NCBI GenBank assembly: GCA_022071945.1
Contig: JAJVIN010000002.1
Location: forward strand, 1 to 64,000
From: Thermoanaerobaculia bacterium
GTDB taxonomy: Bacteria; Acidobacteriota; Thermoanaerobaculia; UBA5066
Direction: 5' to 3'
Length of the DNA stretch: 64,000 nt
Shown here: positions 1-64,000 of the stretch, in pieces
Layout of the letters: the number at the start of each line of letters is the position of its first letter
How positions within the stretch are numbered: position 1 is the stretch's first letter
Notes under the pieces: generated by a model
The model's database searches: none
Told to the model about the DNA's origin: nothing
What the model saw: only the letters and a program-made list of their open reading frames with translations
Made by a program: the position numbers and the translations under genes

Positions 1-70
1 TCCAGTCGGGCTCCCCACCTCGCGTTCGCAGGTCCGCCGTGGGTAAGACGCGGAAGTCCGCGTAACTCAT
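1..70 (-). CDS. Possible 5' end of an unidentified gene (partial)
   Basis: On the minus strand an ATG at 70-68 opens a frame that runs off the left edge without a stop (23 codons, beginning MSYADFRVLP). An AGGA lies immediately upstream, too close to be an ideal ribosome binding site. The fragment is too short to identify. The following stretch to about 280 holds no convincing gene, only the repeat described next, so this may equally be a chance open frame. Confidence 0.3.
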   Translation of the reverse strand, partial: MSYADFRVLPTADLRTRGGEPDW

Positions 71-122
71 TCCTGACCTTCTGCTTGGACCCTCCCTTTA
101 CCACCCCCGCAGTAAACTCCCG

Positions 123-212
123 CTAGGCCGTCTCTCGATCAGCGGCCGGAAGGTTGGCCGGTGCCGCGACCACGGCCTCGAGGGAGTTCGCTTGCAGGGC
201 GAGGCCTTCGCC
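123..212 (-). repeat. Diverged second copy of the pyrG 3' end
   Basis: This 90-bp stretch aligns with the last 91 bp of pyrG (1558-1648), including the TAG stop. Read on the minus strand it encodes a 28-residue tail from EGLALQ to DRETA, which matches the CTP synthase tail (EGLALK to NGETA) at 22 positions. The sequence upstream of it (about 213-280) does not resemble pyrG, so only the tail is repeated. It sits just beyond the 3' end of the transposase gene. It is either a dispersed repeat that also supplied the pyrG tail, or a scar of a local duplication. Confidence 0.75.
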
Positions 213-280
213 TCGCCGAAGCGCGGAGGGTGAGGGGCCTCTTTGGCCGGGTGATCCTGTGTATCTGAACTGGTCGAGAA

Positions 281-1252
281 TCAAGCCGGGGCAGGAGGGA
301 AAATTCCCAGGGCTGCCAGGTCCGGGAGGAGGCGATTCGAGCCTCGAGTTCCCGATCTGTCCCCGAATCGCCACCGATTGCGACCGAGCCATGCTTCGAT
401 GAAAGCGCGGCTCCCCAGGATGATGCCCTCCGAGAGGTAGCGAATCCGGTGGCGAAGTGCCGTCCCGGCCGGCAGATGTCCTTCCCCGGCTTCGACTTCT
501 GAGGTCTGCCCGCGGGTGAAACCCCTGCGGACCGAGGTCTCCTCCCCATTGGAATAGAGCAGGCGCCGGTACTCTGCCTGGACGATCTTCCACGATCCTG
601 GTCTTCCCGAGAGGAGTGATCGGAGGCCCTCCCGGGCGGCCTCTCCACCCCCGACGGCCTCCGCGTAGCCGCAGAAGCGGTACTCAGCGGGATCGCTCAC
701 GAGGCCAGCGCGGATGGGATTGAGGTCAATGTAGAGGGCGATGGTGAGTAGGGCGGATTCGTCTCCCTCGACGATGATGCTCTTGAAGCGTTCCTCCCAG
801 AGTGTGCCGCATCTCTGGTTGTTCCGGTTGTAGAAGGAAGAGAAGCGCTGCTTGAGCGACTTCATGAAGTTGCTGAGGCTCCACATCCGGCGCGTGAAGG
901 AGGCGAGGAGAGCCTGAGCCCGCTCTTCAAGGCCGGCTTGCCTGAAGGCGTCGAGATCCTGCCTGAGCACGCTGACGAACTTGGAAGAGTAGAGGGCCCC
1001 CACTCGAGACAGGGTCTCTTCCTCCGTAAGCTCCTGTGGTTCAGGAACTTCCACGAGGATGTGGAAGTGGTTGGACATGATGCAAAAGGTCAGGATCTTC
1101 AGACCGTAGAAGGTCTCGCACGCGTGGAGGATCTTGCGGAATGTCTCCTTCTCGGGATCTCCGAGGATGAAGCGACGATCGACCACGCGGGAGATGCAAT
1201 GAAAGAAGCCCGCCTGGGAGCCTTCCGCCGGAAACGCTCGCGCCGTCCTCAT
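281..1252 (-). CDS. REP-associated tyrosine transposase (IS200/IS605-like, Y1)
   Basis: This 323-residue protein belongs to the Y1/HUH transposase family associated with REP-like repeats. The N-terminal region carries the HUH signature in the context SNHFHILVEVP (about residues 60-70). The YIDLNPIRAGL block typical of the family lies near residue 175. A C-terminal extension with LRHRIRYLSEG and GSRAFIEA resembles the region found after the catalytic domain in many RAYT proteins. Family members nick and join single-stranded DNA and are thought to move short hairpin repeats rather than themselves. The frame is intact from ATG to TGA. Short direct repeats lie 60-250 bp upstream and a copy of the pyrG tail lies downstream. 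Confidence 0.85.
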   Translation of the reverse strand: MRTARAFPAEGSQAGFFHCISRVVDRRFILGDPEKETFRKILHACETFYGLKILTFCIMSNHFHILVEVPEPQELTEEETLSRVGALYSSKFVSVLRQDLDAFRQAGLEERAQALLASFTRRMWSLSNFMKSLKQRFSSFYNRNNQRCGTLWEERFKSIIVEGDESALLTIALYIDLNPIRAGLVSDPAEYRFCGYAEAVGGGEAAREGLRSLLSGRPGSWKIVQAEYRRLLYSNGEETSVRRGFTRGQTSEVEAGEGHLPAGTALRHRIRYLSEGIILGSRAFIEAWLGRNRWRFGDRSGTRGSNRLLPDLAALGIFPPAPA

Positions 1253-1310
1253 ACGCCAAGTTTACGGCTGGCCCTCCAATCTCTCAAGCGCTGAACTCCG
1301 AAAAACCCCC

Positions 1311-1500
1311 TTAAAATTGTCTGTCCCTGAGAGAGTTGTCCCTGAGAGAGTTTTCGGGATCCAGCCGAGTCAGCTCAAGCACTTACCGGCAGTCCCGGCA
1401 GCCAGTTGAGAAAGTCGGGTTAGGGGTTAGGGGAAGCTCCGACGAAAACCAGTACGAGTCCGGCGTTCCTGAAAATTGCCCCTGAAAATTGTCTGTCCCC
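1311..1500. repeat. Short direct repeats upstream of the transposase
   Basis: The 305-bp gap between the transposase and pyrG has no gene but contains repeated words. A 15-bp unit, TGTCCCTGAGAGAGT, occurs twice in exact tandem at 1322-1336 and 1337-1351. AAAATTGTCTGTCCC appears at 1313-1327 and again at 1485-1499. CCTGAAAATTG occurs at 1468-1478 and 1481-1491. The reverse complement of the shared word begins GGGACAGACAATTTT. Such repeated words next to a RAYT gene are likely its substrate or a decayed array. Family knowledge supports the association; mobility here is inferred. Confidence 0.6.
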
Positions 1501-1557
1501 GTCCCCTGTCTTCCCTAACTCAGAAGCACCGTCACCGAATCGTCTGTTTGAGAGCTC

Positions 1558-3249
<1,692 letters not shown>

Positions 3250-3360
3250 ATCGTCCTCCCGGAGGTTTTGGACAGCTGCTCGCTGGCCGGTTGAGAGGTG
3301 GTCAGCGTCCGTGGACCGCTGGGCGGGTTCCCTGCCCCCGCGCGCAAACGAGTAGAGAGC

Positions 3361-4119
3361 TTACCCCACAGCCCGGCCGTCACCGAGTCCGGCCGTCAGG
3401 AGGGCCTCGACACGCCGCGCATCCTCCGGCGAGTCGACGCCGATCGAATCCCTTTCCGACTCGAGGACCTTGATCTTCATCCCCGCGGCGAGCGCCCGGA
3501 GCTGCTCGAGGCTCTCCGCCCGCTCGAGAGCGTGCGGCGGGAGGCTCGTGAGCCTTGCGAGAGCTTCTCGCTGGTACCCGTAGATCCCGAGGTGCTTGAA
3601 CGCCGGCAGCTCGGGGACGGGGTTCCGCCTGTACGGAATGACACTCCTCGAGAAGTAGAGCGCGCACCCGTCGTTTCCCGACACCACCTTGACCACATTC
3701 GGGTTGTCCGCATCCTCCGGGCGCATCCGGATCGCGGCAGTCGCCATTTCGATACCGGGATTCTCGATGAGAAAGGTCGCGATCGCTTCGATCACGCCAG
3801 GGTCGATGAGGGGCTCGTCTCCCTGGACGTTCAACACGACTTCCGCGGGGACGGGCAGCCCCTTGACCGCCGCGAAAACCCGGTCCGTTCCGGACGGCAG
3901 CTCGGGAGGGGTCAGAACCGCATGGCCCCCCGCTTCCTCGATCGCGCGGACGATTCGTTCGTCATCGGTGGCAACGAGAACGGAGGAGAGGACCCGAGCC
4001 TGCCGGGCACGCTCCCACACCCGCACAACCATCGGCACGCCAGCAATCGGGTGGAGCGGCTTGCCCGGAAAACGCTGCGCCCCGAACCGGGCCGGAATCA
4101 CGGCAACGGCAGTTCTCAT
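3361..4119 (-). CDS. kdsB: 3-deoxy-manno-octulosonate cytidylyltransferase (CMP-Kdo synthetase)
   Basis: KdsB activates Kdo with CTP to give CMP-Kdo, the donor for lipopolysaccharide inner core assembly, in the cytoplasm. The 252-residue protein matches the family length. It opens with AVIPARFGAQRFPGKPL, the nucleotide-binding signature, and carries NVQGDEPLID near residue 94, where the acidic residues bind magnesium. No strong Shine-Dalgarno sequence precedes the ATG at 4119. It lies between the TPR gene (33 bp upstream) and pyrG and probably shares the promoter at 4589-4617. Its presence argues for a diderm cell that makes Kdo-containing LPS. Confidence 0.95.
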   Translation of the reverse strand: MRTAVAVIPARFGAQRFPGKPLHPIAGVPMVVRVWERARQARVLSSVLVATDDERIVRAIEEAGGHAVLTPPELPSGTDRVFAAVKGLPVPAEVVLNVQGDEPLIDPGVIEAIATFLIENPGIEMATAAIRMRPEDADNPNVVKVVSGNDGCALYFSRSVIPYRRNPVPELPAFKHLGIYGYQREALARLTSLPPHALERAESLEQLRALAAGMKIKVLESERDSIGVDSPEDARRVEALLTAGLGDGRAVG

Positions 4120-4152
4120 GGATGCAGAGGTTGGTGCTGGGTTCCGGTTTCC

Positions 4153-4566
4153 CTAGACGACGGCTTGGACCCGGACCGGCTGCAGCGGGAGCTCCTCCAC
4201 CAGGTGCTCCGAGGCATTCGCCGCCCCCGTCAGGTCCGAGATCGCCTCGGCCGCCACCGAGCAGAACGGATTCGTCTCGTCGTAGCCCGCGGTCGCCAGA
4301 ATCTGCCGATAAGCCAGAACCGCCTTCTCGGACTCCCCGAGCGCGTGGTGGTAGATCTCGGCCACGTCCATCCGGCAGCCCAGATCGTACGGGTTCAGCC
4401 GGAGAATCTTGGCGAGAAACACCAGCGCATCCTGATACCGCTCCTCGCGGATGGCAATCTCCGCCCGGAGCCGGTAGAGAGCGACCTCGTCTTCGAGCTT
4501 GTACCCTCGGAGACTCGATAGCGAAAGAGACGTCCGGAAGGAACGGAACAGTTTCTGTACGGTCAT
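4153..4566 (-). CDS. Small TPR-like protein
   Basis: This is a 137-residue protein of helical character. The stretch from about residue 26 to 90 (EDEVALYRLRAEIAIREERY, then a segment containing NPYDLGCRMDVAEIYHHALG) reads as two tetratricopeptide-like repeats with the usual small and aromatic spacing. No signal peptide or membrane segment is visible, so it is probably cytoplasmic and binds a partner protein. It is the first gene of the kdsB-pyrG run, preceded by a good promoter and a GGGAG site. The function is not recognised. Confidence 0.75.
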   Translation of the reverse strand: MTVQKLFRSFRTSLSLSSLRGYKLEDEVALYRLRAEIAIREERYQDALVFLAKILRLNPYDLGCRMDVAEIYHHALGESEKAVLAYRQILATAGYDETNPFCSVAAEAISDLTGAANASEHLVEELPLQPVRVQAVV

Positions 4567-4588
4567 CGGTGCTCCCAGCTAGCCGCCA

Positions 4589-4617
4589 ATACTAGGCGGA
4601 CCAGAGTCCGAAATCAA
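4589..4617 (-). promoter_or_regulatory. Sigma-70-like promoter for the TPR-kdsB-pyrG run
   Basis: On the minus strand TTGATT (4617-4612) is separated by exactly 17 bp from TAGTAT (4594-4589), 23 bp before the ATG at 4566. Both hexamers are close to the consensus and the spacing is ideal. The rest of the 4567-4762 gap shows only the hairpin at 4720-4736. Confidence 0.6.
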
Positions 4618-4719
4618 GCCTCCTGATCCCAAAAAGGGAAAAGCGTAACTTCAGCATGCGATGGAAATCACGTACAGTGTCCCAATTCGAGACATCCTGG
4701 TGAGTTTTTCGGGATTTAT

Positions 4720-4736
4720 CCGGCCAAACAGGCCGG
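4720..4736 (-). terminator. Hairpin downstream of the prenyl synthase gene
   Basis: A perfect inverted repeat CCGGCC-AAACA-GGCCGG lies 27 bp past the 3' end of the minus-strand polyprenyl synthase gene. No uninterrupted T-run follows it, so it is only a weak intrinsic terminator candidate. Confidence 0.4.
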
Positions 4737-4762
4737 AAAGAGCAACTTACGCCCTGTGCGCC

Positions 4763-5806
4763 CTACTTGCGCCTTCGCGCTGCGTATTCTGATGCCAGAA
4801 TCAGCGCATTGCGTGCTTCGTGCTCAGGAAGGGCCATTGCCCACCCCCGTGCCTCCTCGGCGTAGCGGTCGAGCATGTCTCGAGCCTTCTCGAGCCCTCC
4901 GTGCCGCGTGACGAGTTCGAGGACGTCGGTGGAAGACACCGAGACGAACCCCGCATCCGCCACGACTCTCTCCAGGAGCTTCCTCTCGGCGCGGGAGAGG
5001 CTGGGCATGGCGAGAAGAAGGGGGAGGGTGAGCTTTCCTTCCCGAAGGTCGGAGAGGACGGGCTTGCCGAGGTCTCGTTCCGAGGCCGTGAAGTCGAGGA
5101 GGTCATCCTGGATCTGGAAGGCCTTACCCAGCGCGACCCCGAAATTCCAGAGAGCCTGCTGGATCGACGGATCGACGGTGACGAGGAAGGACGGGATCTT
5201 GCAAGCCGCGCCGAAGAGGAGCGCCGTCTTGCGGTGGATGATCTCGAGGTAGGTGGAGAGCTCGATGTCGAGGCGTCCACGCTTCTCGGAACCGAGGATC
5301 TCGCCCTCGGTCATGCCTAGGGTCACATCCGACAGGAGCTTCAGGACACCCAGATCACCTTCGTCGAGGGCGATCTCCATGGCCTTCATGTAGAGGTAGT
5401 CGCCGAAGAGAACGGTCAGCTCGTTGCCCCAGCGGCTGTTGACGCTGGCTCGGCCCCTGCGGGTCTCGGCCGCGTCGATGACATCGTCGTGTACGAGGGT
5501 CGCGGTGTGGATGTACTCGACGACCGCCCCGTACAGGACATCCCGGCGGCCCTCGTATCCGAGCAGACGCGCGCAGAGGAGAAGCAGGGCGGGCCGAATC
5601 CGCTTTCCCCCGCCCTCGACGAGGTAGTCCGCGATGAGGGAGATCGTGGGCACGGCCGAATGAGCCCTTTCCTCGAGGACTTTCTCGACGTCCTTGAGCT
5701 TCCCTTCGATGAGGGAGAGAGCCCTGAGGAGGCGCCGCCCGTTCTCCTTCTCGTCGTCCTTCAGGGTCGACAGGAGCAGACGGTCTCTGAGAGATGTTTC
5801 GCTCAT
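4763..5806 (-). CDS. ispB: Polyprenyl diphosphate synthase (trans, IspB-like)
   Basis: This enzyme extends an allylic diphosphate with isopentenyl diphosphate units to make the long prenyl chain of quinones. The 347-residue protein has both aspartate-rich motifs: HDDVIDAAETRRG (about residues 105-117) and QIQDDLLDF (about 235-243), which bind the substrate through magnesium. GGGKRIRPALLLL upstream is the usual IPP-binding segment. Product chain length cannot be read from the sequence. It lies 61 bp downstream of yajQ on the same strand. The symbol is by family; a heptaprenyl or solanesyl enzyme is equally possible. Confidence 0.9.
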   Translation of the reverse strand: MSETSLRDRLLLSTLKDDEKENGRRLLRALSLIEGKLKDVEKVLEERAHSAVPTISLIADYLVEGGGKRIRPALLLLCARLLGYEGRRDVLYGAVVEYIHTATLVHDDVIDAAETRRGRASVNSRWGNELTVLFGDYLYMKAMEIALDEGDLGVLKLLSDVTLGMTEGEILGSEKRGRLDIELSTYLEIIHRKTALLFGAACKIPSFLVTVDPSIQQALWNFGVALGKAFQIQDDLLDFTASERDLGKPVLSDLREGKLTLPLLLAMPSLSRAERKLLERVVADAGFVSVSSTDVLELVTRHGGLEKARDMLDRYAEEARGWAMALPEHEARNALILASEYAARRRK

Positions 5807-5867
5807 CCGGCGGCGCGGATCTTAACCCGCAATTCCCTCCGGCCGTGTCGCCGCGGCTTCAATCCGA

Positions 5868-6365
5868 TCAGCCCCTGTAGTTGGTGAACTGCAGCGGAAG
5901 ACCGAAGTCCTTCTCCCGGATCAAGGAGATCACGGATTGCAGATCGTCCTTCTTCTTGCCCGAGACCCTGATCTGGTCGCCCTGGATGGCCGCCTGGACC
6001 TTCAGCTTGGCGTCCTTGATCGCCTTGACGATCTCCTTCGCCTTGAGGGACTCGATGCCCTGCTGGAGCTTGATGCTCTGGCGCACGGTGGCCTTGGCCG
6101 CCGGCTCGATGGTGCCGTACTCGAGGGCCTTCAGAGCGACCTTCCGGGCGATGAGTTTGTTCTGGAGGATGTCGTTGACGGCCTTGATGCCGAAGTCGTC
6201 GTCAGCGGCGAGGGTGAGCGTCTTCTCCTTCTCGTCGAAGTCGATCCGCGCCGCCGTGCCCTTCAGGTCGTAGCGCTGCGAAACCTCCTTTTGAGCCTGA
6301 AGGACGGCGTTGGCGACTTCCTGGAGGTTGATCTCGGAAACGATGTCGAAGCTTGGGTCGCTCAT
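5868..6365 (-). CDS. yajQ: YajQ-family nucleotide-binding protein
   Basis: This 165-residue protein matches the YajQ family in length and sequence, beginning MSDPSFDIVSEINLQEVANAV and ending KDFGLPLQFTNYRG. The fold is two ferredoxin-like domains. Some members bind cyclic-di-GMP and act as transcriptional co-regulators; whether this one does is unknown. It lies 21 bp downstream of lolA on the same strand, in a run with purH. Confidence 0.93.
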   Translation of the reverse strand: MSDPSFDIVSEINLQEVANAVLQAQKEVSQRYDLKGTAARIDFDEKEKTLTLAADDDFGIKAVNDILQNKLIARKVALKALEYGTIEPAAKATVRQSIKLQQGIESLKAKEIVKAIKDAKLKVQAAIQGDQIRVSGKKKDDLQSVISLIREKDFGLPLQFTNYRG

Positions 6366-6386
6366 GGGACTGGGGGGTCTCCTTGC

Positions 6387-7028
6387 CTAGCCGGTCACGA
6401 TCTTGGTGCCGGCGGGTGGGTTCAGGGTGAAGTCCGAGGCGGGCCTCTTCTTGCCGGGCTCGAGCTTCGTGAAGGTGAAGGTGGTCTTGTTTCCGGCCGG
6501 GTCGAGAACGACGAGTCTTTTCAGCTCGCCGTCCCGGCTCGCGAAAACCGTGATCTGGCCCGGCTCGCGGCCGCTCCTGGGCGAAAGCTGCAGATCGACG
6601 GCCCCCGCGGCCGTCTCGACGACCTTGGCCTCGAACTGCGAGAGGACTTGACGCGGATCACTCAGAAACAGGAGCGGGAGGCGAGCCCTCTCCTCGTTCG
6701 TGAGCGTCTTGACGATCATTTGCCTGTCCCTCGCGACGTACTGCCGTCCCGCCTTGCCGTCGAAAGTGAAGAGCTTGCCCTCCGGACCGTCGTATTCGAA
6801 CCGGAGGGAGTCGGGAGCCTGCAGCACCAGGGTTCCCGTCTCCGGCGCCGTCTCGCCGAATCCGGAGGGGGCGTAGGTCTGGACAAAAGTCACTTTTACC
6901 GACGGGCTCGAGGAGTACTTCTTCTGGATTCTCTCGAGCATCGTCGTGGGGGAGAGGGGGCCCTGGCCGGTCGCGGGCCAGGCGAGAACCAGGAGGAGTG
7001 CCGAAAGGACGGTCAGCCGATGGCGCAT
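6387..7028 (-). CDS. lolA: Outer-membrane lipoprotein carrier LolA
   Basis: LolA shuttles lipoproteins from the inner-membrane LolCDE complex to the outer membrane. The open frame extends upstream, but the ATG at 7028 gives a clean signal peptide (MRHRLTVLSALLLVLAWPATGQ) and lies 10 bp after the purH stop, so it is taken as the start (213 residues). The mature part follows the LolA pattern: a helix with LERIQKKYSSSPSVKVTFVQ, then beta strands such as GTLVLQAPDSLRFEY and LFTFDGKAGRQYV. It is co-transcribed with purH upstream and yajQ downstream. Confidence 0.85.
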   Translation of the reverse strand: MRHRLTVLSALLLVLAWPATGQGPLSPTTMLERIQKKYSSSPSVKVTFVQTYAPSGFGETAPETGTLVLQAPDSLRFEYDGPEGKLFTFDGKAGRQYVARDRQMIVKTLTNEERARLPLLFLSDPRQVLSQFEAKVVETAAGAVDLQLSPRSGREPGQITVFASRDGELKRLVVLDPAGNKTTFTFTKLEPGKKRPASDFTLNPPAGTKIVTG

Positions 7029-7038
7029 GGGTGCTCTC

Positions 7039-8589
7039 TCAATGCCGGAAATGGCGGTTCCCCGTGAACAGCATGGCCACATGCAGCCTGTTGGCCGCCT
7101 CGATGACGTCGCGGTCCTTGATCGACCCACCGGGCTGGATGACGGCCGTCACGCCGGCCTGGGCCAGAACCTCCAGCCCGTCGGGGAAGGGAAAGAAGGC
7201 GTCGGAAGCGGCCACCGCTCCCTTGGCCCGGGGCCCGGCCTTCTGGACGGCGTCCCGGCAGGCATCCACCCGGCTCGTCCGGCCTCCACCGATCCCGACG
7301 GTGGCCGTGCCCCTTGCGATGACGATGCCATTGGAGATCACGCCTCGAACGGCCCGAAAGGCGAATCCGAGCGCCTCTACCTCTTCATCCGTCGGATCTC
7401 GCTCCGTGACGGACTTCCAGCCGCTCGAATCATCGACTCCGAGATCCAGTTCCTGAACGAGAAGTCCTCCGTCGATGGTGCGGAACTCCAGCGGCCGGGC
7501 CGGAAGGGCGGAAAGACCCGGAATCGAGAGGACGCGGAGGTTCGGCTTTTTCGAGAAGACCTCGAGGGCGTCCTCGTCGACGCTCTCGGCCACGATGACC
7601 TCGAGGAAGTTCTTCGTCATCAGTTTGGCCGCCTCCGCGTCAATGGTCCCGAGAACGGCCACGACCCCGCCGAAACCCGCGATCGGATCAGATTCCCAGG
7701 CGGCCTGAAAGGCTGCCGCGACCTCGGGGCCCGACGCCATGCCCGAGGCGACCCGGTGCTTGACGATCACGACTCCTCCCCGGCCGAGCGCCCTCGCCGA
7801 GAAGAGAGCGGAGTCGGCATCGAGGAAGTTGTTGTACGACAGCTCCTTCCCCTGGAGCTTCGAGAAGGAGGTGAGGGTCCCGTGGGCCCGGACCGGGCTT
7901 TGATACAGGGCCCCGCGCTGGTGAGGGTTCTCTCCGTACCTCAGCTCCTGCACCTTCTCGAACGCGGCCGGGAGCCGTTCCGGAAACGCGGGAGTCTCCG
8001 TCTGACGGCCGAGCCAGTCGCTGATGACGGCGTCATAGGCGGCCGTTCGCCGGAAGACCTTGACGGCCAGCCTCTGCCTCGTTTCGAGCGTGGTTGCGCC
8101 GTGCCCCGATGTCAGCTCCTCCGCGACTTCCGGGTAGTCGGCGGGATCGCAGAGAACGGTGACGTGTGCATGGTTCTTGGCGGCGGCTCTCAGAAGAGAC
8201 GGGCCACCGATGTCGATCTCCTCGATGGCCTCCGCAAGGGAGACCGGCCTCGTGACCGCTGCCTCGAACGGATAGAGGTTGACCACGACGACGTCGATCG
8301 GCGAGATCCGGTTGTCCGCCGCCTCCTGCCGGTGCGCGGCGACGGCAGGGTCGAGGAGAATCCCGCCGAAGAGGGCCGGATGGAGGGTCTTCACCCGCCC
8401 GCCGAAGATCTCCGGGAAGCCTGTCAGGTTGCTCGCGAGCGTGACCGGAAGACCCGATTCGGACAGGTGACGGGCCGTGCCCCCCGTCGAGATCAGCTCG
8501 AAACCGAGCTCGTGAAGCGTCCGGGCGAAGCCCGCAAGCCCGGTGCGGTCCGAGACCGAGAGAAGCGCCCGTTTCTTGTTATCTGACAC
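7039..8589 (-). CDS. purH: Bifunctional AICAR formyltransferase / IMP cyclohydrolase
   Basis: PurH carries out the last two steps of purine synthesis, formylating AICAR and closing the ring to IMP. The GTG at 8589 is chosen as the start because an AAAGGA site lies seven bases upstream and the protein then begins VSDNKKRALLSVSDRTGL, as in the family (516 residues). The N-terminal cyclohydrolase domain contains SSGGT-like ISTGGTARHL. The C-terminal transformylase domain contains RYGENPHQRGALY and the KHRVASG segment with its active-site Lys and His. The start overlaps the upstream envelope-protein gene by 11 bp, suggesting coupled translation. Confidence 0.96.
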   Translation of the reverse strand: MSDNKKRALLSVSDRTGLAGFARTLHELGFELISTGGTARHLSESGLPVTLASNLTGFPEIFGGRVKTLHPALFGGILLDPAVAAHRQEAADNRISPIDVVVVNLYPFEAAVTRPVSLAEAIEEIDIGGPSLLRAAAKNHAHVTVLCDPADYPEVAEELTSGHGATTLETRQRLAVKVFRRTAAYDAVISDWLGRQTETPAFPERLPAAFEKVQELRYGENPHQRGALYQSPVRAHGTLTSFSKLQGKELSYNNFLDADSALFSARALGRGGVVIVKHRVASGMASGPEVAAAFQAAWESDPIAGFGGVVAVLGTIDAEAAKLMTKNFLEVIVAESVDEDALEVFSKKPNLRVLSIPGLSALPARPLEFRTIDGGLLVQELDLGVDDSSGWKSVTERDPTDEEVEALGFAFRAVRGVISNGIVIARGTATVGIGGGRTSRVDACRDAVQKAGPRAKGAVAASDAFFPFPDGLEVLAQAGVTAVIQPGGSIKDRDVIEAANRLHVAMLFTGNRHFRH

Positions 8590-9184
8590 CGTACGGTCCT
8601 TTCGACTCGGGGTACTGCAGGACGACTGAAACATCCCCGCCCACGCCGTTCCAGATCCAGGTGAAAAGGCGTGTCCCCGCCGTCACGGCCGAATCGTATG
8701 CCGAAGTGAAGGATCCGGCGGGGGGCGCGGCCGGAAAGACGGATGGCCGCTCGGGGAGCGCGAACGCCGGGTAGCCGAAGAAGCTGCTCCGGTTCCGAAA
8801 AGCGGCCTCGATCGCCCTGGCGTCGGCGGCCGGGGGCGGGTAACTCATGGCGACCGAGTGGACGAGAACCCCGAGAGCGTAGACGGTCTCCGAGAACGAC
8901 TGCTTGTTCCGGAGGGCCGAAACGATCTGACTGGCCCGGGCTTTCGCCGCGGCCTGGTGCTCCTGCGTGCTCAGTGCGTGGTTCTCGCGGGCCGCGGCCT
9001 CGGAAACTCCCGCCATCAGGCGTTCCCTGTGCCGGGCGATCTGGCGTTTCAGATCGGGGGGCGCGTATACAGAAGTGTCCGCCGCCATCATGCGCTGCGC
9101 CAGCAGAGGCCACGAGGGCGCTGCACCCTGGGACCGCGCGAGGCCGGGAATCAGGAGAACGGCGAAGAGTACAGCGAATCTCAT
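8579..9184 (-). CDS. Secreted protein of unknown function
   Basis: This 201-residue protein has a clear signal peptide (MRFAVLFAVLLIPGLARSQG). The mature part has an Arg-rich helix with IARHRERLMAGVSEAAARENHA near residues 48-70, then a segment with an Ala/Ser-rich helix and aromatic residues near the C-terminus (FTWIWNGVGGDVSVV). The family is not recognised. It overlaps purH and begins three bases after the stop of the large outer-membrane protein, so it probably belongs to the same envelope function as that protein. Confidence 0.75.
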   Translation of the reverse strand: MRFAVLFAVLLIPGLARSQGAAPSWPLLAQRMMAADTSVYAPPDLKRQIARHRERLMAGVSEAAARENHALSTQEHQAAAKARASQIVSALRNKQSFSETVYALGVLVHSVAMSYPPPAADARAIEAAFRNRSSFFGYPAFALPERPSVFPAAPPAGSFTSAYDSAVTAGTRLFTWIWNGVGGDVSVVLQYPESKGPYGVR

Positions 9185-9187
9185 GTT

Positions 9188-12172
9188 TCAGAAGGGCTTG
9201 AGAAACGTGAGGTTGAGGACGAGGCCTTTCTGACCGCGATCGCGGCCGACGACCGGGAGACCGGCATCGAGCTGGACGATGGTCGACCAGGGTCCGGAGA
9301 ACTGGCCGGAGATTCCGGCTCCGCCGAAGCTGGCCCAGTCAAGATTAGCCGGCTCGTCCTTCACGAAGGCGTGTTCGTACAGACCCTCGAGCCGGAGGGC
9401 CTGACCGAAAACGAGCCCGTAGGCCACGCGGACAATGCCCGCCTTCTCGGCCCGCAGGCTCCCGGAGCTGAAGCCGCGCAGCGAGTTCCCTCCGAAGGAC
9501 CCGAAAGTGATCTTCGAGAAGCGGTCGGCGTTCTCGGTCCCGAGGTACGAAACCGAGGTCCGCAGACGCCGGAATCCCGAGAAATGGAAGTCCTTGGAGA
9601 GCTGGAGGGCGTAGGTCTGAAAGTCATCCTTGCCGGGGTCGTAGTCGGGATTGCCCGGGTACCCCCACGGCTCCCATTTCGAGCGGTGATTCCAGCCGTA
9701 GCGCGCGCTGATCGAGAAGCCCGAGAGGTCCCAGATCAGGCGGCCCTCGAGCCGGGTGACCGTGTGGTCGGACGGCACGGCGAACCCGGGGGCCATGTCG
9801 TCTCCCGCCGCGAAGTCCCGGTACGAGATCCCCGCCGTGGCCGTGAACTTCAGATGACGCCCGATCGGGAACCCGAAGTTCAGATTCCCCGCCGCGGGGC
9901 GCTGCTTGACCTCCTCGGAATCGACCTTCTCGCCGTTCCGGTAGACGGTGTCGCTGCCCTGGATCGCGATCCCGAAGATGTCGACCCCCAGATCGATCTT
10001 CGATCCGAAGAGCGCCGGATCGTTGTACGAGCCGGCCAGGAGAACCCCGCCGAAGAAGACCTGCATTTGTTCCTTCCGCTTCCGGAAGTCGAGGTCCAGG
10101 TAGTAGAGGCCCACGAGCGGAAGCGGGAAGTCGTACGAGCTGTCGTAGAAGAGCCCGGCCAGGCCGAAGAGCTTCGCCGTCTTCGGATCTTCCACGACGA
10201 CGCGGTTCCCCTCCTTGTCCTTTTCGAGGTAGCGGACGCCCCTCTCGGTGTCGCGCACCATGACGGCCTTGGAGGCTGCGGCGGCAGCCTTCTCCGCCTC
10301 GTAGTCCTCGGGGTCGAGCCGGACGTTTTCCAGGACCGTCTCTCTTTCCAGAACCGTCGTCCTGGAGAAGGTTTTCAGGATCCACTGGCCCTTCGTCCTG
10401 ACGGGAAACCTGAGGGCGATCCCGTCTCCGCGGTCGTCGACGATCTCGAAGTCCGAGACCTCGTCGACCGACTGCACCTCTCCCTTGAGGTTGAGCTGCC
10501 GGGTGACCACCCGGATCGCGCTGTAGTCGTTCTTCGAGATGAAAACACGGCCCTCGTAGACGGCGTCGCCCGCGGCCCTCTCTCGCGGGGAGAAGTCGAG
10601 CACGAAGCACCGGATTCCGTTGACCGTTTCCTCGTCTCGCAAGGCGTACTGATAAGCGTCGTTGAAGGTGATCTCGAGCGGGAGGTCCGACACCTTCTCG
10701 GGCTGAAGCAGGGGGAGCTCCGGGAACTTCTTGCCCCGCCACTTCACACCGTTGAAGTAGGCCTCCGTCCAAGCCCAGTCGTAGCCCTTCCCCGGCTCGA
10801 AAAAGAAGGGTCCCCTGAAGGTGAGCTCGAACGTGTTGTTCAGCTCGGGGAACTTGAACCGGATGGCGGTCTGGTTGATTGCCGAGAAGCGGTTCCACCT
10901 CGCATCGCGGGCGGCCCGCCAGACCTGGTGACGTGCCAGGATCTCCTCGGCGGTGGCGAGCCTCTCGGCCGAGACTCCGATTCGGGCTTTCGCCGCCTCG
11001 GCGGGCGTCTTCTCGCGAGCCGTCAGACGGATCACGACTGGCCCGTTCTGAGTCGACACCGAAAGCTTGGGCGGGCCCGAGCTCTTCGGAATGTCGAAGC
11101 GTCCCGTCCGCCCCGTCATGAGCTCGGTGACTTCGGCGGACGCATAGGACGGCGCATCCAGAGTGACCGTCACGGGGCCCCGGTAGGGTTCTCCGCCCTC
11201 CTTGATTCCCGTGACGAGGACGAGCCCGCCCAAGTCCAGTCCCGAGACGTACCGGTAGACGCTGAGAGGAAGACCGTCCCGCGTGGCGGCCGTCGTGGGC
11301 CGGGTATCGGGGCCGTAGTCTCCACGAAGCGCGATCCCGGAGCGAACCAGGATTCCGTCCTCGACCGCGGCCGAGTGAAGAGGAGCTGCTGAAAAGGGCG
11401 CCCCGGCCGCCGCGTACCGCGCCGCGAGGTCGAGGAGCGTCACGGCAGTCTCGACCGGCGGCACGATCACCATCAGAGGGCGGCCGAAGGCGATCTCGTC
11501 CGCCTCGGCACGAAGGGCCTCGGGCGAGGGGGGCGTCCTCCTCGCTCGCAAACCCAGGATGTCGGCAAACGCCGCGGTCTCTTCCGTCTTGAACCTCGGC
11601 GTGGCCGCCGGGAACAACCTGCCGCTTTCTTCCTGGTCCAGCACGAGGGCGATCTGAACCGTGGGGTTCAAAGCCCGGATCTCGGCCGCGATCTTCTTCA
11701 GGACGAACCGGCGGGCCGCAAGGTCTCCGGTGAGGTCCGGGAAGAGAAGCGCCACGAGATCGGCCTTTTCCGCGGCCTCCAGAAGCGCGCCGAGTCCCGG
11801 GTAGAGCGTGTCGGCCGTCGCCACCTCCGCGCCCCGGGCGTCTGTCGGGACCGGGACGTTGGGGAGCTCGACGACGAGCCCGCTCCGAAACCCCGCCGAA
11901 GCGCAGCCCTTCGTGAGCTCCCGGACCGTTGCGGCCAGGCCGGCAGCCTGGAAGGTGCCGGCACGGACGTCCAGGAGGAGCCCCGGGGCATTGGGGGAGA
12001 GAAGAGCCGGACGGGCCTTCTGGATGAGCGCAATCCTGGGATCGGAAGGGCCGACGACGATCCAGGGAGCCAGATGGGGTTGGGCGGAGAGAGGGAGCGC
12101 CTCGTCGTTGGCCGAGGCGCTCACACGGAGAATCAACAGGGCCAGAACGAGGGCCGCGCGCGCGCGAATCAT
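9188..12172 (-). CDS. Large outer-membrane beta-barrel protein with two periplasmic regions
   Basis: The ATG at 12172 has an AGGAG site five bases upstream and gives a signal peptide (MIRARAALVLALLILRVSASA); 994 residues. The N-terminal region (about 30-330) is an alpha/beta segment of unrecognised type. The middle (about 430-620) has the strand pattern of lipoprotein-sorting, LolA/LolB-like folds (VYEGRVFISKNDYSAIRV, GQWILKTFSRTTV). From about 670 to the end it is a series of amphipathic beta strands, with the Omp85-like FGSFGGNSLRGF and a final Phe in FLKPF, the usual outer-membrane sorting signature. It probably sits in the outer membrane with large periplasmic domains. Export or assembly of an envelope component is possible, but the substrate is unknown. 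Confidence 0.7.
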   Translation of the reverse strand: MIRARAALVLALLILRVSASANDEALPLSAQPHLAPWIVVGPSDPRIALIQKARPALLSPNAPGLLLDVRAGTFQAAGLAATVRELTKGCASAGFRSGLVVELPNVPVPTDARGAEVATADTLYPGLGALLEAAEKADLVALLFPDLTGDLAARRFVLKKIAAEIRALNPTVQIALVLDQEESGRLFPAATPRFKTEETAAFADILGLRARRTPPSPEALRAEADEIAFGRPLMVIVPPVETAVTLLDLAARYAAAGAPFSAAPLHSAAVEDGILVRSGIALRGDYGPDTRPTTAATRDGLPLSVYRYVSGLDLGGLVLVTGIKEGGEPYRGPVTVTLDAPSYASAEVTELMTGRTGRFDIPKSSGPPKLSVSTQNGPVVIRLTAREKTPAEAAKARIGVSAERLATAEEILARHQVWRAARDARWNRFSAINQTAIRFKFPELNNTFELTFRGPFFFEPGKGYDWAWTEAYFNGVKWRGKKFPELPLLQPEKVSDLPLEITFNDAYQYALRDEETVNGIRCFVLDFSPRERAAGDAVYEGRVFISKNDYSAIRVVTRQLNLKGEVQSVDEVSDFEIVDDRGDGIALRFPVRTKGQWILKTFSRTTVLERETVLENVRLDPEDYEAEKAAAAASKAVMVRDTERGVRYLEKDKEGNRVVVEDPKTAKLFGLAGLFYDSSYDFPLPLVGLYYLDLDFRKRKEQMQVFFGGVLLAGSYNDPALFGSKIDLGVDIFGIAIQGSDTVYRNGEKVDSEEVKQRPAAGNLNFGFPIGRHLKFTATAGISYRDFAAGDDMAPGFAVPSDHTVTRLEGRLIWDLSGFSISARYGWNHRSKWEPWGYPGNPDYDPGKDDFQTYALQLSKDFHFSGFRRLRTSVSYLGTENADRFSKITFGSFGGNSLRGFSSGSLRAEKAGIVRVAYGLVFGQALRLEGLYEHAFVKDEPANLDWASFGGAGISGQFSGPWSTIVQLDAGLPVVGRDRGQKGLVLNLTFLKPF

Positions 12173-12236
12173 CGCGGCTCCTGTACGCAAGAGAAGGGCC
12201 CGCGGACTTCTGGCGCGTCCGATGCCCTCCCAGTCC

Positions 12237-13304
12237 TCAGGCTTTCCTCTTCTCTGTGGCGGGTTTCTGGTCCTTCGGCTCGGCGGGAACCGGGGCCTCC
12301 ACGGCGGGCAGCCCGAGCCTCTCGCGGATCTTCACCTCGAGCTCGTGTCTCAGATCCGGGTTGTCGCGGAGGAAATTCTTGGCGTTTTCCCGCCCCTGTC
12401 CAATTCTGAGGTCACCGTAGCTGAACCAGGATCCGGACTTTTCGACGAGCTTCAGATCGAGGCCCAGGTCGACCATCTCGCCCGTCTTGGAGATCCCCTC
12501 TCCATAGGTGATATCGAACTCGGCGGCCTTGAAGGGCGGGGCGACCTTGTTCTTCACCACCTTCACCTTCGTCCGGCTCCCGACGACGTCCTCGCCTTCT
12601 TTGATGGCGTTGGTCTTGCGGATATCGAGGCGGACGGACGCATAGAACTTCAGGGCGCGTCCCCCTGTCGTGGTCTCGGGGTTGCCGAACATCACGCCGA
12701 TCTTCTCCCGGATCTGGTTGATGAAGATCAGAGTTGTCCGTGACTTCGAGACGGCGGCGGTGAGCTTGCGCAGGGCCTGAGACATGAGGCGGGCCTGCAG
12801 CCCCACGACGGCGTCCCCCATCTCGCCCTCGATTTCGGCCTTCGGTACGAGCGCGGCGACCGAGTCGATGACGATGATGTCGATGGCGGCCGACCGGACG
12901 AGGGCTTCCGCGATCTCCAGTGCCTGCTCGCCAGAATCCGGCTGAGAGACCATCAGGTTGTCGATGTCGACGCCGAGCTTTCTGGCGTATTCCGCGTCCA
13001 GGGCGTGCTCCGCGTCGATGAAGGCCGCCAGGCCGCCGAGCTTCTGGGCCTCGGCGATGACGTGGAGCGTCAGGGTTGTCTTGCCCGAGGACTCCGGGCC
13101 GTAGATCTCGAGGATCCGGCCACGGGGAACACCGCCGATGCCCAGGGCCGCGTCGAGGGCGATCGAGCCTGTCGGAATGGCCTGGATCGCCTCCTGCGGC
13201 CTGTCGCCGAGGCGCACCAGAGCGCCCTTCCCGAACTGCTTGTCAATCTGCTGGAAAGCGGCCTCCAGGGCCTTGAGCTTGTCTCTGTCGATCGTTCCGG
13301 GCAT
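12237..13304 (-). CDS. recA: Recombinase RecA
   Basis: RecA forms filaments on single-stranded DNA, drives strand exchange and stimulates LexA cleavage. The ATG at 13304 gives the normal start [20 protein letters not shown] and 355 residues. Walker A is GPESSGKTT (about 69-77) and Walker B lies in [10 protein letters not shown]. The L1 and L2 DNA-binding loops include [20 protein letters not shown] and the NPETTTGG segment. The C-terminus is rich in Lys, Glu and Pro, as usual. A TATAAT box lies 32 bp upstream of the start. I could not identify a LexA operator with confidence. recX is not adjacent but lies at 44.5 kb. Confidence 0.98.
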
Positions 13305-13335
13305 GTGCGCCTCGCTTTCACCAAGAAACCGGCGG

Positions 13336-13341
13336 ATTATA
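13336..13341 (-). promoter_or_regulatory. Promoter -10 element of recA
   Basis: On the minus strand a perfect TATAAT occupies 13341-13336, followed by CCGCCGG. No TTGACA-like -35 lies 17 bp upstream. The expected start of transcription is about 25 bp before the recA ATG. Confidence 0.5.
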
Positions 13342-13459
13342 GAGATTCCGGGGAATTCGTTCGCTCGCATGACCCCCAGGTCAGCCAAGCCAGGCCTTGA
13401 GTCTCGTCCCATCGGGTAGACTGCCCGCCGGAAAGACCTGACCGGGAGGCACCTTCAGG

Positions 13460-14197
13460 ATGCACAGAGACCCCGCCGGCCCTCTGGACCGACTGCCGAT
13501 CCTTCTCGCTGGCCTTCTGATTGCCGGGAGTGCCGGGTGCTCGTATTTCGACCACGTTCCCGTCGAGGTCCTGAAGACCGCCGTGAAGATCGAGTTCAAC
13601 GAGGACTTGCCCGCGGAGGTCACCCAGAAAGGGACCTCCGCGATCTCACCCGACCTCTCCATGTCCGGCTTCAATGCCGTCGCCACGGCCAGCTGGAAGC
13701 GCGGGGGCGAGGAGATCCGGCGCGAGTTCCTCCGCCTCAAGAGCGGCCAGTGGACTCTCCGGGTCAACTCGGTGCCTCTCGTGATCGAGCCGGACGGGTC
13801 GATCAGCGCCCGCCCGATCGGGTGCAAGGGAGTCTTCGAGAGGGCCGCCGGAATCGCCGGAGAGACCGCCGACCCCACCGAGACGGCAGCGGTCCGGGTC
13901 GAGCTCGAAGAGAAGAACTCCGCCTGCTCGGGACGATACGAGATCGGAGGCGGCCAGATCGACAGTGGCGAGATCGTCCTGCTCTACTCGTTCGAGTCCC
14001 CCCTGCCCGCCATGAAGAAGTCGGCCGGCCAGCAGTACATCCTGCTAAGGAGCAGGAAGAACCCAGCGAAGCTCCTGGGTGGGGACAGGGAGGACGTCAC
14101 GGTGTCAGCCGAGGGCCTCTCGATCGGCAAGCGCTTCTTCTTCCCCGGCACCGAGTTCCCGGCAGAAAAGAACCTGAAGCTCGTCCGGGTCAAGTAG
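13460..14197 (+). CDS. Lipoprotein of unknown function
   Basis: This 245-residue protein has a lipoprotein signal: a hydrophobic stretch (LPILLAGLLIAGSAG) ending in a Cys at about residue 27. The mature part is predicted to be mostly beta (SFESPLPAM, QYILLRSRK, GLSIGKRFFFPGTEFP) with alternating charged residues and no recognised domain. A GGGAGG site precedes the ATG. The gene diverges from recA and is followed by pgpA after 16 bp, so it may be anchored in the membrane as part of an envelope function. Confidence 0.75.
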   Translation: MHRDPAGPLDRLPILLAGLLIAGSAGCSYFDHVPVEVLKTAVKIEFNEDLPAEVTQKGTSAISPDLSMSGFNAVATASWKRGGEEIRREFLRLKSGQWTLRVNSVPLVIEPDGSISARPIGCKGVFERAAGIAGETADPTETAAVRVELEEKNSACSGRYEIGGGQIDSGEIVLLYSFESPLPAMKKSAGQQYILLRSRKNPAKLLGGDREDVTVSAEGLSIGKRFFFPGTEFPAEKNLKLVRVK

Positions 14198-14213
14198 GGC
14201 CGATGCCGGGGGG

Positions 14214-14747
14214 ATGCGGGACGTGAGCTCCGCGCCGATTCCGGCCTGGTCCGAGGTCTATCGAAAACGACCTGTGGCCGCCTCCCTCGCCACCTGGTTC
14301 GGAACGGGTCTCCTGCCCGGGCCGACGGGCACGTGGGGGAGCCTTCTGGCTATCCCCGCGGCAGAGGCAGCCTGGGCATTCGGCTCGGGCCCGGGGCTCG
14401 TCGTCTTCGCCGTCGCCGCCTCCCTCCTCGGCGTCTGGTCCTGTGACGTGGTGGTCCGGATGCGGCACGCGAAGGACCCGAAAGAAACCGTCATCGACGA
14501 GGTGGCCGGGCAGGCCTTCTCGCTTCTCGGGTGGCACCTCGCTTTCCCGGCAGCGGCCGGCCTGTCGTACTGGGCGGGTCTCTGCACCGCCTTCCTTCTC
14601 TTCAGGGCGATCGACATCTTCAAGCCTGGGCCCGTAGGGAAAGCGGAGGAGCTTCCGGGAGGGTGGGGCGTGATGGCCGACGACATTCTGGGCGGACTCG
14701 TCGTGGGGCTCGTACTCTTCGGCGCGGGAGCGATCTTCTCTCGATGA
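14214..14747 (+). CDS. pgpA: Phosphatidylglycerophosphatase A
   Basis: PgpA removes the phosphate of phosphatidylglycerophosphate to make phosphatidylglycerol in the inner membrane. The 177-residue protein carries the family blocks TWFGTGLLPGPTGTWGSL (about 24-41) and DEVAGQAFSLLGW (about 95-107), with hydrophobic segments in between that cross the membrane. The enzyme acts on the product of PgsA, which lies elsewhere in the window at 53.4 kb. The gene ends in an ATGA overlap with murB. Confidence 0.9.
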   Translation: MRDVSSAPIPAWSEVYRKRPVAASLATWFGTGLLPGPTGTWGSLLAIPAAEAAWAFGSGPGLVVFAVAASLLGVWSCDVVVRMRHAKDPKETVIDEVAGQAFSLLGWHLAFPAAAGLSYWAGLCTAFLLFRAIDIFKPGPVGKAEELPGGWGVMADDILGGLVVGLVLFGAGAIFSR

Positions 14748-15658
14748 TGGTCGAGAGGCTCCGCCGGATTCCGGGCCTTGCGACTCGCGAGAACGAGCCG
14801 CTGGCGGGCCGAACGACGCTGAGGATCGGGGGACCCGCTCGTTTCTTTTGCGAGGCCGGCAGTCCGAAGGCGCTCCGTGATCTGGTCGGGTTCGCCAGGG
14901 AGGAAGGGATCCCGCTCCTCGCCCTTGGAAAGGGCTCGAACATCCTGATCCCGGACGAGGGATTCCCCGGCATCGTGGTCACTCTCGGCGGCGAGCTGCT
15001 CACAATCGCGATCGAGGGCGAAGCCGTCCGGGCCGGGGGAGGGGCGTCCCTCATGTCGCTTGCGATCCAGACAAGAAACGCGGGCCTGTCGGGCCTGGAG
15101 AACCTTTCGGGGATTCCGTCGACGGTCGGGGGAGCGATCCGCATCAACGCCGGGGCATATGGATCGGAGATCTTCGACGTCTTGGAGTCGATCACCTGGG
15201 TTTCATCGGAAGGCGGCATGGAAGAGCTGGACGCCGTGACGGTGGCCCACGGGTACCGCTGGTCAGCCCTCATGGAGCGGCCCGGGTACGTCGTCGGGGG
15301 AGTCCTGCGGCTCATTCGCGGAAAGCGGGAGGAGATCGAACGGCGCTTCGCGGAGGTGACCGCGAAGAGGAAGAACGCTCTACCGAGAGAGCCCAACGCG
15401 GGATCGATCTTCAAGAACCCCCCGGGGCACTTCGCCGGCAAGCTCCTCGAGGAATGCGGACTCAAGGGGCTTTCGCACGGGGGTGCCCGGATCTCGGAGC
15501 GGCACGCGAACGTGATCGTCAACGCGGGCGGCGCGACGGCGCAGGACGTGCTCGAGCTGATGCTCCGGATGCAAACCGCCGTGGTGGAGCGCTTCTCAAT
15601 CGAGCTCGTCCCTGAGATCGAGGTCATCCGGATTCCGGCCGAAACATCTCGTTTCTGA
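14744..15658 (+). CDS. murB: UDP-N-acetylenolpyruvoylglucosamine reductase
   Basis: MurB reduces UDP-GlcNAc-enolpyruvate to UDP-MurNAc with NADPH and FAD, an early step of peptidoglycan synthesis. The open frame extends upstream into pgpA, but the ATG at 14744, in the ATGA overlap with the pgpA stop, gives a normal 304-residue protein. FAD-binding motifs GKGSNILIPDEGF (about 65-77) and GGAIRINAGAYGSE (about 128-141) are present. NAGSIFKNP with its Ser is the proton donor region, as in the short-form enzymes. Confidence 0.95.
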   Translation: MMVERLRRIPGLATRENEPLAGRTTLRIGGPARFFCEAGSPKALRDLVGFAREEGIPLLALGKGSNILIPDEGFPGIVVTLGGELLTIAIEGEAVRAGGGASLMSLAIQTRNAGLSGLENLSGIPSTVGGAIRINAGAYGSEIFDVLESITWVSSEGGMEELDAVTVAHGYRWSALMERPGYVVGGVLRLIRGKREEIERRFAEVTAKRKNALPREPNAGSIFKNPPGHFAGKLLEECGLKGLSHGGARISERHANVIVNAGGATAQDVLELMLRMQTAVVERFSIELVPEIEVIRIPAETSRF

Positions 15659-15719
15659 CCCGGTGAGGGGCCGCGGATCGAGCGTAGAATGCCGGCAATC
15701 CGCCCTCCAGGAGAACGAT

Positions 15720-17378
15720 GTGACGCTCAGGCTGGGAATCGTCGCGTGTGACGGCCGGCAGTTCGAGCACGAAGCCGGTGGCGATGCCGTCGTCGTCGGG
15801 CGGTCGAGCCGGGCGAACCTGACCCTGGCCGACCGATCGATCTCGAGGGAGCACGCTCGCTTCTTCCGCCGCGGCCAGGACTGGTTCGTCGAGGATCTGG
15901 GTTCTCACAATGGAACGTTTGTGAACGGTGGCAAGGTGATCGACCCCTACCGTCTCACGCCGGGAGACTCGGTCCGCGTCGGCGACTCGACCCTGGTCGC
16001 GATCAGCGTCTCCCGTCCTTTGCCCGAGCTCGAGCATTCCAGCGATTCCGTGGTCTACCGCCCGGCCCGGGACCTGCTCGCCGCGCCCGATCCGAGAACC
16101 CAGGTCCTCGTCGAGGGAAGCGACGTGAACCTGCGGCTGGTGGAGAGGTTGAGCCTTCTGATCGAGGTTCATCACGCCCTGGCGCGGTCGATCAGCCAAG
16201 ACGAACTCCTCGAGCTCATCCTGGATCGGGCCTTCGCCCACTTCCGGCCCCAGGAGGCCGCCATCTTCCTTCGCGGTCCGGACGGGCGGGACGTGTGTGC
16301 CGCCCGGCGCAGCACGCGGGGGCCAGAGGTCCGGCCGCTTCACTCCCAGAGCCTGCTCCACGAGGTGATCGACAAGGGGATGGCGGCCTCTGTCGTGGAT
16401 GCCTCGCAGGATCAGCGTTTCGCGGGTGCCGGAAGCCTGGTGGCATCGGGCGTCAGAACACTCGTGGCCGCTCCTCTTCTGGATCCGCAGGGCGTCCTCG
16501 GGATGATCGTTCTGGCGGCTCCGGCAGGGGCCCGCGCGTACCGGCCGGAAGACCTCGAGCTTCTCGTCTCGCTCGCTTCAGTCGCGGCCATGCGGATTCG
16601 GAACGTCAGACTCGTGGCGGAGGCCCTGGAACACGAGCGCCTGGAAGAAGAGCTCCGCCTGGCGCGGACGATCCAGGTTGCGCTCCTTCCCGGCTCGGCT
16701 CCCACGGTCGCGGGCTACGAGATCCACGGCGGGAACGTGCCTTCCCGCGGCGTCTCCGGGGACTTTTTCGAGTTCTCCATGCGGTCGGAGGGACGGGAAT
16801 GCGCCCTCGTCGTGGCGGATGTCTCGGGCAAGGGGGTCGCGGCCGCCCTCCTGACGGCGTCCCTCGAAGCCCTTCTCTCCTTCCCGCTGGAGAGCGGCCA
16901 GCAACCGGACGCGGTCTGCTCCGTCGTGTCCGCGCTCCTCTATCAGCGAACTCCGAGGGAGAAATACGCGACGGCCTTCGTGGCGGTCCTCGAGACCGAG
17001 ACGGGGCGTCTTCGGTACGTGAACGCCGGACACAACCCTCCGCTCCTCGTCCGCACCGAGGGTGAGCCGGTCCTTCTGAAATCGAACGGACTGCCGATCG
17101 GGCTCTTCCCCACCGCCCGCTATGCCTGCGGCGAGGTGATTCTGGCGCCCGGTGATCTCCTTTTCGTCTACACCGACGGCATCACGGAAGCCACGAATCG
17201 AGGTGACGAGGAATACGGCCTCCCTCGTCTTCTGGAGTTTTCCCGGCGGCACCGGGACCTCTCCGCGAGGGATTTCGCCGGCGCCGTGGAGCAGGACGTC
17301 GACCAGTTCGTGCAGGGAGAGCCCTATGCCGACGACCGGACCTTCGTCGTGGTGAAGCGCCTGCGGCCCGGTTCCTGA
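15720..17378 (+). CDS. FHA-GAF-PP2C (SpoIIE/RsbU-type) phosphatase
   Basis: The GTG at 15720 is chosen because AGGAG lies six bases upstream (552 residues). The N-terminal FHA domain (about 20-90; VVVGRSSRANLTL, SISREHARFF, SHNGTFVNG) binds phosphothreonine. A GAF domain follows (about 150-290). The C-terminal PP2C-type Ser/Thr phosphatase domain (about 330-550) has the metal-binding GDFFEF and ADVSGKG, then VNAGHNPPLLV and FVYTDGITEA. Such proteins read a phosphorylated partner and a small-molecule or redox signal and dephosphorylate a regulator, often an anti-sigma antagonist. No partner kinase or anti-sigma gene is adjacent, so the target is unknown. Confidence 0.88.
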   Translation: MTLRLGIVACDGRQFEHEAGGDAVVVGRSSRANLTLADRSISREHARFFRRGQDWFVEDLGSHNGTFVNGGKVIDPYRLTPGDSVRVGDSTLVAISVSRPLPELEHSSDSVVYRPARDLLAAPDPRTQVLVEGSDVNLRLVERLSLLIEVHHALARSISQDELLELILDRAFAHFRPQEAAIFLRGPDGRDVCAARRSTRGPEVRPLHSQSLLHEVIDKGMAASVVDASQDQRFAGAGSLVASGVRTLVAAPLLDPQGVLGMIVLAAPAGARAYRPEDLELLVSLASVAAMRIRNVRLVAEALEHERLEEELRLARTIQVALLPGSAPTVAGYEIHGGNVPSRGVSGDFFEFSMRSEGRECALVVADVSGKGVAAALLTASLEALLSFPLESGQQPDAVCSVVSALLYQRTPREKYATAFVAVLETETGRLRYVNAGHNPPLLVRTEGEPVLLKSNGLPIGLFPTARYACGEVILAPGDLLFVYTDGITEATNRGDEEYGLPRLLEFSRRHRDLSARDFAGAVEQDVDQFVQGEPYADDRTFVVVKRLRPGS

Positions 17379-17459
17379 AATCCAGGAGGGGAGAGAAGGG
17401 GCAGCGGTCCCGGGGCACAGACCCGTCGCTGCGAGGGCGTACCCGTAGAATCCGGCCCA

Positions 17460-18527
17460 ATGGTGGTACGAGACGATCACGCCCGCGTCCTTGTCTTGGC
17501 CGGCGGAAGCGGCACGCGGCTGTGGCCGCTGTCGACGGACGCGCGACCCAAGCCCTTTCTCCCTCTGGCGTCAGACCACACGCTTCTCGAGGACACCTTC
17601 GCGAGGGCGCGGCGCGTGGTCGAAGCGGAACACGTCTACTTCTCTGCGAGGGACACGCACGCGCCTCTTCTGAGAAAGACCCTGCCTGCCGTGCCCGAAG
17701 AGAACCTGATCCTCGAGCCGGAGCGGCGCAACACAGCGCCCGCCATCGGGCTGTCGGCGGCCGTCATCGGGGCCCATGATCCCGGCGCCGTCCTTGCAGT
17801 CCTTCCCTCCGATCAGGCCGTCAAGGACGAGGAGGCCTTCACCGCGGGCCTCCGGTTCGCGGTGGAAGCAGCCCTGGCCGAGGAAGCCTTCGTCACCCTC
17901 GGGATCCTCCCCACGCGGCCCGAGACAGGGTACGGGTACCTCGAGACGGCCGAAGGAGAGGGCGGGCCCGTCAGGAAGGTCGTCCGGTTCGTCGAGAAGC
18001 CCACCCGGGAAAAGGCCGAGGAGTTCCTCTCGTCCGGGTGCTTTCTCTGGAACGCCGGGATCTTCGTCTTCAGGGTGTCGGTCCTCTTCGCGGAGATGGA
18101 GAGGCAGTGCCCCGACATCCTGCATGCCGTCCAGGAGGCGGCCCGCGAACGTAGGAAGGGGAACATGGAAGGCTTTCGCTCTGCGTTCGCGCTGGCCCGC
18201 AAGATCTCGATCGACTACGCGGTCATGGAAAACGCCCGGGCCGTGAAAACCGTACCCTGTTCATGTGGGTGGAGCGATCTCGGTTCGTGGGACGCTGTCT
18301 GGGAGTACCGGGCAGGGTCGGGCGCATCGAACGTCCTCCGCGGGCAAGCGGAGATCGGCGGGGGAGAAAGGTCCCTCGTTTTCGCATCCGGCAGACCCGT
18401 CAAGGTCCTTGGACTGGATGACGTCATCGTCGTGGATTCCGAGGATGGAGTTCTCGTGACCCGAAGGGACGCCTCCGACCTCCTGAGGGAATCGGTCGAG
18501 GCAGACATGAAGAGGAGGGCAGGGTGA
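17460..18527 (+). CDS. manC: Mannose-1-phosphate guanylyltransferase
   Basis: ManC makes GDP-mannose from mannose-1-phosphate and GTP for polysaccharide and glycolipid synthesis. The 355-residue protein has LAGGSGTRLWPLS near residue 15 and the RFVEKP segment of the nucleotidyltransferase fold. It lacks the C-terminal isomerase domain of bifunctional enzymes. A TAGAAT box lies only eight bases before the ATG, suggesting a very short leader. The gene ends in a GTGA overlap with moxR. GDP-mannose may feed the glycosyltransferase clusters at 33-36 kb and 61-63 kb, but that link is inferred. Confidence 0.93.
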   Translation: MVVRDDHARVLVLAGGSGTRLWPLSTDARPKPFLPLASDHTLLEDTFARARRVVEAEHVYFSARDTHAPLLRKTLPAVPEENLILEPERRNTAPAIGLSAAVIGAHDPGAVLAVLPSDQAVKDEEAFTAGLRFAVEAALAEEAFVTLGILPTRPETGYGYLETAEGEGGPVRKVVRFVEKPTREKAEEFLSSGCFLWNAGIFVFRVSVLFAEMERQCPDILHAVQEAARERRKGNMEGFRSAFALARKISIDYAVMENARAVKTVPCSCGWSDLGSWDAVWEYRAGSGASNVLRGQAEIGGGERSLVFASGRPVKVLGLDDVIVVDSEDGVLVTRRDASDLLRESVEADMKRRAG

Positions 18528-19492
18528 CAGCGAGTGTCGAGGCGCCCGACCAGGTCATCGCGGGGGTGGCTTCTCTGGTAGAGAGCGTGCGGACAGCCTA
18601 TCGAGGACGGGCCGCGGCCGTGGAAGACGCGGTCGCCTGTCTCCTGTCCCGCGGCCACCTCCTGATCGAGGACGTGCCCGGTGTGGGCAAGACGACCCTC
18701 GCCCTGGCTCTCGGCAAGGCGCTGGGACTCGCCGTCCAGCGTCTTCAGTTCACTCCCGACACCCTGCCTTCGGACATCGTGGGCCTGACCGTCTACAACC
18801 AGAAGACGCAGGTCTTCGAGTTCCATCCCGGTCCGATCTTCACTCCGATCCTGCTTGCCGACGAGATCAACAGGGCCACGCCCAAGACGCAGGCGGCGCT
18901 TCTCGAGGCCATGAACGAGAGAGCCGTGTCGGTGGACGGCCAGCCGCGCAAGCTGCCGGAGCCGTTTCTCGTCCTCGCCACGCAGAATCCGGTCGAGTAT
19001 CTCGGGACCTACCCCTTGCCCGAGTCGCAGCTCGACCGGTTCCTGATGAAGATCGCCCTCGGCTATCCCGACCTCGAGGACGAGAAGCGGCTCCTCGTGA
19101 GTGGAGGCGCGAACAAGGTCCTGGCTGCGATGCGGCCCGCGATGGACAAGAGCACGCTCGAGGAAGCGCAGGTGGCGACCGAGCAGGTCCGGGTGGCGGA
19201 AAAGCTCCTCGACTACATCATGAAGATCGTCCAGCGGACCCGGGCGACCCGGGACCTCTTGCTCGGAGTCTCCCCGCGCGGAGCCCAGGGGTTCTTCCGG
19301 GCCGTGCAGGCTCGAGCCCTGATCTCGGGCCGGGGATTCGCCACTCCCGACGACGTCAAGAGGGTCGCCGTGCCGGTCCTCTCACACCGTGTGCTCGCGA
19401 CACTCCCCGGTTCGTACGACTCGGGCCCGTCCGGGCAGCGCGAGCGGGAGGCGATCCAGCGGATCCTCGACGAGATTCCCGTCCCGCTCTGA
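18524..19492 (+). CDS. MoxR-family AAA+ ATPase
   Basis: MoxR ATPases act as chaperones for maturation of protein complexes, usually encoded with DUF58 and transglutaminase-like genes, as here. The 322-residue protein has Walker A GVPGVGKTTLA (in the LIEDVPGVGKT context, about residues 45-60), Walker B LLADEINRATPKTQ and sensor 1 ATQNPVEY. The GTG start overlaps the manC stop by four bases behind an AGGAGG site. The C-terminal lid domain is complete. Confidence 0.93.
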   Translation: MTASVEAPDQVIAGVASLVESVRTAYRGRAAAVEDAVACLLSRGHLLIEDVPGVGKTTLALALGKALGLAVQRLQFTPDTLPSDIVGLTVYNQKTQVFEFHPGPIFTPILLADEINRATPKTQAALLEAMNERAVSVDGQPRKLPEPFLVLATQNPVEYLGTYPLPESQLDRFLMKIALGYPDLEDEKRLLVSGGANKVLAAMRPAMDKSTLEEAQVATEQVRVAEKLLDYIMKIVQRTRATRDLLLGVSPRGAQGFFRAVQARALISGRGFATPDDVKRVAVPVLSHRVLATLPGSYDSGPSGQREREAIQRILDEIPVPL

Positions 19493-19506
19493 GGCAGGGG
19501 CCAGAC

Positions 19507-20568
19507 GTGAGCGCGGTGATGGGAGAGGTCGCGGACGTCGGCGAAGCCGTCGCGCCCGCGCCGTCCTGGAAGGAGCGATTCCGGAAGTACTGGGATACGG
19601 GGATCCTGGTACGGGTCACGAACCTCGGACTCGGGTTCATCCTGCTGACCCTCGTTCTGGCGATCGGGGCCACGAACACCGGCAACAACGGCCTGTACAT
19701 CCTCCTCGCGATCCTCCTGAGCGTCCTCGTCGTTTCCGGTGTGGTTTCGCGTGTGAACGTCGAGGATCTCGAGCCGCGTCTGGAGGGACCGGATGAGGTT
19801 TTCGCGAAGACCCCGGCACGGTTCTCGATCCGGATCGCCAACAGCGGCAAGAGAGAGAGGCGGGCGATCCTCGTCCGGCTGGCCAATCACGACAAGCCCA
19901 TGCTCTTTTCCGGTATCCAGCCTGGCACCGAGGAGCGCCGCGGAATCGACCTCGTCTTTTCCCGCCGGGGAAAACGGAAGATCGGTTCGCTCCTGGTCTA
20001 CAGCGGCTACCCGATCGGGCTCTTTCGAAAAGGCTACGTCCACTCGCACGGACTCGAGCAGCTCGTCTATCCGCGGGTCCTGGCCCGCCCGGTCCCCAGA
20101 CCCGAGCCCGCGAGCCGGGACGGAGAGGTGCCGCACAGGAACGAGCGGGGGCGGGGTCACGACATCCGGAATCTCCGCGAGGCCGCGCCGGGAGACGATC
20201 CGCGAGACATCCACTGGCCTCAGACGGCCCGGCAGGGAACGCTCATCGTTCGCGAACGGGCAGCCGACCAGGGGCGAGACGCCTTCGTGGTCCTGGATGT
20301 GCCGCCCGGGGGGACGTCCCCGGAAGCTTTCGAGGAGGCGGTGTCGGAGGCCGCGGGGCTCGTCATCCAGCTCCTCGGCCGGGGAGACCGGGTGGGCCTC
20401 GCCCACGCGACTCGATTGATCCCGGCCGCCAGCGGTCCGATGCAGAGGCGCCTTCTCTTGACAACCCTGGCCCTCGCCGAGCCCGTCCCGACGAAACTCC
20501 CGCCGTCCATTCCGCCCGGTTCCTTGCTGTTCCGGGTCCGCTCCGGGGCGGGCGGGAGGGCCGCGTGA
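19507..20568 (+). CDS. DUF58 domain membrane protein
   Basis: This 353-residue protein has two adjacent membrane segments near residues 40-85 (ILLTLVLAIGA, LLAILLSVLVVSGVV). A soluble region follows with the DUF58 signature LREAAPGDDPRDIHWPQTA (about residues 220-238). DUF58 proteins contain a von Willebrand-like fold and work with MoxR ATPases. The GTG at 19507 lies 14 bp after moxR. The stop overlaps the next gene by four bases, so the three are translated as a unit. Confidence 0.9.
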   Translation: MSAVMGEVADVGEAVAPAPSWKERFRKYWDTGILVRVTNLGLGFILLTLVLAIGATNTGNNGLYILLAILLSVLVVSGVVSRVNVEDLEPRLEGPDEVFAKTPARFSIRIANSGKRERRAILVRLANHDKPMLFSGIQPGTEERRGIDLVFSRRGKRKIGSLLVYSGYPIGLFRKGYVHSHGLEQLVYPRVLARPVPRPEPASRDGEVPHRNERGRGHDIRNLREAAPGDDPRDIHWPQTARQGTLIVRERAADQGRDAFVVLDVPPGGTSPEAFEEAVSEAAGLVIQLLGRGDRVGLAHATRLIPAASGPMQRRLLLTTLALAEPVPTKLPPSIPPGSLLFRVRSGAGGRAA

Positions 20569-22781
20569 GCAAGAAGAAGCCTGATCCCGCCTCGCTGCCG
20601 TTTCGCAAGGAACGGATCCTGTCGGCCGGGCTTCTCGCGCTTCTTGCGCCCCTGCCGCTGCCCTTCTCGGACTCCGTCAACCTCCTCTATCTCGTCCTGT
20701 TCCTCGTGGTACTGGGAACGCACCTCCTGTTCGTCCGGCGCGGCCGGATCCTCGTCCTGCCCAACTTCGTCCTGAACCTGGCGGGCTTCATCTTTTTCTT
20801 CCTCGCCTATCAGGATGCGCGCTACGGATCGCGAAGCCTCCTGAAGACGACCGTCCACATCCTGCTTTTCACGACGGTCTTCAAGTTCCTCTCGGTGGTC
20901 AAGGACCGGGATTTCTCGACGATCCTCGTCCTCGTCGCGTTTCTGTTCGTCGGCGCCATTGCCACGTCGTTTCACGTGACGATCCTGCCCTTCATCATCT
21001 TCTTCGCGCTTCTGGCCTGGACGATCCTCGTCAGGTGGGCGCTCTGGCGGGACCTGGCCGCGGTTCCCGAGGAGTGGACGCGGGACCCGAGGAACCTCGA
21101 GCTCCCGGGCCGGTCCGCGGCGCTCACCGCGGTCGGGGCGGTCTTTCTCATCGCCCTGCCGTTTTTCATCATCCTGCCGCGCATCCGCCAGCCGTTCGTG
21201 CGGGGTACGACGGGCGGCCAGGAAGTCTGGACGGGCTTCTCGGAATCGGTCGACCCGGGGATCACCGGCAGGCTGAAACAGAGCGAGAAGATCTTCATGA
21301 GGGTCGAGACCAACGCCACGATCCGGCCTGATGCGCCCGAAGTCCTTCGCTTCCGCGCGCTCACCTTCTCGAAGTGGGACGGGCGGACCTGGGTCAAGCA
21401 AAAGGAGGCCTTCCGTCCCCTCGGCGGCACGCCGGACCTGCTCGTCCCCCTCGTCGCGCAGACCTCGATGAAGGAGGGCTCGAGGTATCAGATGACGATC
21501 GACCTGACGCCCCTCAACAGCCGGTTCCTGCCGTTGCCGCCGACACCAGTGGCCTTCCGGGTCAGCGGCAATTCGCTGCGCGCCGCGGGCGGGGGCTGGA
21601 TCGAGAGGGACCGGATGCGGAATGTCCGTCTGCTCGTCGAACCCAGCCAGAACATCCAGTACGAGGTCCTGCACGGCGGTCCGATTGTTCCGGACCTCGG
21701 GGAGCCTCCGCCCGGCGACGCTTCGCGCGAGGCAGTTGGCTCGGCCAGGGTGGCGGCATGGGCGAGGGAAGTGGGTGGTTCCCTCGATCCGATTCGCGAG
21801 CCGTTCCGATTCGCGACCCGGATGGAGGCGTTCCTTTCGACGCGGTTCACCTACTCGCTCGACATCCCGATGAGCGGAGCTTCACCCCTGGAGGAGTTCC
21901 TGTTCGAGAGAAAGGAAGGACACTGCGAGGCCTTCGCGACGGCCATGGCGCTGGCCCTTCGAGAGGTCGGGGTTCCGGCTCGGTTCGCAACGGGCTTCCT
22001 GGGGGGCGAGGAGGGGCTCTTCCAGCGCTACTACCTCGTCCGTGGCCGGAACGCGCACGCGTGGGTCGAGGTCTGGACGGGAACCGAACGAGGTTGGGTG
22101 GCCTTCGACCCGACTCCGGCGGCGGGACGTCCGATCTTCGAATCGGTTCCCTGGACGCGACAGGTCCGCAACGCGGCGGACAGCGTGGTCTTCTTCTACG
22201 ACCGCTACGTCCTCTCGTTCGGTCAGACCGATCAGGCCTCGATCATGGTGGCGATGAGAGACGCGGTCTTCGCCGTCCTGGAATCTCTGAAGGCCGCCTG
22301 GAACTGGATCCGGGCCCACGCGCTCCTCGTTCTCGGTCTCGTCCTCCTCGTTTCTGGAATGGTGCTCCTGCCGTTTCTCAGGTTCAGGCGAACGGGGCGG
22401 ATTCCGAAGCTGCCGTGGAGCACTTCGGGCGATTCACCCGCTCTCACCACCTACAGACGGCTTCAGAAGACCCTGCGAACGGCTGGGGCCGCGGTGACGC
22501 CCGCATCCGCGCCCGGCCAAGTCCTGGAGTCGGCTCGCGGGTTCGGTCCCCTGGTCGAGAAGCCGGCCGCGGAGATCGTTCGCGCCTATCTCCTGGAATC
22601 GTTCGGAGGGAGGCGCACACCCGAGTCCGCGGAGTCCCGCCTCGGTGAGTTCCTCGGCCTCGTGGCGACGGAAGTGAAGGCTGCCGTCCGTGCCCGGCAG
22701 AAGTCTGGGCCCCAGAAGTCTGGGCCCCAGAAGTCTGGCCCTCAAGAGTCCGCCCCGCAGAAGTCTTCGCCGCGGAAGTGA
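20565..22781 (+). CDS. TgpA-like transmembrane transglutaminase-family protein
   Basis: The 738-residue protein has an N-terminal membrane domain (DUF3488-like, about residues 20-205, with six or so hydrophobic segments). A periplasmic transglutaminase-like domain follows, with the triad Cys (EGHCEAFATA, about 454), His (NAHAWVEVW, about 499) and Asp (FDPTPAA, about 516). A late membrane segment (about 585-605) is followed by a cytoplasmic tail. TgpA of Pseudomonas is the named homologue; its substrate is unknown. The last 28 residues contain a repeated QKSGP motif. The gene closes the moxR-DUF58 operon. Confidence 0.88.
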   Translation: MSKKKPDPASLPFRKERILSAGLLALLAPLPLPFSDSVNLLYLVLFLVVLGTHLLFVRRGRILVLPNFVLNLAGFIFFFLAYQDARYGSRSLLKTTVHILLFTTVFKFLSVVKDRDFSTILVLVAFLFVGAIATSFHVTILPFIIFFALLAWTILVRWALWRDLAAVPEEWTRDPRNLELPGRSAALTAVGAVFLIALPFFIILPRIRQPFVRGTTGGQEVWTGFSESVDPGITGRLKQSEKIFMRVETNATIRPDAPEVLRFRALTFSKWDGRTWVKQKEAFRPLGGTPDLLVPLVAQTSMKEGSRYQMTIDLTPLNSRFLPLPPTPVAFRVSGNSLRAAGGGWIERDRMRNVRLLVEPSQNIQYEVLHGGPIVPDLGEPPPGDASREAVGSARVAAWAREVGGSLDPIREPFRFATRMEAFLSTRFTYSLDIPMSGASPLEEFLFERKEGHCEAFATAMALALREVGVPARFATGFLGGEEGLFQRYYLVRGRNAHAWVEVWTGTERGWVAFDPTPAAGRPIFESVPWTRQVRNAADSVVFFYDRYVLSFGQTDQASIMVAMRDAVFAVLESLKAAWNWIRAHALLVLGLVLLVSGMVLLPFLRFRRTGRIPKLPWSTSGDSPALTTYRRLQKTLRTAGAAVTPASAPGQVLESARGFGPLVEKPAAEIVRAYLLESFGGRRTPESAESRLGEFLGLVATEVKAAVRARQKSGPQKSGPQKSGPQESAPQKSSPRK
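22698..22772 (+). repeat. Five 15-bp tandem units inside the transglutaminase gene
   Basis: The unit CAGAAGTCTGGGCCC occurs exactly at 22698-22712 and 22713-22727, nearly so at 22728-22742, and then in two more diverged copies to 22772. They encode QKSGP, QKSGP, QKSGP, QESAP and QKSSP at the very C-terminus. Unit length is a multiple of three, so copy number can change without a frameshift. Confidence 0.85.
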
Positions 22782-22855
22782 ACCTCGTAACATCGCCACA
22801 CCCCGGAGCATCTGAACCACGAGTGAGTCCTTTCGACGAGGAGAAAAGAAACCCG

Positions 22856-23188
22856 ATGGACACCTACTACAAGCCCGAGCACCTGTCCCATTTCGCCTCG
22901 ATCGCGGAGGGGAACAAGGCGCTGGCCGAAAAGTTCTTCAGTTACTACGGTGCCGTCTTCGCGGACGGAGCACTCTCCGTGAGGGAGAAGGCGCTGATCG
23001 CCCTGGCGGTTGCCCACACCGTCCAGTGCCCCTACTGCATCGACGCCTACAGCCAGGAGTGCCTGAAGAACGGCTCGGATCTCGAACAGATGACGGAAGC
23101 TCTCCACGTCGCGGTGGCGATTCGAGGAGGCGCGTCGCTCGTTCACGGCGTCCAGATGCTCGAGCACGTCAAGAAATCCTCGATGTGA
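22856..23188 (+). CDS. AhpD-like protein of the arsenosugar type
   Basis: This 110-residue protein belongs to the carboxymuconolactone decarboxylase/AhpD fold, with the redox pair in VQCPYCIDAYSQE (about residues 58-70). The ATG at 22856 is taken because the protein then starts MDTYYKPEHLSHF. A GAGGAG lies 12 bases upstream, which is long. It lies 21 bp before a radical SAM gene of the ArsS type. A small peroxidase-like AhpD relative is known to travel with ArsS, so a role in arsenosugar or related methyl-metalloid chemistry is likely. Some relatives use selenocysteine; here both residues are Cys. Confidence 0.78.
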   Translation: MDTYYKPEHLSHFASIAEGNKALAEKFFSYYGAVFADGALSVREKALIALAVAHTVQCPYCIDAYSQECLKNGSDLEQMTEALHVAVAIRGGASLVHGVQMLEHVKKSSM

Positions 23189-23209
23189 GAGAGAAGGGAG
23201 AAAGTGCCG

Positions 23210-24349
23210 ATGGGTGACGTTCCGCTCCTGCCCACCTGGGGCCCGGACGTGGCGGGACCGGGGCTGCCGGCCGCCTCTCCGCGGGCTGTCCGGTCTCTCA
23301 GGTCGAGAGGCTCTGAACTGGCCTCCGCCGAAACTCAGATCGAGACGGTCTCTCGGGTCGATCTTTCGGCGATGCCGTACGCGGGGAGCTTCGAGAGGGC
23401 GCTCCGCGAGAACGGCTGGGCCAGGCTCGAACCCGCCCCCATCGAGATCTTCCAGATCAACCTGGGCAAACTCTGCAACATGTCCTGCCGGCACTGCCAC
23501 GTGGATGCCGGTCCAGACCGATCGGACGAAGTCATGGACCCCGCGACAGTCGAGGCCTGCCTGGCCGCCATCGACCGGTGCGGAGCCCACACCGTCGACC
23601 TGACCGGCGGGGCGCCGGAGCTGAATCCGAGTTTTCGCACCCTCGTGGACGCGCTCGTTTCGCGCGGCAAGCACGTCATCGACAGGTGCAACCTGACGAT
23701 CCTCCTGACCGCGAGCCACCGGGACCTGCCCGAGTGGTTCGCAAAACGAGGCGTCGAGCTCGTCTGCTCGCTGCCTCATAACCGCAGGAGGAATACGGAC
23801 ATCCAGCGGGGAGACGGGACCTTCGAGAAATCGATCACGGCGCTGCGGCTTCTCAACGCTGCTGGCTACGGGAAGGGAGATCCCGGCCGGCGCCTCACGC
23901 TGGTGACGAATCCCGCCGGGGCGTTCCTTCCCGCCAACCAGGCGGCGATGGAGCGCGAGTGGAAGGAATCCCTCGAGCGCGAGCACGGAGTGACGTTCGA
24001 CCGGCTCCTCGCTCTCAACAACATGCCGATCTCGCGCTACCTCGAGTGGCTGGAGGAGACGGGGAACCTGAAGCGCTACATGGAGCTCCTCGTCACCTCG
24101 TTCAACGCCGGAACGATCGCGGGCCTGATGTGCCGCAACACGATCTCGGTGTCCTGGGATGGCCGGATTTTCGACTGCGACTTCAACCAGATGCTCGAGC
24201 TCCCGGCGGTGGCGAGCGATGGGTCGGGATTCCACGTGTGGGATTTCGATCCGGCCGTGCTGGCCGCCCGCCCGGTCGTTGTCGGCCGGCACTGTTTCGG
24301 CTGCACGGCCGGCGCCGGAAGCTCGTGTGGGGGCGCGATCGAGTCGTGA
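23210..24349 (+). CDS. arsS: Radical SAM protein of the ArsS (arsenosugar) family
   Basis: ArsS-type enzymes attach a deoxyadenosyl group to dimethylarsenite in arsenosugar synthesis. The ATG at 23210, nine bases after AGGGAG, is preferred over the GTG at 23204; 379 residues. The radical SAM motif is CNMSCRHC (Cys89, 93 and 96), followed by HVDAGPDRSDEVMD and DLTGGAPELNPSF. The C-terminus has the family Cys-rich end HCFGCTAGAGSSCGG. The product has the length and layout of the family. ArsM, which would make the substrate, is not in the window. The name rests on family resemblance, so another small-molecule substrate is possible. Confidence 0.8.
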   Translation: MGDVPLLPTWGPDVAGPGLPAASPRAVRSLRSRGSELASAETQIETVSRVDLSAMPYAGSFERALRENGWARLEPAPIEIFQINLGKLCNMSCRHCHVDAGPDRSDEVMDPATVEACLAAIDRCGAHTVDLTGGAPELNPSFRTLVDALVSRGKHVIDRCNLTILLTASHRDLPEWFAKRGVELVCSLPHNRRRNTDIQRGDGTFEKSITALRLLNAAGYGKGDPGRRLTLVTNPAGAFLPANQAAMEREWKESLEREHGVTFDRLLALNNMPISRYLEWLEETGNLKRYMELLVTSFNAGTIAGLMCRNTISVSWDGRIFDCDFNQMLELPAVASDGSGFHVWDFDPAVLAARPVVVGRHCFGCTAGAGSSCGGAIES

Positions 24350-24376
24350 CCTTGAAGGGGCTCCGGCGGTTCCCCT

Positions 24377-26194
24377 CTACCTACCAGTCGCCTTCAGGAT
24401 CCCGAGCGACATCGATGGTACGTAGGTGATCAGGAGGACCCCGATGCCGAGGATGACGAGGAACGGAACGACGTGCCGGTAAAGGCTCGTCAGCGGCTTT
24501 CCGAAACGCGATGAGGAGAGGAAGAGGTTCAACCCGACCGGAGGGAACAGGAATCCCAGCTCCAGATTCGCGAGGAAGATGATCCCGAGGTGAACCGGGT
24601 CGATCCCGAAGGCGGCTCCCATCGGGGCCACGAGTGGGGCCAGGATGACGATTGCCGAGTAGATCTCGAGGACACTCCCCAGAACGAGCAAGATGAGGTT
24701 CAGGACGAGCAGGAAGACGAGGGGGGAATGAATGTTCGTCTTGACCGTCTCGAGGAGCTTCGCGGGGATCTGAGCGTCGACGAGCCAGCTCGTGAGGCCC
24801 ATCGCGACCGAGAGAAGAAGCAGGACGGCCCCCATCAGCGAGCCGGCTTTCAACAGAACCCCGGGGAGGTCCCGGAATGGGTGGAGGTCCTTCTCGACGA
24901 AGCAGGACACGATGATGGCGTACGCGCAGGCGGCGGCCGAGGCCTCCACCATCGAGGCGAAGCCACTGGCGAAGAGGACGATCACGAACACCGGGAGTCC
25001 GAGCTCCCACTTGGCCTTCCAACCCGAGACGAGGACTTCCTTCAGGACGAACTTCGGCCTTTCCTTGTGTCCCGAGGCCTCGAGTTTCTTGCCGATGCGG
25101 ATTCCGTACAGGGCGACCAGGATGACGAGCAGCGCGCCGGGAACGAGTCCCGCGAGATAGAGCGAATCCGCGGGGACTCCCGCCACCACGCTGTAGAGGA
25201 TGACGGGGAGGCTGGGGGGAAACAGGAGGCCCAGGCTTCCGGCGGCCGTCACGAGCCCCAGGGAGAAGCCCTCGGGGTACGAATCGTCCAGGAGCATCGG
25301 CAGGACGAGGCCTCCGAGCGCGATGATGGTCACTCCGGACCCGCCCGTGAACGTCGTGAAGACGGCGCAGACCGCGGCCACCATGACCGCGAGGCCGCCC
25401 GGCATGAAGCCAAACAGGCTCCGGAAGAACCGGACGAGCCTTGCCGAAGCCTGTCCCTCCGCCAGGATGTACCCGGCGGCGGTCAGGAGCGGGATCGCCG
25501 GAATCGACGGCGACCCGATGAGGCGGTAGATCTCGGCGGAGACGGCGGCGACCGGGGTTCCGTCGCGGAAGAAGAGAAGAAGAGCGAGTCCCCCCATTGC
25601 CACGAAGACCGGTGCGCCCAGAAGGACGGCCCCGAGGATCAACGCCGCGAGCGGGAGCGTGAAGGGGGGCGCCAGGGTCGGGTAGCGGTACAGCAATCCG
25701 AGAAGGACGGCGATTGCGAGAAGGGCTCCCGCACGGCCCAGGATCCCCGTCGAGGAGTTCCAGACGAACCAGAGGGCGAGGATGAGGAGCGCGACGGGCA
25801 TCACCGCCTCGCTCCACCACTCGGGGATCTTTCCGATGAGGTAACCGCCCTGTTCCTTCTCGGCCTTGACGAGCTGGATGCTGGCGTAGGAGAGGACGGC
25901 CGTCACGGCCGCGGCGACCGCGTACGAAAGGGCGTGCGCGAGGTCCTTCCAGCGGCTCTCTCCCAGCAGCTCGGCCGTGGAGAGGGTCAGGTGCTGACGA
26001 TTTCGTGCGGCAAGGAGCGCTCCGAGGAAGGCCATCCACAGGGTTGCCTGCTGGACGAGGCCCGCCGAACCCGGGATGTGGATATTCCCGAGAGGCCGGC
26101 CAAGCGCGTCAATGAGGGGCAGAAAGGTCGCGGCCAGGAGAGCGAGGAGGAAGAAGCCTCCCTCGATCCGGCCGAGGATCCGCGGAGCCGTCAA
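24377..26194 (-). CDS. TRAP transporter permease, fused DctQ and DctM subunits
   Basis: TRAP permeases import organic acids using an ion gradient and a binding protein. The 605-residue protein begins with a small DctQ-like part (about 1-165; four hydrophobic segments, with NRQHLTLSTAELL). The large DctM part follows, with many hydrophobic segments such as AVMVAAVCAVFTTFTGGSGV and LFPPSLPVILYSVVAG, both typical of DctM. It overlaps dctP by four bases and ends 27 bp from the convergent arsS stop. The substrate cannot be told from the sequence. Confidence 0.93.
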   Translation of the reverse strand: MTAPRILGRIEGGFFLLALLAATFLPLIDALGRPLGNIHIPGSAGLVQQATLWMAFLGALLAARNRQHLTLSTAELLGESRWKDLAHALSYAVAAAVTAVLSYASIQLVKAEKEQGGYLIGKIPEWWSEAVMPVALLILALWFVWNSSTGILGRAGALLAIAVLLGLLYRYPTLAPPFTLPLAALILGAVLLGAPVFVAMGGLALLLFFRDGTPVAAVSAEIYRLIGSPSIPAIPLLTAAGYILAEGQASARLVRFFRSLFGFMPGGLAVMVAAVCAVFTTFTGGSGVTIIALGGLVLPMLLDDSYPEGFSLGLVTAAGSLGLLFPPSLPVILYSVVAGVPADSLYLAGLVPGALLVILVALYGIRIGKKLEASGHKERPKFVLKEVLVSGWKAKWELGLPVFVIVLFASGFASMVEASAAACAYAIIVSCFVEKDLHPFRDLPGVLLKAGSLMGAVLLLLSVAMGLTSWLVDAQIPAKLLETVKTNIHSPLVFLLVLNLILLVLGSVLEIYSAIVILAPLVAPMGAAFGIDPVHLGIIFLANLELGFLFPPVGLNLFLSSSRFGKPLTSLYRHVVPFLVILGIGVLLITYVPSMSLGILKATGR

Positions 26195-27201
26195 CGCGCG
26201 CCCGCGGCCGGCTTCTGCTTGCGGAAGTCGGCGAGGTGCTGCTTGGCCTCGTCGAACATGTCAGCCGGGATGATCTTCCCCCGGACCTTGTCGTAGATCG
26301 ACTCGGCGGCGGCGCGCCAGGCTTCCTCGGCTTTCGCGTCGACGGCGACGACATTCAGACCGCGCTTTTTCATCGCCTCGACGTCCCGCTCGCCGGCGGC
26401 CCGGATCTCGGCGCGGATCTTCGCTCCCGCTTCGCGCGCGGACGCCATGAGGGCGGGGCGCACGTCCGCGGGGATCTTCTCCCACGTCGACTTGTTGATG
26501 AGCGTCGCGCCGAGCAAGAGGGCCCACTTGACGTCGGTCATGTTCTTGGCGTGGGTGTACCACTGCAAGAGGACCGCGGCCTGCGGCGTCGTGGGGACGG
26601 CCTGAACGAGCCCGGTCTGCAACGCCGTCGCGATCTCGGTCGACGGGAGGGGGATCGGGTTGAATCCGGCCCCTTTCCAGATCTCGGTGGCCTGGTTGTC
26701 GCCTGCCCAGGAGAAGAGCTTCTGCGGCTTGAGGTCGTCGGGTCTGGGGGCCGGACTCTTCGTGAAGAAGTGGATCCATCCGGCATCGGCCCAGTTCAGG
26801 ACGACGAATCCCTTGGCCTCGAGCGCCGCCTCGAGCTTGGGACCCATCTTCGAAAGGACGTAGTCCACCTCGTCGCTCGTCTTGTAGAGCATCGGGACCT
26901 GCAGGGCGAAGACGGACTTGTCCACGTTCGCGACCCCGACGCTCGTCAGCAGGGCCGCGTGCAGCGTTCCGAGCCGCATCTTCCGGATGACGTCGACGTC
27001 GTCACCGGCGACGCTTCCGGGATAGAGACGGACCTCGACCTTCCCTGCAGAGGCGGACTTCCACTTCTCCGCCATCTCCTTGAGGATCTGGTGGTACTTC
27101 GATCCCTCCGGGGCGATCGTCGCCATCTTGACGACGGTCTGCGAGAGAGCCGGGGACGACAGCAGGGCGGCCAGGATGCCGATGACGAATCGCGTTTTCA
27201 C
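26191..27201 (-). CDS. dctP: TRAP transporter substrate-binding protein
   Basis: This is the periplasmic binding protein of the TRAP system. The GTG at 27201, behind an AGGAGG site nine bases away, gives a signal peptide (VKTRFVIGILAALLSSPALSQ) and 336 residues. The mature part follows the DctP fold: VVKMATIAPEGSKYHQ, then KVEVRLYPGSVAGDDVDVIRKM, and the Arg/Lys-rich region near LGTLHAALLTS. The substrate is unknown, though an organic acid is usual. The gene lies 26 bp downstream of the TatT-like lipoprotein gene. Confidence 0.92.
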   Translation of the reverse strand: MKTRFVIGILAALLSSPALSQTVVKMATIAPEGSKYHQILKEMAEKWKSASAGKVEVRLYPGSVAGDDVDVIRKMRLGTLHAALLTSVGVANVDKSVFALQVPMLYKTSDEVDYVLSKMGPKLEAALEAKGFVVLNWADAGWIHFFTKSPAPRPDDLKPQKLFSWAGDNQATEIWKGAGFNPIPLPSTEIATALQTGLVQAVPTTPQAAVLLQWYTHAKNMTDVKWALLLGATLINKSTWEKIPADVRPALMASAREAGAKIRAEIRAAGERDVEAMKKRGLNVVAVDAKAEEAWRAAAESIYDKVRGKIIPADMFDEAKQHLADFRKQKPAAGAR

Positions 27202-27227
27202 GGTCAGGTTCCTCCTGGAAGCGAGCC

Positions 27228-28145
27228 TCAATCGAGGAAGAGCTGGTCGAGCCGGGACAGGAGCCAGCGCGCCCGTTTTTGCGCGATGAGGTTGGCGAGC
27301 CTGTAGTCCGGAACCTTGTTCACGTCGACCTCGAGGGCCTTGTTGAGGACCGTCTCGAACTCCGCCCGGTTCTGGGCGGCGACGAGGACGGACTCCGCAT
27401 AAGAGAGATACGGTGCGGCGCGTGATCCGTTGCAGAGAGCCAGCGCCCTTTCGAAGTGTTTCTTGGCGCGTTCGGCTGACCCGCCCGCCGCGGCCGGCCG
27501 GCCTCCCTCCAGGGAGATCAAGAAGTCATGAGCGGTTCCACCGCCAAAACCCTCGTCGAGTTCGACCACCCTGCGGATGAGTGCCTCCGCAAGGCCCTGG
27601 TCGGCGACGAGCTCGGAGTCTTCCTTCGAGATCGAGATGGCCGCGCCCCATGCGGCCGCGGTCCAGTAGAGGAGCGGGACATCGGCCTTTCCGGCGGAGG
27701 CGGCGGCGTCCTTCGAGTCTCGCCGAAGCTGGCTCTCGAAGCCCGGGTGCCTCGCCTCGAGCCCGCGAAGACCATAGGTGAGCGCCCGGCGGTAGAGCTT
27801 CTTCGCCCGCTGTTTCTGCGCGGCGGCCGCCGAAAAGTCGCGGGACTCGAGGTAGTCGGCCTCGAGCTGGACGAAGGCGTAGCCGTACTGGGTGAACCCG
27901 CTCGCGGCGGCCAGGAGGAGGTCGGAGTTCCTGGGCGAGGTCTCGAGAAGGGACTCGATCGTTTTCAGTCCGAACGGAATGGCGCCCGCCACGAGCTCGG
28001 GATCCTCGTCGCGTGCGTACGAGCCGCCGCCCTCGGCAAGGGCCTTGCCCAGCGCGTTAACGGCCATCGTCTTGACGGAGCAGCCAGAAACGCCTGCGAG
28101 GAGAACCGGGATGAGAGGGAGAGCGAAGAGGCGGCTTGCCTTCAT
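27228..28145 (-). CDS. TatT-family lipoprotein of the TRAP system
   Basis: This is a 305-residue lipoprotein: MKASRLFALPLIPVLLAGVSGCS has a lipobox with the lipid-bearing Cys at residue 22. The start is the ATG at 28145 rather than the upstream one. The rest is helical, with repeated pairs of helices that fit a TPR-like array (SGFTQYGYAFVQLEADYLE, QRAKKLYRRALTYGLRGLE). In spirochaetes, TatT proteins form oligomers and associate with the TRAP binding protein. The position upstream of dctP matches that. A TATTCT box followed by CCGG lies 12 bp before the ATG. Confidence 0.88.
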   Translation of the reverse strand: MKASRLFALPLIPVLLAGVSGCSVKTMAVNALGKALAEGGGSYARDEDPELVAGAIPFGLKTIESLLETSPRNSDLLLAAASGFTQYGYAFVQLEADYLESRDFSAAAAQKQRAKKLYRRALTYGLRGLEARHPGFESQLRRDSKDAAASAGKADVPLLYWTAAAWGAAISISKEDSELVADQGLAEALIRRVVELDEGFGGGTAHDFLISLEGGRPAAAGGSAERAKKHFERALALCNGSRAAPYLSYAESVLVAAQNRAEFETVLNKALEVDVNKVPDYRLANLIAQKRARWLLSRLDQLFLD

Positions 28146-28347
28146 ACCAGCAACCGGAGAATAGACCGCCCTCGGGAAGGAGGGAAGCACGGCCGTTCAG
28201 GAACCGAGACGCCTGCGCAACTGGCGGAAGGGTTCGATGCGCGATCCTGGAATCGGGCTTCCGGGCCGCGGGTGAAACGACGAGGTTCGGGTCGCCGCGG
28301 AGCGTCCTCCTCGAGAGGGGTCGCGAGGCGATTGTCGAACCCCGAAG

Positions 28348-28613
28348 CCCCCTCTTTTGTAAAGAGGGGGTTGGGGGAGTTAGAGCGTGGCTGTTGATTC
28401 AGCGGTTGAATGCAGCGAGCAAAGGTCAGCCATGACTCCGGTTTCTCACTTTCCGACGAACCATCATGATGCCGTCCCGGCCAGAAGAGGCGGAAGAGCA
28501 GGGAGAGCGGCTACAGCTCAGGGCGCTCCCGTCGGGTCGAGTTGATGGGTTTCAAAGGCGTACCCGATATTCGAGCTCTAACTCCCCCTGCCCCCTCTTT
28601 ACAAAAGAGGGGG
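28348..28613. mobile_element. MITE-like element with hairpin inverted ends
   Basis: The 597-bp gap after the TatT gene has no convincing gene. At 28348-28370 lies a 23-bp word, CCCCCTCTTTTGTAAAGAGGGGG, itself a hairpin. At 28591-28613 lies its reverse complement. The match runs inward as GGGGGAGTTAGAGC (28373-28386) against its complement (28575-28588), so the two 39-bp ends match except for two bases. The 188 bp between them has no coding potential that I could support. This is the layout of a miniature inverted-repeat element. No target-site duplication is clear. Confidence 0.65.
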
Positions 28614-28742
28614 TTAGCCGGCGGGGAATTCTGATGGCTTTTCCGCTTCACGTTTTCGCCGGCGGCAAAACGTCGATACTCTGATGTCCAGGATCACAGA
28701 ATCTGGATCGCTGAGAAGGGATGGTGAGAGGATGGAGACGCC

Positions 28743-28973
28743 ATGAAACTTGACCGGATCTCGATCGACCCGAGCCGAATGAACGGCCAACCTTGCATCC
28801 GGAATCTCCGGCTGACGGTCCGGCGCGTTGTGGAAATTGCGGCCTTGTACCCAGATCGTAAGGAGCTGCGGCGCGATTACCCCCAGTTGGAAGACGAGGA
28901 CATCCAGCAGGCGCTTCTGTTCGCGGCCTCGTACCTTGAGGACAGGATCGTCGAGATTCCGCTCGCCTCGTGA
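28743..28973 (+). CDS. DUF433 antitoxin-like protein
   Basis: This 76-residue protein matches DUF433 (PF04255): MKLDRISIDPSRMNGQPCIRNLRLTV, then VVEIAALYPDRKELRRDYPQLEDEDIQQALLFAASYL, a small helical DNA-binding domain. Such proteins usually act as antitoxins to a PIN-like toxin encoded just downstream. Here the partner is broken (next entry). It lies 130 bp after the MITE-like element. The ATG has no strong ribosome site. Confidence 0.85.
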   Translation: MKLDRISIDPSRMNGQPCIRNLRLTVRRVVEIAALYPDRKELRRDYPQLEDEDIQQALLFAASYLEDRIVEIPLAS

Positions 28974-29008
28974 AAGTCTTGCTCGATAGGCAGAACCAGT
29001 CGAGTTGA
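28970..29008 (+). pseudogene. Truncated toxin gene (PIN-like, DUF5615 type) remnant
   Basis: A GTG at 28970 overlaps the antitoxin stop as GTGA and encodes VKVLLDRQNQSS before a TGA at 29006. The start resembles the KVLLDEN opening of DUF5615 PIN-like toxins, which normally run about 110 residues. The next gene begins at 29070, so almost the whole toxin is missing. Nothing downstream of the stop was found to continue it. Confidence 0.6.
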
Positions 29009-29069
29009 GACCGAGAAACTGGCGAGCGAAGCCCGCAAATATTCGACTCTGGCGAGAGGAGGCCCAACC

Positions 29070-29984
29070 ATGAAGGTTTTCGTCACACAGGCGCAGCCGG
29101 AACCATCGGTTTCCGACCTCCTTCGCGAGCACGAGGTCGTCACGGGTCAGGCGGGCCTACCGTTTTCCGAGCTGCAGAACCTCGTGGCGGACGCCGACGC
29201 GATCCTGGCGACGCCACCCGTGCGCATCAGCCGCGAGCTCATCGAGAACGCTCCGAAGTTGAAGATCGTCGCCAACGGCGCCGTCGGGACCGACAACATC
29301 GACCTTCTGGCCTGCAAGGAGCGCGGGATCCCCGTGACGAACACTCCCGGGGTCCTCACCGAGGCGACGGCCGACCTGACGTGGGCCCTCATCCTCTGCG
29401 TGGCGAGGAAGATCCGTGCCGCCGAGGCCGTGGCCCGGTCCGGGAGGTGGGACGGGTGGAAGCCCACGGACTTCCTGGGGATGTCCCTGTCGGGGAAAAC
29501 CCTCGGGATCTACGGCCTCGGCCGGATCGGGTCCGCGGTCGCCCGCCGGGGCGAAGCCTTCGGCATGCGCATCATCGGGATGACCGAGGCGGATTCCAGG
29601 ACCGTGTTCGAGAGGCTTCTTTCGGAATCAGATGTCCTGAGCCTTCACTGCCCCCTCACGGAGAAAACCCGAAACCGGTTCTCCACCGCGGAGTTTCAGC
29701 GAATGAAGACGGGTTCCATCCTGATCAACACCGCCCGCGGCGGGGTGGTCGACACCGGCGCGCTGATCGAGGCGCTCGACTCCGGGCGCCTCTCGGGAGC
29801 GGGCCTCGATGTCTACCCGGAAGAGCCGCGCATCGATCCCCGCCTCCTCCCTCGGGAGGACGTCGTCCTGCTGCCCCACATCGGGTCCGGCACCGTCGAG
29901 GCGCGGCTCGCGATGGCCAGAACGGCCTCCTCCGAGATCCGTCGCGCCCTGGCCGGAGAGCCCGTCGTCAACAGGGTCGTCTGA
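29070..29984 (+). CDS. D-2-hydroxyacid dehydrogenase
   Basis: This enzyme interconverts a D-2-hydroxy acid and a 2-keto acid with NAD(P)H. The 304-residue protein has the NAD-binding GIYGLGRIGSAVARR (about 147-161). The catalytic Arg lies in NTARGGVVD, the Glu in EEPRID and the His in LPHIGSGT. The N-terminal region (VTQAQPEPSVSDLL, GTDNIDLLACKERGI) is that of glyoxylate/hydroxypyruvate reductases and phosphoglycerate dehydrogenases. No ACT domain is present. A GAGAGGAGG site precedes the ATG. The natural substrate cannot be named from the sequence. Confidence 0.92.
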   Translation: MKVFVTQAQPEPSVSDLLREHEVVTGQAGLPFSELQNLVADADAILATPPVRISRELIENAPKLKIVANGAVGTDNIDLLACKERGIPVTNTPGVLTEATADLTWALILCVARKIRAAEAVARSGRWDGWKPTDFLGMSLSGKTLGIYGLGRIGSAVARRGEAFGMRIIGMTEADSRTVFERLLSESDVLSLHCPLTEKTRNRFSTAEFQRMKTGSILINTARGGVVDTGALIEALDSGRLSGAGLDVYPEEPRIDPRLLPREDVVLLPHIGSGTVEARLAMARTASSEIRRALAGEPVVNRVV

Positions 29985-29992
29985 ACGGAGGT

Positions 29993-30022
29993 CCCCGCTT
30001 CAGCGGAGCTGCTCGAGCGGGG
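29993..30022. terminator. Hairpin between convergent genes
   Basis: CCCCGCT (29993-29999) pairs with AGCGGGG (30016-30022) over a 16-base loop, in the 74-bp gap between the convergent dehydrogenase and EamA genes. It lacks a T-run, so it is a weak candidate that could serve both directions. Confidence 0.35.
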
Positions 30023-30058
30023 GCGCCGCCGGCTCTCGACGCCCCTCACGGCCCGGAC

Positions 30059-31051
30059 TCACGCGGGGTCGAGCCGCTTCGGAGAGCAGTCCTGGCACTC
30101 CGGCGCGGTGCGGGCGCGGTTGAACCAGGCGGCGCGCCAGCCGCCGCTGGTGCGCCAGCCGGAGCCCTCGGGCAGCGTCGCGAGAAGAACCGCCACGAGG
30201 ATGATGCCGCCCGCCAGGAGCGTGCGGAGCGTGAGGGTCTCGCCGCCGAGTGCCGCGCCGAGAAGGACCGCGACGAGCGGGTTCACCCAGGCATAGGTCG
30301 CGACTTTTTCCGGAGCGGCACGCTTGAGCAGGTAGGTATAGCTCGTGAAGCCGATGAGGGATCCGAAGACGACGAGGTAAAGCCAGGCCAGTGTCGACCG
30401 AAGGGTCACGCGGGCCGGGTCGAAGGCCGCGAAATCTCCGTGCAGGCCTCCCGCAATCATCAGGAACACGCCCCCCGCCAGCATCTGCCACCCCGTGGAC
30501 GCGAGTGCAGAGGACGGGAGCTTCATTCTCGTCGCCGAGACCGATCCGATCGCCCACGCCGCCGCCGCGAAGACGACCGCCAGGATCCCAAGCGTCTCGC
30601 CGCTCAGGGAACCTGCCGGATTGATGAGGGTGACAAGGCCGAGGGTCCCCAGCGCCATCGCGACGAGGGTCCGCGCCGGAGGGAAGCGGCGGTTCAGGGC
30701 GCCATTGAATCCCGCGACGATCAAGGGCTCCGTCGCCACGACCAGCGCCGCCAGACCGGAGCTGATCCGCTCCTCGGCCCAGACGACCCCGCCGTTCCCA
30801 CACAGCAACAGCAGGAAGCCCAGCAGCGCCGCGCTCCTCAGTTCCTGCCCCGACGGACGCCACGGACCCGCTGCCCGCGCCATCAACAGCAGGATCGTTC
30901 CGGAGAAGAGGAAACGCGCTCCCGCCATCAGGAAGGGCGGGTACGACTCGAGGACGATCCGGATCGCCAGGTACGTCGAGCCCCAGACGATGTAGACGGC
31001 CAGAAAGGCCAGGATGAGCTTCACCTTCTCGGAAGCGAGGGCACGAGGCAT
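30059..31051 (-). CDS. EamA-family (DMT) exporter
   Basis: This 330-residue protein is a ten-helix member of the drug/metabolite transporter superfamily, with two EamA repeats. The first has VYIVWGSTYLAIRIVLESYPPF and GNGGVVWAEERISSGLAALV. The second has FGSLIGFTSYTYLLKRAAPEKVATYAWVNP. The family exports amino acids and other metabolites. It starts 15 bp after an Lrp/AsnC regulator, an arrangement often seen for amino acid exporters. The substrate is not shown by the sequence. Confidence 0.93.
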   Translation of the reverse strand: MPRALASEKVKLILAFLAVYIVWGSTYLAIRIVLESYPPFLMAGARFLFSGTILLLMARAAGPWRPSGQELRSAALLGFLLLLCGNGGVVWAEERISSGLAALVVATEPLIVAGFNGALNRRFPPARTLVAMALGTLGLVTLINPAGSLSGETLGILAVVFAAAAWAIGSVSATRMKLPSSALASTGWQMLAGGVFLMIAGGLHGDFAAFDPARVTLRSTLAWLYLVVFGSLIGFTSYTYLLKRAAPEKVATYAWVNPLVAVLLGAALGGETLTLRTLLAGGIILVAVLLATLPEGSGWRTSGGWRAAWFNRARTAPECQDCSPKRLDPA

Positions 31052-31066
31052 GGTCGATCTCCGATA

Positions 31067-31537
31067 TCAGGCTTCGATGCTCTCGGGTGCCGGGAGCGGG
31101 ATGTCGGTGGTGTCTTTCAGGGTGTCGAGTACGATCGTCGTCCGGGTTCCCGTGACTCCGGGGAAACAGAGCATCTCGCTTCTGAGAAGAGTCCCGAGCG
31201 CGTCCGTGTCCGCCACCCGGACCTTCACGATGTAGCAGTCTTCTCCGGCGATGTGGTGGATCTCCTGCACCTCCGGCATCTGGGAGAGGCGCCGGGCGGT
31301 GGCCATGTCGCCACGGTCCGTCGTCCTCACCATCACGAACGCCAGGAGCCCGAGCCCGAGTTTTTTCGGGTCCAGGCGCGTCGAGTAGCCCCGGATGTAG
31401 CCCCTCTCCTCGAGCTTACGAACCCTTTCCAGCACGGCCGAAGGGGCCAGACCGACCCTCCTCGCCAGATCAGCATTGGTGATCTTGGCGTTTTCCTGAA
31501 GGTTCTTCAGGATTTCGAGGTCCGTGGCGTCGATCAT
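31067..31537 (-). CDS. Lrp/AsnC-family transcriptional regulator
   Basis: This 156-residue protein has an N-terminal helix-turn-helix (ILKNLQENAKITNADLARRVGLAPSA region, about 8-45) and a C-terminal RAM ligand-binding domain (about 68-150; YIVKVRVADTDALGTLL). Family members sense amino acids and control neighbouring transport genes. The EamA gene downstream is the likely target, and the gene may control its own promoter. A GGAGGA site precedes the ATG. Confidence 0.95.
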   Translation of the reverse strand: MIDATDLEILKNLQENAKITNADLARRVGLAPSAVLERVRKLEERGYIRGYSTRLDPKKLGLGLLAFVMVRTTDRGDMATARRLSQMPEVQEIHHIAGEDCYIVKVRVADTDALGTLLRSEMLCFPGVTGTRTTIVLDTLKDTTDIPLPAPESIEA

Positions 31538-31554
31538 TCTGTCCTCCGCGCCTA

Positions 31555-31583
31555 AAGATGGGCACCGAAGGCTGTTCTGTCAA
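31555..31583 (-). promoter_or_regulatory. Promoter of the Lrp-EamA operon
   Basis: A perfect TTGACA lies at 31583-31578 on the minus strand. CATCTT lies 17 bp downstream of it (31560-31555), and TCTTTA at a 19-bp spacing. The -10 is weak, but the -35 and the position just before the Lrp ATG support a promoter. Confidence 0.5.
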
Positions 31584-31639
31584 GGGCTCCCTGAAAAGAA
31601 AGACCTGCGGGACATCAAGCCTTGCTCCGAACGATGAGT

Positions 31640-31676
31640 GCCCCCATCGACGGGGGCCTCACCTCTTTCGAAGAGG
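31640..31676. terminator. Tandem hairpins downstream of the WcaJ gene
   Basis: GCCCCC-ATCGAC-GGGGGC (31640-31657) is followed at once by CCTCTT-TCG-AAGAGG (31662-31676). They lie about 80 bp beyond the 3' end of the minus-strand sugar transferase gene. No T-run follows. They may end that transcript or act as an RNA element. The rest of the 31538-31755 gap holds only the Lrp promoter. Confidence 0.35.
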
Positions 31677-31755
31677 CACCGGGCCAGTCAGACCTGACGC
31701 CGCTCTTCGAGTGGAAGCGCGAGCAGACTCTCCGCGCCAGAAAGCCCGAGGGGGA

Positions 31756-33156
31756 TCAGTAGGCGTTCCGGTGCCAGAAACCTGTCCGGAGCGTCATCCA
31801 GAGGATCTTCAGGTCGAGCTCGAGGCTCCAGTTCTCGATGTAGTAGAGGTCGTACTCGATCCTCTTCGAGAGGCTGGTGTTCCCGCGCCAGCCGTGGATC
31901 TGCGCCCAGCCGGTGATGCCGGCGCGGACCCTGTGGCGGAGCATGTACTGCGGGAACTTCTCCTTGAACTCCTTGACGAACTCGGGGCGCTCGGGCCGCG
32001 GACCGACGAGGGACATGTCGCCGCGGAAGACGTTGATGAGCTGGGGCAACTCGTCGAGTGAGGTCTTCCTGAGGAAGCCGCCGACGGCCGTCCGCCGCGG
32101 GTCCTCCTCGGTCGCCCAGGTCGCGCCCGTCTCCTCCTCGGCATCCACCTTCATGGACCGGAACTTGATGATCTTGAAGACGCGCCCGTCGAGGCCCATC
32201 CGCTCCTGCGTGTAGAAGATCGGGCCGTGGTCCTCGAGCCAGATCGCGAGCGCGATGGCGGGGTAGAGGATGGCCAGGGCGACGAGGCCGCCCGCGGAGA
32301 GGATGATGTCCATGCTCCGCTTCACGAGGGAGTTCCAGCCGTCCAGGGGCACCTGGGAGAGGTTGATGACGGGCAGGCCGTCGAAGTCCTCGACGCCCGC
32401 CTTGAAGGTCACGTACTGAAAGAGGTCGGGGACGACCCGGAGGTCGACCATCTCGTTGCCGACGTCCTTCAGGATCCTCAGCATGGTCTTGTAAGCGGAG
32501 ACCGGGAGGGCCAGAAAGACGGTGTCGATCTGGTTTCGCTCCAGGACGTCCCTGAGCTCCTTTGTCGTTCCGAGCACCGGGAGGTCCCGATATTTGAAGG
32601 ACCGTTTCCCCAGGTCGTCGTCGGCGAACCCGACGGGCTTCATGCCCGAAGCCGGGTGGTCGAGGAGCTTGTCCGCGAGCTGTTTGCCGAGTTCGCCGGC
32701 GCCCGCGATCAGGACACGGCGGAGTCCGATCCCGTGAGACCACATCTCCTCGAGGTACTTCCGGATCCCGAACCGGGCCAGACCCACCAGGATGACATCG
32801 AGGGCGAGGAACATCAGGAAGAGAGGCCGGTTGAACGAGAACGCCCGCCAGAAGCTGAGGAGGCCCGCGAGCATGAGTCCCGAGAGCGAGACGGCCACCA
32901 CGATGGCGAGACTCTCGTCGATCGTCGACCGGTCCCGGCGGAGCTGGTAAAGCCTGTGGAAATAGAAGACGACGGGCCAGACGAACACCAGAACCGGCAA
33001 GAGAGTCAGGTAGTCGGAGATGGGCTGGTGGCCCTTCGGGGCGGGCCAGATGGACTCGAACCTGATGAGGTAGGCGGCCAGGAGGGCGAAGATCGTCGTG
33101 ACGACGTCCGAGACCGCGTAGACCGCCTGCAGGCGCCGTGTCTGTCGACGAATCAC
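31756..33156 (-). CDS. Undecaprenyl-phosphate sugar phosphotransferase (WcaJ-type)
   Basis: This enzyme starts a polysaccharide repeat by moving a sugar-1-phosphate onto undecaprenyl phosphate. The GTG at 33156 (GTGA overlap with the glycosyltransferase upstream) gives 466 residues. Four or five membrane segments come first, then a Rossmann-like domain (RRVLIAGAGELGKQLADKLL). Next comes the polyprenyl-phosphate transferase domain, entered by KRSMDIILSAGG, with KFRSMKVDAEEETG, RKTSLDELPQLINVFRGDMS and VGPRPERPEFV. It is the last gene of the cluster, and the sugar it transfers is unknown. No flippase or polymerase is in the window. Confidence 0.92.
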   Translation of the reverse strand: MIRRQTRRLQAVYAVSDVVTTIFALLAAYLIRFESIWPAPKGHQPISDYLTLLPVLVFVWPVVFYFHRLYQLRRDRSTIDESLAIVVAVSLSGLMLAGLLSFWRAFSFNRPLFLMFLALDVILVGLARFGIRKYLEEMWSHGIGLRRVLIAGAGELGKQLADKLLDHPASGMKPVGFADDDLGKRSFKYRDLPVLGTTKELRDVLERNQIDTVFLALPVSAYKTMLRILKDVGNEMVDLRVVPDLFQYVTFKAGVEDFDGLPVINLSQVPLDGWNSLVKRSMDIILSAGGLVALAILYPAIALAIWLEDHGPIFYTQERMGLDGRVFKIIKFRSMKVDAEEETGATWATEEDPRRTAVGGFLRKTSLDELPQLINVFRGDMSLVGPRPERPEFVKEFKEKFPQYMLRHRVRAGITGWAQIHGWRGNTSLSKRIEYDLYYIENWSLELDLKILWMTLRTGFWHRNAY

Positions 33157-34325
33157 GGCCGCCTCATCTCCTCGACGTCCGCGTCCCGCCGCCAGCGCTT
33201 CCAGCACGCATGAAGACCCGGAGCCTCTCGCGAGAGGCTCCCCTCGAGGGCTCGGATGAAAGACTCCTGGAAGGTGCGGGAACTGAATCTCTCGGCATTC
33301 GATCTCAGGACGGCCGTCTCAAAGGCAACCGTCGCGAACCGTTCTAGGGCGGAAATCAGCGATTCCGGGCCGGGCTGAGGATACAGGATTCCGGTTTCTC
33401 CGTCCCGGACGGTCTCCGTCGCGCCGCCCTTCCCGAGGGCAATCACCGGCGTGCCGCACGCCTGAGCTTCGACGGGCACGATCCCAAAATCCTCCTCGCC
33501 CGGCATGAGGACGGCCCGGGCCGAACGGTAGAGCCTCCGCAGCTCTCCGTCATCGGGCGTCCCTACGAAAGTGACGGAGGGTCCCGCCATCTTTCGAAGC
33601 CGCGCTTCCTCCGGCCCAAACCCGGCGATCGTGAGAGGGAACCCGGTGGCACCGGCAGCCCGGATGGCGTCCTCGATCCTCTTGTAAGGGGCCAGGGCGG
33701 AGACGATCAGAAAGCCACGCCTCTCGGCGATTTTCTCCGGCGGCGAGTAGAAGGTGGTGTCAACGGGCGGGTAGACGACTTCAGCCTCGCGCCGGTAGAG
33801 CCGCTGGATGCGTCCCCGCACGTTCTCGGAGTTCGCCAGGAACGCGTCGACCCGGGCGCTCCTCTTGACATCCAGGGCAGCCAGGGGGCCCCTCGCCAGC
33901 CGGGCCAGGGTCCTCACGGGCAAAGTCCGTTCGAGGAAATAGGCCTCGAACTGGTCATGGATGTAGCGAACGGGAGTGTGGCAGTAGCAGATGTGGAAGA
34001 AGCCTGTCCCTCGCCGGGAGCCTCGCCCGGCGTTCTTTGCCACGCAGTGCGAGCTCGAGATCACGATGTCGAAGTCCGAGACGTCCCAGGTTTCGGCCGC
34101 CAGGAAGAAGAAGGGAAGGAGGGTCCGGTAGTTACGCTCCCTGGAAACCATCCTCTGCAGGAACGTCGTTCGGATCTTCCGGGCCTCGATCTCCGCGGGC
34201 ACCGATCCAGGGAAGTGGAACAGCGTGAAGACAGGCGCCTCGGGGAACATCCGGACCAGCTCCAGGAGCACCTTCTCGCCCCCTCTGGTCCCGGTCAGCC
34301 AGTCGTGAACGAGGGCGATCTTCAC
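33153..34325 (-). CDS. Glycosyltransferase family 4 (WbaZ-like)
   Basis: This GT4 enzyme has 390 residues from a GTG start that overlaps the previous stop. The N-terminal domain contains KIALVHDWLTGTRGGEKVL and CYCHTPVRYIHDQFEAYF, both typical of WbaZ-type mannosyltransferases. The C-terminal donor domain has GFGPEEARL, then GEEDFGIVPVEAQACGTPVIALGKGG, the EX7E-like region that binds the nucleotide sugar. Mannose is a possible donor given manC elsewhere, but this is an inference. Confidence 0.9.
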   Translation of the reverse strand: MKIALVHDWLTGTRGGEKVLLELVRMFPEAPVFTLFHFPGSVPAEIEARKIRTTFLQRMVSRERNYRTLLPFFFLAAETWDVSDFDIVISSSHCVAKNAGRGSRRGTGFFHICYCHTPVRYIHDQFEAYFLERTLPVRTLARLARGPLAALDVKRSARVDAFLANSENVRGRIQRLYRREAEVVYPPVDTTFYSPPEKIAERRGFLIVSALAPYKRIEDAIRAAGATGFPLTIAGFGPEEARLRKMAGPSVTFVGTPDDGELRRLYRSARAVLMPGEEDFGIVPVEAQACGTPVIALGKGGATETVRDGETGILYPQPGPESLISALERFATVAFETAVLRSNAERFSSRTFQESFIRALEGSLSREAPGLHACWKRWRRDADVEEMRRP

Positions 34326-35407
34326 CGTGATCTCCTGGCCGCGCGCCGGTAAACGGCGAGGTGCTTCTCGGCCGCTCTCTCCCAGCTGAACGACGCGGCC
34401 CGGATCCTGCCACGTTCGCGGGCTCCCTGGCGGGCCTCCCGGTCGAGAAGCAGGGAACGGATCGCCTCCGCCATGTCACGGCGGTCCCCGGGATTGAAAA
34501 ACCGGGCGGCTCCTTCGGCGACCTCCGGCAGTGAGCCTCGGTTCGAACAGGCCACGGGAGCTCCGGCTGCCATGGCCTCGAGCACGGGGAGACCGAATCC
34601 CTCTGTCACGGACGGGAGAACGAAGACCTCGGCGCCAGCCATCAGAGCGGCGAGCTCGGAGTCGGGGACGAAGCCCGTCTCGACGAGCCGGTCCTCGATC
34701 CTGGCCGCCCTGGCTTTCAGAAGGCGAGACGGCGCGGAGGCAGCCGGAACGCCGGCGAGGACGAGCTTCAGCCCAGGAAGCGCCTCCATGACGAGAGAGA
34801 AGGCCTCAAAGAGCGCGTCGAGGTTCTTGTGCGGCTTGTCGTTCCCGCAGTAGAGGACATAGGGCGCCGGGACGGGAGAATCCGAGGCCCTCGCCGAGAA
34901 GAAAACAGGCTCGATTCCGTTCCAGATCACCTCGAGCTTCTCGCTGGCGGAGGGAAACCGTGTCTCGATCTCGCGAGCCGTGTGCAGAGAGACGGTGATG
35001 ACGGCCGTCGAGACTGAGATGGCGTGTCCGAGGACCAGGCGCGCGTAGGCCCGCTTTCCCACGGAGGCGTGCTCGGGCTCGGTGAGGTGCATCAGGTCGT
35101 GAATCGTCACGATGGCGGGCCGGGGGGTTCCAAGGGGGACGACGTAGTGGGGCCAGTGCACGACCTCCGCCGCCATCCGGCCCATCGGCCTGCCGGCAAG
35201 GAAGAGCTCGCGGAGACTGTAGGGACGGATCCTCGAGGGCACGGTGTGGACGCGGGGCGGAAAGAGAGACTCGTCGCCCTCTCGGCAGAGGGCCGTCACC
35301 GTGACCGCGCCCGAGTCGACGAGGGGCCGCAGGAGGCCGAGGATGTACCTCCCGATGCCGAAATCCCGGGCCTTGCGGGCGTCCAGGGCCAGTCCGAGAG
35401 CCTCCAC
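34322..35407 (-). CDS. Glycosyltransferase family 4
   Basis: This is a 361-residue GT4 enzyme starting with a GTG directly after the TAG of its upstream neighbour. The N-terminal half has ALDARKARDFGIGRYILGLL and TIHDLMHLTEPEHA. The donor domain has YVLYCGNDKPHKNLDALFEAF, then SVTEGFGLPVLEAMAAGAPVACSNRG with its EX7E pattern. It closely resembles the next gene upstream, so the two may be a duplicated pair. The linkage and donor are not known. Confidence 0.9.
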   Translation of the reverse strand: MEALGLALDARKARDFGIGRYILGLLRPLVDSGAVTVTALCREGDESLFPPRVHTVPSRIRPYSLRELFLAGRPMGRMAAEVVHWPHYVVPLGTPRPAIVTIHDLMHLTEPEHASVGKRAYARLVLGHAISVSTAVITVSLHTAREIETRFPSASEKLEVIWNGIEPVFFSARASDSPVPAPYVLYCGNDKPHKNLDALFEAFSLVMEALPGLKLVLAGVPAASAPSRLLKARAARIEDRLVETGFVPDSELAALMAGAEVFVLPSVTEGFGLPVLEAMAAGAPVACSNRGSLPEVAEGAARFFNPGDRRDMAEAIRSLLLDREARQGARERGRIRAASFSWERAAEKHLAVYRRAARRSR

Positions 35408-36514
35408 CTAGGGGCCCCCGCCGATCGCGCTCAGGAACACGGGCCTCATGGACTGTACGGCCCGCGCCCAGGTGAACGCCGCCGCGTGAGGGGGCCCCGC
35501 CGTCCGCGCGCGCTCCCTGAACTCGGAATCGTCCAGTGCTCGCTCGAGGGCTTCCCCGATTGCAGGCGTGCTGGACGGGTCGGGGAGAAGCGCGAGGTCG
35601 CCGAGGACCTCGGGAAGGGAAGAGGAGGACGAGGCGACGACGGGGATTCCGGCGGCTAGGGCTTCCAGGGGTGGAAAGCCGAAGCCCTCGTAAAGGCTTG
35701 GGTAGGCGAGCGCCGATGCTTTCTTGAGGAGGCTCCTCGTCGATGCGGGGGAGACGTATCCGAGCATCTGGATCCGGCGGTGGTGCCGCGAGTCTCGGAC
35801 CCTGGTTTCGAAATCCTGCATGCCCCACCCCGAGCCGCCCGCGATGACGAGGCGGGGAAAGACCGGCCGCCGGTCCCAGATCTCCTCGAGGGCCGAGACG
35901 AGTCTCGCCAGGTTCTTCCGGGGCTCTCTGGTCCCGAGGTAGAGGATGTAGGGCTCCGCCACGTCCGGCCTGTTCGCGTCCGGCGAGGCTTCTTCCTTCG
36001 TCACGGGCGTCAGGCCGTTCCAGACGACGCTCGACTTCGCCTCGGCCTCGGGGAAACGCTTCACCAGGTCCAGCCGGGTGGCCCTGGACACACAAAAGAG
36101 ATGCGCGGCCTCGCGGACGACGGCGGGAAGGAACGGCACCATCCCGAGCCGCTGCTTGACGTTGTGCCACTCGGGAAAGAGGAGGGGCGTGAGGTCGTGG
36201 ATGGTGGCCACCCGGGGAAGGGGGGACCCGAGCGGAACCACTGCATTGGGGCCAAAGAAGATCTGGGCGCCGGCTCGTTTTGCCTCCAGGGGCGCGAGGG
36301 TCTGGAGCCAGAGCGTTCCCGGCAGACGGGCAAGGGCGGGAACGATCGCGATTTGGCCCTGGAGCGTCTCGGGGAGGAAGATCGGCCGGGGGGAGAGGAG
36401 AGTGAGCTCGTCGGCCGGATACTCCTGGAGCCAGGAGGCCAGGAGGCCCTCGAGATAGCGGCCGATGCCGGTTCGTTCCTTCTCGAAGGCCCGGGCATCG
36501 ACCGCGATCCGCAC
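35408..36514 (-). CDS. Glycosyltransferase family 4
   Basis: The open frame runs far upstream, but the GTG at 36514 begins the family domain (VRIAVDARAFEKERTGIGRY); 368 residues. No good ribosome site precedes it. It has TIHDLTPLLFPEWHNV and a donor domain with YILYLGTREPRKNLARLVSAL, then SLYEGFGFPPLEALAAGIPVVA. It leads the minus-strand cluster, which diverges from yceD across an 88-bp gap. The layout resembles its downstream paralogue. Confidence 0.88.
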   Translation of the reverse strand: MRIAVDARAFEKERTGIGRYLEGLLASWLQEYPADELTLLSPRPIFLPETLQGQIAIVPALARLPGTLWLQTLAPLEAKRAGAQIFFGPNAVVPLGSPLPRVATIHDLTPLLFPEWHNVKQRLGMVPFLPAVVREAAHLFCVSRATRLDLVKRFPEAEAKSSVVWNGLTPVTKEEASPDANRPDVAEPYILYLGTREPRKNLARLVSALEEIWDRRPVFPRLVIAGGSGWGMQDFETRVRDSRHHRRIQMLGYVSPASTRSLLKKASALAYPSLYEGFGFPPLEALAAGIPVVASSSSSLPEVLGDLALLPDPSSTPAIGEALERALDDSEFRERARTAGPPHAAAFTWARAVQSMRPVFLSAIGGGP

Positions 36515-36602
36515 GGGGTGATGGTAAACCGCCCGCGGCGCTGTCTGGAACCCGAAGGGCCTCGTGCTACACTCCGCGTTCCCCCGCGCGGCGGGGGGCG
36601 GT

Positions 36603-37136
36603 ATGCAACTGAATCTCGAAGAGGCTCGTGAAGGGCCGGTTGATCTTTCGCATCGCTTCTCGTTCGATGCCTCTCGGCTGGAACGTCCAGAGCTCTTGGC
36701 TCTTGCCCCCGTCGAGTTCCGGGGGAGGCTGACGAAGTCCGAGGCGGGCTTCATCGTGACGGGCACGGTCCGTTTTTCGGGATCCGTCGCGTGCAGCCGC
36801 TGTCTCGCTCCGGTCACCTTCGAGGGGGAGGAGACGGTCTCGTGGGTCTTCTCGCCGGCGCCCGACCCGAAGCACGGCCCCTCTCAGGAAGAGATCCTCC
36901 TGGGACGGGACGACTTCGACGTGGTGCACTATCGGGAGCCCCGGATCCATTTCGATCCCTTCATCGAGGAGGAGCTTCAGCTCGAGATTCCGCTCAAGGC
37001 GCTCTGCCGTGAGTCCTGCAAGGGCCTTTGCCCCACCTGCGGGATCGACCGGAACTCCGCCACGTGCGCGTGCACTCCGGGCGAGGATTCCCGGTGGGAG
37101 ACTCTGAAGGTGCTGACGGAAAGGAAGCCGCGCTAG
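36603..37136 (+). CDS. YceD/DUF177 protein
   Basis: This 177-residue protein starts at the ATG at 36603, after a GGGGGGCGG stretch. It has the DUF177 core (TGTVRFSGSVACSRCLAPV) and a C-terminal Cys-rich block, CRESCKGLCPTCG and CAC, that probably binds zinc. YceD proteins sit next to rpmF in most bacteria and are linked to 23S rRNA or ribosome biogenesis. Here it is followed by rpmF after 81 bp. A TACACT box lies 30 bp before the ATG. Confidence 0.88.
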   Translation: MQLNLEEAREGPVDLSHRFSFDASRLERPELLALAPVEFRGRLTKSEAGFIVTGTVRFSGSVACSRCLAPVTFEGEETVSWVFSPAPDPKHGPSQEEILLGRDDFDVVHYREPRIHFDPFIEEELQLEIPLKALCRESCKGLCPTCGIDRNSATCACTPGEDSRWETLKVLTERKPR

Positions 37137-37217
37137 AGGCCCTTTTCGCACCCGGAAAACCCATCCATTACGATCTGACCGGCTGTCTCAGCCGCTGATT
37201 TTGAGGAGGTCTCAGGT

Positions 37218-37403
37218 ATGCCGAATCCCAAACACCGGCACAGCAAGACGCGTCGCGACCTTCGCCGTGCCCACGATTTCATCAAGCCCTACCAGCTCAG
37301 CAAGTGCCCCAATTGCGGGGCCGAGAAGCTTCCGCACCGCGTGTGTCCATCGTGCGGGTATTACCGCGGCCGCGAGGTCACGGCCGGGGCCAAGAAAGAC
37401 TGA
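37218..37403 (+). CDS. rpmF: 50S ribosomal protein L32
   Basis: This 61-residue protein starts MPNPKHRHSKTRRDLRRAHDF and has four Cys in CPNCG and CPSCG, the zinc-binding form of L32. A GAGGAGG site lies seven or so bases before the ATG. It lies between yceD and plsX, the usual order. Confidence 0.97.
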   Translation: MPNPKHRHSKTRRDLRRAHDFIKPYQLSKCPNCGAEKLPHRVCPSCGYYRGREVTAGAKKD

Positions 37404-37428
37404 TCCGAAAAGCCGGTCCAAGAAATAG

Positions 37429-38439
37429 ATGGCAATCGCGGTCGACGCGATGGGGGGAGACTTCGGTCCGGCCACGAACGTGGAAGGAGCCGTCTCCGCC
37501 GCGACCGAACTGGGTCTCGACTCCCTCCTCGTCGGCCGCCGGTCCGAGCTGGAGGCCGAGCTCCGGAAACTTGGCTACCGCGGGGACAGGATCCGGATCG
37601 TCGATGCCGACGAAGTCGTGAAGTTCGACGAGCCCTCGATCACCCCGCTACGCAAGAAGGTCCGCTCCTCGATCCGGATCGCGGCCGAGATGGTGCGCGA
37701 GGGCCGGGCGGAAGGGATGTTCACGGCGGGGCACACGGGGGCGGCGATGGTGGTCGGAAAGATGATCATCGGCGTCCTCGAGGGCATCGACCGTCCCGCG
37801 CTGGCCGCGGTCTTGCCGGGTCTGAACCGCAGGCGCCTCCTCCTGGATGTGGGGGCGAACGTGGCCTGCCGGCCCGAGCACTATCGCGAGTTCGCCTGGA
37901 TGGGCCACTTCTACGCCCAGGAGGTGATGGGGATCGCGAAGCCCCGGATCGGACTGTTGTCGGTGGGCGAGGAAGAAGGCAAGGGGACGGAAACGACCCG
38001 GGAAGTCTTCACCCTGCTGCGCCAGTCGGGTCTCAACTTCGCGGGCAACTGCGAGGGCCGGGACCTCTACGAGGGGGATTTCGACGTCATCGTGACGGAC
38101 GGATTCACGGGGAATGTGGTTTTGAAAGCTTCCGAGAGTCTGGCGCACCTCGTTGAGGAGGCCTTGAAACAGGAGGTCACCCGGAGCCTGCAGGCGTCGA
38201 TGGGGTTCCTCCTGTCCAAGGACGCTTTTCGTGCCTTCAGAAAGCGGCTGGACTACAGCGAATACGGGGGGGCCCCTCTTCTCGGAGTCAAGGGCGCGCT
38301 CCTCATCGGGCACGGGCGCTCCAGCGCCAAGGCCGTGCGAAACGCCATCCGGGCTGCCTCCGACTTTGCGCGGCGAGACATTCCCGAGAAAATCCGGCGA
38401 AAAGCTCTCGAGTTCGCCCCGGGTACACGTCACCCCTAG
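37429..38439 (+). CDS. plsX: Phosphate acyltransferase PlsX
   Basis: PlsX makes acyl-phosphate from acyl-ACP, the first step of membrane phospholipid synthesis. The 336-residue protein starts MAIAVDAMGGDFGPATNVEGA and has DEVVKFDEPSITPLRKKVRSS, SIRIAAEMV and the NRRRLLLDVGANVACRPEHY block. It starts 25 bp after rpmF and ends 13 bp before the fabH ATG. Confidence 0.97.
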   Translation: MAIAVDAMGGDFGPATNVEGAVSAATELGLDSLLVGRRSELEAELRKLGYRGDRIRIVDADEVVKFDEPSITPLRKKVRSSIRIAAEMVREGRAEGMFTAGHTGAAMVVGKMIIGVLEGIDRPALAAVLPGLNRRRLLLDVGANVACRPEHYREFAWMGHFYAQEVMGIAKPRIGLLSVGEEEGKGTETTREVFTLLRQSGLNFAGNCEGRDLYEGDFDVIVTDGFTGNVVLKASESLAHLVEEALKQEVTRSLQASMGFLLSKDAFRAFRKRLDYSEYGGAPLLGVKGALLIGHGRSSAKAVRNAIRAASDFARRDIPEKIRRKALEFAPGTRHP

Positions 38440-38452
38440 AGGAGGCAACGAG

Positions 38453-39436
38453 ATGTTCCATGCTGCCATAGCGGGCACCGGCCACGCGGTTCCGGAAACG
38501 GTTCTGACCAACGAGGACCTCTCCAGGCTCGTGGCCACGAGTGACGAGTGGATCCGGACGAGGACCGGAATCCAGGAGCGCCGGAAGGCCAAGGAGGGCG
38601 ATGTCCTTTCCGACTATGCCGTGAGTGCCGGGCAGAAGGCGATGGAGGCCGCCGGGATCACCGCCAAGGACTTGGACGCCATCATGGTGGCGACCGTGAG
38701 TCCGGATCAGCTGATTCCATCCATGGCCTGCTTCGTCCAGCAGAAGCTCGGTGCCAAGAAGGCCGCCGCGTGGGACCTGAATGCCGCTTGCTCCGGCTGG
38801 CTCTACGGCCTCCACATCGGGGACAGCCTTCTCCAGGCCGGAAAGGCCAAGAACGTCCTTCTCATCGGCGCGGAGTTCCTGACCCGGTTCACCGACTACA
38901 CCGACCGGACGACCTGCGTCCTCTTCGGAGACGGCGCCGGCGCCACGGTCCTGAAGGCCACGAAGTCGGACCACGGCGTCCTTTCGACTGTCGTCCGCTG
39001 CGACGGCGAGGGCGCCAACACGATCCAGATGCCCGGAGGTGGCTCCACCCACCCCCCGAACAGGCCCCAGACCCTCGAACAGAACCTCCCCTACATCAGA
39101 ATGATGGGGGGAGAGACCTTCAAGATGGCGGTTCGTTCGATCACCGAGGTCTGCAAGGAAGTCCTGAAAGAGTCGGGCTTCGAGGCGTCGGAGGTGAGCT
39201 GGGTGGTGCCGCACCAGGCGAACGAGCGGATCATCACGGCAGCGGCCGAGAGGCTCGACATCCCGAAGGACCGGTGCATCATGAACATCGAGCGCTACGG
39301 CAACACGAGTTCCGCCTCGATCCCCATCGCGCTCGACGAGGCGGTCCGTTCGGGCAGGATCAAGAAGGGGGACCTGATCCTCTTCACCGCCTTCGGTGGC
39401 GGTTTCACGTGGGGAGCGGCGCTCGTCCGCTGGTGA
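38453..39436 (+). CDS. fabH: Beta-ketoacyl-ACP synthase III
   Basis: FabH starts fatty acid chains by condensing acetyl-CoA with malonyl-ACP. The ATG at 38453 follows a GAGGAGG site and gives 327 residues. The catalytic Cys is in NAACSGWLYGL, the His in VPHQANERI and the Asn in NIERYGNTSSASIP. The longer open frame upstream is spurious because it overlaps plsX. Confidence 0.97.
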   Translation: MFHAAIAGTGHAVPETVLTNEDLSRLVATSDEWIRTRTGIQERRKAKEGDVLSDYAVSAGQKAMEAAGITAKDLDAIMVATVSPDQLIPSMACFVQQKLGAKKAAAWDLNAACSGWLYGLHIGDSLLQAGKAKNVLLIGAEFLTRFTDYTDRTTCVLFGDGAGATVLKATKSDHGVLSTVVRCDGEGANTIQMPGGGSTHPPNRPQTLEQNLPYIRMMGGETFKMAVRSITEVCKEVLKESGFEASEVSWVVPHQANERIITAAAERLDIPKDRCIMNIERYGNTSSASIPIALDEAVRSGRIKKGDLILFTAFGGGFTWGAALVRW

Positions 39437-39451
39437 GAGGAGGGACAGCGA

Positions 39452-40399
39452 ATGGACGGAATCGCCTTTCTTTTTCCGGGCCAGGGGTCCCAGTTCCCGG
39501 GCATGGGAAAGGACCTGTACGAGACCTACCCGGAAGTCCGTGAGGTCTACGACCGCGCGGACGCCGCCCTGGATCCCCTCGGCGTGGCGATCTCGAGGGT
39601 CTCCTTCGACGGGACGGAAGACCAGCTCAAGCTGACAGCGAACACGCAGCCCGCGATTCTCGTCCACTCGGTGGCGGTCCTCGCCGTTCTGAAGGCGCGG
39701 GGAATCCGGCCCGTGATGGCGGCCGGGCACTCGCTGGGTGAGTACTCCGCCCTGGTGGCGGCGGGCGCCTTGACCCTCGAGGACGCCGTCGTCCTGGTGC
39801 GGCGCCGCGGCCAGGCCATGCAGGAGGCGGTCCCGGTCGGGGAGGGCGCCATGGCGGCCGTCATTGGCCTCGACGGGGAGCAGGTCAGGCTCGCGTGCGA
39901 GGAGGTCTCGACCGACGACGACATCTGCTCGGCGGCCAACTTCAACTCTCCCGACCAGACGGTCATTGCCGGGACGTCGGCTGCCGTGGGCCGCGCCGGA
40001 GACCTTCTGAAGAGCCGCGGAGCCAAGCGAGTCTTGCCGCTCTCGGTCTCCGCCCCCTTCCACTGCCTCTTGATGAAGCCGGCCGAAAACGCCCTCTGGC
40101 CTCATCTGTCCGCGACGAAGATCGCGCCGCTCGACTTTCCGGTCGTCTCGAACGTCGACGCGCGGGCCATCACGGACCCGGAGGAGGCTCGCCAGGCGCT
40201 CCGGCGCCAGGTCTGCTCTCCCGTTCGCTGGGTGGAGACCCTCGAGCTCCTTTCTCAGAAGACCAGGGAAGGGCTCGAGTGCGGTCCGGGAGCCGTCCTC
40301 TCCGGGCTTGCCAAGAGGACCGTCAAGGGCTGGACCGTCCGGACGACGACCGACCTTGCCGGGCTCGTCAAACAGTTCGAAGGACAGTCACCGGTATGA
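39452..40399 (+). CDS. fabD: Malonyl-CoA:ACP transacylase
   Basis: FabD transfers malonyl groups from CoA to acyl carrier protein. The 315-residue protein has AFLFPGQGSQFPGMGKDLYE at the start and the active-site Ser in GHSLGEYSALVAAG. An AGGAGG site lies about eight bases before the ATG. Its stop overlaps the start of ybaK as ATGA. Confidence 0.97.
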   Translation: MDGIAFLFPGQGSQFPGMGKDLYETYPEVREVYDRADAALDPLGVAISRVSFDGTEDQLKLTANTQPAILVHSVAVLAVLKARGIRPVMAAGHSLGEYSALVAAGALTLEDAVVLVRRRGQAMQEAVPVGEGAMAAVIGLDGEQVRLACEEVSTDDDICSAANFNSPDQTVIAGTSAAVGRAGDLLKSRGAKRVLPLSVSAPFHCLLMKPAENALWPHLSATKIAPLDFPVVSNVDARAITDPEEARQALRRQVCSPVRWVETLELLSQKTREGLECGPGAVLSGLAKRTVKGWTVRTTTDLAGLVKQFEGQSPV

Positions 40400-40875
40400 C
40401 GCCGGGTCCGTCCTCGACGAACGCCACCCGCGTACTCGAGGCCCTGAAAGTGCCGTTCGCTCTCGCGGAGTTCCCGGCCGCCGACTTCACGGCCGAGGAA
40501 GCCGTGGAGAAGCTCGGCGTGCCCGCCGAGACCGTCTTCAAGACGCTGGTGGCGAAGGGGGACCGGTCGGGTGCGCTCTCGGCCGTGATTCCGACTCCGG
40601 CCCGGCTTTCGTTGAAGAAGCTCGCCCGCGTCTCGGGCAACAAGACCGTCGCCCTCGTCCCTGTCGAGGAGATGGAGCGGCTGACGGGGTACGTGAAGGG
40701 GGGCTGCTCGCCCCTGGGAATGAAGAAGAGACTCCCGGTCTTCGTTCACGAGACCGCCAGGAATCTGGACTCTCTTTACGTCTCGGCGGGCCGCAGAGGC
40801 GTTCAACTCGTCGTCAAGGGTGAGGACCTGATCCGGGCCGCGGGGGCGACGGCGGCCGACTTGATCGAAGAGTAG
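40396..40875 (+). CDS. ybaK: Cys-tRNA(Pro) deacylase, YbaK/EbsC family
   Basis: YbaK-type proteins hydrolyse mischarged Cys-tRNA(Pro). The ATG at 40396 lies in an ATGA overlap with fabD and gives 159 residues; the longer frame upstream lies within fabD. The YbaK fold is shown by FKTLVAKGDRSGALSAVIP, RLSLKKLARVSGNKTVAL and the GGCSPLGMKKRLPVFV block. Its position inside the fatty-acid genes is unusual. Confidence 0.92.
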   Translation: MTPGPSSTNATRVLEALKVPFALAEFPAADFTAEEAVEKLGVPAETVFKTLVAKGDRSGALSAVIPTPARLSLKKLARVSGNKTVALVPVEEMERLTGYVKGGCSPLGMKKRLPVFVHETARNLDSLYVSAGRRGVQLVVKGEDLIRAAGATAADLIEE

Positions 40876-40895
40876 GACGAAAGGAACCGGAACCG

Positions 40896-41654
40896 ATGGC
40901 AGTCACGATCTCGCTCGAAGGAAAGTCCGTGCTGGTGACGGGGGCCTCACAAGGCATCGGCGTTGCGATCGCGCGAAAGTTCGCCGAGGCCGGTGCCCTG
41001 ACGGGGCTCGCGGCCCGCAACGAAGAAAAAGCCGCGGATGTCGCGGCCTCGATCACCGCGGCGGGCGGGCAGGCCTTCGCCCTGAAGATGGACGTGTCCG
41101 ACCCCGCCTCGGTGAGCGCGGGGATGAAGGCTTTTCTGGAGAGGGCGGGGAAGATCGATATCCTGGTCAACAATGCCGGCATCACGAGCGACGGGCTGAT
41201 TCTCAGGATGTCGAAGGAGAGCTGGGACAAGGTTTTGGGAACCGATCTGACCGGGGTCTTCCTCGTGAGCCAGGAAGCCGTCAAGTCCATGATCAAGAAG
41301 AAGATAGCGGGCCGAATCATCACGGTCGGATCGGTCGTCGGGCTGATGGGGAACGCCGGGCAGACGAACTACTCGGCGGCCAAGGCGGGCGTCGTGGGCT
41401 TCACGATGGCGCTTGCGAGAGAAGTGGGATCGCGGGGGATCACGGTCAACGCCGTCGCCCCGGGCTACATCGAGACGGCCATGACGGACGAGCTTTCCGC
41501 AGAGCAGCGCGAGAAGCTCTCGGCCCAGATCGTCCTGGGAAGACTCGGAACGGGCACGGACGTGGCGGGTGCTGCGCTATTCTTGGCGTCTGACGCGGCG
41601 TCTTACATCACGGGAACCTGTATCAACGTGAGCGGCGGGCTTTTCATCGGCTGA
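40896..41654 (+). CDS. fabG: 3-oxoacyl-ACP reductase
   Basis: FabG reduces beta-ketoacyl-ACP with NADPH. The 252-residue protein has the cofactor motif [19 protein letters not shown] at about residue 90 and the active-site Ser/Tyr/Lys with YSAAKAG. AAGGA lies upstream of the ATG. It lies 20 bp after ybaK. Confidence 0.97.
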
Positions 41655-41668
41655 GGCCGGGCCCTCGC

Positions 41669-41697
41669 TTGAAATCACGGCGGCTCCCGGGGAGAAT
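41669..41697 (+). promoter_or_regulatory. Internal promoter before acpP
   Basis: TTGAAA (41669-41674) and GAGAAT (41692-41697) are separated by exactly 17 bp, just after the fabG stop. This could give acpP the extra transcription that the abundant carrier protein needs. Confidence 0.5.
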
Positions 41698-41733
41698 GCC
41701 GCCGTTTCTGACTTGGATTGGAGGAATCAGTAC

Positions 41734-41979
41734 ATGTCTGCATCCATCGAAGAGAAAGTGAAGAACATCATCGTCGAGCAGCTCGGCGTCCAGGCCGAGG
41801 ACGTCAAGGCCGAGGCCTCGTTCGTCGACGACCTCGGAGCCGATTCTCTTGACACCGTCGAACTCGTGATGGCGTTCGAAGAAGCTTTCGGAATCGAGAT
41901 CCCGGATGAAGACGCCGAGAAGATCCAGAAAGTCAAAGACGCCATCGCGTACATCGAAGCACACGCGAAGAGCGTCTAA
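41734..41979 (+). CDS. acpP: Acyl carrier protein
   Basis: This is the carrier for growing fatty acids. The ATG at 41734, seven bases after GGAGG, gives 81 residues. The phosphopantetheine Ser lies in [19 protein letters not shown]. The protein is acidic and four-helical, as usual. It lies 18 bp before fabF. Confidence 0.98.
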
Positions 41980-41997
41980 CAAAGACCGGCTCACGCT

Positions 41998-43263
41998 GTG
42001 AGCACCGAGGACTTTCTCGATCATCGCTCTCGCCGGCGAGTCGTCATCACCGGCGTCGGCCTCCTCTCCCCGCTGGGCTTGACGACCGCCGAGAACTGGA
42101 GGGCTCTCGAGGCGGGCCAGAGCGGCATTGGCCCGATCACTCGGTTCGATGCTTCCGCCTACGCCTGCCAGATCGCGGGCGAGGTGAAGGGCTTCGATCC
42201 GTTCACCGTTCTCGACAAGAAGGAAGTCAAGAAGTTCGACACCTTCATCCACTACGCGGTCTCGGCCGCCCGGGAGGCGATCGAGGACGCGCGCCTCGTC
42301 GTGACCGAGGAGGATGCCGAGCGGGTCGGAGTGGCCATCGGGTCGGGCATCGGCGGCCTCCCCCTCATCGAGGACACCCATTCCACCTTGCTCGAGAAGG
42401 GTCCGCGCCGGGTCAGCCCCTTCTTCATTCCGGGCCTCATCGCCAACATGCCGAGCGGGTTGATCTCGATCCTCTACGGCGCCAAGGGACCCAACACTGC
42501 AACCGTAACGGCGTGCGCCACCTCGGCCCACGCCATCGGTGATGCCCTGCACATCATTCGCCGCGGTGACGCGGACGCGATGATCGCCGGCGGCACCGAG
42601 TCGGTCATCGCACCCCTGGCCATTGGCGGCTTTTCGGCCATGCGGGCCCTCTCGCTTCGGAATGCCGAGCCCAAGAGGGCCTCGCGGCCCTGGGACCGCG
42701 ACCGGGACGGATTCGTCCTCGGCGAGGGCGCGGGAATCCTCGTTCTGGAAGAGATGGGCCGGGCCGTGAAGCGGGGCGCCCCCATCTACGCCGAGCTTTG
42801 CGGGTACGGGATGTCGGGCGACGCCTATCACATCTCCTCCCCCTCGGAGGACGGCGACGGCCCGTTCAGGGTCATGCGAAACGCCCTCGCCGACGCGGCG
42901 CTTTCGCCCGAGAGCGTGGACTACATCAACGCCCACGGCACGTCGACGCCCGCCGGAGACCGCATCGAGACGATCGCAGTCAAACGCCTCTTCAAGGAAA
43001 ACGCTCAGAAGGTTCCCATCTCCTCGACGAAGTCGATGACGGGTCACCTCCTCGGCGCCGCCGGAGGACTCGAGGCCGGGATTCTGGCCCTGTCCATCCG
43101 GCACGGGGTCATTCCCCCGACCATCAACTACGAGACCCCGGATCCGGAGTGCGACCTCGACTACACGCCGAACGCGGCGCGGAAGGCCGAGATCCGGGTC
43201 GGGATGTCCAACTCGTTCGGGTTCGGCGGCACCAACGCCTGCCTCGTGATGCGGAGGCTCTGA
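41998..43263 (+). CDS. fabF: Beta-ketoacyl-ACP synthase II
   Basis: FabF elongates acyl-ACP. The 421-residue protein starts at GTG 41998 and reads VVITGVGLLSPLGLTTAENW. The active Cys is in TACATSAHAIGDAL, the two His in NAHGTSTPAGD and KSMTGHLLGAAG. It closes the fatty-acid run. Confidence 0.97.
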   Translation: MSTEDFLDHRSRRRVVITGVGLLSPLGLTTAENWRALEAGQSGIGPITRFDASAYACQIAGEVKGFDPFTVLDKKEVKKFDTFIHYAVSAAREAIEDARLVVTEEDAERVGVAIGSGIGGLPLIEDTHSTLLEKGPRRVSPFFIPGLIANMPSGLISILYGAKGPNTATVTACATSAHAIGDALHIIRRGDADAMIAGGTESVIAPLAIGGFSAMRALSLRNAEPKRASRPWDRDRDGFVLGEGAGILVLEEMGRAVKRGAPIYAELCGYGMSGDAYHISSPSEDGDGPFRVMRNALADAALSPESVDYINAHGTSTPAGDRIETIAVKRLFKENAQKVPISSTKSMTGHLLGAAGGLEAGILALSIRHGVIPPTINYETPDPECDLDYTPNAARKAEIRVGMSNSFGFGGTNACLVMRRL

Positions 43264-43280
43264 CCGGGCCGCGATCGCCG

Positions 43281-43310
43281 TTGACCCCTTGCCCATCCGG
43301 GATCTATCCT
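43281..43310 (+). promoter_or_regulatory. Promoter of pilT
   Basis: TTGACC (43281-43286) is followed after 18 bp by TATCCT (43305-43310), about 48 bp before the pilT ATG. Both hexamers are close to consensus. Confidence 0.55.
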
Positions 43311-43358
43311 CGAATCGACCCAGAAAAGAGACTCTCGAGGTGAGCAAGGAGGCCGCCG

Positions 43359-44534
43359 ATGCATATCAATGATTTGCTGAAGATTGCCGTGGAGAGGAAG
43401 GCCTCCGATCTTCACCTGAAGGTCGGAGCGCATCCGATCATCCGCGTCGACGGCGACCTGATCCCCCTGGTCGACCTGAAGCGCCTGATGCAGGAGGACA
43501 CGATCGCGATGGCGTTCTCGATCATGTCCTCCCGTCAGAAAGAGAAGTTCAAGAACAACCTCGACATCGACATCGCCTACTCGGTTCCGGGTCTCGGGCG
43601 CTTCCGCTGCAACATCTTCCAGCAGAGAGGCACCGTCGGCCTCGTCTGCCGCGTCATCCCGGCCCGGATTCTCACGGTCAGGGACCTCCTCTTGCCGCCC
43701 GTCATCGAGAAGATCTGCGAGGAACGCCGGGGCCTCATCCTCGTCACGGGGACCACCGGCTCCGGCAAGTCGACGACGCTCGCCGCCATGATCGACTACA
43801 TCAACGCGGTCCGGGCGGAGCACGTCATGACGATCGAGGACCCGGTCGAGTTCATGCACCGCGACAAGAAATCGATCGTCAACCAGCGCGAGCTCGAGGT
43901 CGATACCCGCTCCTTCTCCACGGCCCTGAGAGCCGCGCTCAGGCAGGATCCCGACGTCATCCTCGTCGGCGAAATGCGAGACTTCGAGACCGTCGAGACC
44001 GCGCTGGTGGCCGCCGAGACCGGTCACCTGGTCCTGTCGACCCTCCACACCATGGACGCGACGGAAACCGTCAACCGCGTCATCTCGGTCTTCCCGCCTC
44101 ACCAGCAGAAGCAGATCCGGCTCCAGCTCGCCGCCGTCTTGAAGGCCGTCATCTCTCAGCGCCTCTTGCCCCGCGCCGACGGCCTGGGCCGTGTGCCCGC
44201 GGTCGAAGTCCTCATCATGACGAACTACATCCGGGACTGCATCGAGAACAAGGAAAAGACGAAGTACATCCACGACGCGATCAAGGCGGGCACCTCGCAG
44301 TACGGGATGCAGACGTTCGACCAGTCGCTCTACGGCCTGTACCGGGCGGGCCTCATCACCCTCGAGGAAGCGATCCGCCGCTCAACGAACCCCAACGAGT
44401 TCAAGCTGCGCGTCCAGGGCATCCAGTCCACTTCGGACCTGTCGCAGGAGTCGATGGACATGGCGATCCAGTCGCCGGACCAGCTCGACCCCCTCAAGGA
44501 AGAGTCGCCCTTCGACTTCAGCAACCAGGGGTGA
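43359..44534 (+). CDS. pilT: Twitching motility ATPase PilT
   Basis: PilT powers type IV pilus retraction. The 391-residue protein starts MHINDLLKIAVERKASDLHL, with Walker A GTTGSGKSTT (about residues 130-139) and Walker B DVILVGEMRDFETVETAL, including the Asp and His boxes (HLVLSTLHTMDATET). The C-terminus adds a short acidic tail (PFDFSNQG). No pilB or other pil gene is in the window. It ends in a GTGA overlap with recX. Confidence 0.96.
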   Translation: MHINDLLKIAVERKASDLHLKVGAHPIIRVDGDLIPLVDLKRLMQEDTIAMAFSIMSSRQKEKFKNNLDIDIAYSVPGLGRFRCNIFQQRGTVGLVCRVIPARILTVRDLLLPPVIEKICEERRGLILVTGTTGSGKSTTLAAMIDYINAVRAEHVMTIEDPVEFMHRDKKSIVNQRELEVDTRSFSTALRAALRQDPDVILVGEMRDFETVETALVAAETGHLVLSTLHTMDATETVNRVISVFPPHQQKQIRLQLAAVLKAVISQRLLPRADGLGRVPAVEVLIMTNYIRDCIENKEKTKYIHDAIKAGTSQYGMQTFDQSLYGLYRAGLITLEEAIRRSTNPNEFKLRVQGIQSTSDLSQESMDMAIQSPDQLDPLKEESPFDFSNQG

Positions 44535-45037
44535 GACGAAAACCTCTCCCCGTTTCCGAGAGCACTCCTGAAGCCGCCAGGCAAGCTGCCTTGCGGCTTC
44601 TTTCACGTCAGGACCGCTCCGCCGAGGAGCTGAGGAAACGGCTTCTGGAAAAGGGATTTGCGGCCGAGCACGCTGCTGAGGCGCTCCGCTTCGTCCTGGA
44701 GACAGGGCTCCTTTCCGAGAGGCGATTCGTCGAGTCGGCCGTCGCCTCGGGAAGGCGGCGAGGGAAGGGCCCCCGCCTGATCCAGGCCGCGCTCCGGGCC
44801 AAGGGCGCGGACGAGGAAGTCGTAACCCAAGTCCTCTCGGAGGACGATCCGGCTCAGAAGAGCGAGCGGATCCTCGCGCAGATCCGGAAGAAGGAGAGGA
44901 CCTTCCCGGCTGGATTGACGGCGAGAGAACGGTCGAAGAAACTCTTCGACTATCTCGTCCGGCGCGGTTTCGAGCCGGAGGCCGTGATCGCGGCCCTCAG
45001 ACAGAAAGGCGATTCCATCGATGACGACTCCCCGTGA
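44531..45037 (+). CDS. recX: Regulatory protein RecX
   Basis: RecX inhibits RecA filament activity. The 168-residue protein has tandem three-helix repeats with ALRLLSRQDRSAEELRKRLLEKGF, LRFVLETGLLSERRFVES and FDYLVRRGFEPEAVIAAL. The GTG overlaps the pilT stop. Its end overlaps alaS by 17 bp. recX is often next to recA, but here recA is 31 kb away and on the other strand. Confidence 0.9.
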   Translation: MRRKPLPVSESTPEAARQAALRLLSRQDRSAEELRKRLLEKGFAAEHAAEALRFVLETGLLSERRFVESAVASGRRRGKGPRLIQAALRAKGADEEVVTQVLSEDDPAQKSERILAQIRKKERTFPAGLTARERSKKLFDYLVRRGFEPEAVIAALRQKGDSIDDDSP

Positions 45038-47729
45038 GTGGACCTCCAAGGAGGTCCGCGAGACGTTCCTGTCCTTCTTCGAGAAAAAGGGACACCAGCG
45101 CGTGGCCTCTTCTCCGCTCGTCCCGGCCGAGGACCCGACCCTGCTCTTCACCAACGCCGGGATGAACCAGTTCAAGGACGTCTTCTTGGGTCGCGAGAAC
45201 CGCCCCTACAGCCGCGCGGTCACCGTGCAGAAGTGCGTGCGGGCGGGTGGCAAGCACAACGACCTCGACAACGTCGGCTACACGGCCCGGCACCACACCT
45301 TCTTCGAGATGCTCGGCAACTTCTCGTTCGGCGACTACTTCAAGAAGGACGCCATAGATTTCGCATGGGAGCTCGTCACCTCTCCCGAGTACTACGGGCT
45401 TTCGCCCGAGAGGCTCTGGGCGACGGTCTACAACGACGACGACGAGGCCGCGCAGCTCTGGGAGAAGTACCTGCCGAAAGAGCGGATCGCCCGGTTCGGG
45501 GAAAAGGACAACTTCTGGGCCATGGGCGACACGGGACCGTGCGGACCCTGCTCCGAGCTCCACTACGACCAGGGGCCCGGGGTGCCCGGGGATGCGACTC
45601 CGAACGGCAAAGGCGACCGCGTCATCGAGATCTGGAACCTCGTCTTCATGCAATTCGAGAGGGACGGAAACGGAGTCTTGACTCCACTTCCCAAGCCCTC
45701 TGTCGACACCGGGGCGGGTCTCGAGCGCATCACCGCCATCCTCTGCGGCAAGAACAACAACTACGACACGGACCTCTTCGCGAACGTCATCTCGATCCTC
45801 GAGGGCCTGACCGGGAAGCTCTATCGCGGGGGCATGGCGGTCGAGGACGCGCCGTTTCGCGTCATTGCCGATCATCTCAGGGCCGCGACCATGCTGATCG
45901 CCGACGGCGTGATGCCGTCCAACGAGGGCCGCGGGTACGTCCTGCGCCGGATCGTGCGGCGCGCGCTCCGCTACGCCCGCCGGCTCGGGCTGGAAAAGCC
46001 CTTTCTGGCCGAAGGCGTCGATGCGATCACCCGCGTTTTTGCGGGCGTCTACTTTCCCGAACCGTTCAATCCATCGATTTCTCAGTCCGTTCGCGATCAG
46101 CTGTCCGCCGAGGAGAGCCGCTTCGCCAAGACCGTCTCGGTCGGCGCGGACCGGGTCGGCGAGGCCATCTCCGAGGCCCGGAGGCGTGAAGAAGACCGGC
46201 TCTCGGGAGCCCAGGTCTTCAAGTTCTACGACACCTACGGCATCCCGCTCGAGCTGATCGAGGAGCTGGCGTCCGACGAGGGCGTCGGCATCGACAGGGC
46301 TGGCTTCGAAGCCGAGCTCGAGAAGGCGCGTGAGCGCTCGAAGGCGGGCTCCAAGTTCGAGGCCGATGTCTCCGCCATCCCAGAAGACAAGATCGACCCG
46401 TCCTGGACGACCGAGTTCCGGGGCTACCCCGAGGACGACTTCGTCGAGCTGAAAGGAGCTCGGGCGCTCGCCCTGTTCCGCGTCCTGGCACCTGGCAAAG
46501 CGGAAGGACCCCTCGCGGCCCTCCCGGCTGGTTCGGAAGGCCTGGTGATTACGGATAAGTCAGTCTTCTATCCGGAAGGGGGCGGCCAGGTTTCCGACCT
46601 GGGTTCGTTCACCTGGGCCGGGGGCCGCGCTGAGGTGACGTCCGCCCACCGGGGAGTCACCGGTGCCTTCATCATCCACCACGCTCGCGTGGTGGAAGGA
46701 GAGCTCGAAAAGGGCAGCATCCTCTCCATGTCGGTGCCCGAGTGGACGCGCCGCCGTACGCAGGCGAACCACACGGGAACCCACCTCCTGCATGCCGCTC
46801 TCAGGAAGGTCCTCGGCGAGACCGTGCGGCAGATGGGCTCGCTCGTCGCGCCCGAACGACTGCGCTTCGACTACTCCGCGGCCCGCGCCACGACAGCGGC
46901 CGAGATCGCGGAGATCGAGCGCCTCGTCAACGAGGAAGTCCTGAGGGACAAGGGGGTCGGCAAGGAGTACATGCACATCGACGAGGCCCGGAACAAGGGC
47001 GCCATGATGTTCTTCGGGGAGAAGTACGGCGAGCGCGTGCGCGTCGTTTCCGTTCCCGGCTTCTCGACCGAACTGTGTGGCGGCTGCCACGTGCGGCGAA
47101 CAGGGGAGATCGGCGGGCTCAAGGTCGTTTCCGACCGCGCGCTCGCCGCCGGCGTGCGGCGCATCGAGGCCGTGACCGGGCTCGGTGTCATCGAGCGTCT
47201 CTCGCGACACGACCACCTGCTCGGGGAAGTCGCGGAGACGATTCAGGTCGGGCACGACGACGTTGCCGCGAAGGTCCGGGAGCTCTCGACGCGGCTCCGG
47301 GAGCAGGAGAAGGAAATCGCCAAGCTCAAGGTCGCCCTGGCGTCATCCGGGGCGGCGGGGCCGTCGTCCGAGGACGCCGGCATCGTCGAGATCGGCGGAA
47401 TCCGGGTCCTGGCGCGCCGGGTCGCGCCGCTGCCCATGAACGAGCTCCGGAACCTCGCCGACACGTTCCGCGGAAAGGTCAAGTCGGGCGTCGTCCTGAT
47501 CGGAACCGAGGTGGAGGGAAAGGTCACCCTCATCGCGGCCGTCACCAAGGACCTCACGGAGAAGGTTCCGGCCAACGAGATCGCGCAGAAGATGGCGGTT
47601 CTCGTCGGAGGGAAGGGAGGCGGCAAGGCCGATCTCGCCCAGGCGGGCGGGAAGGACGCGACGAAGATCGACGAGGCCCTCTCCGCCGGTCTCGCCGCGG
47701 TTCGTGAGCGGGTCGAGAGCCGGGCATAG
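45021..47729 (+). CDS. alaS: Alanine-tRNA ligase
   Basis: AlaRS charges tRNA-Ala and edits misacylated Ser. The 902-residue protein has the class II motifs (FTNAGMNQFKDVFLG, RHHTFFEMLGNFSFGDYFK), the editing domain HTGTHLLHAALRKVLG and CGGCHVRRTG, then a C-terminal coiled coil and C-Ala domain. It is complete and full length. The start lies inside recX. Confidence 0.98.
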   Translation: MTTPREWTSKEVRETFLSFFEKKGHQRVASSPLVPAEDPTLLFTNAGMNQFKDVFLGRENRPYSRAVTVQKCVRAGGKHNDLDNVGYTARHHTFFEMLGNFSFGDYFKKDAIDFAWELVTSPEYYGLSPERLWATVYNDDDEAAQLWEKYLPKERIARFGEKDNFWAMGDTGPCGPCSELHYDQGPGVPGDATPNGKGDRVIEIWNLVFMQFERDGNGVLTPLPKPSVDTGAGLERITAILCGKNNNYDTDLFANVISILEGLTGKLYRGGMAVEDAPFRVIADHLRAATMLIADGVMPSNEGRGYVLRRIVRRALRYARRLGLEKPFLAEGVDAITRVFAGVYFPEPFNPSISQSVRDQLSAEESRFAKTVSVGADRVGEAISEARRREEDRLSGAQVFKFYDTYGIPLELIEELASDEGVGIDRAGFEAELEKARERSKAGSKFEADVSAIPEDKIDPSWTTEFRGYPEDDFVELKGARALALFRVLAPGKAEGPLAALPAGSEGLVITDKSVFYPEGGGQVSDLGSFTWAGGRAEVTSAHRGVTGAFIIHHARVVEGELEKGSILSMSVPEWTRRRTQANHTGTHLLHAALRKVLGETVRQMGSLVAPERLRFDYSAARATTAAEIAEIERLVNEEVLRDKGVGKEYMHIDEARNKGAMMFFGEKYGERVRVVSVPGFSTELCGGCHVRRTGEIGGLKVVSDRALAAGVRRIEAVTGLGVIERLSRHDHLLGEVAETIQVGHDDVAAKVRELSTRLREQEKEIAKLKVALASSGAAGPSSEDAGIVEIGGIRVLARRVAPLPMNELRNLADTFRGKVKSGVVLIGTEVEGKVTLIAAVTKDLTEKVPANEIAQKMAVLVGGKGGGKADLAQAGGKDATKIDEALSAGLAAVRERVESRA

Positions 47730-47733
47730 GGAC

Positions 47734-47766
47734 TTGACCCGGGACCAGGAGACGGAAGGGTATACT
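47734..47766 (+). promoter_or_regulatory. Possible promoter of the transglycosylase gene
   Basis: TTGACC (47734-47739) and TATACT (47761-47766) lie before the transglycosylase ATG, but the 21-bp spacing is longer than usual. TATACT is followed by CTCCGCG and lies seven bases before the ATG, so the transcript would be nearly leaderless. Confidence 0.35.
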
Positions 47767-47773
47767 CTCCGCG

Positions 47774-48550
47774 ATGTTCCGTTCGGCGCGACTCGTGTGT
47801 GCCGGGTTGCTCTTCGTGCTGTCAGCCCCGGCCAGCTCCCAGGTGCATCTCGTCCGCAAGGCGGATGGCAAGGCAATGATCTTCAATCAGATCGGCAGCG
47901 GGTGGCGTGTGAATGGCCGTGCCCCCACGGACGCGTACCTCATCGCGCGCCGCGACCAGCCGTCTCCGTTTGACGATCTGATCAAGGAGCATGCGGTCAA
48001 GGAGGGCGTGGACGAGCGGATCATCAAGTGCGTCATGCTGATCGAGTCGAACTTCAATCCGCTCGCGGTTTCGCGCAAGGGCGCGCGCGGGTTGATGCAG
48101 CTGATGCCCGGAACGGCCGCCCGCTACGGCGTGAGGAATTCTCACGATCCGAGGGAAAACGTGAGGGGCGGCGTCCGCTATCTCGCGGATCTCCTCGGAA
48201 TGTTCTCCGGGAATTCGGCCCTCGCCCTGGCGGCCTACAACGCGGGCGAGAACGCCGTCCTGAAGTACGGGGGGATCCCCCCGTATGCCGAGACGCAGGA
48301 ATACGTTCGGCGCGCCATGGTCATCCTCGACGGAAAGAGCTCCACGCCGGTTCTCGGAGGGGGATTCAAGGGGATGACGCCGGTTCTCTCGGCGGGAGCG
48401 AGGCAAAGCCGCGCCGTACCCACTGGTCCCCCGGTCAAGCTCAGGCGTACGGCTGATGGCTCCGTGCTCATCGCCAACCAGGCTCCGGAGCCGAAGATGA
48501 GTCCCGTCCTCGGGCACGTCATGTCTCCCGGCCAGACGGCAGCGCGATGA
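47774..48550 (+). CDS. Lytic transglycosylase (SLT family)
   Basis: This 258-residue protein has a signal peptide ([23 protein letters not shown]) and a short N-terminal region with an [16 protein letters not shown] stretch, then an SLT domain (about 70-180). The catalytic Glu is in [33 protein letters not shown] and [23 protein letters not shown] complete the fold. It cleaves peptidoglycan in the periplasm. The stop overlaps the next gene as ATGA. Confidence 0.93.
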
Positions 48551-49929
48551 GCCCGATTCTCACGGACGGCGGCGTCTCTCGCAACGTGGCCTTCTTCGAC
48601 CACGGGCTCTTCCTCCTTCACCTGAACCGGGGAAAGGAAGAGCTCAGGAAGGGCCGCTACGAAGAGGCCAAGAAAGAGCTCGAGGATGCGCGCCGCTTCC
48701 GCCCGAACGACCCCGAGGTCCTCGCGAACCTCGGGTTCACGCTCTTTCATCTCGGGCACTTCGAGGAGGCCGAGGAGGTCACGCGGCACGTTCTCCTCAC
48801 GCATCCCACGTCGGTGCCGCTGCTCTTCAACCTGGGGCTGATCCTTTTCAAGTCGGGCCGGACCAAGGAATCGGTCGAGCCTCTCGAGCGCGTTCTCGCC
48901 CTGCAGCCGGGACACCGCAAGGCGCACCTGACCCTGGGGCTGGCGCTGCAGAGGCTGGGCTCGGCTGACAAAGCGAAGGAACACCTGAAGTCGGCCGGAG
49001 CGGACCGCAAGGCGGGCACGGACCTCGATGACACGGTGTCGCGGGCCGCTCGCGCCGCGGCCAAATCGGAGGAGCCGAAACCGGAACCCGAGGAAGAAGT
49101 CAGACCCCGCGGTTTCGACACCTCTCCGATCGTCAAGCCAGAGCGGTTCGACCAGATCTCGACGGCGGAGGTCCCGCGTCTGGCGCCAGCCGAGACAAAG
49201 CCGGCACCCCCGCCTCCTCCACCCTCGCCGCCGCCTCCTCCCGCCGAGACGGCCCCGAAGTCGTCGCTGGACGACACGCAGCCGGCCGCCATCGCCGCGG
49301 CGGAGACCCTCCTGATCGCGCGAAGCGGGCCGATTCCGGTCATCACCCGTCCGCCCGACACGGTCAGGGCCGCCGGTTCCTTCACACCGGGAACCGGAGG
49401 GTTCCTTTCCGCGGATTGCCGAAAGGGCCTGATCGTCAGGCGAAACGTCATCACGGGACGGCGAGGCTCTCTCTACATCCAGCCGGAGCGGACACAGAGC
49501 GGCAGCCTGGCAGGGCTCTTCGTCGAGGCTCGCGGACCGGGAATCCTGCTTCTCGTCGAGAAGCAGAGACAGCCGGTGCTCCTCACGCTCTCTGACAGCT
49601 TCCTGTCCGTCGATCCGTTGCACGTGCTGGCCTTCGAGGACAGCCTCGCGTTTCGCGAGGATCCGGCCTTCGAGTTCCGGCGGCTCATTCCGCTTCCGTT
49701 CCTGAAGCTCTTCGGGACCGGCGTCCTGGCGCTCTCGGCGAGTACAGAGCCGGCGCGGCTCGAGGTCACACCCGAGAACCCGCTGTCGTTGACGGCCACT
49801 TCGGTCGTGGCCTATTCCGAGGGGATCGAGGTCGACATTCTCGAGGGGGCCGACCCTCTCGAGAGGGCGGGGCTCGGCCCCGTCATCCGGTTCTCGGGCA
49901 CCGGCCACGTCCTGGCGGACAGCGGCTAG
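48547..49929 (+). CDS. TPR-AIM24 protein with a proline-rich linker
   Basis: This 460-residue protein has an N-terminal region of three or more tetratricopeptide repeats (about 18-150; [28 protein letters not shown], and [15 protein letters not shown]). A Pro-rich linker follows (about 185-245). The C-terminus (about 285-455) fits the AIM24 beta fold, with [14 protein letters not shown] and [21 protein letters not shown]24 proteins are beta-prism, possibly lipid- or membrane-associated. No signal peptide is seen, so it appears to be cytoplasmic, though translation is coupled to the secreted transglycosylase. Confidence 0.82.
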
Positions 49930-49949
49930 ATCTCTGCTCGCCCGCCCGC

Positions 49950-51788
49950 TCAGCGGCGCTCGGCGGGCTCCTCCTTGGCCGTCAACTCCTCGAGGTCCTC
50001 TGCCCAGCGCTGAGCCTCGGCCTGCAATTCCTTCAGCTCGCGGCTGGCCTCCTCTCGCTGAGCGAGAAGGAGGGTTCTGAAGAGCGCGCCGCTGACGAGG
50101 TTCCGGAGCTGTGCGTAGACCTCGAACTCGCTGTGGCTGGCCTCAACGAGCATGTAGCCGAGCGGCTTGGTGCTCTGGACGAGCGGCTCGACGATGAGGA
50201 TCGCGGGCTTCTTGCAGGTGGCCGCGGCGGCGGGGATGAACTCGGACGGCCGGAACGACTGCGGGGGAGAGGCCTTGAAGGTCCCTTCGCTGTAGGAGAA
50301 GACGAGCTTTGCGCTTTTCGGCGAGGACTCCGACGCGTCGAGGTGGCCGGCGCCCTCGTACATCACCACGTAGCACGCCGTGATTCCCAGAGCTGGAAGG
50401 AACCGGGTGAGGAGCGGAGGCATCTCCTCCAGATCGAGGATCCCATTCAGGGCTTGGTCGAGGTCCTGCAAGGCTCGCTCGTACTGCTCGACGACGGTTC
50501 GCCTGTAGGTGAGCACGCGCAAGCCGGTCTCGGCCAGGAGAATGCGCGCCTTTTGGAAGAGGTTTTCTGCCTTGAAGGCCAGCTTGTGGTCCCCGAGCCG
50601 CGACAGGAGGCCCGAGCGAAGGGCCGAAAGGGTGTTCTGCCAGATGGCCGTCTCCTCGACTTCCACCCGTTCGGGCTGGACCGCCTTGCGAAGAACCGGG
50701 AGGAAGTGGTGGGCCTTGCCATCGACGAGCTCGGCGAAGAGCGCCTCGGTGACGTCGAGCAGGGTCTGCTCGGACGGAATCTGAGGGGGTACTCCGAAGG
50801 CGTTGCTATGGCTGGCCCTGCCCGTCTTCAGGGCGGCTTCCAGGATGCTGGAAACGAGGACCGGGAGGTTCTCGCGGATCTCTCCGATCGGAACGAGGCT
50901 CGATTCCGCGCCCTCCTCGAGCTGGGCATCGTCGACTTCAGACGGCAGGCACCCGCACGACGAGCGGATCACGACCTCTGTCGGGACGAGGATCTTGCCC
51001 TCCGGGCCGTTCCCTCGGATGCGCTCCAGGAGGGTGTCGGCGGTCCGGTAACCGGCTTCGTAGAAGTGCTGCCTCACGGTGGTCAGAGGGGTGAGGGCGA
51101 GGCGTCCCGCCTCGATGTCGTCGAAACCCGCGAGGGCAATGTCTTCCGGAACGCGGATCCCGCGGCTTCTGAATTCGGCCAGGGCGCCGAGGGCCATCGA
51201 GTCGTTGGCTGCCACGATCGCGTCGGGCCGGACGCGCCTCTCGTCGAGAAGGAGCCGCACGGCTGCCCGGCCGCTCTCCTCGAGGTAGTCCCCCGGGACG
51301 ATCAACTCGGGATCGATCGACAGGCCGTGTGTCGTGACGGCCTTCTTGTAGGCCTCGAACCTCTCGCTCGATTCGAGCTGGCCCGAAGGTCCGCAGATGA
51401 AGGCGATGTGCTTGAACGTGTGAGTCTCGATCAGGTGGGAGACCAGCTGGAACATCCCTTCCTTGCTGTCGGGAAGGACGACCGGGACCCCGTCCGCGTC
51501 CACGACTCCGCCGACGACGGGGGTGGGTGCGAAGCTCCCGCAGAACCCTCGAATCGTCTCCGAGGTGGAGCCCAGGGCGAGGTCACCGACGAGGATGACG
51601 CCGTGGGTCTTCACCCTCGAGGCCAGATCGTAGAGGCCCCCGACGCCCTTCTCGGCCTGCGACAGACGCCCGCCAGGGAACCAGATGACGTCTACCGATT
51701 CCTCGCGCGCCCTGCGCACGATTCCCCAGAAGAACGAGTTTCCGTACCAGCCACGCAGGTCTGATGAGAGGACGCTGATCGATGTCAT
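49950..51788 (-). CDS. LacI-like ligand-binding sensor without DNA-binding or output domain
   Basis: This 612-residue protein starts directly with a periplasmic-binding-protein fold of the LacI type (about 1-275; ISVLSSDLRGWYGNSFFWGI, then PDAIVAANDSMALGALAEF and DIALAGFDDIEAGRLALTPLTTV). The family hinge VIRSSCGCLP lies near 280. About 330 further residues, helical with a terminal coiled coil (ASRELKELQAEAQRWAEDLEEL), follow. Relatives usually end in a histidine kinase or GGDEF domain; here none is visible and the N-terminal helix-turn-helix is missing. A co-sensor acting through protein contact is possible. No signal peptide is visible. Confidence 0.78.
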   Translation of the reverse strand: MTSISVLSSDLRGWYGNSFFWGIVRRAREESVDVIWFPGGRLSQAEKGVGGLYDLASRVKTHGVILVGDLALGSTSETIRGFCGSFAPTPVVGGVVDADGVPVVLPDSKEGMFQLVSHLIETHTFKHIAFICGPSGQLESSERFEAYKKAVTTHGLSIDPELIVPGDYLEESGRAAVRLLLDERRVRPDAIVAANDSMALGALAEFRSRGIRVPEDIALAGFDDIEAGRLALTPLTTVRQHFYEAGYRTADTLLERIRGNGPEGKILVPTEVVIRSSCGCLPSEVDDAQLEEGAESSLVPIGEIRENLPVLVSSILEAALKTGRASHSNAFGVPPQIPSEQTLLDVTEALFAELVDGKAHHFLPVLRKAVQPERVEVEETAIWQNTLSALRSGLLSRLGDHKLAFKAENLFQKARILLAETGLRVLTYRRTVVEQYERALQDLDQALNGILDLEEMPPLLTRFLPALGITACYVVMYEGAGHLDASESSPKSAKLVFSYSEGTFKASPPQSFRPSEFIPAAAATCKKPAILIVEPLVQSTKPLGYMLVEASHSEFEVYAQLRNLVSGALFRTLLLAQREEASRELKELQAEAQRWAEDLEELTAKEEPAERR

Positions 51789-51961
51789 GGTGTGCCGAAC
51801 CCTTTCCGGAATGGGGGGGCGAGGAGCCCCAGAACCGCGTCCAGAATGCCAGAAGTGGCGGCGGGAGGAAACCCGGCCTGGCCTGGGGAGAATCCGGGCG
51901 CGGCTGGAATCCGGAAAACCTCGCCCGGACTGGGTCCCCGAGTCTTGAGCCGCCCTTTCCT

Positions 51962-53386
51962 TCAGTACGCCGGGGACGCCCCCTTCACCAGGTCCTCCGC
52001 CGCATCGAGAAGGGAAGAGACCTTCTGTTCGTCTTCGTGTTCGGCATAGAGCCGGATGATGGGCTCCGTTCCCGAAAGCCGGAACAGGAGCCAGCCCCGG
52101 GTGCCGAACTCGAGCTTGAACCCGTCGAGGTCTGCGACGGCCGTGACGGTCTCTCCCGCGATTCGATCCGGGGGATTCCGGCGGAGACCCTCGACGAGGC
52201 TTGCGAGGGCCATGGCGGGACCGTGCCGGTCCCGCCGGTCGTAGTGAAAGAGCCCGTACGAGTCTTCTTGCTCCCCCAGCAGGGCCTTGAAGGTCTTTCC
52301 GGAGTGCGCGATCGCCTCCAGGACGAGAAGGGCCGAGAAGACGCCGTCCCTTTCGGGGAGGTAGAACGAGACGCCGAGACCCCCGGATTCCTCTCCGCCG
52401 ATTCCGATCTCGTTTGCGAGCATGCGCTCGGCCAGGTACTTGAAGCCAATCGGGGTCGTGATCAGCGGGGCGCCAAGGTCCTGGCAGACCCGGTCGACGA
52501 CGAGAGACGTGGAAAAGGTCTTGCCGACGCCTCCCTGAATGCGGCCGGCCCTCCAGAGTTTCTCCGCCAGGAAGGCGAGGATCCGGTGCGGAGTGATGAA
52601 CCGGCCCGAGGCGTCGAAGACTCCGAGGCGGTCCCCGTCTCCATCGCTCGCCATGAGGATGTCGAAGCCGCCTGGGCGGAGCGCTGCGAACGCCGTCTCC
52701 ATGTTCGAGGGGATCGGTTCTGGATTGACTCCCCCGAAAAGGGGATCCCGCTCGCCTCTCACCGTGCTCACACGGGTACGGGAATCAGGCCCGACGATTC
52801 GCTCGAGAAGGTTGCCCGACGCTCCGTGCATCGCATCCCACAGGACCCGGATACCGGCTTCGCGGATGGCGGGAAGATCCACGGCGGACGCCATCGCGGC
52901 CGCGTAGTCGCTCTCGAGGTCCGTGACCTCGACCGCGCCCCCCGGTGAGGCCGGCAGGGGCCGGCCCAGGCATTCCAGGACGGCCTGGTAGGTGGCCGGC
53001 GGGGCGCTCCCGCCAAAGTGTGCCTTGTACTTGATCCCGTTCCAGATCGAGGGGTTGTGGGAGGCCGTGATGGCGATCCCGCCCCGCAGACCCCGGTTCT
53101 TGACGTGATAGGAGGCACAGGGTGTCGGGACGGGCCGGTCCGTCAGGAGGACTCTCCACCCCTTCGCCGCCAGAGTGTCCGCGGCGTCCCGGGCCACCTC
53201 GGGGGAAAGAAAGCGGGTGTCGTTGACGACGACGATCGTCCTGGGGTCCCCCGGATCGGGGTTATTTCGGGAGGCTGTCCAGGCTCCGATCGCTTCGATG
53301 ACGCTCCCCGCCGCTTCGAACGTGAACTCGCGGCCGATTCGTCCTCGCCAGCCATCGGTGCCAAAGACCACTGGGTACTTCTGCAT
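51962..53386 (-). CDS. Phosphohexomutase (phosphoglucomutase/phosphomannomutase)
   Basis: The enzyme interconverts hexose 1- and 6-phosphates. The ATG at 53386 (474 residues) is chosen; the longer open frame overlaps pgsA on the other strand and is spurious. The active-site Ser is in TASHNPSIWNG, the metal loop is DGDGDRLG, the sugar loop is GGEESGGLG and the phosphate loop is SGTEPIIRLYAE. Whether the substrate is glucose or mannose is not clear. With ManC (17.4 kb) it could supply GDP-mannose. Confidence 0.92.
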   Translation of the reverse strand: MQKYPVVFGTDGWRGRIGREFTFEAAGSVIEAIGAWTASRNNPDPGDPRTIVVVNDTRFLSPEVARDAADTLAAKGWRVLLTDRPVPTPCASYHVKNRGLRGGIAITASHNPSIWNGIKYKAHFGGSAPPATYQAVLECLGRPLPASPGGAVEVTDLESDYAAAMASAVDLPAIREAGIRVLWDAMHGASGNLLERIVGPDSRTRVSTVRGERDPLFGGVNPEPIPSNMETAFAALRPGGFDILMASDGDGDRLGVFDASGRFITPHRILAFLAEKLWRAGRIQGGVGKTFSTSLVVDRVCQDLGAPLITTPIGFKYLAERMLANEIGIGGEESGGLGVSFYLPERDGVFSALLVLEAIAHSGKTFKALLGEQEDSYGLFHYDRRDRHGPAMALASLVEGLRRNPPDRIAGETVTAVADLDGFKLEFGTRGWLLFRLSGTEPIIRLYAEHEDEQKVSSLLDAAEDLVKGASPAY

Positions 53387-53449
53387 CGCGCCCGGATTCT
53401 CTCGGAGGAAACCGGGCCCGGCAACCAGTGCGTTTAGAATGCCGTTCCG

Positions 53450-54016
53450 GTGCAGCTGAACGTCCCCAACGCGCTGACCCTCTTGCGCATCTTCCTGGTT
53501 CCCCTCCTCGTCGTCCTCCTGCTGACGAGGATGCCGGCGCGGGAGTTCGTCGCCCTCGGCGTTTTTCTCTTCGCCGCCCTGACGGACTGGCTGGACGGGT
53601 ACTGGGCGCGAAAGTTCAAGAAGGTGACGACCCTGGGTCAGCTTCTCGATCCGATCGCCGACAAGCTCCTCGTCTCGGCGACTCTCATCTCTCTCGTCGA
53701 CCTTCAGGAAGCCGATGCGTGGGCGGTCTGCATCATCATCGGAAGAGAGTTCGCCGTTTCCGGGCTTCGCTCGATCGCGGCCGCGCACGGGATCATCATC
53801 TCGGCCTCGAAGTGGGGAAAGTTCAAGATGGTGGCGCAGGTCGTCGCCATCTCGCTGATGATCCTCGGCGCCCGGCTCGACGACATCGGGCTCTGGCGAA
53901 AGACCGGCAGGGCCGCTCTCTACGTGATGACGGCGATCGCGTTCGCCTCGGGCGTCGACTACTTCAGGAAGTACCTCAAGCCGACTCTCGAGCGCGAGGC
54001 CAAGACCTCTCCCTGA
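53450..54016 (+). CDS. pgsA: CDP-diacylglycerol-glycerol-3-phosphate phosphatidyltransferase
   Basis: PgsA makes phosphatidylglycerophosphate, the substrate of PgpA. The 188-residue membrane protein starts at GTG 53450 (VQLNVPNALTLLRIF). It carries the CDP-alcohol phosphotransferase motif DWLDGYWAR...GQLLDPIADK, with its paired Asp residues. It diverges from the phosphohexomutase gene. A TAGAAT box lies nine bases before the start. Confidence 0.94.
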   Translation: MQLNVPNALTLLRIFLVPLLVVLLLTRMPAREFVALGVFLFAALTDWLDGYWARKFKKVTTLGQLLDPIADKLLVSATLISLVDLQEADAWAVCIIIGREFAVSGLRSIAAAHGIIISASKWGKFKMVAQVVAISLMILGARLDDIGLWRKTGRAALYVMTAIAFASGVDYFRKYLKPTLEREAKTSP

Positions 54017-54026
54017 GGTCCCCGGC

Positions 54027-54719
54027 TCACCGGCGCCGCCAGATGCCCTTCCCGATCTCCTTCTGCGCCAGCAGGAACTTCTTTTCGTAGTCCGTTCCGG
54101 TCTCCCAGCCGGCGATCTCTTCCGGTCGCAGCCGCTCGAGGGCGGGACAGGAATCCATGAGCGACGTGATCGCCTTCCAGTACTCCTCGTGGTCCGAGGC
54201 CGCCTTGAAGAGGCCCCCTTCGCCAAGCGCCCGGGCCGCCGCCGCAACGAAGTCCGGCTGAAAGACCCGCCGCTTGTGGTGCCTCATCTTCGGCCACGGA
54301 TCCGAGAAGTAGACGTGGATCGCGGCCACGCTCGCGGGCGCGAGCCTCAGCTTGACGAATTCCCGCCCGTCCAGCCACTCGATCCTGAGATTGGAGAGAC
54401 CGAGCCGGGCGATCTTGACCTGCGCGATCCGCACGTAATCCGGCTCGATCTCGATTCCGAGATAGTTGCGTTCGGGGTGGGCCTGAGCCTCGGCGAAGAG
54501 GAATCTCCCCTTGCCGGTGCCGATCTCGACCTCGACGGGAGCCTCCCGGCCGAACAGGGTGGGGAGGTCGGCGTGGGATCCGGATTCGGCCTCTCCGGGC
54601 AGCGAGACGCGGGGCGGAGGGGTGACGCCGCGGCTTCTCGGCCCCTGACACCTGGGTTCCTTTGGCTGAGTGGCGAGTCCCGCTCGCTTCAGAGCGCGGC
54701 GGAGCGCAGGGCGGCTCAT
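54027..54719 (-). CDS. trmB: tRNA (guanine-N7-)-methyltransferase
   Basis: TrmB makes m7G46 in tRNA. The ATG at 54719 gives 230 residues; the upstream extension is in the ferredoxin gene. An N-terminal basic segment (MSRPALRRALKRAG) comes first. The SAM motif is EIGTGKGRFLFAEA, then EPDYVRIAQVKIARLGLSN and HVYFSDPWPKMRHHKRR. It is the last gene of the queG-led run, 17 bp after the ferredoxin gene. Confidence 0.93.
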   Translation of the reverse strand: MSRPALRRALKRAGLATQPKEPRCQGPRSRGVTPPPRVSLPGEAESGSHADLPTLFGREAPVEVEIGTGKGRFLFAEAQAHPERNYLGIEIEPDYVRIAQVKIARLGLSNLRIEWLDGREFVKLRLAPASVAAIHVYFSDPWPKMRHHKRRVFQPDFVAAAARALGEGGLFKAASDHEEYWKAITSLMDSCPALERLRPEEIAGWETGTDYEKKFLLAQKEIGKGIWRRR

Positions 54720-54736
54720 TCTCGATGGCTTTCCTT

Positions 54737-55030
54737 CTACAAGACGGTTTTTCCGGGGAACTTCACGATCCGGATCGTGACGTCGCCGAGGATCCGCGTC
54801 TGGCAACCCAGACGCAAGCCCGGCCCGAGGTCGAGCGCGAGCTCCGCGCGAGCCGGCGGGGACAGGTTCTCGGGGCCAGAGACCACCTCGAACCGGCACG
54901 TGGTGCACGAGGCACTTCCGCCGCAAACATGTTCCATGGGAGCCTGAAGGGACAATGCGGCATCGAGAACGGTCGACCCGATCCGCACGGTTCCCTTCTG
55001 TCCACTGCCCGCGAAGATGACTCGAGGCAT
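54737..55030 (-). CDS. [2Fe-2S] ferredoxin
   Basis: A plant-type ferredoxin fold is seen in this 97-residue protein (ATG at 55030; a TTG at 55039 is the alternative). Four Cys bind the cluster: CGGSASCTTCRFEV and, near the C-terminus, GCQT. A valine-rich beta segment comes first. It lies 49 bp after the Nudix-Rieske fusion and 17 bp before trmB. It could carry electrons to QueG or the Rieske domain. Confidence 0.85.
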   Translation of the reverse strand: MPRVIFAGSGQKGTVRIGSTVLDAALSLQAPMEHVCGGSASCTTCRFEVVSGPENLSPPARAELALDLGPGLRLGCQTRILGDVTIRIVKFPGKTVL

Positions 55031-55079
55031 TTCCTTCAAAACCGCCGGATTCTCTCCGATCTTCGTGAAACCGGAGGAT

Positions 55080-55844
55080 TCACTCGACGACGACCGTGAG
55101 CCCGCCAGGGGCTTCGAGAGTGTCGAATCGCCTCAGGAACTCACCGCGGCAGGGTCCCGAAACGCACAGACCCGAGCGGGAATCGAAGAGCGCGCCGTGG
55201 TTGAGGCAGGCGAGTCTGCCATGAGGGTCGAGCGGAATGTGCTCGCCGTGCGGGTTGAGCGGCAGCGGACGGTGGGGGCAGAGGTTCTCGAACGCGCGCC
55301 AGCCGTCAGGAGTTGCGATCAGGAACCCTCTGACCCTCCCGAGGTCCCGAGATTCAGCCTCGAATGTCAGGACTTCTGGCGTGCTTCCGTCATCCGGCAG
55401 GGGGACGAAGACCTCGACGGTCTCGGGCTCTTCCGTGTCGAGGAAACTGCCCCCGCCCTCCACTTCGAGGCGGCGAAGGATCTCGTGGTCCGCCGGAGGC
55501 ATGGGGAGGGTGCGGGCTTCGCCGGGGAGACACCAGCGGACCTCCTGACCCGCCGTGCCGGCGGGGGAGCCCATCATCGCCGTGACCTTCATGAAGAGGA
55601 GCACGAGAGTCATGCCGGGCTTCTCGTCGCAGGCGAATACGTAGGGCTCGGAGCCATCGACCGACACGCCCAGTTCCTCCAGCCACTCGCGCGACAGGGC
55701 GTGGGCCGGGCTCTCGTTTGCTTCCAGCTTTCCCCCGGGGAACTCCCAGAGGCCGCCATACGCGGCCGACACGTGCCTCTGGGCGAGAAGGACTCGCCCC
55801 TTGCGCACGAGGATCCCGGCGGCGACGAAGACAGTCTGTCTCAC
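55080..55844 (-). CDS. Nudix hydrolase-Rieske [2Fe-2S] fusion protein
   Basis: This 254-residue protein begins at a GTG (55844) overlapping the queG stop, behind AGGAAAG. The N-terminal Nudix domain (about 1-135) has a full Nudix box, GKLEANESPAHALSREWLEE then LGV, as in MutT-like enzymes; its catalytic Glu residues are present. The C-terminal domain (about 165-254) is a Rieske domain with Cys-x-His in NLCPHRPLPLN and Cys-x2-His in ACLNHGALFDSRSGLC, the four cluster ligands. I know of no characterised protein with this pairing. The upstream frame extends into queG and is rejected. Confidence 0.85.
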   Translation of the reverse strand: MRQTVFVAAGILVRKGRVLLAQRHVSAAYGGLWEFPGGKLEANESPAHALSREWLEELGVSVDGSEPYVFACDEKPGMTLVLLFMKVTAMMGSPAGTAGQEVRWCLPGEARTLPMPPADHEILRRLEVEGGGSFLDTEEPETVEVFVPLPDDGSTPEVLTFEAESRDLGRVRGFLIATPDGWRAFENLCPHRPLPLNPHGEHIPLDPHGRLACLNHGALFDSRSGLCVSGPCRGEFLRRFDTLEAPGGLTVVVE

Positions 55845-56833
55845 GACTTTCCTCGATTGGCGAGAACGGCCCGGGCATTGCGCGCAAGCCCCCGCCATCC
55901 GGCCCGCGTGAGGGCCGTGTGAGAGAAGCGGGCGTCGAACTCCTCCTCTGTGAGCGAGGCGATCTCCCCAGGGTCGAGCTGTGCCGCGGCCGTCTTCAGG
56001 GGCGGACCGTTCCACGGGCAGACGTCCTGGCAGATGTCGCAGCCAAAGAGGGTCTCGCCGATCGCGTCAGCCTCACCGGCTTCGAAGTCCGAGCGTTTCT
56101 CGATCGTCAGGTACGAGAGGCAAAGGCGGGCATCGAGGAGCCCGGGACCCTTGAACGCGGAGGTCGGGCAGCCGTCGAGGCAGGCGGTGCAGGAACCGCA
56201 CTCCGAGAAGGAGGTCTCTGCCGGCTCGGGGACCGTCGCGGAGGAAGGCCCGAGATCGACGTCCGTCAAGAGCTCACCCAGGACGGCGTGGGATCCGACC
56301 CCGGGGATGATGAGCATCCCGTTCTTGCCGATGAACCCCAGCCCGGCCCGCACCGCGACCTCGCGTTCGAGGAGCGGCGCCGTGTCGACGCAGACGCGGA
56401 AGTGCGTCCCTTCGGGGCAGGATTTGGCGAGCTCCGCGGCGATTCTGTGAAGGGCACGGCGGACGGTGACGTGATAGTCGTCCCCCCGGGCGTACCGGGC
56501 GACGTTTCCGGGGCCTCCTGGTGGGAGCAGAAGCGCCACCGCGAGGACCGACCGGGTGAAGGGCAGGATGTGCGAGAAGTCCTGCCGGGCGGCGGCGTCC
56601 CTGGCGAGCCAGTCCATCTCGCCCGCGTAGCCGGCGGCGACCCAGTTCCAGAAACGGTCCCACGTGAGCGGCTTGGGCGCGGAGAGGACCCCGGCGGCAC
56701 AGAAGCCGTGCCGCCCGGCGAGGGTGAGCGCGAGTTTTCCGAGCCCCGCGGGGTCCGAAGGCTCGGGGGGAGGCGGGAATCTCGGAGGCCGCTTTCTCGG
56801 GAGCGGCGGGGGCGATGCGGGCGCGGTCTTCAT
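55841..56833 (-). CDS. queG: Epoxyqueuosine reductase
   Basis: QueG reduces epoxyqueuosine in tRNA to queuosine using cobalamin and two [4Fe-4S] clusters. The ATG at 56833 follows AGGA at six bases; 330 residues. A Pro-rich N-terminal extension (residues 1-30) is unusual. Core motifs: the cobalamin-binding region (CVDTAPLLEREVAVRAGLGFIGKNG), then CGSCTACLDGCPTSAF and CDICQDVCPWN with the eight Cys. It is the first gene of the queG-Nudix/Rieske-ferredoxin-trmB operon and diverges from the AI-2E gene. Confidence 0.95.
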   Translation of the reverse strand: MKTAPASPPPLPRKRPPRFPPPPEPSDPAGLGKLALTLAGRHGFCAAGVLSAPKPLTWDRFWNWVAAGYAGEMDWLARDAAARQDFSHILPFTRSVLAVALLLPPGGPGNVARYARGDDYHVTVRRALHRIAAELAKSCPEGTHFRVCVDTAPLLEREVAVRAGLGFIGKNGMLIIPGVGSHAVLGELLTDVDLGPSSATVPEPAETSFSECGSCTACLDGCPTSAFKGPGLLDARLCLSYLTIEKRSDFEAGEADAIGETLFGCDICQDVCPWNGPPLKTAAAQLDPGEIASLTEEEFDARFSHTALTRAGWRGLARNARAVLANRGKS

Positions 56834-56868
56834 CCGGCGTCCTATGATCCCAGAACCGGAGCAGAACG

Positions 56869-57963
56869 ATGACGAGTCCACCAGCTTCCCGCTTCTACCA
56901 GATCTTCAGCTTCGTGGTTCTCGCCCTGGCGATGGGTTTCTTCGCCTTTCGAATCCTCGAGCCGTTTTTTGCGGCGATCGCCTGGACGATCGTTCTCGGC
57001 GCCGGCTTCTATACGCCCTGGAAGTGGCTGAGCTCGAAGATGCCGAAGAGCCCGAATGGCGCGGCCACGTTGATGTCCCTGGGAGTTGCCCTGGTGTTCC
57101 TGCTCCCCGCCACCGTCCTTGCCATCGTCCTGATCAACCAGGCAGCGGATGCGATCGGACTTCTGGGAAACGAGCTTTCGAAGAGGAACGTCCGGTCCGT
57201 CGACGACTTCATTCACATCCCCCCGGTGACCCGCGTGCTCGACCTCATCCACGAGAAGACGGGCATGACGGCCGCGGACCTGCAGGCCAAGGGAGTCGAG
57301 GCGCTTGGCAGGATCTCGTCTTCGCTGGCCCAGATGAGCGGAGGGTTCCTGAAGGGGATCCTCGACGCGATGATGACGTTCGCGCTGACGATCTTCCTGC
57401 TCTTCTTCTTCTTCCGGGACGGGGATGCGTGGGGAGCGGCCGCGTTTGGCGCGCTGCCCATTCACGACAAGTCGAGAAAGAAGCTGATGGTCGGGTTGCG
57501 GTCGATGCTGCAAGGGATCTTCCGGGGTTCGCTCTTGTGTTCGCTCGTGCAGGGGATCACGGGCGGAATCGGGTGGGCTCTCGCCGGGCTCCCGTCGGCG
57601 GCGGTGGCCGGTGCCGCGATGGCGCTGTTCTCGCTCTTGCCCCTTGGCGGAACGGCCCTGATCTGGGGCCCCGGAGCGATCTGGCTGTGGATTGCGGGGC
57701 ACAAGGGCGCCGCGATCTTCCTGGTCGTCTGGGGTGTCGTGGTCGTTTCGTTCCTGGCCGACAACGTCCTGCGGCCCCTCCTGATCGGAGGAGGGGCGGA
57801 GCTTCACACCCTCGTGGTCTTTCTGGGAGTCTTCGGCGGGATCGGGGCGTTTGGTCTTCTCGGGATCTTCTTCGGCCCCATCATCCTCGCCCTGGTGACG
57901 ACGATGCTCGACATCCTGCGCGAGGAAGCCCGGCTCGTGTCCCCTGCGGAGCCAGACGCGTAG
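56869..57963 (+). CDS. AI-2E family membrane permease
   Basis: This 364-residue protein has about eight membrane segments (FSFVVLALAMGFFAFRI, AATLMSLGVALVFLLPATVLAIVL and the C-terminal half with GGIGWALAGLPSAAVAGAAMALFSLL). The family is named for E. coli TqsA, which exports autoinducer-2, but most members are uncharacterised. It starts 35 bp from the divergent queG. A TATGAT box lies 20 bp before the ATG. Confidence 0.9.
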   Translation: MTSPPASRFYQIFSFVVLALAMGFFAFRILEPFFAAIAWTIVLGAGFYTPWKWLSSKMPKSPNGAATLMSLGVALVFLLPATVLAIVLINQAADAIGLLGNELSKRNVRSVDDFIHIPPVTRVLDLIHEKTGMTAADLQAKGVEALGRISSSLAQMSGGFLKGILDAMMTFALTIFLLFFFFRDGDAWGAAAFGALPIHDKSRKKLMVGLRSMLQGIFRGSLLCSLVQGITGGIGWALAGLPSAAVAGAAMALFSLLPLGGTALIWGPGAIWLWIAGHKGAAIFLVVWGVVVVSFLADNVLRPLLIGGGAELHTLVVFLGVFGGIGAFGLLGIFFGPIILALVTTMLDILREEARLVSPAEPDA

Positions 57964-57972
57964 CCCGGGCCG

Positions 57973-59154
57973 TCACGGGATCCAGTCGGCCAGAAAGACG
58001 TTCGTCTCACCCGGCTTGGCGTTGTGCCGGTTGGAGCAGAAGACCAGTTTTCTTCCGTCAGGCGAGAACATCGGGAATCCGTCGAAGGTCGGGTTGTAGG
58101 TCAGCCGTTCGAGGTCCGTTCCATCGGAGCGGACCGACCAGAGGTCGAAATTTCGGCCCTTGGGATCGGCGAGGTTGGAGCAGAAGATGATCGTGTCGTG
58201 GCCCCCCCTGAAGAAGTAGGGGGCGAAGCTCGCGACGCCATTGTTCGTCACCTGGCGATCCTCGGTTCCGTCGGAGCGCATGACGCGTATTTCGAGGCGG
58301 GACGGCCGGATCAGGGCTTTGGCCAGGAGGGACTTGAAGTCGACGATGGCGGCCTCGGTTACGGGCCGCGAGGCCCTGTAGACGATCCAGTTGCCGTCGT
58401 CGGAGAAGAACGCTCCGCCATCGTAGCCGGCCGAGGTCGTGAGCCGCTTGACGTTGCGGCCGTCGGCATCCATCGAGTAGAGATCGAGATCGCCGTCCCG
58501 AACGGACGTGAAGACGATCTTCTTGCCGTCCACGGATATCGTCGCCTCGGCGTCGTACCCGGGGGAGTTCGTCAGGCGCTTCAGGCCTGATCCGTCGGCC
58601 TGGGCCGTGAAGATCTCGTAGTCGGAGTAGAGGGCCCAGACGTATCCCTGTGACATGTCGGCCTCGGGGGGGCAGGACTCGGATCCCAGGTGCGTCGAGG
58701 AATAGAGGATCCGGCCGTCCGGGAAGAGGTACGAGCAGGTCGTGCGGCCCTTTCCGGTGGAGACGAGCCTGGCCACGGGCTCCGGTCGGTCCAGATCTTC
58801 CAGGATGAAGATCTGGTCGCAAGAGTAGGGCGGCCGCTTGGACTGGAGAATGAGCTTCTTGCCGTCCGCCGAGAAGTACGCCTCGGCGTTCTCGCCGCCG
58901 AATGTGAGCTGACGGACGTTTGCGAGGTGCTGCTCTCCCGGATAGGTCAGGGGCGACAGGACGCCCTCGTACGGGTTGCCGGGACGCGCCGGCGGCGCAG
59001 TCGGCGTGGCCGCGGCGGTGGGCGCGGGCGGCTTCGGAGGCGGGGCGACGGGGGCGGCCGGCTTTCCGCACGAAAGGAGCGAGAGGCAGAGCCCGATGCC
59101 GGCACTTCCTGTGCGAAGGGTGAGACGAAAGAGGGGTCTCTCGGATCTCTCCAT
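57973..59154 (-). CDS. TolB-like beta-propeller lipoprotein
   Basis: This 393-residue protein starts at ATG 59154 and has a lipobox LSLLSCG (Cys about residue 29). A Pro/Ala-rich spacer (about 30-60) follows, then a six- or seven-bladed propeller of WD40-like PD40 repeats (ADGKKLILQSKR, VDGKKIVFTSVRDGDLDLYSMDADG, DDGNWIVYRASRP, PDGRKLVFCSNR). It probably sits in the outer membrane or periplasm and binds proteins. A TACACT box lies 12 bp before the start. Confidence 0.88.
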   Translation of the reverse strand: MERSERPLFRLTLRTGSAGIGLCLSLLSCGKPAAPVAPPPKPPAPTAAATPTAPPARPGNPYEGVLSPLTYPGEQHLANVRQLTFGGENAEAYFSADGKKLILQSKRPPYSCDQIFILEDLDRPEPVARLVSTGKGRTTCSYLFPDGRILYSSTHLGSESCPPEADMSQGYVWALYSDYEIFTAQADGSGLKRLTNSPGYDAEATISVDGKKIVFTSVRDGDLDLYSMDADGRNVKRLTTSAGYDGGAFFSDDGNWIVYRASRPVTEAAIVDFKSLLAKALIRPSRLEIRVMRSDGTEDRQVTNNGVASFAPYFFRGGHDTIIFCSNLADPKGRNFDLWSVRSDGTDLERLTYNPTFDGFPMFSPDGRKLVFCSNRHNAKPGETNVFLADWIP

Positions 59155-59211
59155 GTGGTGCGGGGGAGTGTAGCAACCAGGTGGTAAAACTCTCGGGCGC
59201 GGTACTGATCG

Positions 59212-61104
59212 ATGAAACTCCATGACAGCCCGTCACGCTCTCGCGCGAGCCTCGTGGAAGAGGTGGCTCGCCAACTTCTCTTTGATCTCGAAGCCCTTCA
59301 GACCCCGCTTCCAGGCGGGGGCCTCCAGCAGGCGTCCTCATCTGCTTCCAGCCCCGGCCAAGGACAGGGGGTCGAGCCGTTCTCCCTCGACGGGCCACGG
59401 ACCGTCCTGGAGGGTGGAGCCCGGTATGTCGCGCCTTTCCTGCCGGCTGATGCTCGGTTCAGGGCGGCGAAATCACTGATCCTGAGGTCCCTGCGGATCA
59501 TCACGAGGGATCAGTCGGTCTTCAACTCCGCCGTCACCGAGGCGCTCCGGATCGCCCTGAAGGAGATCGAGGACGGGGTCCGGAGGAGCCGGGAGCGCGA
59601 GGCCGCCGATGCAGGTTCGCTCTCAGAGAAATTGCGCTCCCTCGAGGGGCTCGGAAGCGAGAGCAAGACCAGGATCGATGAGCTCGCTTCCTCGGTTTCG
59701 GGACGGGGAGCCGAGGTGGACAGGCTCCTGGCGGAACTGGCATCCGGCCTCGAGAGGGCCAACGCAGCCATCACGTCTGAAGCCCGAAACCGCGAGAAGA
59801 CCGCGGAAGGCCTCGAGCGTCAGCTTCAGGAGCTCGAGGAGAGAAGAGGGCGATTCGTCAGAGAGCTCCAGGCGGCCCTGGGCCGAATCGAGAACGAGCT
59901 CGAGAACGAGGGCCGGGCCCGCAACGCCCTGGCGAAGGACTACGAGCAGCGGATCGCGCACCAGGACCTCCTGCGAAATACCCTGGCCACGGAGCTTGCC
60001 GGGGCTCTGGAGCGCGAAGCGAGATCACGGGAGATGGTCGCGACCGAGATGGAACGCCGTCTCGAACACCAGGAGAGGATGCGCTCCGCGCTGGCCGCCG
60101 AGATCCAGGGGGTGATGAAGGGCGAGGAAAAGGCGCGGGAGCTCGTCGGGCTGGAGCTCTCGCGTGCTCTGGCCAGGCTCGACAGGCTCGAGCGAGAGAG
60201 CGATCGCCACGAGGACGTCACCAAGGCCCTGCGGGTCGAGGGCGACGAGGCGTCCCGGAGGTTCGGGCTTCTGTCGAAGCGGGTCGAAGAGCTCGCCGAG
60301 GAGGCCCGGCTGTCGCGGCTCGAGTGGACGGCCCTGAGGTCGAGTCTGAGGGGTCTGACGGGGGGGGAGGCCCAACCTGGGGAGCGGGTCAGTGTGCCTC
60401 CACCGCAGGCTCCGTCAGCTTCACCGGCTCCTCTCGCGCCCGCGTCGTCGCCCCTCGATGCCGGAATCTATGCGGGTTTCGAGGAACGCTTCAGGGGCCG
60501 GGAGGATGTCATCCGGGAGCGTCAGATGCGCGATGCCCGGCTGTTCGTCGGGGCTCCGGGCCTCGTCGCCGACCTGGGATGCGGAAGGGGAGAGTTCCTG
60601 GAAGCGCTCCGTCAGCTCGGTGTGGCTGGCGAGGGCTGTGATATCAACGCCGTGGCGGTGGCGCGCGCGAGGCAAAAGAACCTCGCCGTCGCCGAGGAGG
60701 ATCTCTTCGCGTGGCTCGTCAGACAGCCGGATGAGTCGCTTGGGGGCATCACAGCCTTCCAAGTGGTCGAACACCTGGCTTCCGCGGATCTGCTCCGGCT
60801 CGTGGAACTCGCCTCGATGAAGCTCGCGCGAGGAGGCCGGATCCTCCTCGAGACCGTCAATCCCGAGTCCGTCTTCGCCATGAAGTGGTTCTGGATGGAC
60901 CTGACACACGTCCGGCCCGTTCCGGGCGGGAGCCTGGCTCAGCTCCTTTCGGCGAGCGGATTCCGGAACGTGAGGCTCGACTACCGTTCCCCGGTCCCGG
61001 CCGATGCCGCCCCGCCCGCGGAGGTCTTCCAGGATCCGAGACTTTCCAAGATGGCCGAGCTGCTCTTCGCGGCGCAGGACGTGGCCGCGATCGGAGAGAA
61101 GTGA
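59212..61104 (+). CDS. Coiled-coil methyltransferase of a glycan locus
   Basis: This 630-residue protein has three parts. A short N-terminal region (1-110) of unknown type is followed by a long coiled coil (about 117-377), which contains near-repeats of about 36 residues (EARSREMVATEMERRLEHQE and its neighbours). A Pro/Ala-rich linker (about 385-420) leads to a class I SAM methyltransferase (about 440-590) with LVADLGCGRGEFL and FQVVEHLAS. It begins a plus-strand run with two glycosyltransferases, starting three bases before the first. It may methylate a glycan and control chain length through the coiled coil, as WbdD does, but that is inferred. Confidence 0.82.
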   Translation: MKLHDSPSRSRASLVEEVARQLLFDLEALQTPLPGGGLQQASSSASSPGQGQGVEPFSLDGPRTVLEGGARYVAPFLPADARFRAAKSLILRSLRIITRDQSVFNSAVTEALRIALKEIEDGVRRSREREAADAGSLSEKLRSLEGLGSESKTRIDELASSVSGRGAEVDRLLAELASGLERANAAITSEARNREKTAEGLERQLQELEERRGRFVRELQAALGRIENELENEGRARNALAKDYEQRIAHQDLLRNTLATELAGALEREARSREMVATEMERRLEHQERMRSALAAEIQGVMKGEEKARELVGLELSRALARLDRLERESDRHEDVTKALRVEGDEASRRFGLLSKRVEELAEEARLSRLEWTALRSSLRGLTGGEAQPGERVSVPPPQAPSASPAPLAPASSPLDAGIYAGFEERFRGREDVIRERQMRDARLFVGAPGLVADLGCGRGEFLEALRQLGVAGEGCDINAVAVARARQKNLAVAEEDLFAWLVRQPDESLGGITAFQVVEHLASADLLRLVELASMKLARGGRILLETVNPESVFAMKWFWMDLTHVRPVPGGSLAQLLSASGFRNVRLDYRSPVPADAAPPAEVFQDPRLSKMAELLFAAQDVAAIGEK

Positions 61105-61106
61105 GC

Positions 61107-62144
61107 ATGGCCAGGATCGCCGTTTGCACCGCGCAGGTTCCCTTCGTCTCCGGAGGAGCGGAGCGCCACGCGGCTGGCCTCGTTCGCGAGCTCGGCAAGG
61201 CCGGACACGAGGTCGAGCTCGTCCAGCTGCCCTGGAAGTGGTACCCGCGCCGCCAGATCCTCCTGTCCGCCATGTCGTGGCGGCTCCTGGATCTGTCGGA
61301 AAGCGATGGGAAGTCCATCGACCTCGTCATCCCGATGAAGTTCCCGTCTTACGTGGTCTCGCACCCCAACAAGGTGGTCTGGTTGATCCACCAGTTCAGG
61401 CAGGCGTACGACCGCTTCGGAACCGCCGGGAGCGACTTCGATGCCGGGCCCGAGGACACTCGCTGGCGGGAGCTGATCGCCGCGACCGACGAGACCGCCC
61501 TGTCGGAAGCCCGGAAGATCTTCACGAATGCGGAAAACACGGCTCAGCGGCTGGCCCGGTGGAACGGCATCAAGGCGGAAGCGCTCTACCACCCGCCGCC
61601 CCTGGCGGGCCGCTACCGGTTCGAGGGCCTCGAGCCGTTCGCCCTCATCGCCGGGCGGCTCGATCCATGGAAACGGGTCGACCTGGCGATCGAGGCCGCC
61701 GCGGCCGGAGGGTGGAAGCTCGTGGTGGCGGGCCGGGGACCCGACCTCGAGAGGCTTTCAGGAGTGGCGTCCCGCACGGGCGCGAGCGTCGACTTCCTCG
61801 GCGGCGTCAGCGACGAGGACCTCATCTCGCTGTATGCGAGAGCAGGCGTGGTCGTCTTCCCCCCCGCCGACGAAGACTACGGCTACATCGCGCTCGAGGC
61901 CTTTCTCTCGAGGAAGCCCGTGGTGACCTGCACCGACTCGGGAGGGCCGCTGGAGTTCGTCTCGGAGGGTGAGACGGGCCGGGTGGTCGCGCCGGAAGCG
62001 GCCCAGATAGCCTCTGCGGTGAAGGAGCTTCTCGGCGACTCGAAAGCGTCCGCCCGGATGGGGGAGACCGGGTACGACCGGGTTCGCGACATCACCTGGG
62101 AGAACGTGGTCACGAAGCTGCTCGCTGCGGGTGGGATCGACTGA
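61107..62144 (+). CDS. Glycosyltransferase family 4
   Basis: This is a GT4 enzyme of 345 residues from the ATG at 61107. It starts IAVCTAQVPFVSGGAERHAAGLVREL. The donor domain has PFALIAGRLDPWKRVDLAIEAA, VDFLGGVSDEDLISLYARA and DEDYGYIALEAFLSRKPVVTC with the EX7E pattern. It overlaps the next gene by one base (TGATG). Confidence 0.9.
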   Translation: MARIAVCTAQVPFVSGGAERHAAGLVRELGKAGHEVELVQLPWKWYPRRQILLSAMSWRLLDLSESDGKSIDLVIPMKFPSYVVSHPNKVVWLIHQFRQAYDRFGTAGSDFDAGPEDTRWRELIAATDETALSEARKIFTNAENTAQRLARWNGIKAEALYHPPPLAGRYRFEGLEPFALIAGRLDPWKRVDLAIEAAAAGGWKLVVAGRGPDLERLSGVASRTGASVDFLGGVSDEDLISLYARAGVVVFPPADEDYGYIALEAFLSRKPVVTCTDSGGPLEFVSEGETGRVVAPEAAQIASAVKELLGDSKASARMGETGYDRVRDITWENVVTKLLAAGGID

Positions 62145-63511
62145 TGGCGCTTCTGGATGTCGGGATGATCAGTCCCTGGCCCCCGGCGCCATCGGGCATC
62201 GCCGATTACAGCCAGGAGCTTCTCGAATACCTCGGATCTCTGGCGAAGGTCACGGCTTACCCGCCCGAGAAGGCCGGGACGGCGCTTGGGGCCGGTCACC
62301 AGGTGCTGTTGTTCCAGATCGGCAACGACCCGCTCCACGCCCCCTCGCTCGAGGCGCTGAGACGGCGTCCCGCGGGCCTTCCGGCGGTCGTCGTCCTGCA
62401 CGATTTCGTCCTCCATCACCTCTTCGCGGCGGCCTACCTCGACCGCGGGCGTGAAAAGGACTACGCCGCCGAGCTCGCCAGGGCCCACGGAGAGCGCGGC
62501 CGGGTCTTTGGCGAGGGGGTCCTTCGGGGGGAGAGGATTCCCGTCTGGGATCTGGAGCCCTGGAGGTTCCCGCTCTCGGCCGGCGTGATCTCGGACGCGA
62601 CTTCCGTGATCGTCCATTCCCGGCTCGTGAGGGGAGCCGTGATGAGGGAGAGGCCCGGCACTCGCGTGGTCGAGATCCCGCACCACGTCATTCCCGTGGA
62701 AAAGACGCCCAAGGCCGAGGCACGGCAGATTCTGGGAATCCCGCTCGACAGACCGGTGGGCGTGACCCTGGGTGTCGTTACGCCGGCGAAGCGGGTGGGA
62801 AAGATTCTCGAGGCCCTTTCAGTCCTGAGCCCAGGGGAACGTCCCTTTCTCTTCGTCGGGGGAGCGATCGGATCCGACGATCCCCTTCACGAAAAGACGC
62901 GTGCCCTCGGTCTCTCTCGCGACGTGGCTTTCGGAGGCTTCCTCTCGGAGGAGAACTTCTTCCGGGCGGCCTCGGCGGCTGATTTTGCGATCAACCTTCG
63001 GTTTCCGACGATGGGGGAGACTTCCGGAGCGATCTGCAGGCTGGCCGGTTTCGGGCTTCCGATGATCGTGAGCGACGTCGGCTGGTTTCGGGAGCTCCCG
63101 GACTCGTTCTGCCTCAAGGCGCCCGTGGGGAACGGCGAGATCGAGACCCTGACCGAGGCTCTGCGCAACCTGTCGGCACAGGGGCCGGCGAGGTTCGAAC
63201 GGGCGGCCCTGGCCTTCGAGTGGGCAGAGGCCAGGCACCCGTCGAAGACGGCGCGCCTCTATCTCGAAACACTCGAGGAAGCCGTCACCGGCTGGGCCGC
63301 GCCGAGGGTCCTGCCGCCGGCCCTGGCCTGGGCGCTCTCGGACCTCGGCATTGGCAAGGCGAAGGCGCGCTCGCTTTCGGGGTCCCGTCAGCCCGATTCG
63401 GAAGTGCTCGCCTCTGTCGGGTTGGCGGCCGCCGAACTCTGGCCGGCCGGTCTCTTCTCGGGGGCGAAGCCTCCCACAGCCGCTCGATCGAAGAAGCCGC
63501 GGAGCTCCTGA
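62144..63511 (+). CDS. Glycosyltransferase (GT4-like)
   Basis: This 455-residue protein has a GT-B layout: ISPWPPAPSGIADYSQELL, VVVLHDFVLHHLF and GVTLGVVTPAKRVGKILEALSVLSP. The donor-side helix is more divergent (FPTMGETSGAICRLAGFGLPMIVSDVG). About 60 residues of poorly conserved C-terminal sequence follow from about residue 395. The last 124 bp overlap the DUF309 gene on the other strand. The donor is not known. Confidence 0.85.
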   Translation: MALLDVGMISPWPPAPSGIADYSQELLEYLGSLAKVTAYPPEKAGTALGAGHQVLLFQIGNDPLHAPSLEALRRRPAGLPAVVVLHDFVLHHLFAAAYLDRGREKDYAAELARAHGERGRVFGEGVLRGERIPVWDLEPWRFPLSAGVISDATSVIVHSRLVRGAVMRERPGTRVVEIPHHVIPVEKTPKAEARQILGIPLDRPVGVTLGVVTPAKRVGKILEALSVLSPGERPFLFVGGAIGSDDPLHEKTRALGLSRDVAFGGFLSEENFFRAASAADFAINLRFPTMGETSGAICRLAGFGLPMIVSDVGWFRELPDSFCLKAPVGNGEIETLTEALRNLSAQGPARFERAALAFEWAEARHPSKTARLYLETLEEAVTGWAAPRVLPPALAWALSDLGIGKAKARSLSGSRQPDSEVLASVGLAAAELWPAGLFSGAKPPTAARSKKPRSS

Positions 63512-63846
63512 GCGAGAGACTCGCCGGGTTCGTCCTCGCAGGCAGTGAGGACGGCGAGAAGACCGGACAGATCGAACTCGGAGCGTCGCTCGACGACTGA
63601 GGCGAGCTTGGTTCGCGCGAGAACGAGAAGCCGCGCGGCTGGGGCCCGCCGGCCTTTTTCGAAGTGAACGCAGGCAGCCGCGAACTGGATGAGCCCCTGC
63701 AGGAAGAGGCGCTCTTGGCCCGCCGCTGCGAGCCAGAGCCGCTCCCACTCCTCATGTGCCTCGAAGAACCGCCCCGCGGCGAAGTCCACGAGGCCTCTTC
63801 GAAAGGCCAGTTCCCGGGTCGGAAGGAGAGGTGGGGAAAGGGGCAA
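63388..63846 (-). CDS. DUF309 protein
   Basis: A DUF309 domain is clear in AFRRGLVDFAAGRFFEAHEEWERLW and FLQGLIQFAAACVHFEKG. The function of the family is unknown, although the conserved His, Glu and Trp suggest a binding site. The start is uncertain; a TTG at 63846 is used (152 residues), and internal starts are possible. Its 3' 124 bp lie over the end of the glycosyltransferase. It starts eight bases after the thioredoxin stop on the same strand. Confidence 0.75.
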   Translation of the reverse strand: MPLSPPLLPTRELAFRRGLVDFAAGRFFEAHEEWERLWLAAAGQERLFLQGLIQFAAACVHFEKGRRAPAARLLVLARTKLASVVERRSEFDLSGLLAVLTACEDEPGESLAQELRGFFDRAAVGGFAPEKRPAGQSSAAANPTEASTSESG

Positions 63847-63853
63847 GGGCCTA

Positions 63854-64000
63854 TCAGGAACGCTTCTTCGAGAGCGTTTCGAGAACCTGGAGCATGCGTT
63901 CCGTCCCCGTGTACCCGACGAGACGCTCCACGACCTTTCCCGACCCATCCACGAAGACGATCGTCGGGAGGCCATCGACGCCCAGCCGCTCCGCTGGGGC
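63854..64000 (-). CDS. Thioredoxin-like protein (3' end, partial)
   Basis: The last 48 residues of a minus-strand gene reach the window edge, read from the far side: GVDGLPTIVFVDGSGKVVE, then RLVGYTGTERML. The conserved cis-Pro (GLPT) with a following strand and the Gly of GYTG are the end of a thioredoxin fold, as in TlpA or the C-terminal domain of DsbD. The active-site Cys pair lies outside the window. The stop TGA is at 63856-63854. Confidence 0.8.
   Translation of the reverse strand, partial: APAERLGVDGLPTIVFVDGSGKVVERLVGYTGTERMLQVLETLSKKRS

Follow-up and report, generated by a model that had tools for sequence, protein, structure and literature searches.

What does a protein do that appears to join a lipoprotein-sorting domain to an outer-membrane barrel, and does its position near lolA explain it? 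The question arose from a first-pass annotation of a window of 64,000 nucleotides, the whole stretch of Thermoanaerobaculia DNA analysed here, which described a 994-residue protein with a large periplasmic region, a lipoprotein-sorting-like middle and a C-terminal barrel ending in Phe, and suggested from its neighbours that it may take part in lipoprotein or lipid transport across the envelope.

The gene and its immediate locus

The 994-residue open reading frame was found where it had been annotated, at 9188-12172, and lies on the minus strand, which had not been stated earlier, with its stop codon at 9188-9190. The frame contains no internal stop and is kept in relatives, an inner stop being present in just one listed match; since it is unbroken here and open in relatives, 9188-12172 encodes a real gene. 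One copy was found in its own genome by protein search, whereas the profile search counts a second own-genome match, which is not among the matches listed. The protein starts with a hydrophobic signal peptide (residues ~1-22; 12107-12172, minus strand), read from the sequence with an approximate cleavage site and without a lipobox cysteine. Neither the plasmids nor the viral contigs searched gave a match to the family, and carriage of the gene by a plasmid or virus was therefore set aside.

Directly downstream, after a gap of 3 nt from the stop codon, is a gene for a 201-aa signal-peptide protein (8579-9184, minus strand) that matched no Pfam family and is probably co-transcribed with the 994-aa gene. 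The annotated neighbours purH (7039-8634, minus strand), which is outside the proposed system, and lolA (6387-7028, minus strand) are indeed downstream on the same strand, but they rank second and third, after the 201-aa gene. The lolA product is a possible cargo donor for the 994-aa protein. Upstream, recA (12237-13412, minus strand) ends 64 nt before the ATG of the gene.

Distribution and conservation of the family

A family match at E 0.001 or better was found in 52 of the 60 genomes searched, own genome counted. A 41-row profile matched 153 of 297 genomes of the phylum, of which 102 were counted from the listing as strong matches (E 1e-25 or better); the remaining 51 match weakly and, in the rows listed, over the LolA-like segment. 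The host is acidobacterial, the one close relative with a name being a metagenome assembly of an 'Acidobacteria bacterium' with a protein that is 59% identical. In complete members the open frame runs to roughly 820-1120 residues; contig-end fragments are shorter and some stop-to-stop frames are longer. The alignment of 41 comprised wider loci fetched for 40 of the 52 matching genomes plus the 994-aa protein, two rows (L049 and L054) being without most of the N-terminal part, and a wider alignment of 61 sequences, with 20 added from the 102 strong phylum genomes, covered the C-terminal 600 residues.

Over these 600 residues, 61 columns are dominated by a single residue (85% or more of the 61 sequences), and P487, P498, Y509, G541, R657, P685, G688, D883, R884 and G900 are invariant (61/61). 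Columns at or above 90% conservation number 26 in the LolA-like part, 39 in the barrel and one in the TIM-barrel-like part. The LolA-like and barrel parts are thus conserved jointly, unlike the N-terminal part, which suggests that the two share a mechanistic task. The domain order that is supported consists of a signal peptide, a TIM-barrel-like domain, a probable beta-sandwich, a LolA-like domain and a C-terminal membrane barrel, and all three regions of the composite build first described have found support.

A LolA-like domain in the middle of the protein

The middle domain (residues ~393-640; 10253-10996, minus strand) was delimited by profile comparison and is predicted to consist of one N-terminal helix followed by strands. 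The Pfam LolA_like model (PF17131) scores 15-18 bits in the 994-aa protein, under its cut-off of 30, and matches 27 of the 41 members at E 0.1, none of them over the cut-off (best 27.4 bits). Profile-profile comparison of the family middle with 19 small LolA_like proteins gave 98.1% (reversed control 0.1%) and, with the 61-sequence family profile, 98.6%. These small proteins represent 19 of 26 listed acidobacterial loci with open frames of 232-353 residues; the three that were scanned all match PF17131, one over the cut-off. A classical LolA profile (PF03548), built from 12 sequences, two of them from the same gene, did not match the family middle (0.2-0.4%). The lipoprotein-sorting-like middle is in this sense upheld: by profile it is a well-supported LolA-like domain, and not a classical LolA. 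Its signature, PELPLLQPEKV (residues 484-494; 10691-10723, minus strand), was recognized by conservation in the 61-sequence alignment (P487 in 61/61, P484 in 58/61, P491 in 54/61 and K493 in 53/61).

A model of this domain alone, made with two sequences as input and weak (mean pLDDT 40.0), also has an N-terminal helix and then strands. The first structural match was LolA3 of P. gingivalis (Z 6.4 over 87 residues), although a Z below 8 is no proof and this match was tied within Z 1 with OspA, RseB, VioE and others; by title, 15 among the 50 structure matches listed are LolA or RseB/MucB structures. The Pfam MucB/RseB model matched 5 of the 41 members at E 0.1. Among solved structures, a sequence search matched only 4z48 to the LolA-like part (DUF1329 by title; E 0.52 and 0.022), and this was not taken up as an identification.

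A distant Omp85-superfamily barrel

The C-terminal part (residues ~641-994; 9191-10252, minus strand) reads as an Omp85-superfamily-like beta-barrel by profile comparison and conservation. Its last residue is Phe, as first reported, and a C-terminal F occurs in 29 of the 41 members. Using hhalign against 34 Omp85 barrels, the family barrel gave 93.6% with 41 sequences (E 2e-7) and 95.8% with 61 (E 8e-9, 289 columns), beside controls of 0.1-0.2% for reversed profiles and 1.9-2.9% for TonB-receptor barrels. The 34 barrels were taken from the own genome and ten related genomes, some of them cut at a contig end, and their reading frames were chosen with a profile of eight own-genome barrels and not with the family profile. 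Omp85 and DUF5686 proteins had both been suggested for comparison, and it was the former that matched; DUF5686 barrels gave no detectable match (0.8-1.0%), although a missing signal is no proof of difference.

The Omp85 signal needs a pooled profile and is lost with small or misframed sets. The eight own-genome barrels gave 91.9% and 85.7% in two comparisons, their halves 3.2% and 12.0%, the four patatin/WD40 barrels alone 3.1%, another small Omp85 subset 3.0%, and two subsets with misframed sequences 0.2% and 0.1%. One misframed Omp85 set gave 0.1% (TonB receptors 4.1%) and a second 56-69% (TonB receptors 4.7-10.4%).

The sequence LRGF (residues 898-901; 9470-9481, minus strand) aligns with the RGF/Y motif known from Omp85 barrels, and at this (V/L)RG(F/Y) position G900 is present in 61/61 sequences and the arginine in only 15/41. 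No POTRA domain was detected in the family using BamA and other POTRA profiles (0.0-0.2%; positive control 99.6%). The Pfam Omp85 model PF01103 matched none of the 41 members at E 0.1, and at E 1 it gave ten matches in the own genome, the 994-aa locus not among them. The full-length structure prediction, made with two sequences as input, is poor (mean pLDDT 35.5) and gives no confident model of the barrel. On well-supported profile evidence, we interpret the region as a distant Omp85-superfamily barrel without a detectable POTRA.

Kinship with Omp85 proteins invites the alternative that this is a protein assembly or translocation factor. Unfolded polypeptide would then dock on the LolA-like domain in place of POTRA, and the barrel would act like BamA, TamA and FhaC, folding or secreting proteins of the outer membrane or cell surface. 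In the available text of PMC4104836 and PMC11116518, the studied members of the superfamily mostly act on proteins. The MucB/RseB matches, both in Pfam and in the structure list, lean in the same direction. RseB/MucB is itself a protein binder of LolA-like fold. However, Omp85 proteins with the long N-terminus of the POTRA type already occur in the same and related genomes, and most of the LolA-fold proteins that have been studied carry lipids or lipoproteins. Assembly or translocation of proteins is, in our assessment, rather unlikely.

The N-terminal region

A large region follows the signal peptide, as had been described, and is TIM-barrel-like in a low-confidence model; it would be periplasmic. 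The TIM-barrel-like domain (residues ~31-285; 11318-12082, minus strand) was assigned from predicted structure and structure matches, with strands and helices alternating over residues ~37-282 and a block pLDDT of 48-77 at residues 61-240 against 31-49 in the flanks. Compared with solved structures, the N-terminal model matched glycoside hydrolase-type and other TIM barrels at Z 13-14, the glycoside hydrolase PslG being first. Since functionally diverse TIM barrels reach similar scores, this match speaks for the fold and not for a function. The sequence search of solved structures placed a TIM-barrel enzyme over the same part (E 0.086), a match that was likewise set aside. Between this domain and the LolA-like domain, a strand-rich, helix-poor prediction of low confidence indicates a probable beta-sandwich linker domain (residues ~286-392; 10997-11317, minus strand).

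Conservation is lowest in the TIM-barrel-like part, where D204 is the sole invariant D/E and D285 is kept at 85%. No conserved catalytic acid pair of the glycoside hydrolase kind was found across the aligned members, although this region changes fast and the result is only as good as its alignment. Without a conserved acidic pair, we read the domain as probably non-catalytic. In one family of the class this part is shorter, with 191-256 residues before the LolA-like domain at five loci, lengths that rest on start codons picked by hand. These observations bear on a second alternative, surface display of the patatin-Omp85 kind, in which the barrel would anchor or export the TIM domain so that it acts on envelope or external polysaccharide. 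The resemblance to PslG fits such a role, as does the presence in the same genome of proteins reading as patatin-Omp85, but poor conservation, the lone D204 and the shortened versions all speak against it, and we consider display very unlikely.

Gene neighbourhood across lineages

Neighbours were counted at 40 family loci, several of them cut by contig ends and with crude gene calling. Within 2.5 kb of the family gene, purH was found at 11/40 loci and lolA at 9/40 (11/40 anywhere in the locus), and this adjacency is confined to the order to which the window belongs, other lineages having different neighbours. The most widely kept among the neighbours tested was recA (16/40 within 2.5 kb). At the same distance, a PgpA gene was present at 10/40 loci, on the opposite strand to the family gene, and a lipid-kinase gene at 11/40, head-to-head with the family gene in 11/11; together these two hint, at most, at a lipid theme. 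No neighbour was fixed across lineages at the 40 loci. The purH/lolA neighbourhood is thus lineage-specific and weak as evidence for function, and given these counts we did not read function from it. Transport of lipids or lipoproteins, the role proposed in the first-pass annotation, is still the best guess, but it is the fusion of domains, not the neighbourhood, that speaks for it.

That no operon partner is kept across lineages would also suit a structural outer-membrane protein without a transport role, its two domains providing envelope scaffolding or a stress sensor, and the LolA-like fold does serve as a sensor in RseB. Against this reading, which appears quite unlikely, stands the high conservation that the LolA-like part and the barrel share.

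The question of LolB

Among 99 genomes of the phylum, 95 gave a match to Pfam LolA and four a match to Pfam LolB, so that an outer-membrane acceptor is not evident there. The Pfam LolB control matched only E. coli among 14 genomes, and in Bacteroidota a LolB was found by distant homology, according to the available text of PMC11885536; the Pfam model misses divergent LolB, and an unseen LolB is therefore possible. We counted strong family matches in 33 of these 99 genomes, so most genomes without a LolB match are also without the family. None of the four genomes with a LolB match has a strong family match, yet with the family strong in only 33/99 the idea of LolB replacement through mutual exclusion was dropped.

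Proposed function

Our preferred reading, to which we give a probability of roughly 45%, is that the LolA-like domain receives acyl-chain cargo, either a lipoprotein or a phospholipid, and transfers it to the barrel. Such a transfer of acyl chains to the membrane is suggested by the position of the LolA-like domain, which immediately precedes the Omp85-type barrel. The protein would be an Omp85-superfamily outer-membrane protein with the LolA-like domain in the usual place of POTRA, and the LolA-like, sandwich and TIM domains would all face the periplasm. Acylated cargo that has come through the periplasm, whether a phospholipid or a lipoprotein brought by LolA, would be taken up in a greasy cleft of the LolA-like domain. 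From there its acyl chains would move to the neighbouring barrel and, by way of a seam in it, into or across the outer membrane. The TIM-barrel part would serve for spacing or docking and not for catalysis. The topology, the cleft and the seam are inferred in this proposal, as are the cargo, its hand-over and the direction of transfer.

The two sets of profile matches, the weak structural match to LolA3, the joint conservation, the scarcity of LolB, the lipid-gene neighbours and, as discussed below, the lipid-gene clusters around DUF5686 and a parallel in Borrelia lend tentative support to the hand-over. Counting against a lipid-type cargo, LolA-like folds bind proteins too, and the MucB/RseB model matched some members. 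The low-confidence models of the barrel and of the LolA-like cleft, the chance of an unseen LolB, the changing neighbours and the loss of the Omp85 signal with small or misframed sets also weigh against the proposal. A more specific form, which we regard as doubtful, is a LolB-like acceptor domain on an Omp85 barrel, making a one-protein insertase or flippase for LolA-delivered lipoproteins or lipids. If true, this would give LolB-less diderms the outer-membrane counterpart that they lack, and it would be a fused form of the possible Borrelia system of separate genes.

A carrier-type domain and an Omp85-type barrel in one widespread chain point to direct hand-over, and the fusion offers one gene to delete and one structure to solve. 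For Bacteroidota, the available text of PMC11885536 (2025) treats the insertion of lipoproteins into the outer membrane, and their flipping to the cell surface, as an open question. The same question stands beyond the E. coli model in general, and this family may bear on it.

Comparison with known systems

The family adds to the Omp85 superfamily an architecture that the Pfam Omp85 model misses. Its barrel is homologous at the profile level to those of the superfamily (BamA/TamA and the WD40-, patatin- and POTRA-less types), with the terminal Phe, and its LRGF aligns with the RGF/Y-type motif, the glycine but not the arginine being kept throughout. At least one POTRA domain is usual in Omp85 proteins, though not universal, whereas the family carries in its place a LolA-like, a probable sandwich and a TIM domain. 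A 2014 survey of Omp85 proteins (PMC4104836), in its available text, describes no LolA-like or TIM-barrel architecture. In literature searches on the combination of Omp85, LolA-like domain and barrel, with preprints and many subscription papers outside their scope, none among the titles listed describes the 994-aa protein. Judged on sequence comparison, a LolA-like domain fused to an Omp85-type barrel appears to be an architecture new to the superfamily.

DUF5686 proteins (PF18939) of Bacteroidota, represented here by 11 of 13 records found, have the same order, a LolA-like domain and then a C-terminal part that ends as barrels do, and this order occurs in both phyla. The LolA-like parts of the two families gave 71.3% and 81.5% (reversed 0.2%), and the DUF5686 segments gave 94% with the small LolA_like proteins. 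The DUF5686 barrel has no preference between Omp85 (2.1%) and TonB receptors (1.7%), and the two full-length DUF5686 proteins scanned begin with a CarboxypepD_reg-like domain, as opposed to the TIM barrel of the family. PF18939 matched 2/41 members at E 0.1 (best E 0.0047) and none of the 297 genomes of the host's phylum over the Pfam cut-off; membership of DUF5686 was therefore set aside. A literature search for DUF5686 by name found nothing. Among five Bacteroidota loci viewed widely, DUF5686 lies in phospholipid or inositol-lipid clusters in three: in Spirosoma and Hymenobacter it is beside PgpA, GtrA and PAP2 genes, with a CDP-alcohol phosphatidyltransferase gene adjoining it in Hymenobacter, and in B. 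finegoldii it is just upstream of an inositol-3-phosphate synthase cluster. The Parabacteroides and B. ovatus copies, viewed equally widely, have no adjoining phospholipid gene.

The small acidobacterial LolA_like proteins (PF17131) have a homologous domain (98%), but they are free-standing, whereas in the 994-aa family the domain is fused to a barrel. An unfused parallel comes from Borrelia, where, in the available text of PMC13078400, a POTRA-less Omp85 barrel (BBJ25) and a LolA-like protein (BBJ28) are encoded in one cluster and are proposed to act together in the export of a non-polar ligand. There, the two are separate genes and the cluster includes a LolCDE-like ABC transporter, so that the likeness, which is one of description, is to a system whose parts the present family would carry in a single chain.

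Neighbouring genes and features of the family

A 201-residue protein with a signal peptide and no Pfam family is encoded on the minus strand at window positions 8579-9184, downstream of the gene for the 994-residue family protein. Matches to it at an E-value of 1e-8 were found in 7 of the 40 relatives' loci, every one within the window's own family, and one further locus of the window's order matched at 1e-5. In 11 of the 40 loci (L047, L053, L055, L056 and L058-L064), the family gene and a gene for a YegS/DAGK-type lipid kinase are arranged head-to-head.

Of the 41 aligned family members, 20 have a CxxC motif close to the mature N-terminus, for example CTLC or CNPC (N-termini of loci L045-L071), and this is possibly a disulfide where the TIM barrel begins. 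Within the same alignment (n=41), no CxxC was seen near the mature N-terminus of the window's protein or in its order.

Some genomes harbour a second, very divergent family copy, in open frames of 1051-1117 residues (genome:contig G021:C87, G039:C38 and G057:C12); the match to these copies covers the barrel and, for one of them, the LolA-like part as well.

Other Omp85 proteins and DUF5686

Alongside POTRA-type Omp85 proteins, the window's own genome encodes four others (loci L076, L077, L078 and L080), of which one looks WD40-type and three look patatin-type, labels that were assigned by reading the sequences rather than by family search.

In the plasmids collection, Bacteroides and Phocaeicola records labelled as plasmids, such as OY725981 and OY725932, look like chromosome fragments and carry recA and other usually chromosomal genes; dnaK on these records was identified by reading the sequence.

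DUF5686 genes lie in phospholipid or inositol-lipid gene clusters in Bacteroides finegoldii, Spirosoma and Hymenobacter (L203, L204 and L205), a setting that provides a lead to the function of DUF5686.

Follow-up and report, generated by a model that had tools for sequence, protein, structure and literature searches.

The gene lies on the minus strand at positions 55080..55844 of the window, the 64,000-nucleotide stretch of DNA that we analyzed, and encodes a 254-residue protein in which a Nudix hydrolase domain is joined to a Rieske [2Fe-2S] domain. The frame comprises 254 codons and a stop codon, with no stop between the two domains. Its GTG start (55844-55842) overlaps the TGA stop codon (55843-55841) of the upstream queG gene in a 4-nt GTGA, and a Shine-Dalgarno-like GAGGAAA precedes it at 55854-55848. 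Third-position GC is 0.87 in the Nudix part, 0.81 in the linker and 0.77 in the Rieske part, and because GC by codon position is alike in all three, the frame reads as one coding region. The Nudix domain (55467..55826, minus strand, residues 7-126) matches PF00293 with an E-value of 3.7e-16 (59.8 bits against a curated cut-off of 21.1), and the Rieske domain (55083..55418, minus strand, residues ~143-254) matches PF00355 with an E-value of 3.2e-7 (30.6 bits against 20.3, over residues 175-235). These results bear out the initial annotation, made from the DNA alone, which had placed at these coordinates a single uninterrupted frame with a complete Nudix box, a complete set of Rieske ligands and a start overlapping queG, and which had proposed the Pfam search as a check.

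The upstream gene queG encodes an epoxyqueuosine reductase (55841..56881, minus strand; TIGR00276, 1.6e-67), its true start within the open reading frame not being fixed. A plant/adrenodoxin-type [2Fe-2S] ferredoxin gene (54737..55039, minus strand; PF00111, 5.3e-9) lies 40 bp downstream of the fusion and is found at the same locus in most relatives; it is followed by a trmB-like tRNA methyltransferase gene (54027..54725, minus strand; PF02390, 1.3e-41). QueG, the Rieske domain and this Fer2 ferredoxin make three iron-sulfur proteins in a row in the window. The usual gene order in the family of the window genome (f1) is queG, the fusion, a CorC/CBS-domain gene, often the [2Fe-2S] ferredoxin, and then trmB and pgsA. 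The CorC/CBS-domain transporter-like gene, which in relatives sits between fusion and ferredoxin (as at L030:7186-8457), is missing from the window at 55039-55080. A TolB-like beta-propeller gene occurs near the Rieske gene in f1 (57973-59223, minus strand, in the window), and a gene of this kind lies close to stand-alone Rieske genes of family f51, from the same phylum but outside the class, and of one genome in family f6 (L124:2226-3227; L025:9664-10695).

The Nudix half contains a complete Nudix box of the form G-x5-E-x7-RE-x2-EE-x-G-V (55665..55733, minus strand, residues 38-60), which reads G38-x5-E44-x7-R52-E53-W-L-E56-E57-L-G59-V60 and agrees with the superfamily signature Gx5Ex7REUxEExGU. 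Alignment of seven fusions, including those from relatives described below, showed G38, E44, R52, E53, E56 and E57 to be invariant; the last G of the box is D in two relatives (G008 and G010). The best NCBIfam matches were to the N-terminal part of PRK08999 (4.5e-33), PRK10546 (9.8e-24) and MutT (1.1e-18), all scoring below the whole-protein cut-offs (114.6 bits against 245, 83.7 against 156 and 67.5 against 97.9, respectively), and we therefore describe the domain only as MutT/NudG-like. A fold search with the predicted model returned the MutT-like structures 3hhj and 3r03 as nearest, and also E. coli Orf135. MutT, NudG (Orf135) and MutT2, the best sequence and fold matches, share the fold and the complete Nudix box with the window protein, which adds a C-terminal Rieske domain. 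PRK08999, the closest NCBIfam model, belongs to the same MutT branch and likewise has a C-terminal fused partner, which is ThiE-like, but its match to the window protein, in which the partner is a Rieske domain, extends over only the first 129 of its 315 positions. E. coli MutT has PPAN where the window Nudix domain has PPAD, so a preference for 8-oxo-dGTP is not assured. The genome contains six other Nudix genes, none matching MutT-type models as strongly; judged by these models, the fusion carries the genome's Nudix gene closest to MutT/NudG.

In the Rieske half, the [2Fe-2S] ligand region C189-x-H191 ... C213-x2-H216 (55197..55280, minus strand) is invariant among the seven fusions and six stand-alone relatives, and these CxH...CxxH ligands fall within a predicted Rieske fold, the combination that characterizes Rieske proteins. 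A loop motif, C227-x2-GPC232 (55149..55166, minus strand), is shared with the stand-alone relatives, with C, G, P and C invariant. A fold search with the whole model was topped by Nudix-type matches only, and the Rieske part was therefore modeled and searched alone. The resulting model had a mean pLDDT of 90.2 and a pTM of 0.83, and Foldseek matched it to the Rieske ferredoxin of carbazole dioxygenase and to other Rieske proteins. CarAc, BphF and T4moC, the Rieske ferredoxins of aromatic oxygenases, have the same fold and ligand pattern and likewise lack the Ser of high-potential proteins, whereas the window domain is fused to a hydrolase, carries the CxxGPC loop and has no oxygenase in its operon; its identity to these ferredoxins is ~19-23%. 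The closest relatives of the fused domain are small stand-alone CxxGPC Rieske 2Fe-2S proteins, encoded by single genes in families f6 and f11 and in Proteobacteria, for which we know of no function.

In respiratory Rieske proteins a Ser and a Tyr raise the potential, and their absence leads to a low one. The window domain has HGALF where high-potential Rieske proteins have HGS-x-Y; the Ser/Tyr pair is absent, and the alanine (Ala218) is invariant in 13 aligned relatives. Because these hydrogen-bond donors are missing, the sequence suggests that the Rieske half is a ferredoxin-type, soluble one-electron carrier with a potential of ~-100 to -150 mV. The low potential of BphF has been explained by the absence of hydrogen bonds of this kind to the cluster (PMC11638306), and ThnA3, the tetralin dioxygenase ferredoxin, was measured at -112 mV (PMC4814904).

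The two domains are joined by a linker (55419..55466, minus strand, residues ~127-142) that is ~9 residues shorter in the window protein than in its relatives and in which model confidence is lowest at residues 138-141. It is also the least conserved part of the protein, with a mean identity of 37% versus 53% for the Nudix and 48% for the Rieske domain. The full-length model (mean pLDDT 80.6, pTM 0.51, no PAE) leaves the domain orientation uncertain, and together the models predict an ordinary MutT-like fold next to an ordinary Rieske fold of the ferredoxin type.

A search of 60 related genomes identified six more end-to-end fusions (G001, G003, G005, G006, G008 and G010), all in f1 and 44-48% identical to the window protein over ~235-250 residues. 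These genomes represent five further genera, bringing the total to six, and the gene is at the same locus in each, always directly behind queG. Alignment of the seven proteins needs few gaps except in the linker, and every catalytic residue of the Nudix domain and every Rieske ligand is retained. The initial annotation had stated that homologues invariably encoding the two domains as separate genes would count against it; six relatives proved to be fused. The fusion gene is thus real and is inherited within one bacterial family. Screening 149 genomes of the class with a Rieske profile located the fused form in f1 alone (seven genomes) and its close stand-alone counterparts in 13 genomes of f6 and six of f11, and the same approach across 396 genomes of the phylum added only three close stand-alone genes. 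A fusion profile run against 297 genomes sampled from the phylum gave no full-length match beyond f1. Many of the relatives' genomes are fragmented assemblies. Plasmid records yielded no fusion, and no record covered 80% of the query; a genome-contig scan by exact peptide patterns, by which only close relatives are detectable, gave one Nudix-only match. We found no paper on a Nudix-Rieske fusion in a literature search confined to open-licence papers. Within the genomes screened, the protein is confined to one lineage, and it pairs two familiar types of domain in a new way.

Unfused arrangements occur both within f1 and around it. The gene order in sister family f2 is queG, a Nudix gene without Rieske, and CorC, and in f3 it is queG and CorC. 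In f11, the six genomes with a stand-alone Rieske gene all have it behind queG; the f6 gene is not beside queG and adjoins phenylalanine hydroxylase in 6 of 12 fetched loci; and in both families the Nudix gene is located elsewhere in the genome. Genus g5 of f1 encodes Nudix alone, without Rieske, at the same locus. In a tree of neighboring genes, in which the f1 root is weakly placed, g5 groups with the fused G003 (support 93), and the Rieske domain was therefore most simply lost in g5. The fused Rieske domains form a single clade in their own tree (support 97), next to a clade of the f6 and f11 stand-alone proteins (support 99), with the window protein the most divergent fusion. Between two species of one genus, pN/pS was 0.21/0.52 for the Nudix and 0.20/0.42 for the Rieske domain; both halves are under purifying selection. 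The most parsimonious history has a single fusion at the base of f1 followed by losses. The gene looks like the retained product of a merger between neighbors and not like a machine of a novel type. In the f1 relative G007, an in-frame deletion takes out the Rieske core, including its four ligands, so that the Nudix domain and the GPC tail remain (L035:2347-2847); this reflects either true loss or an assembly error.

We favor, with a probability of roughly 50%, an explanation in which operon neighbors fused at the queG locus into a bifunctional protein whose halves serve independently in nucleotide-pool sanitation and one-electron transfer. The Nudix half, whose active-site residues are intact, would be a nucleoside-triphosphate pyrophosphohydrolase of the MutT/NudG-like kind that probably clears damaged or non-canonical NTPs. 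The Rieske half would carry single electrons at ~-100 to -150 mV, with QueG or a non-heme iron enzyme as candidate partners, and fusion would tie together the expression and stoichiometry of the two. Since Nudix occurs without Rieske (g5 and f2) and Rieske without Nudix (f6 and f11), each half can persist on its own, which makes independent function the most economical reading. Against this, maintenance of the fusion across six genera can reflect real coupling. Coupling of this sort had been raised by the initial annotation, whose architecture is upheld by the six fused relatives but whose suggested functional link finds no support here, each half also occurring without the other. It could take the form of a redox-gated nucleotide hydrolase, in which the Rieske cluster, by its oxidation state or by being lost, switches the Nudix enzyme and matches clearance of oxidized nucleotides to oxidative stress. 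Both halves are intact in all six genera and the linker, at a predicted ~15 residues, would be short enough to allow domain contact, but the same-locus Nudix orthologues without Rieske, the Rieske proteins without Nudix and the poor conservation of the linker relative to either domain make this doubtful. We likewise think it improbable that the cluster acts directly on the Nudix active site, which would make the protein an iron-sulfur-gated sanitizing hydrolase, a redox switch that turns the clearance of oxidized nucleotides on or off.

The remaining alternatives center on the electron partner. If the Rieske half were a QueG-specific donor, with the Nudix domain merely caught between, its position beside queG in two families, fused in f1 and stand-alone in the six f11 genomes, would be accounted for, although both families may have inherited the arrangement from a single ancient event. 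The potential expected of a ferredoxin-type Rieske protein should be too high for generating Co(I). The Fer2 ferredoxin encoded 40 bp downstream belongs to a type whose potential is usually lower, and it is the stronger candidate for reducing QueG. The clusters of QueG lie near its surface, so that another protein could pass electrons to either one (PMC4646009). The small Rieske protein occurs in 26 of the 149 class genomes and QueG in 134, a distribution by which we rejected an obligatory partnership and which contributes to our view that a dedicated QueG donor is unlikely. The Rieske half might instead be a general ferredoxin that keeps non-heme iron enzymes ferrous or feeds Rieske oxygenases. 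Related Rieske genes adjoin phenylalanine hydroxylase in f6 (L023, L024, L114, L115, L116 and L120), follow hppD-hmgA-maiA in Sphingomonas (L079) and follow a VOC-family gene in Alloyangia, and the window genome encodes two Rieske oxygenases elsewhere that could be the true partners. No non-heme iron enzyme or oxygenase gene adjoins the fusion, however, and an Acinetobacter relative is found in another setting, leaving a general role rather unlikely as well. An assembly or annotation artifact, or a dying gene, might be suspected from the divergence of the window protein, from G007 and from G002, in which the whole fusion gene is gone. With the fusion present at a shared locus in seven independent genomes, its ligands all conserved and both halves under purifying selection, chance or misassembly is ruled out and we regard decay of the gene as very improbable.

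The fusion gene offers a clear case of two unrelated domains merging within an operon, with the unfused states still visible in sister families. It also provides a way into the role of the small CxxGPC Rieske proteins, and it makes iron-sulfur gating of a Nudix enzyme easy to probe with one simple assay. The small CxxGPC Rieske genes found near hydroxylase and hppD loci point to a possible link between these proteins and the upkeep of non-heme iron enzymes.
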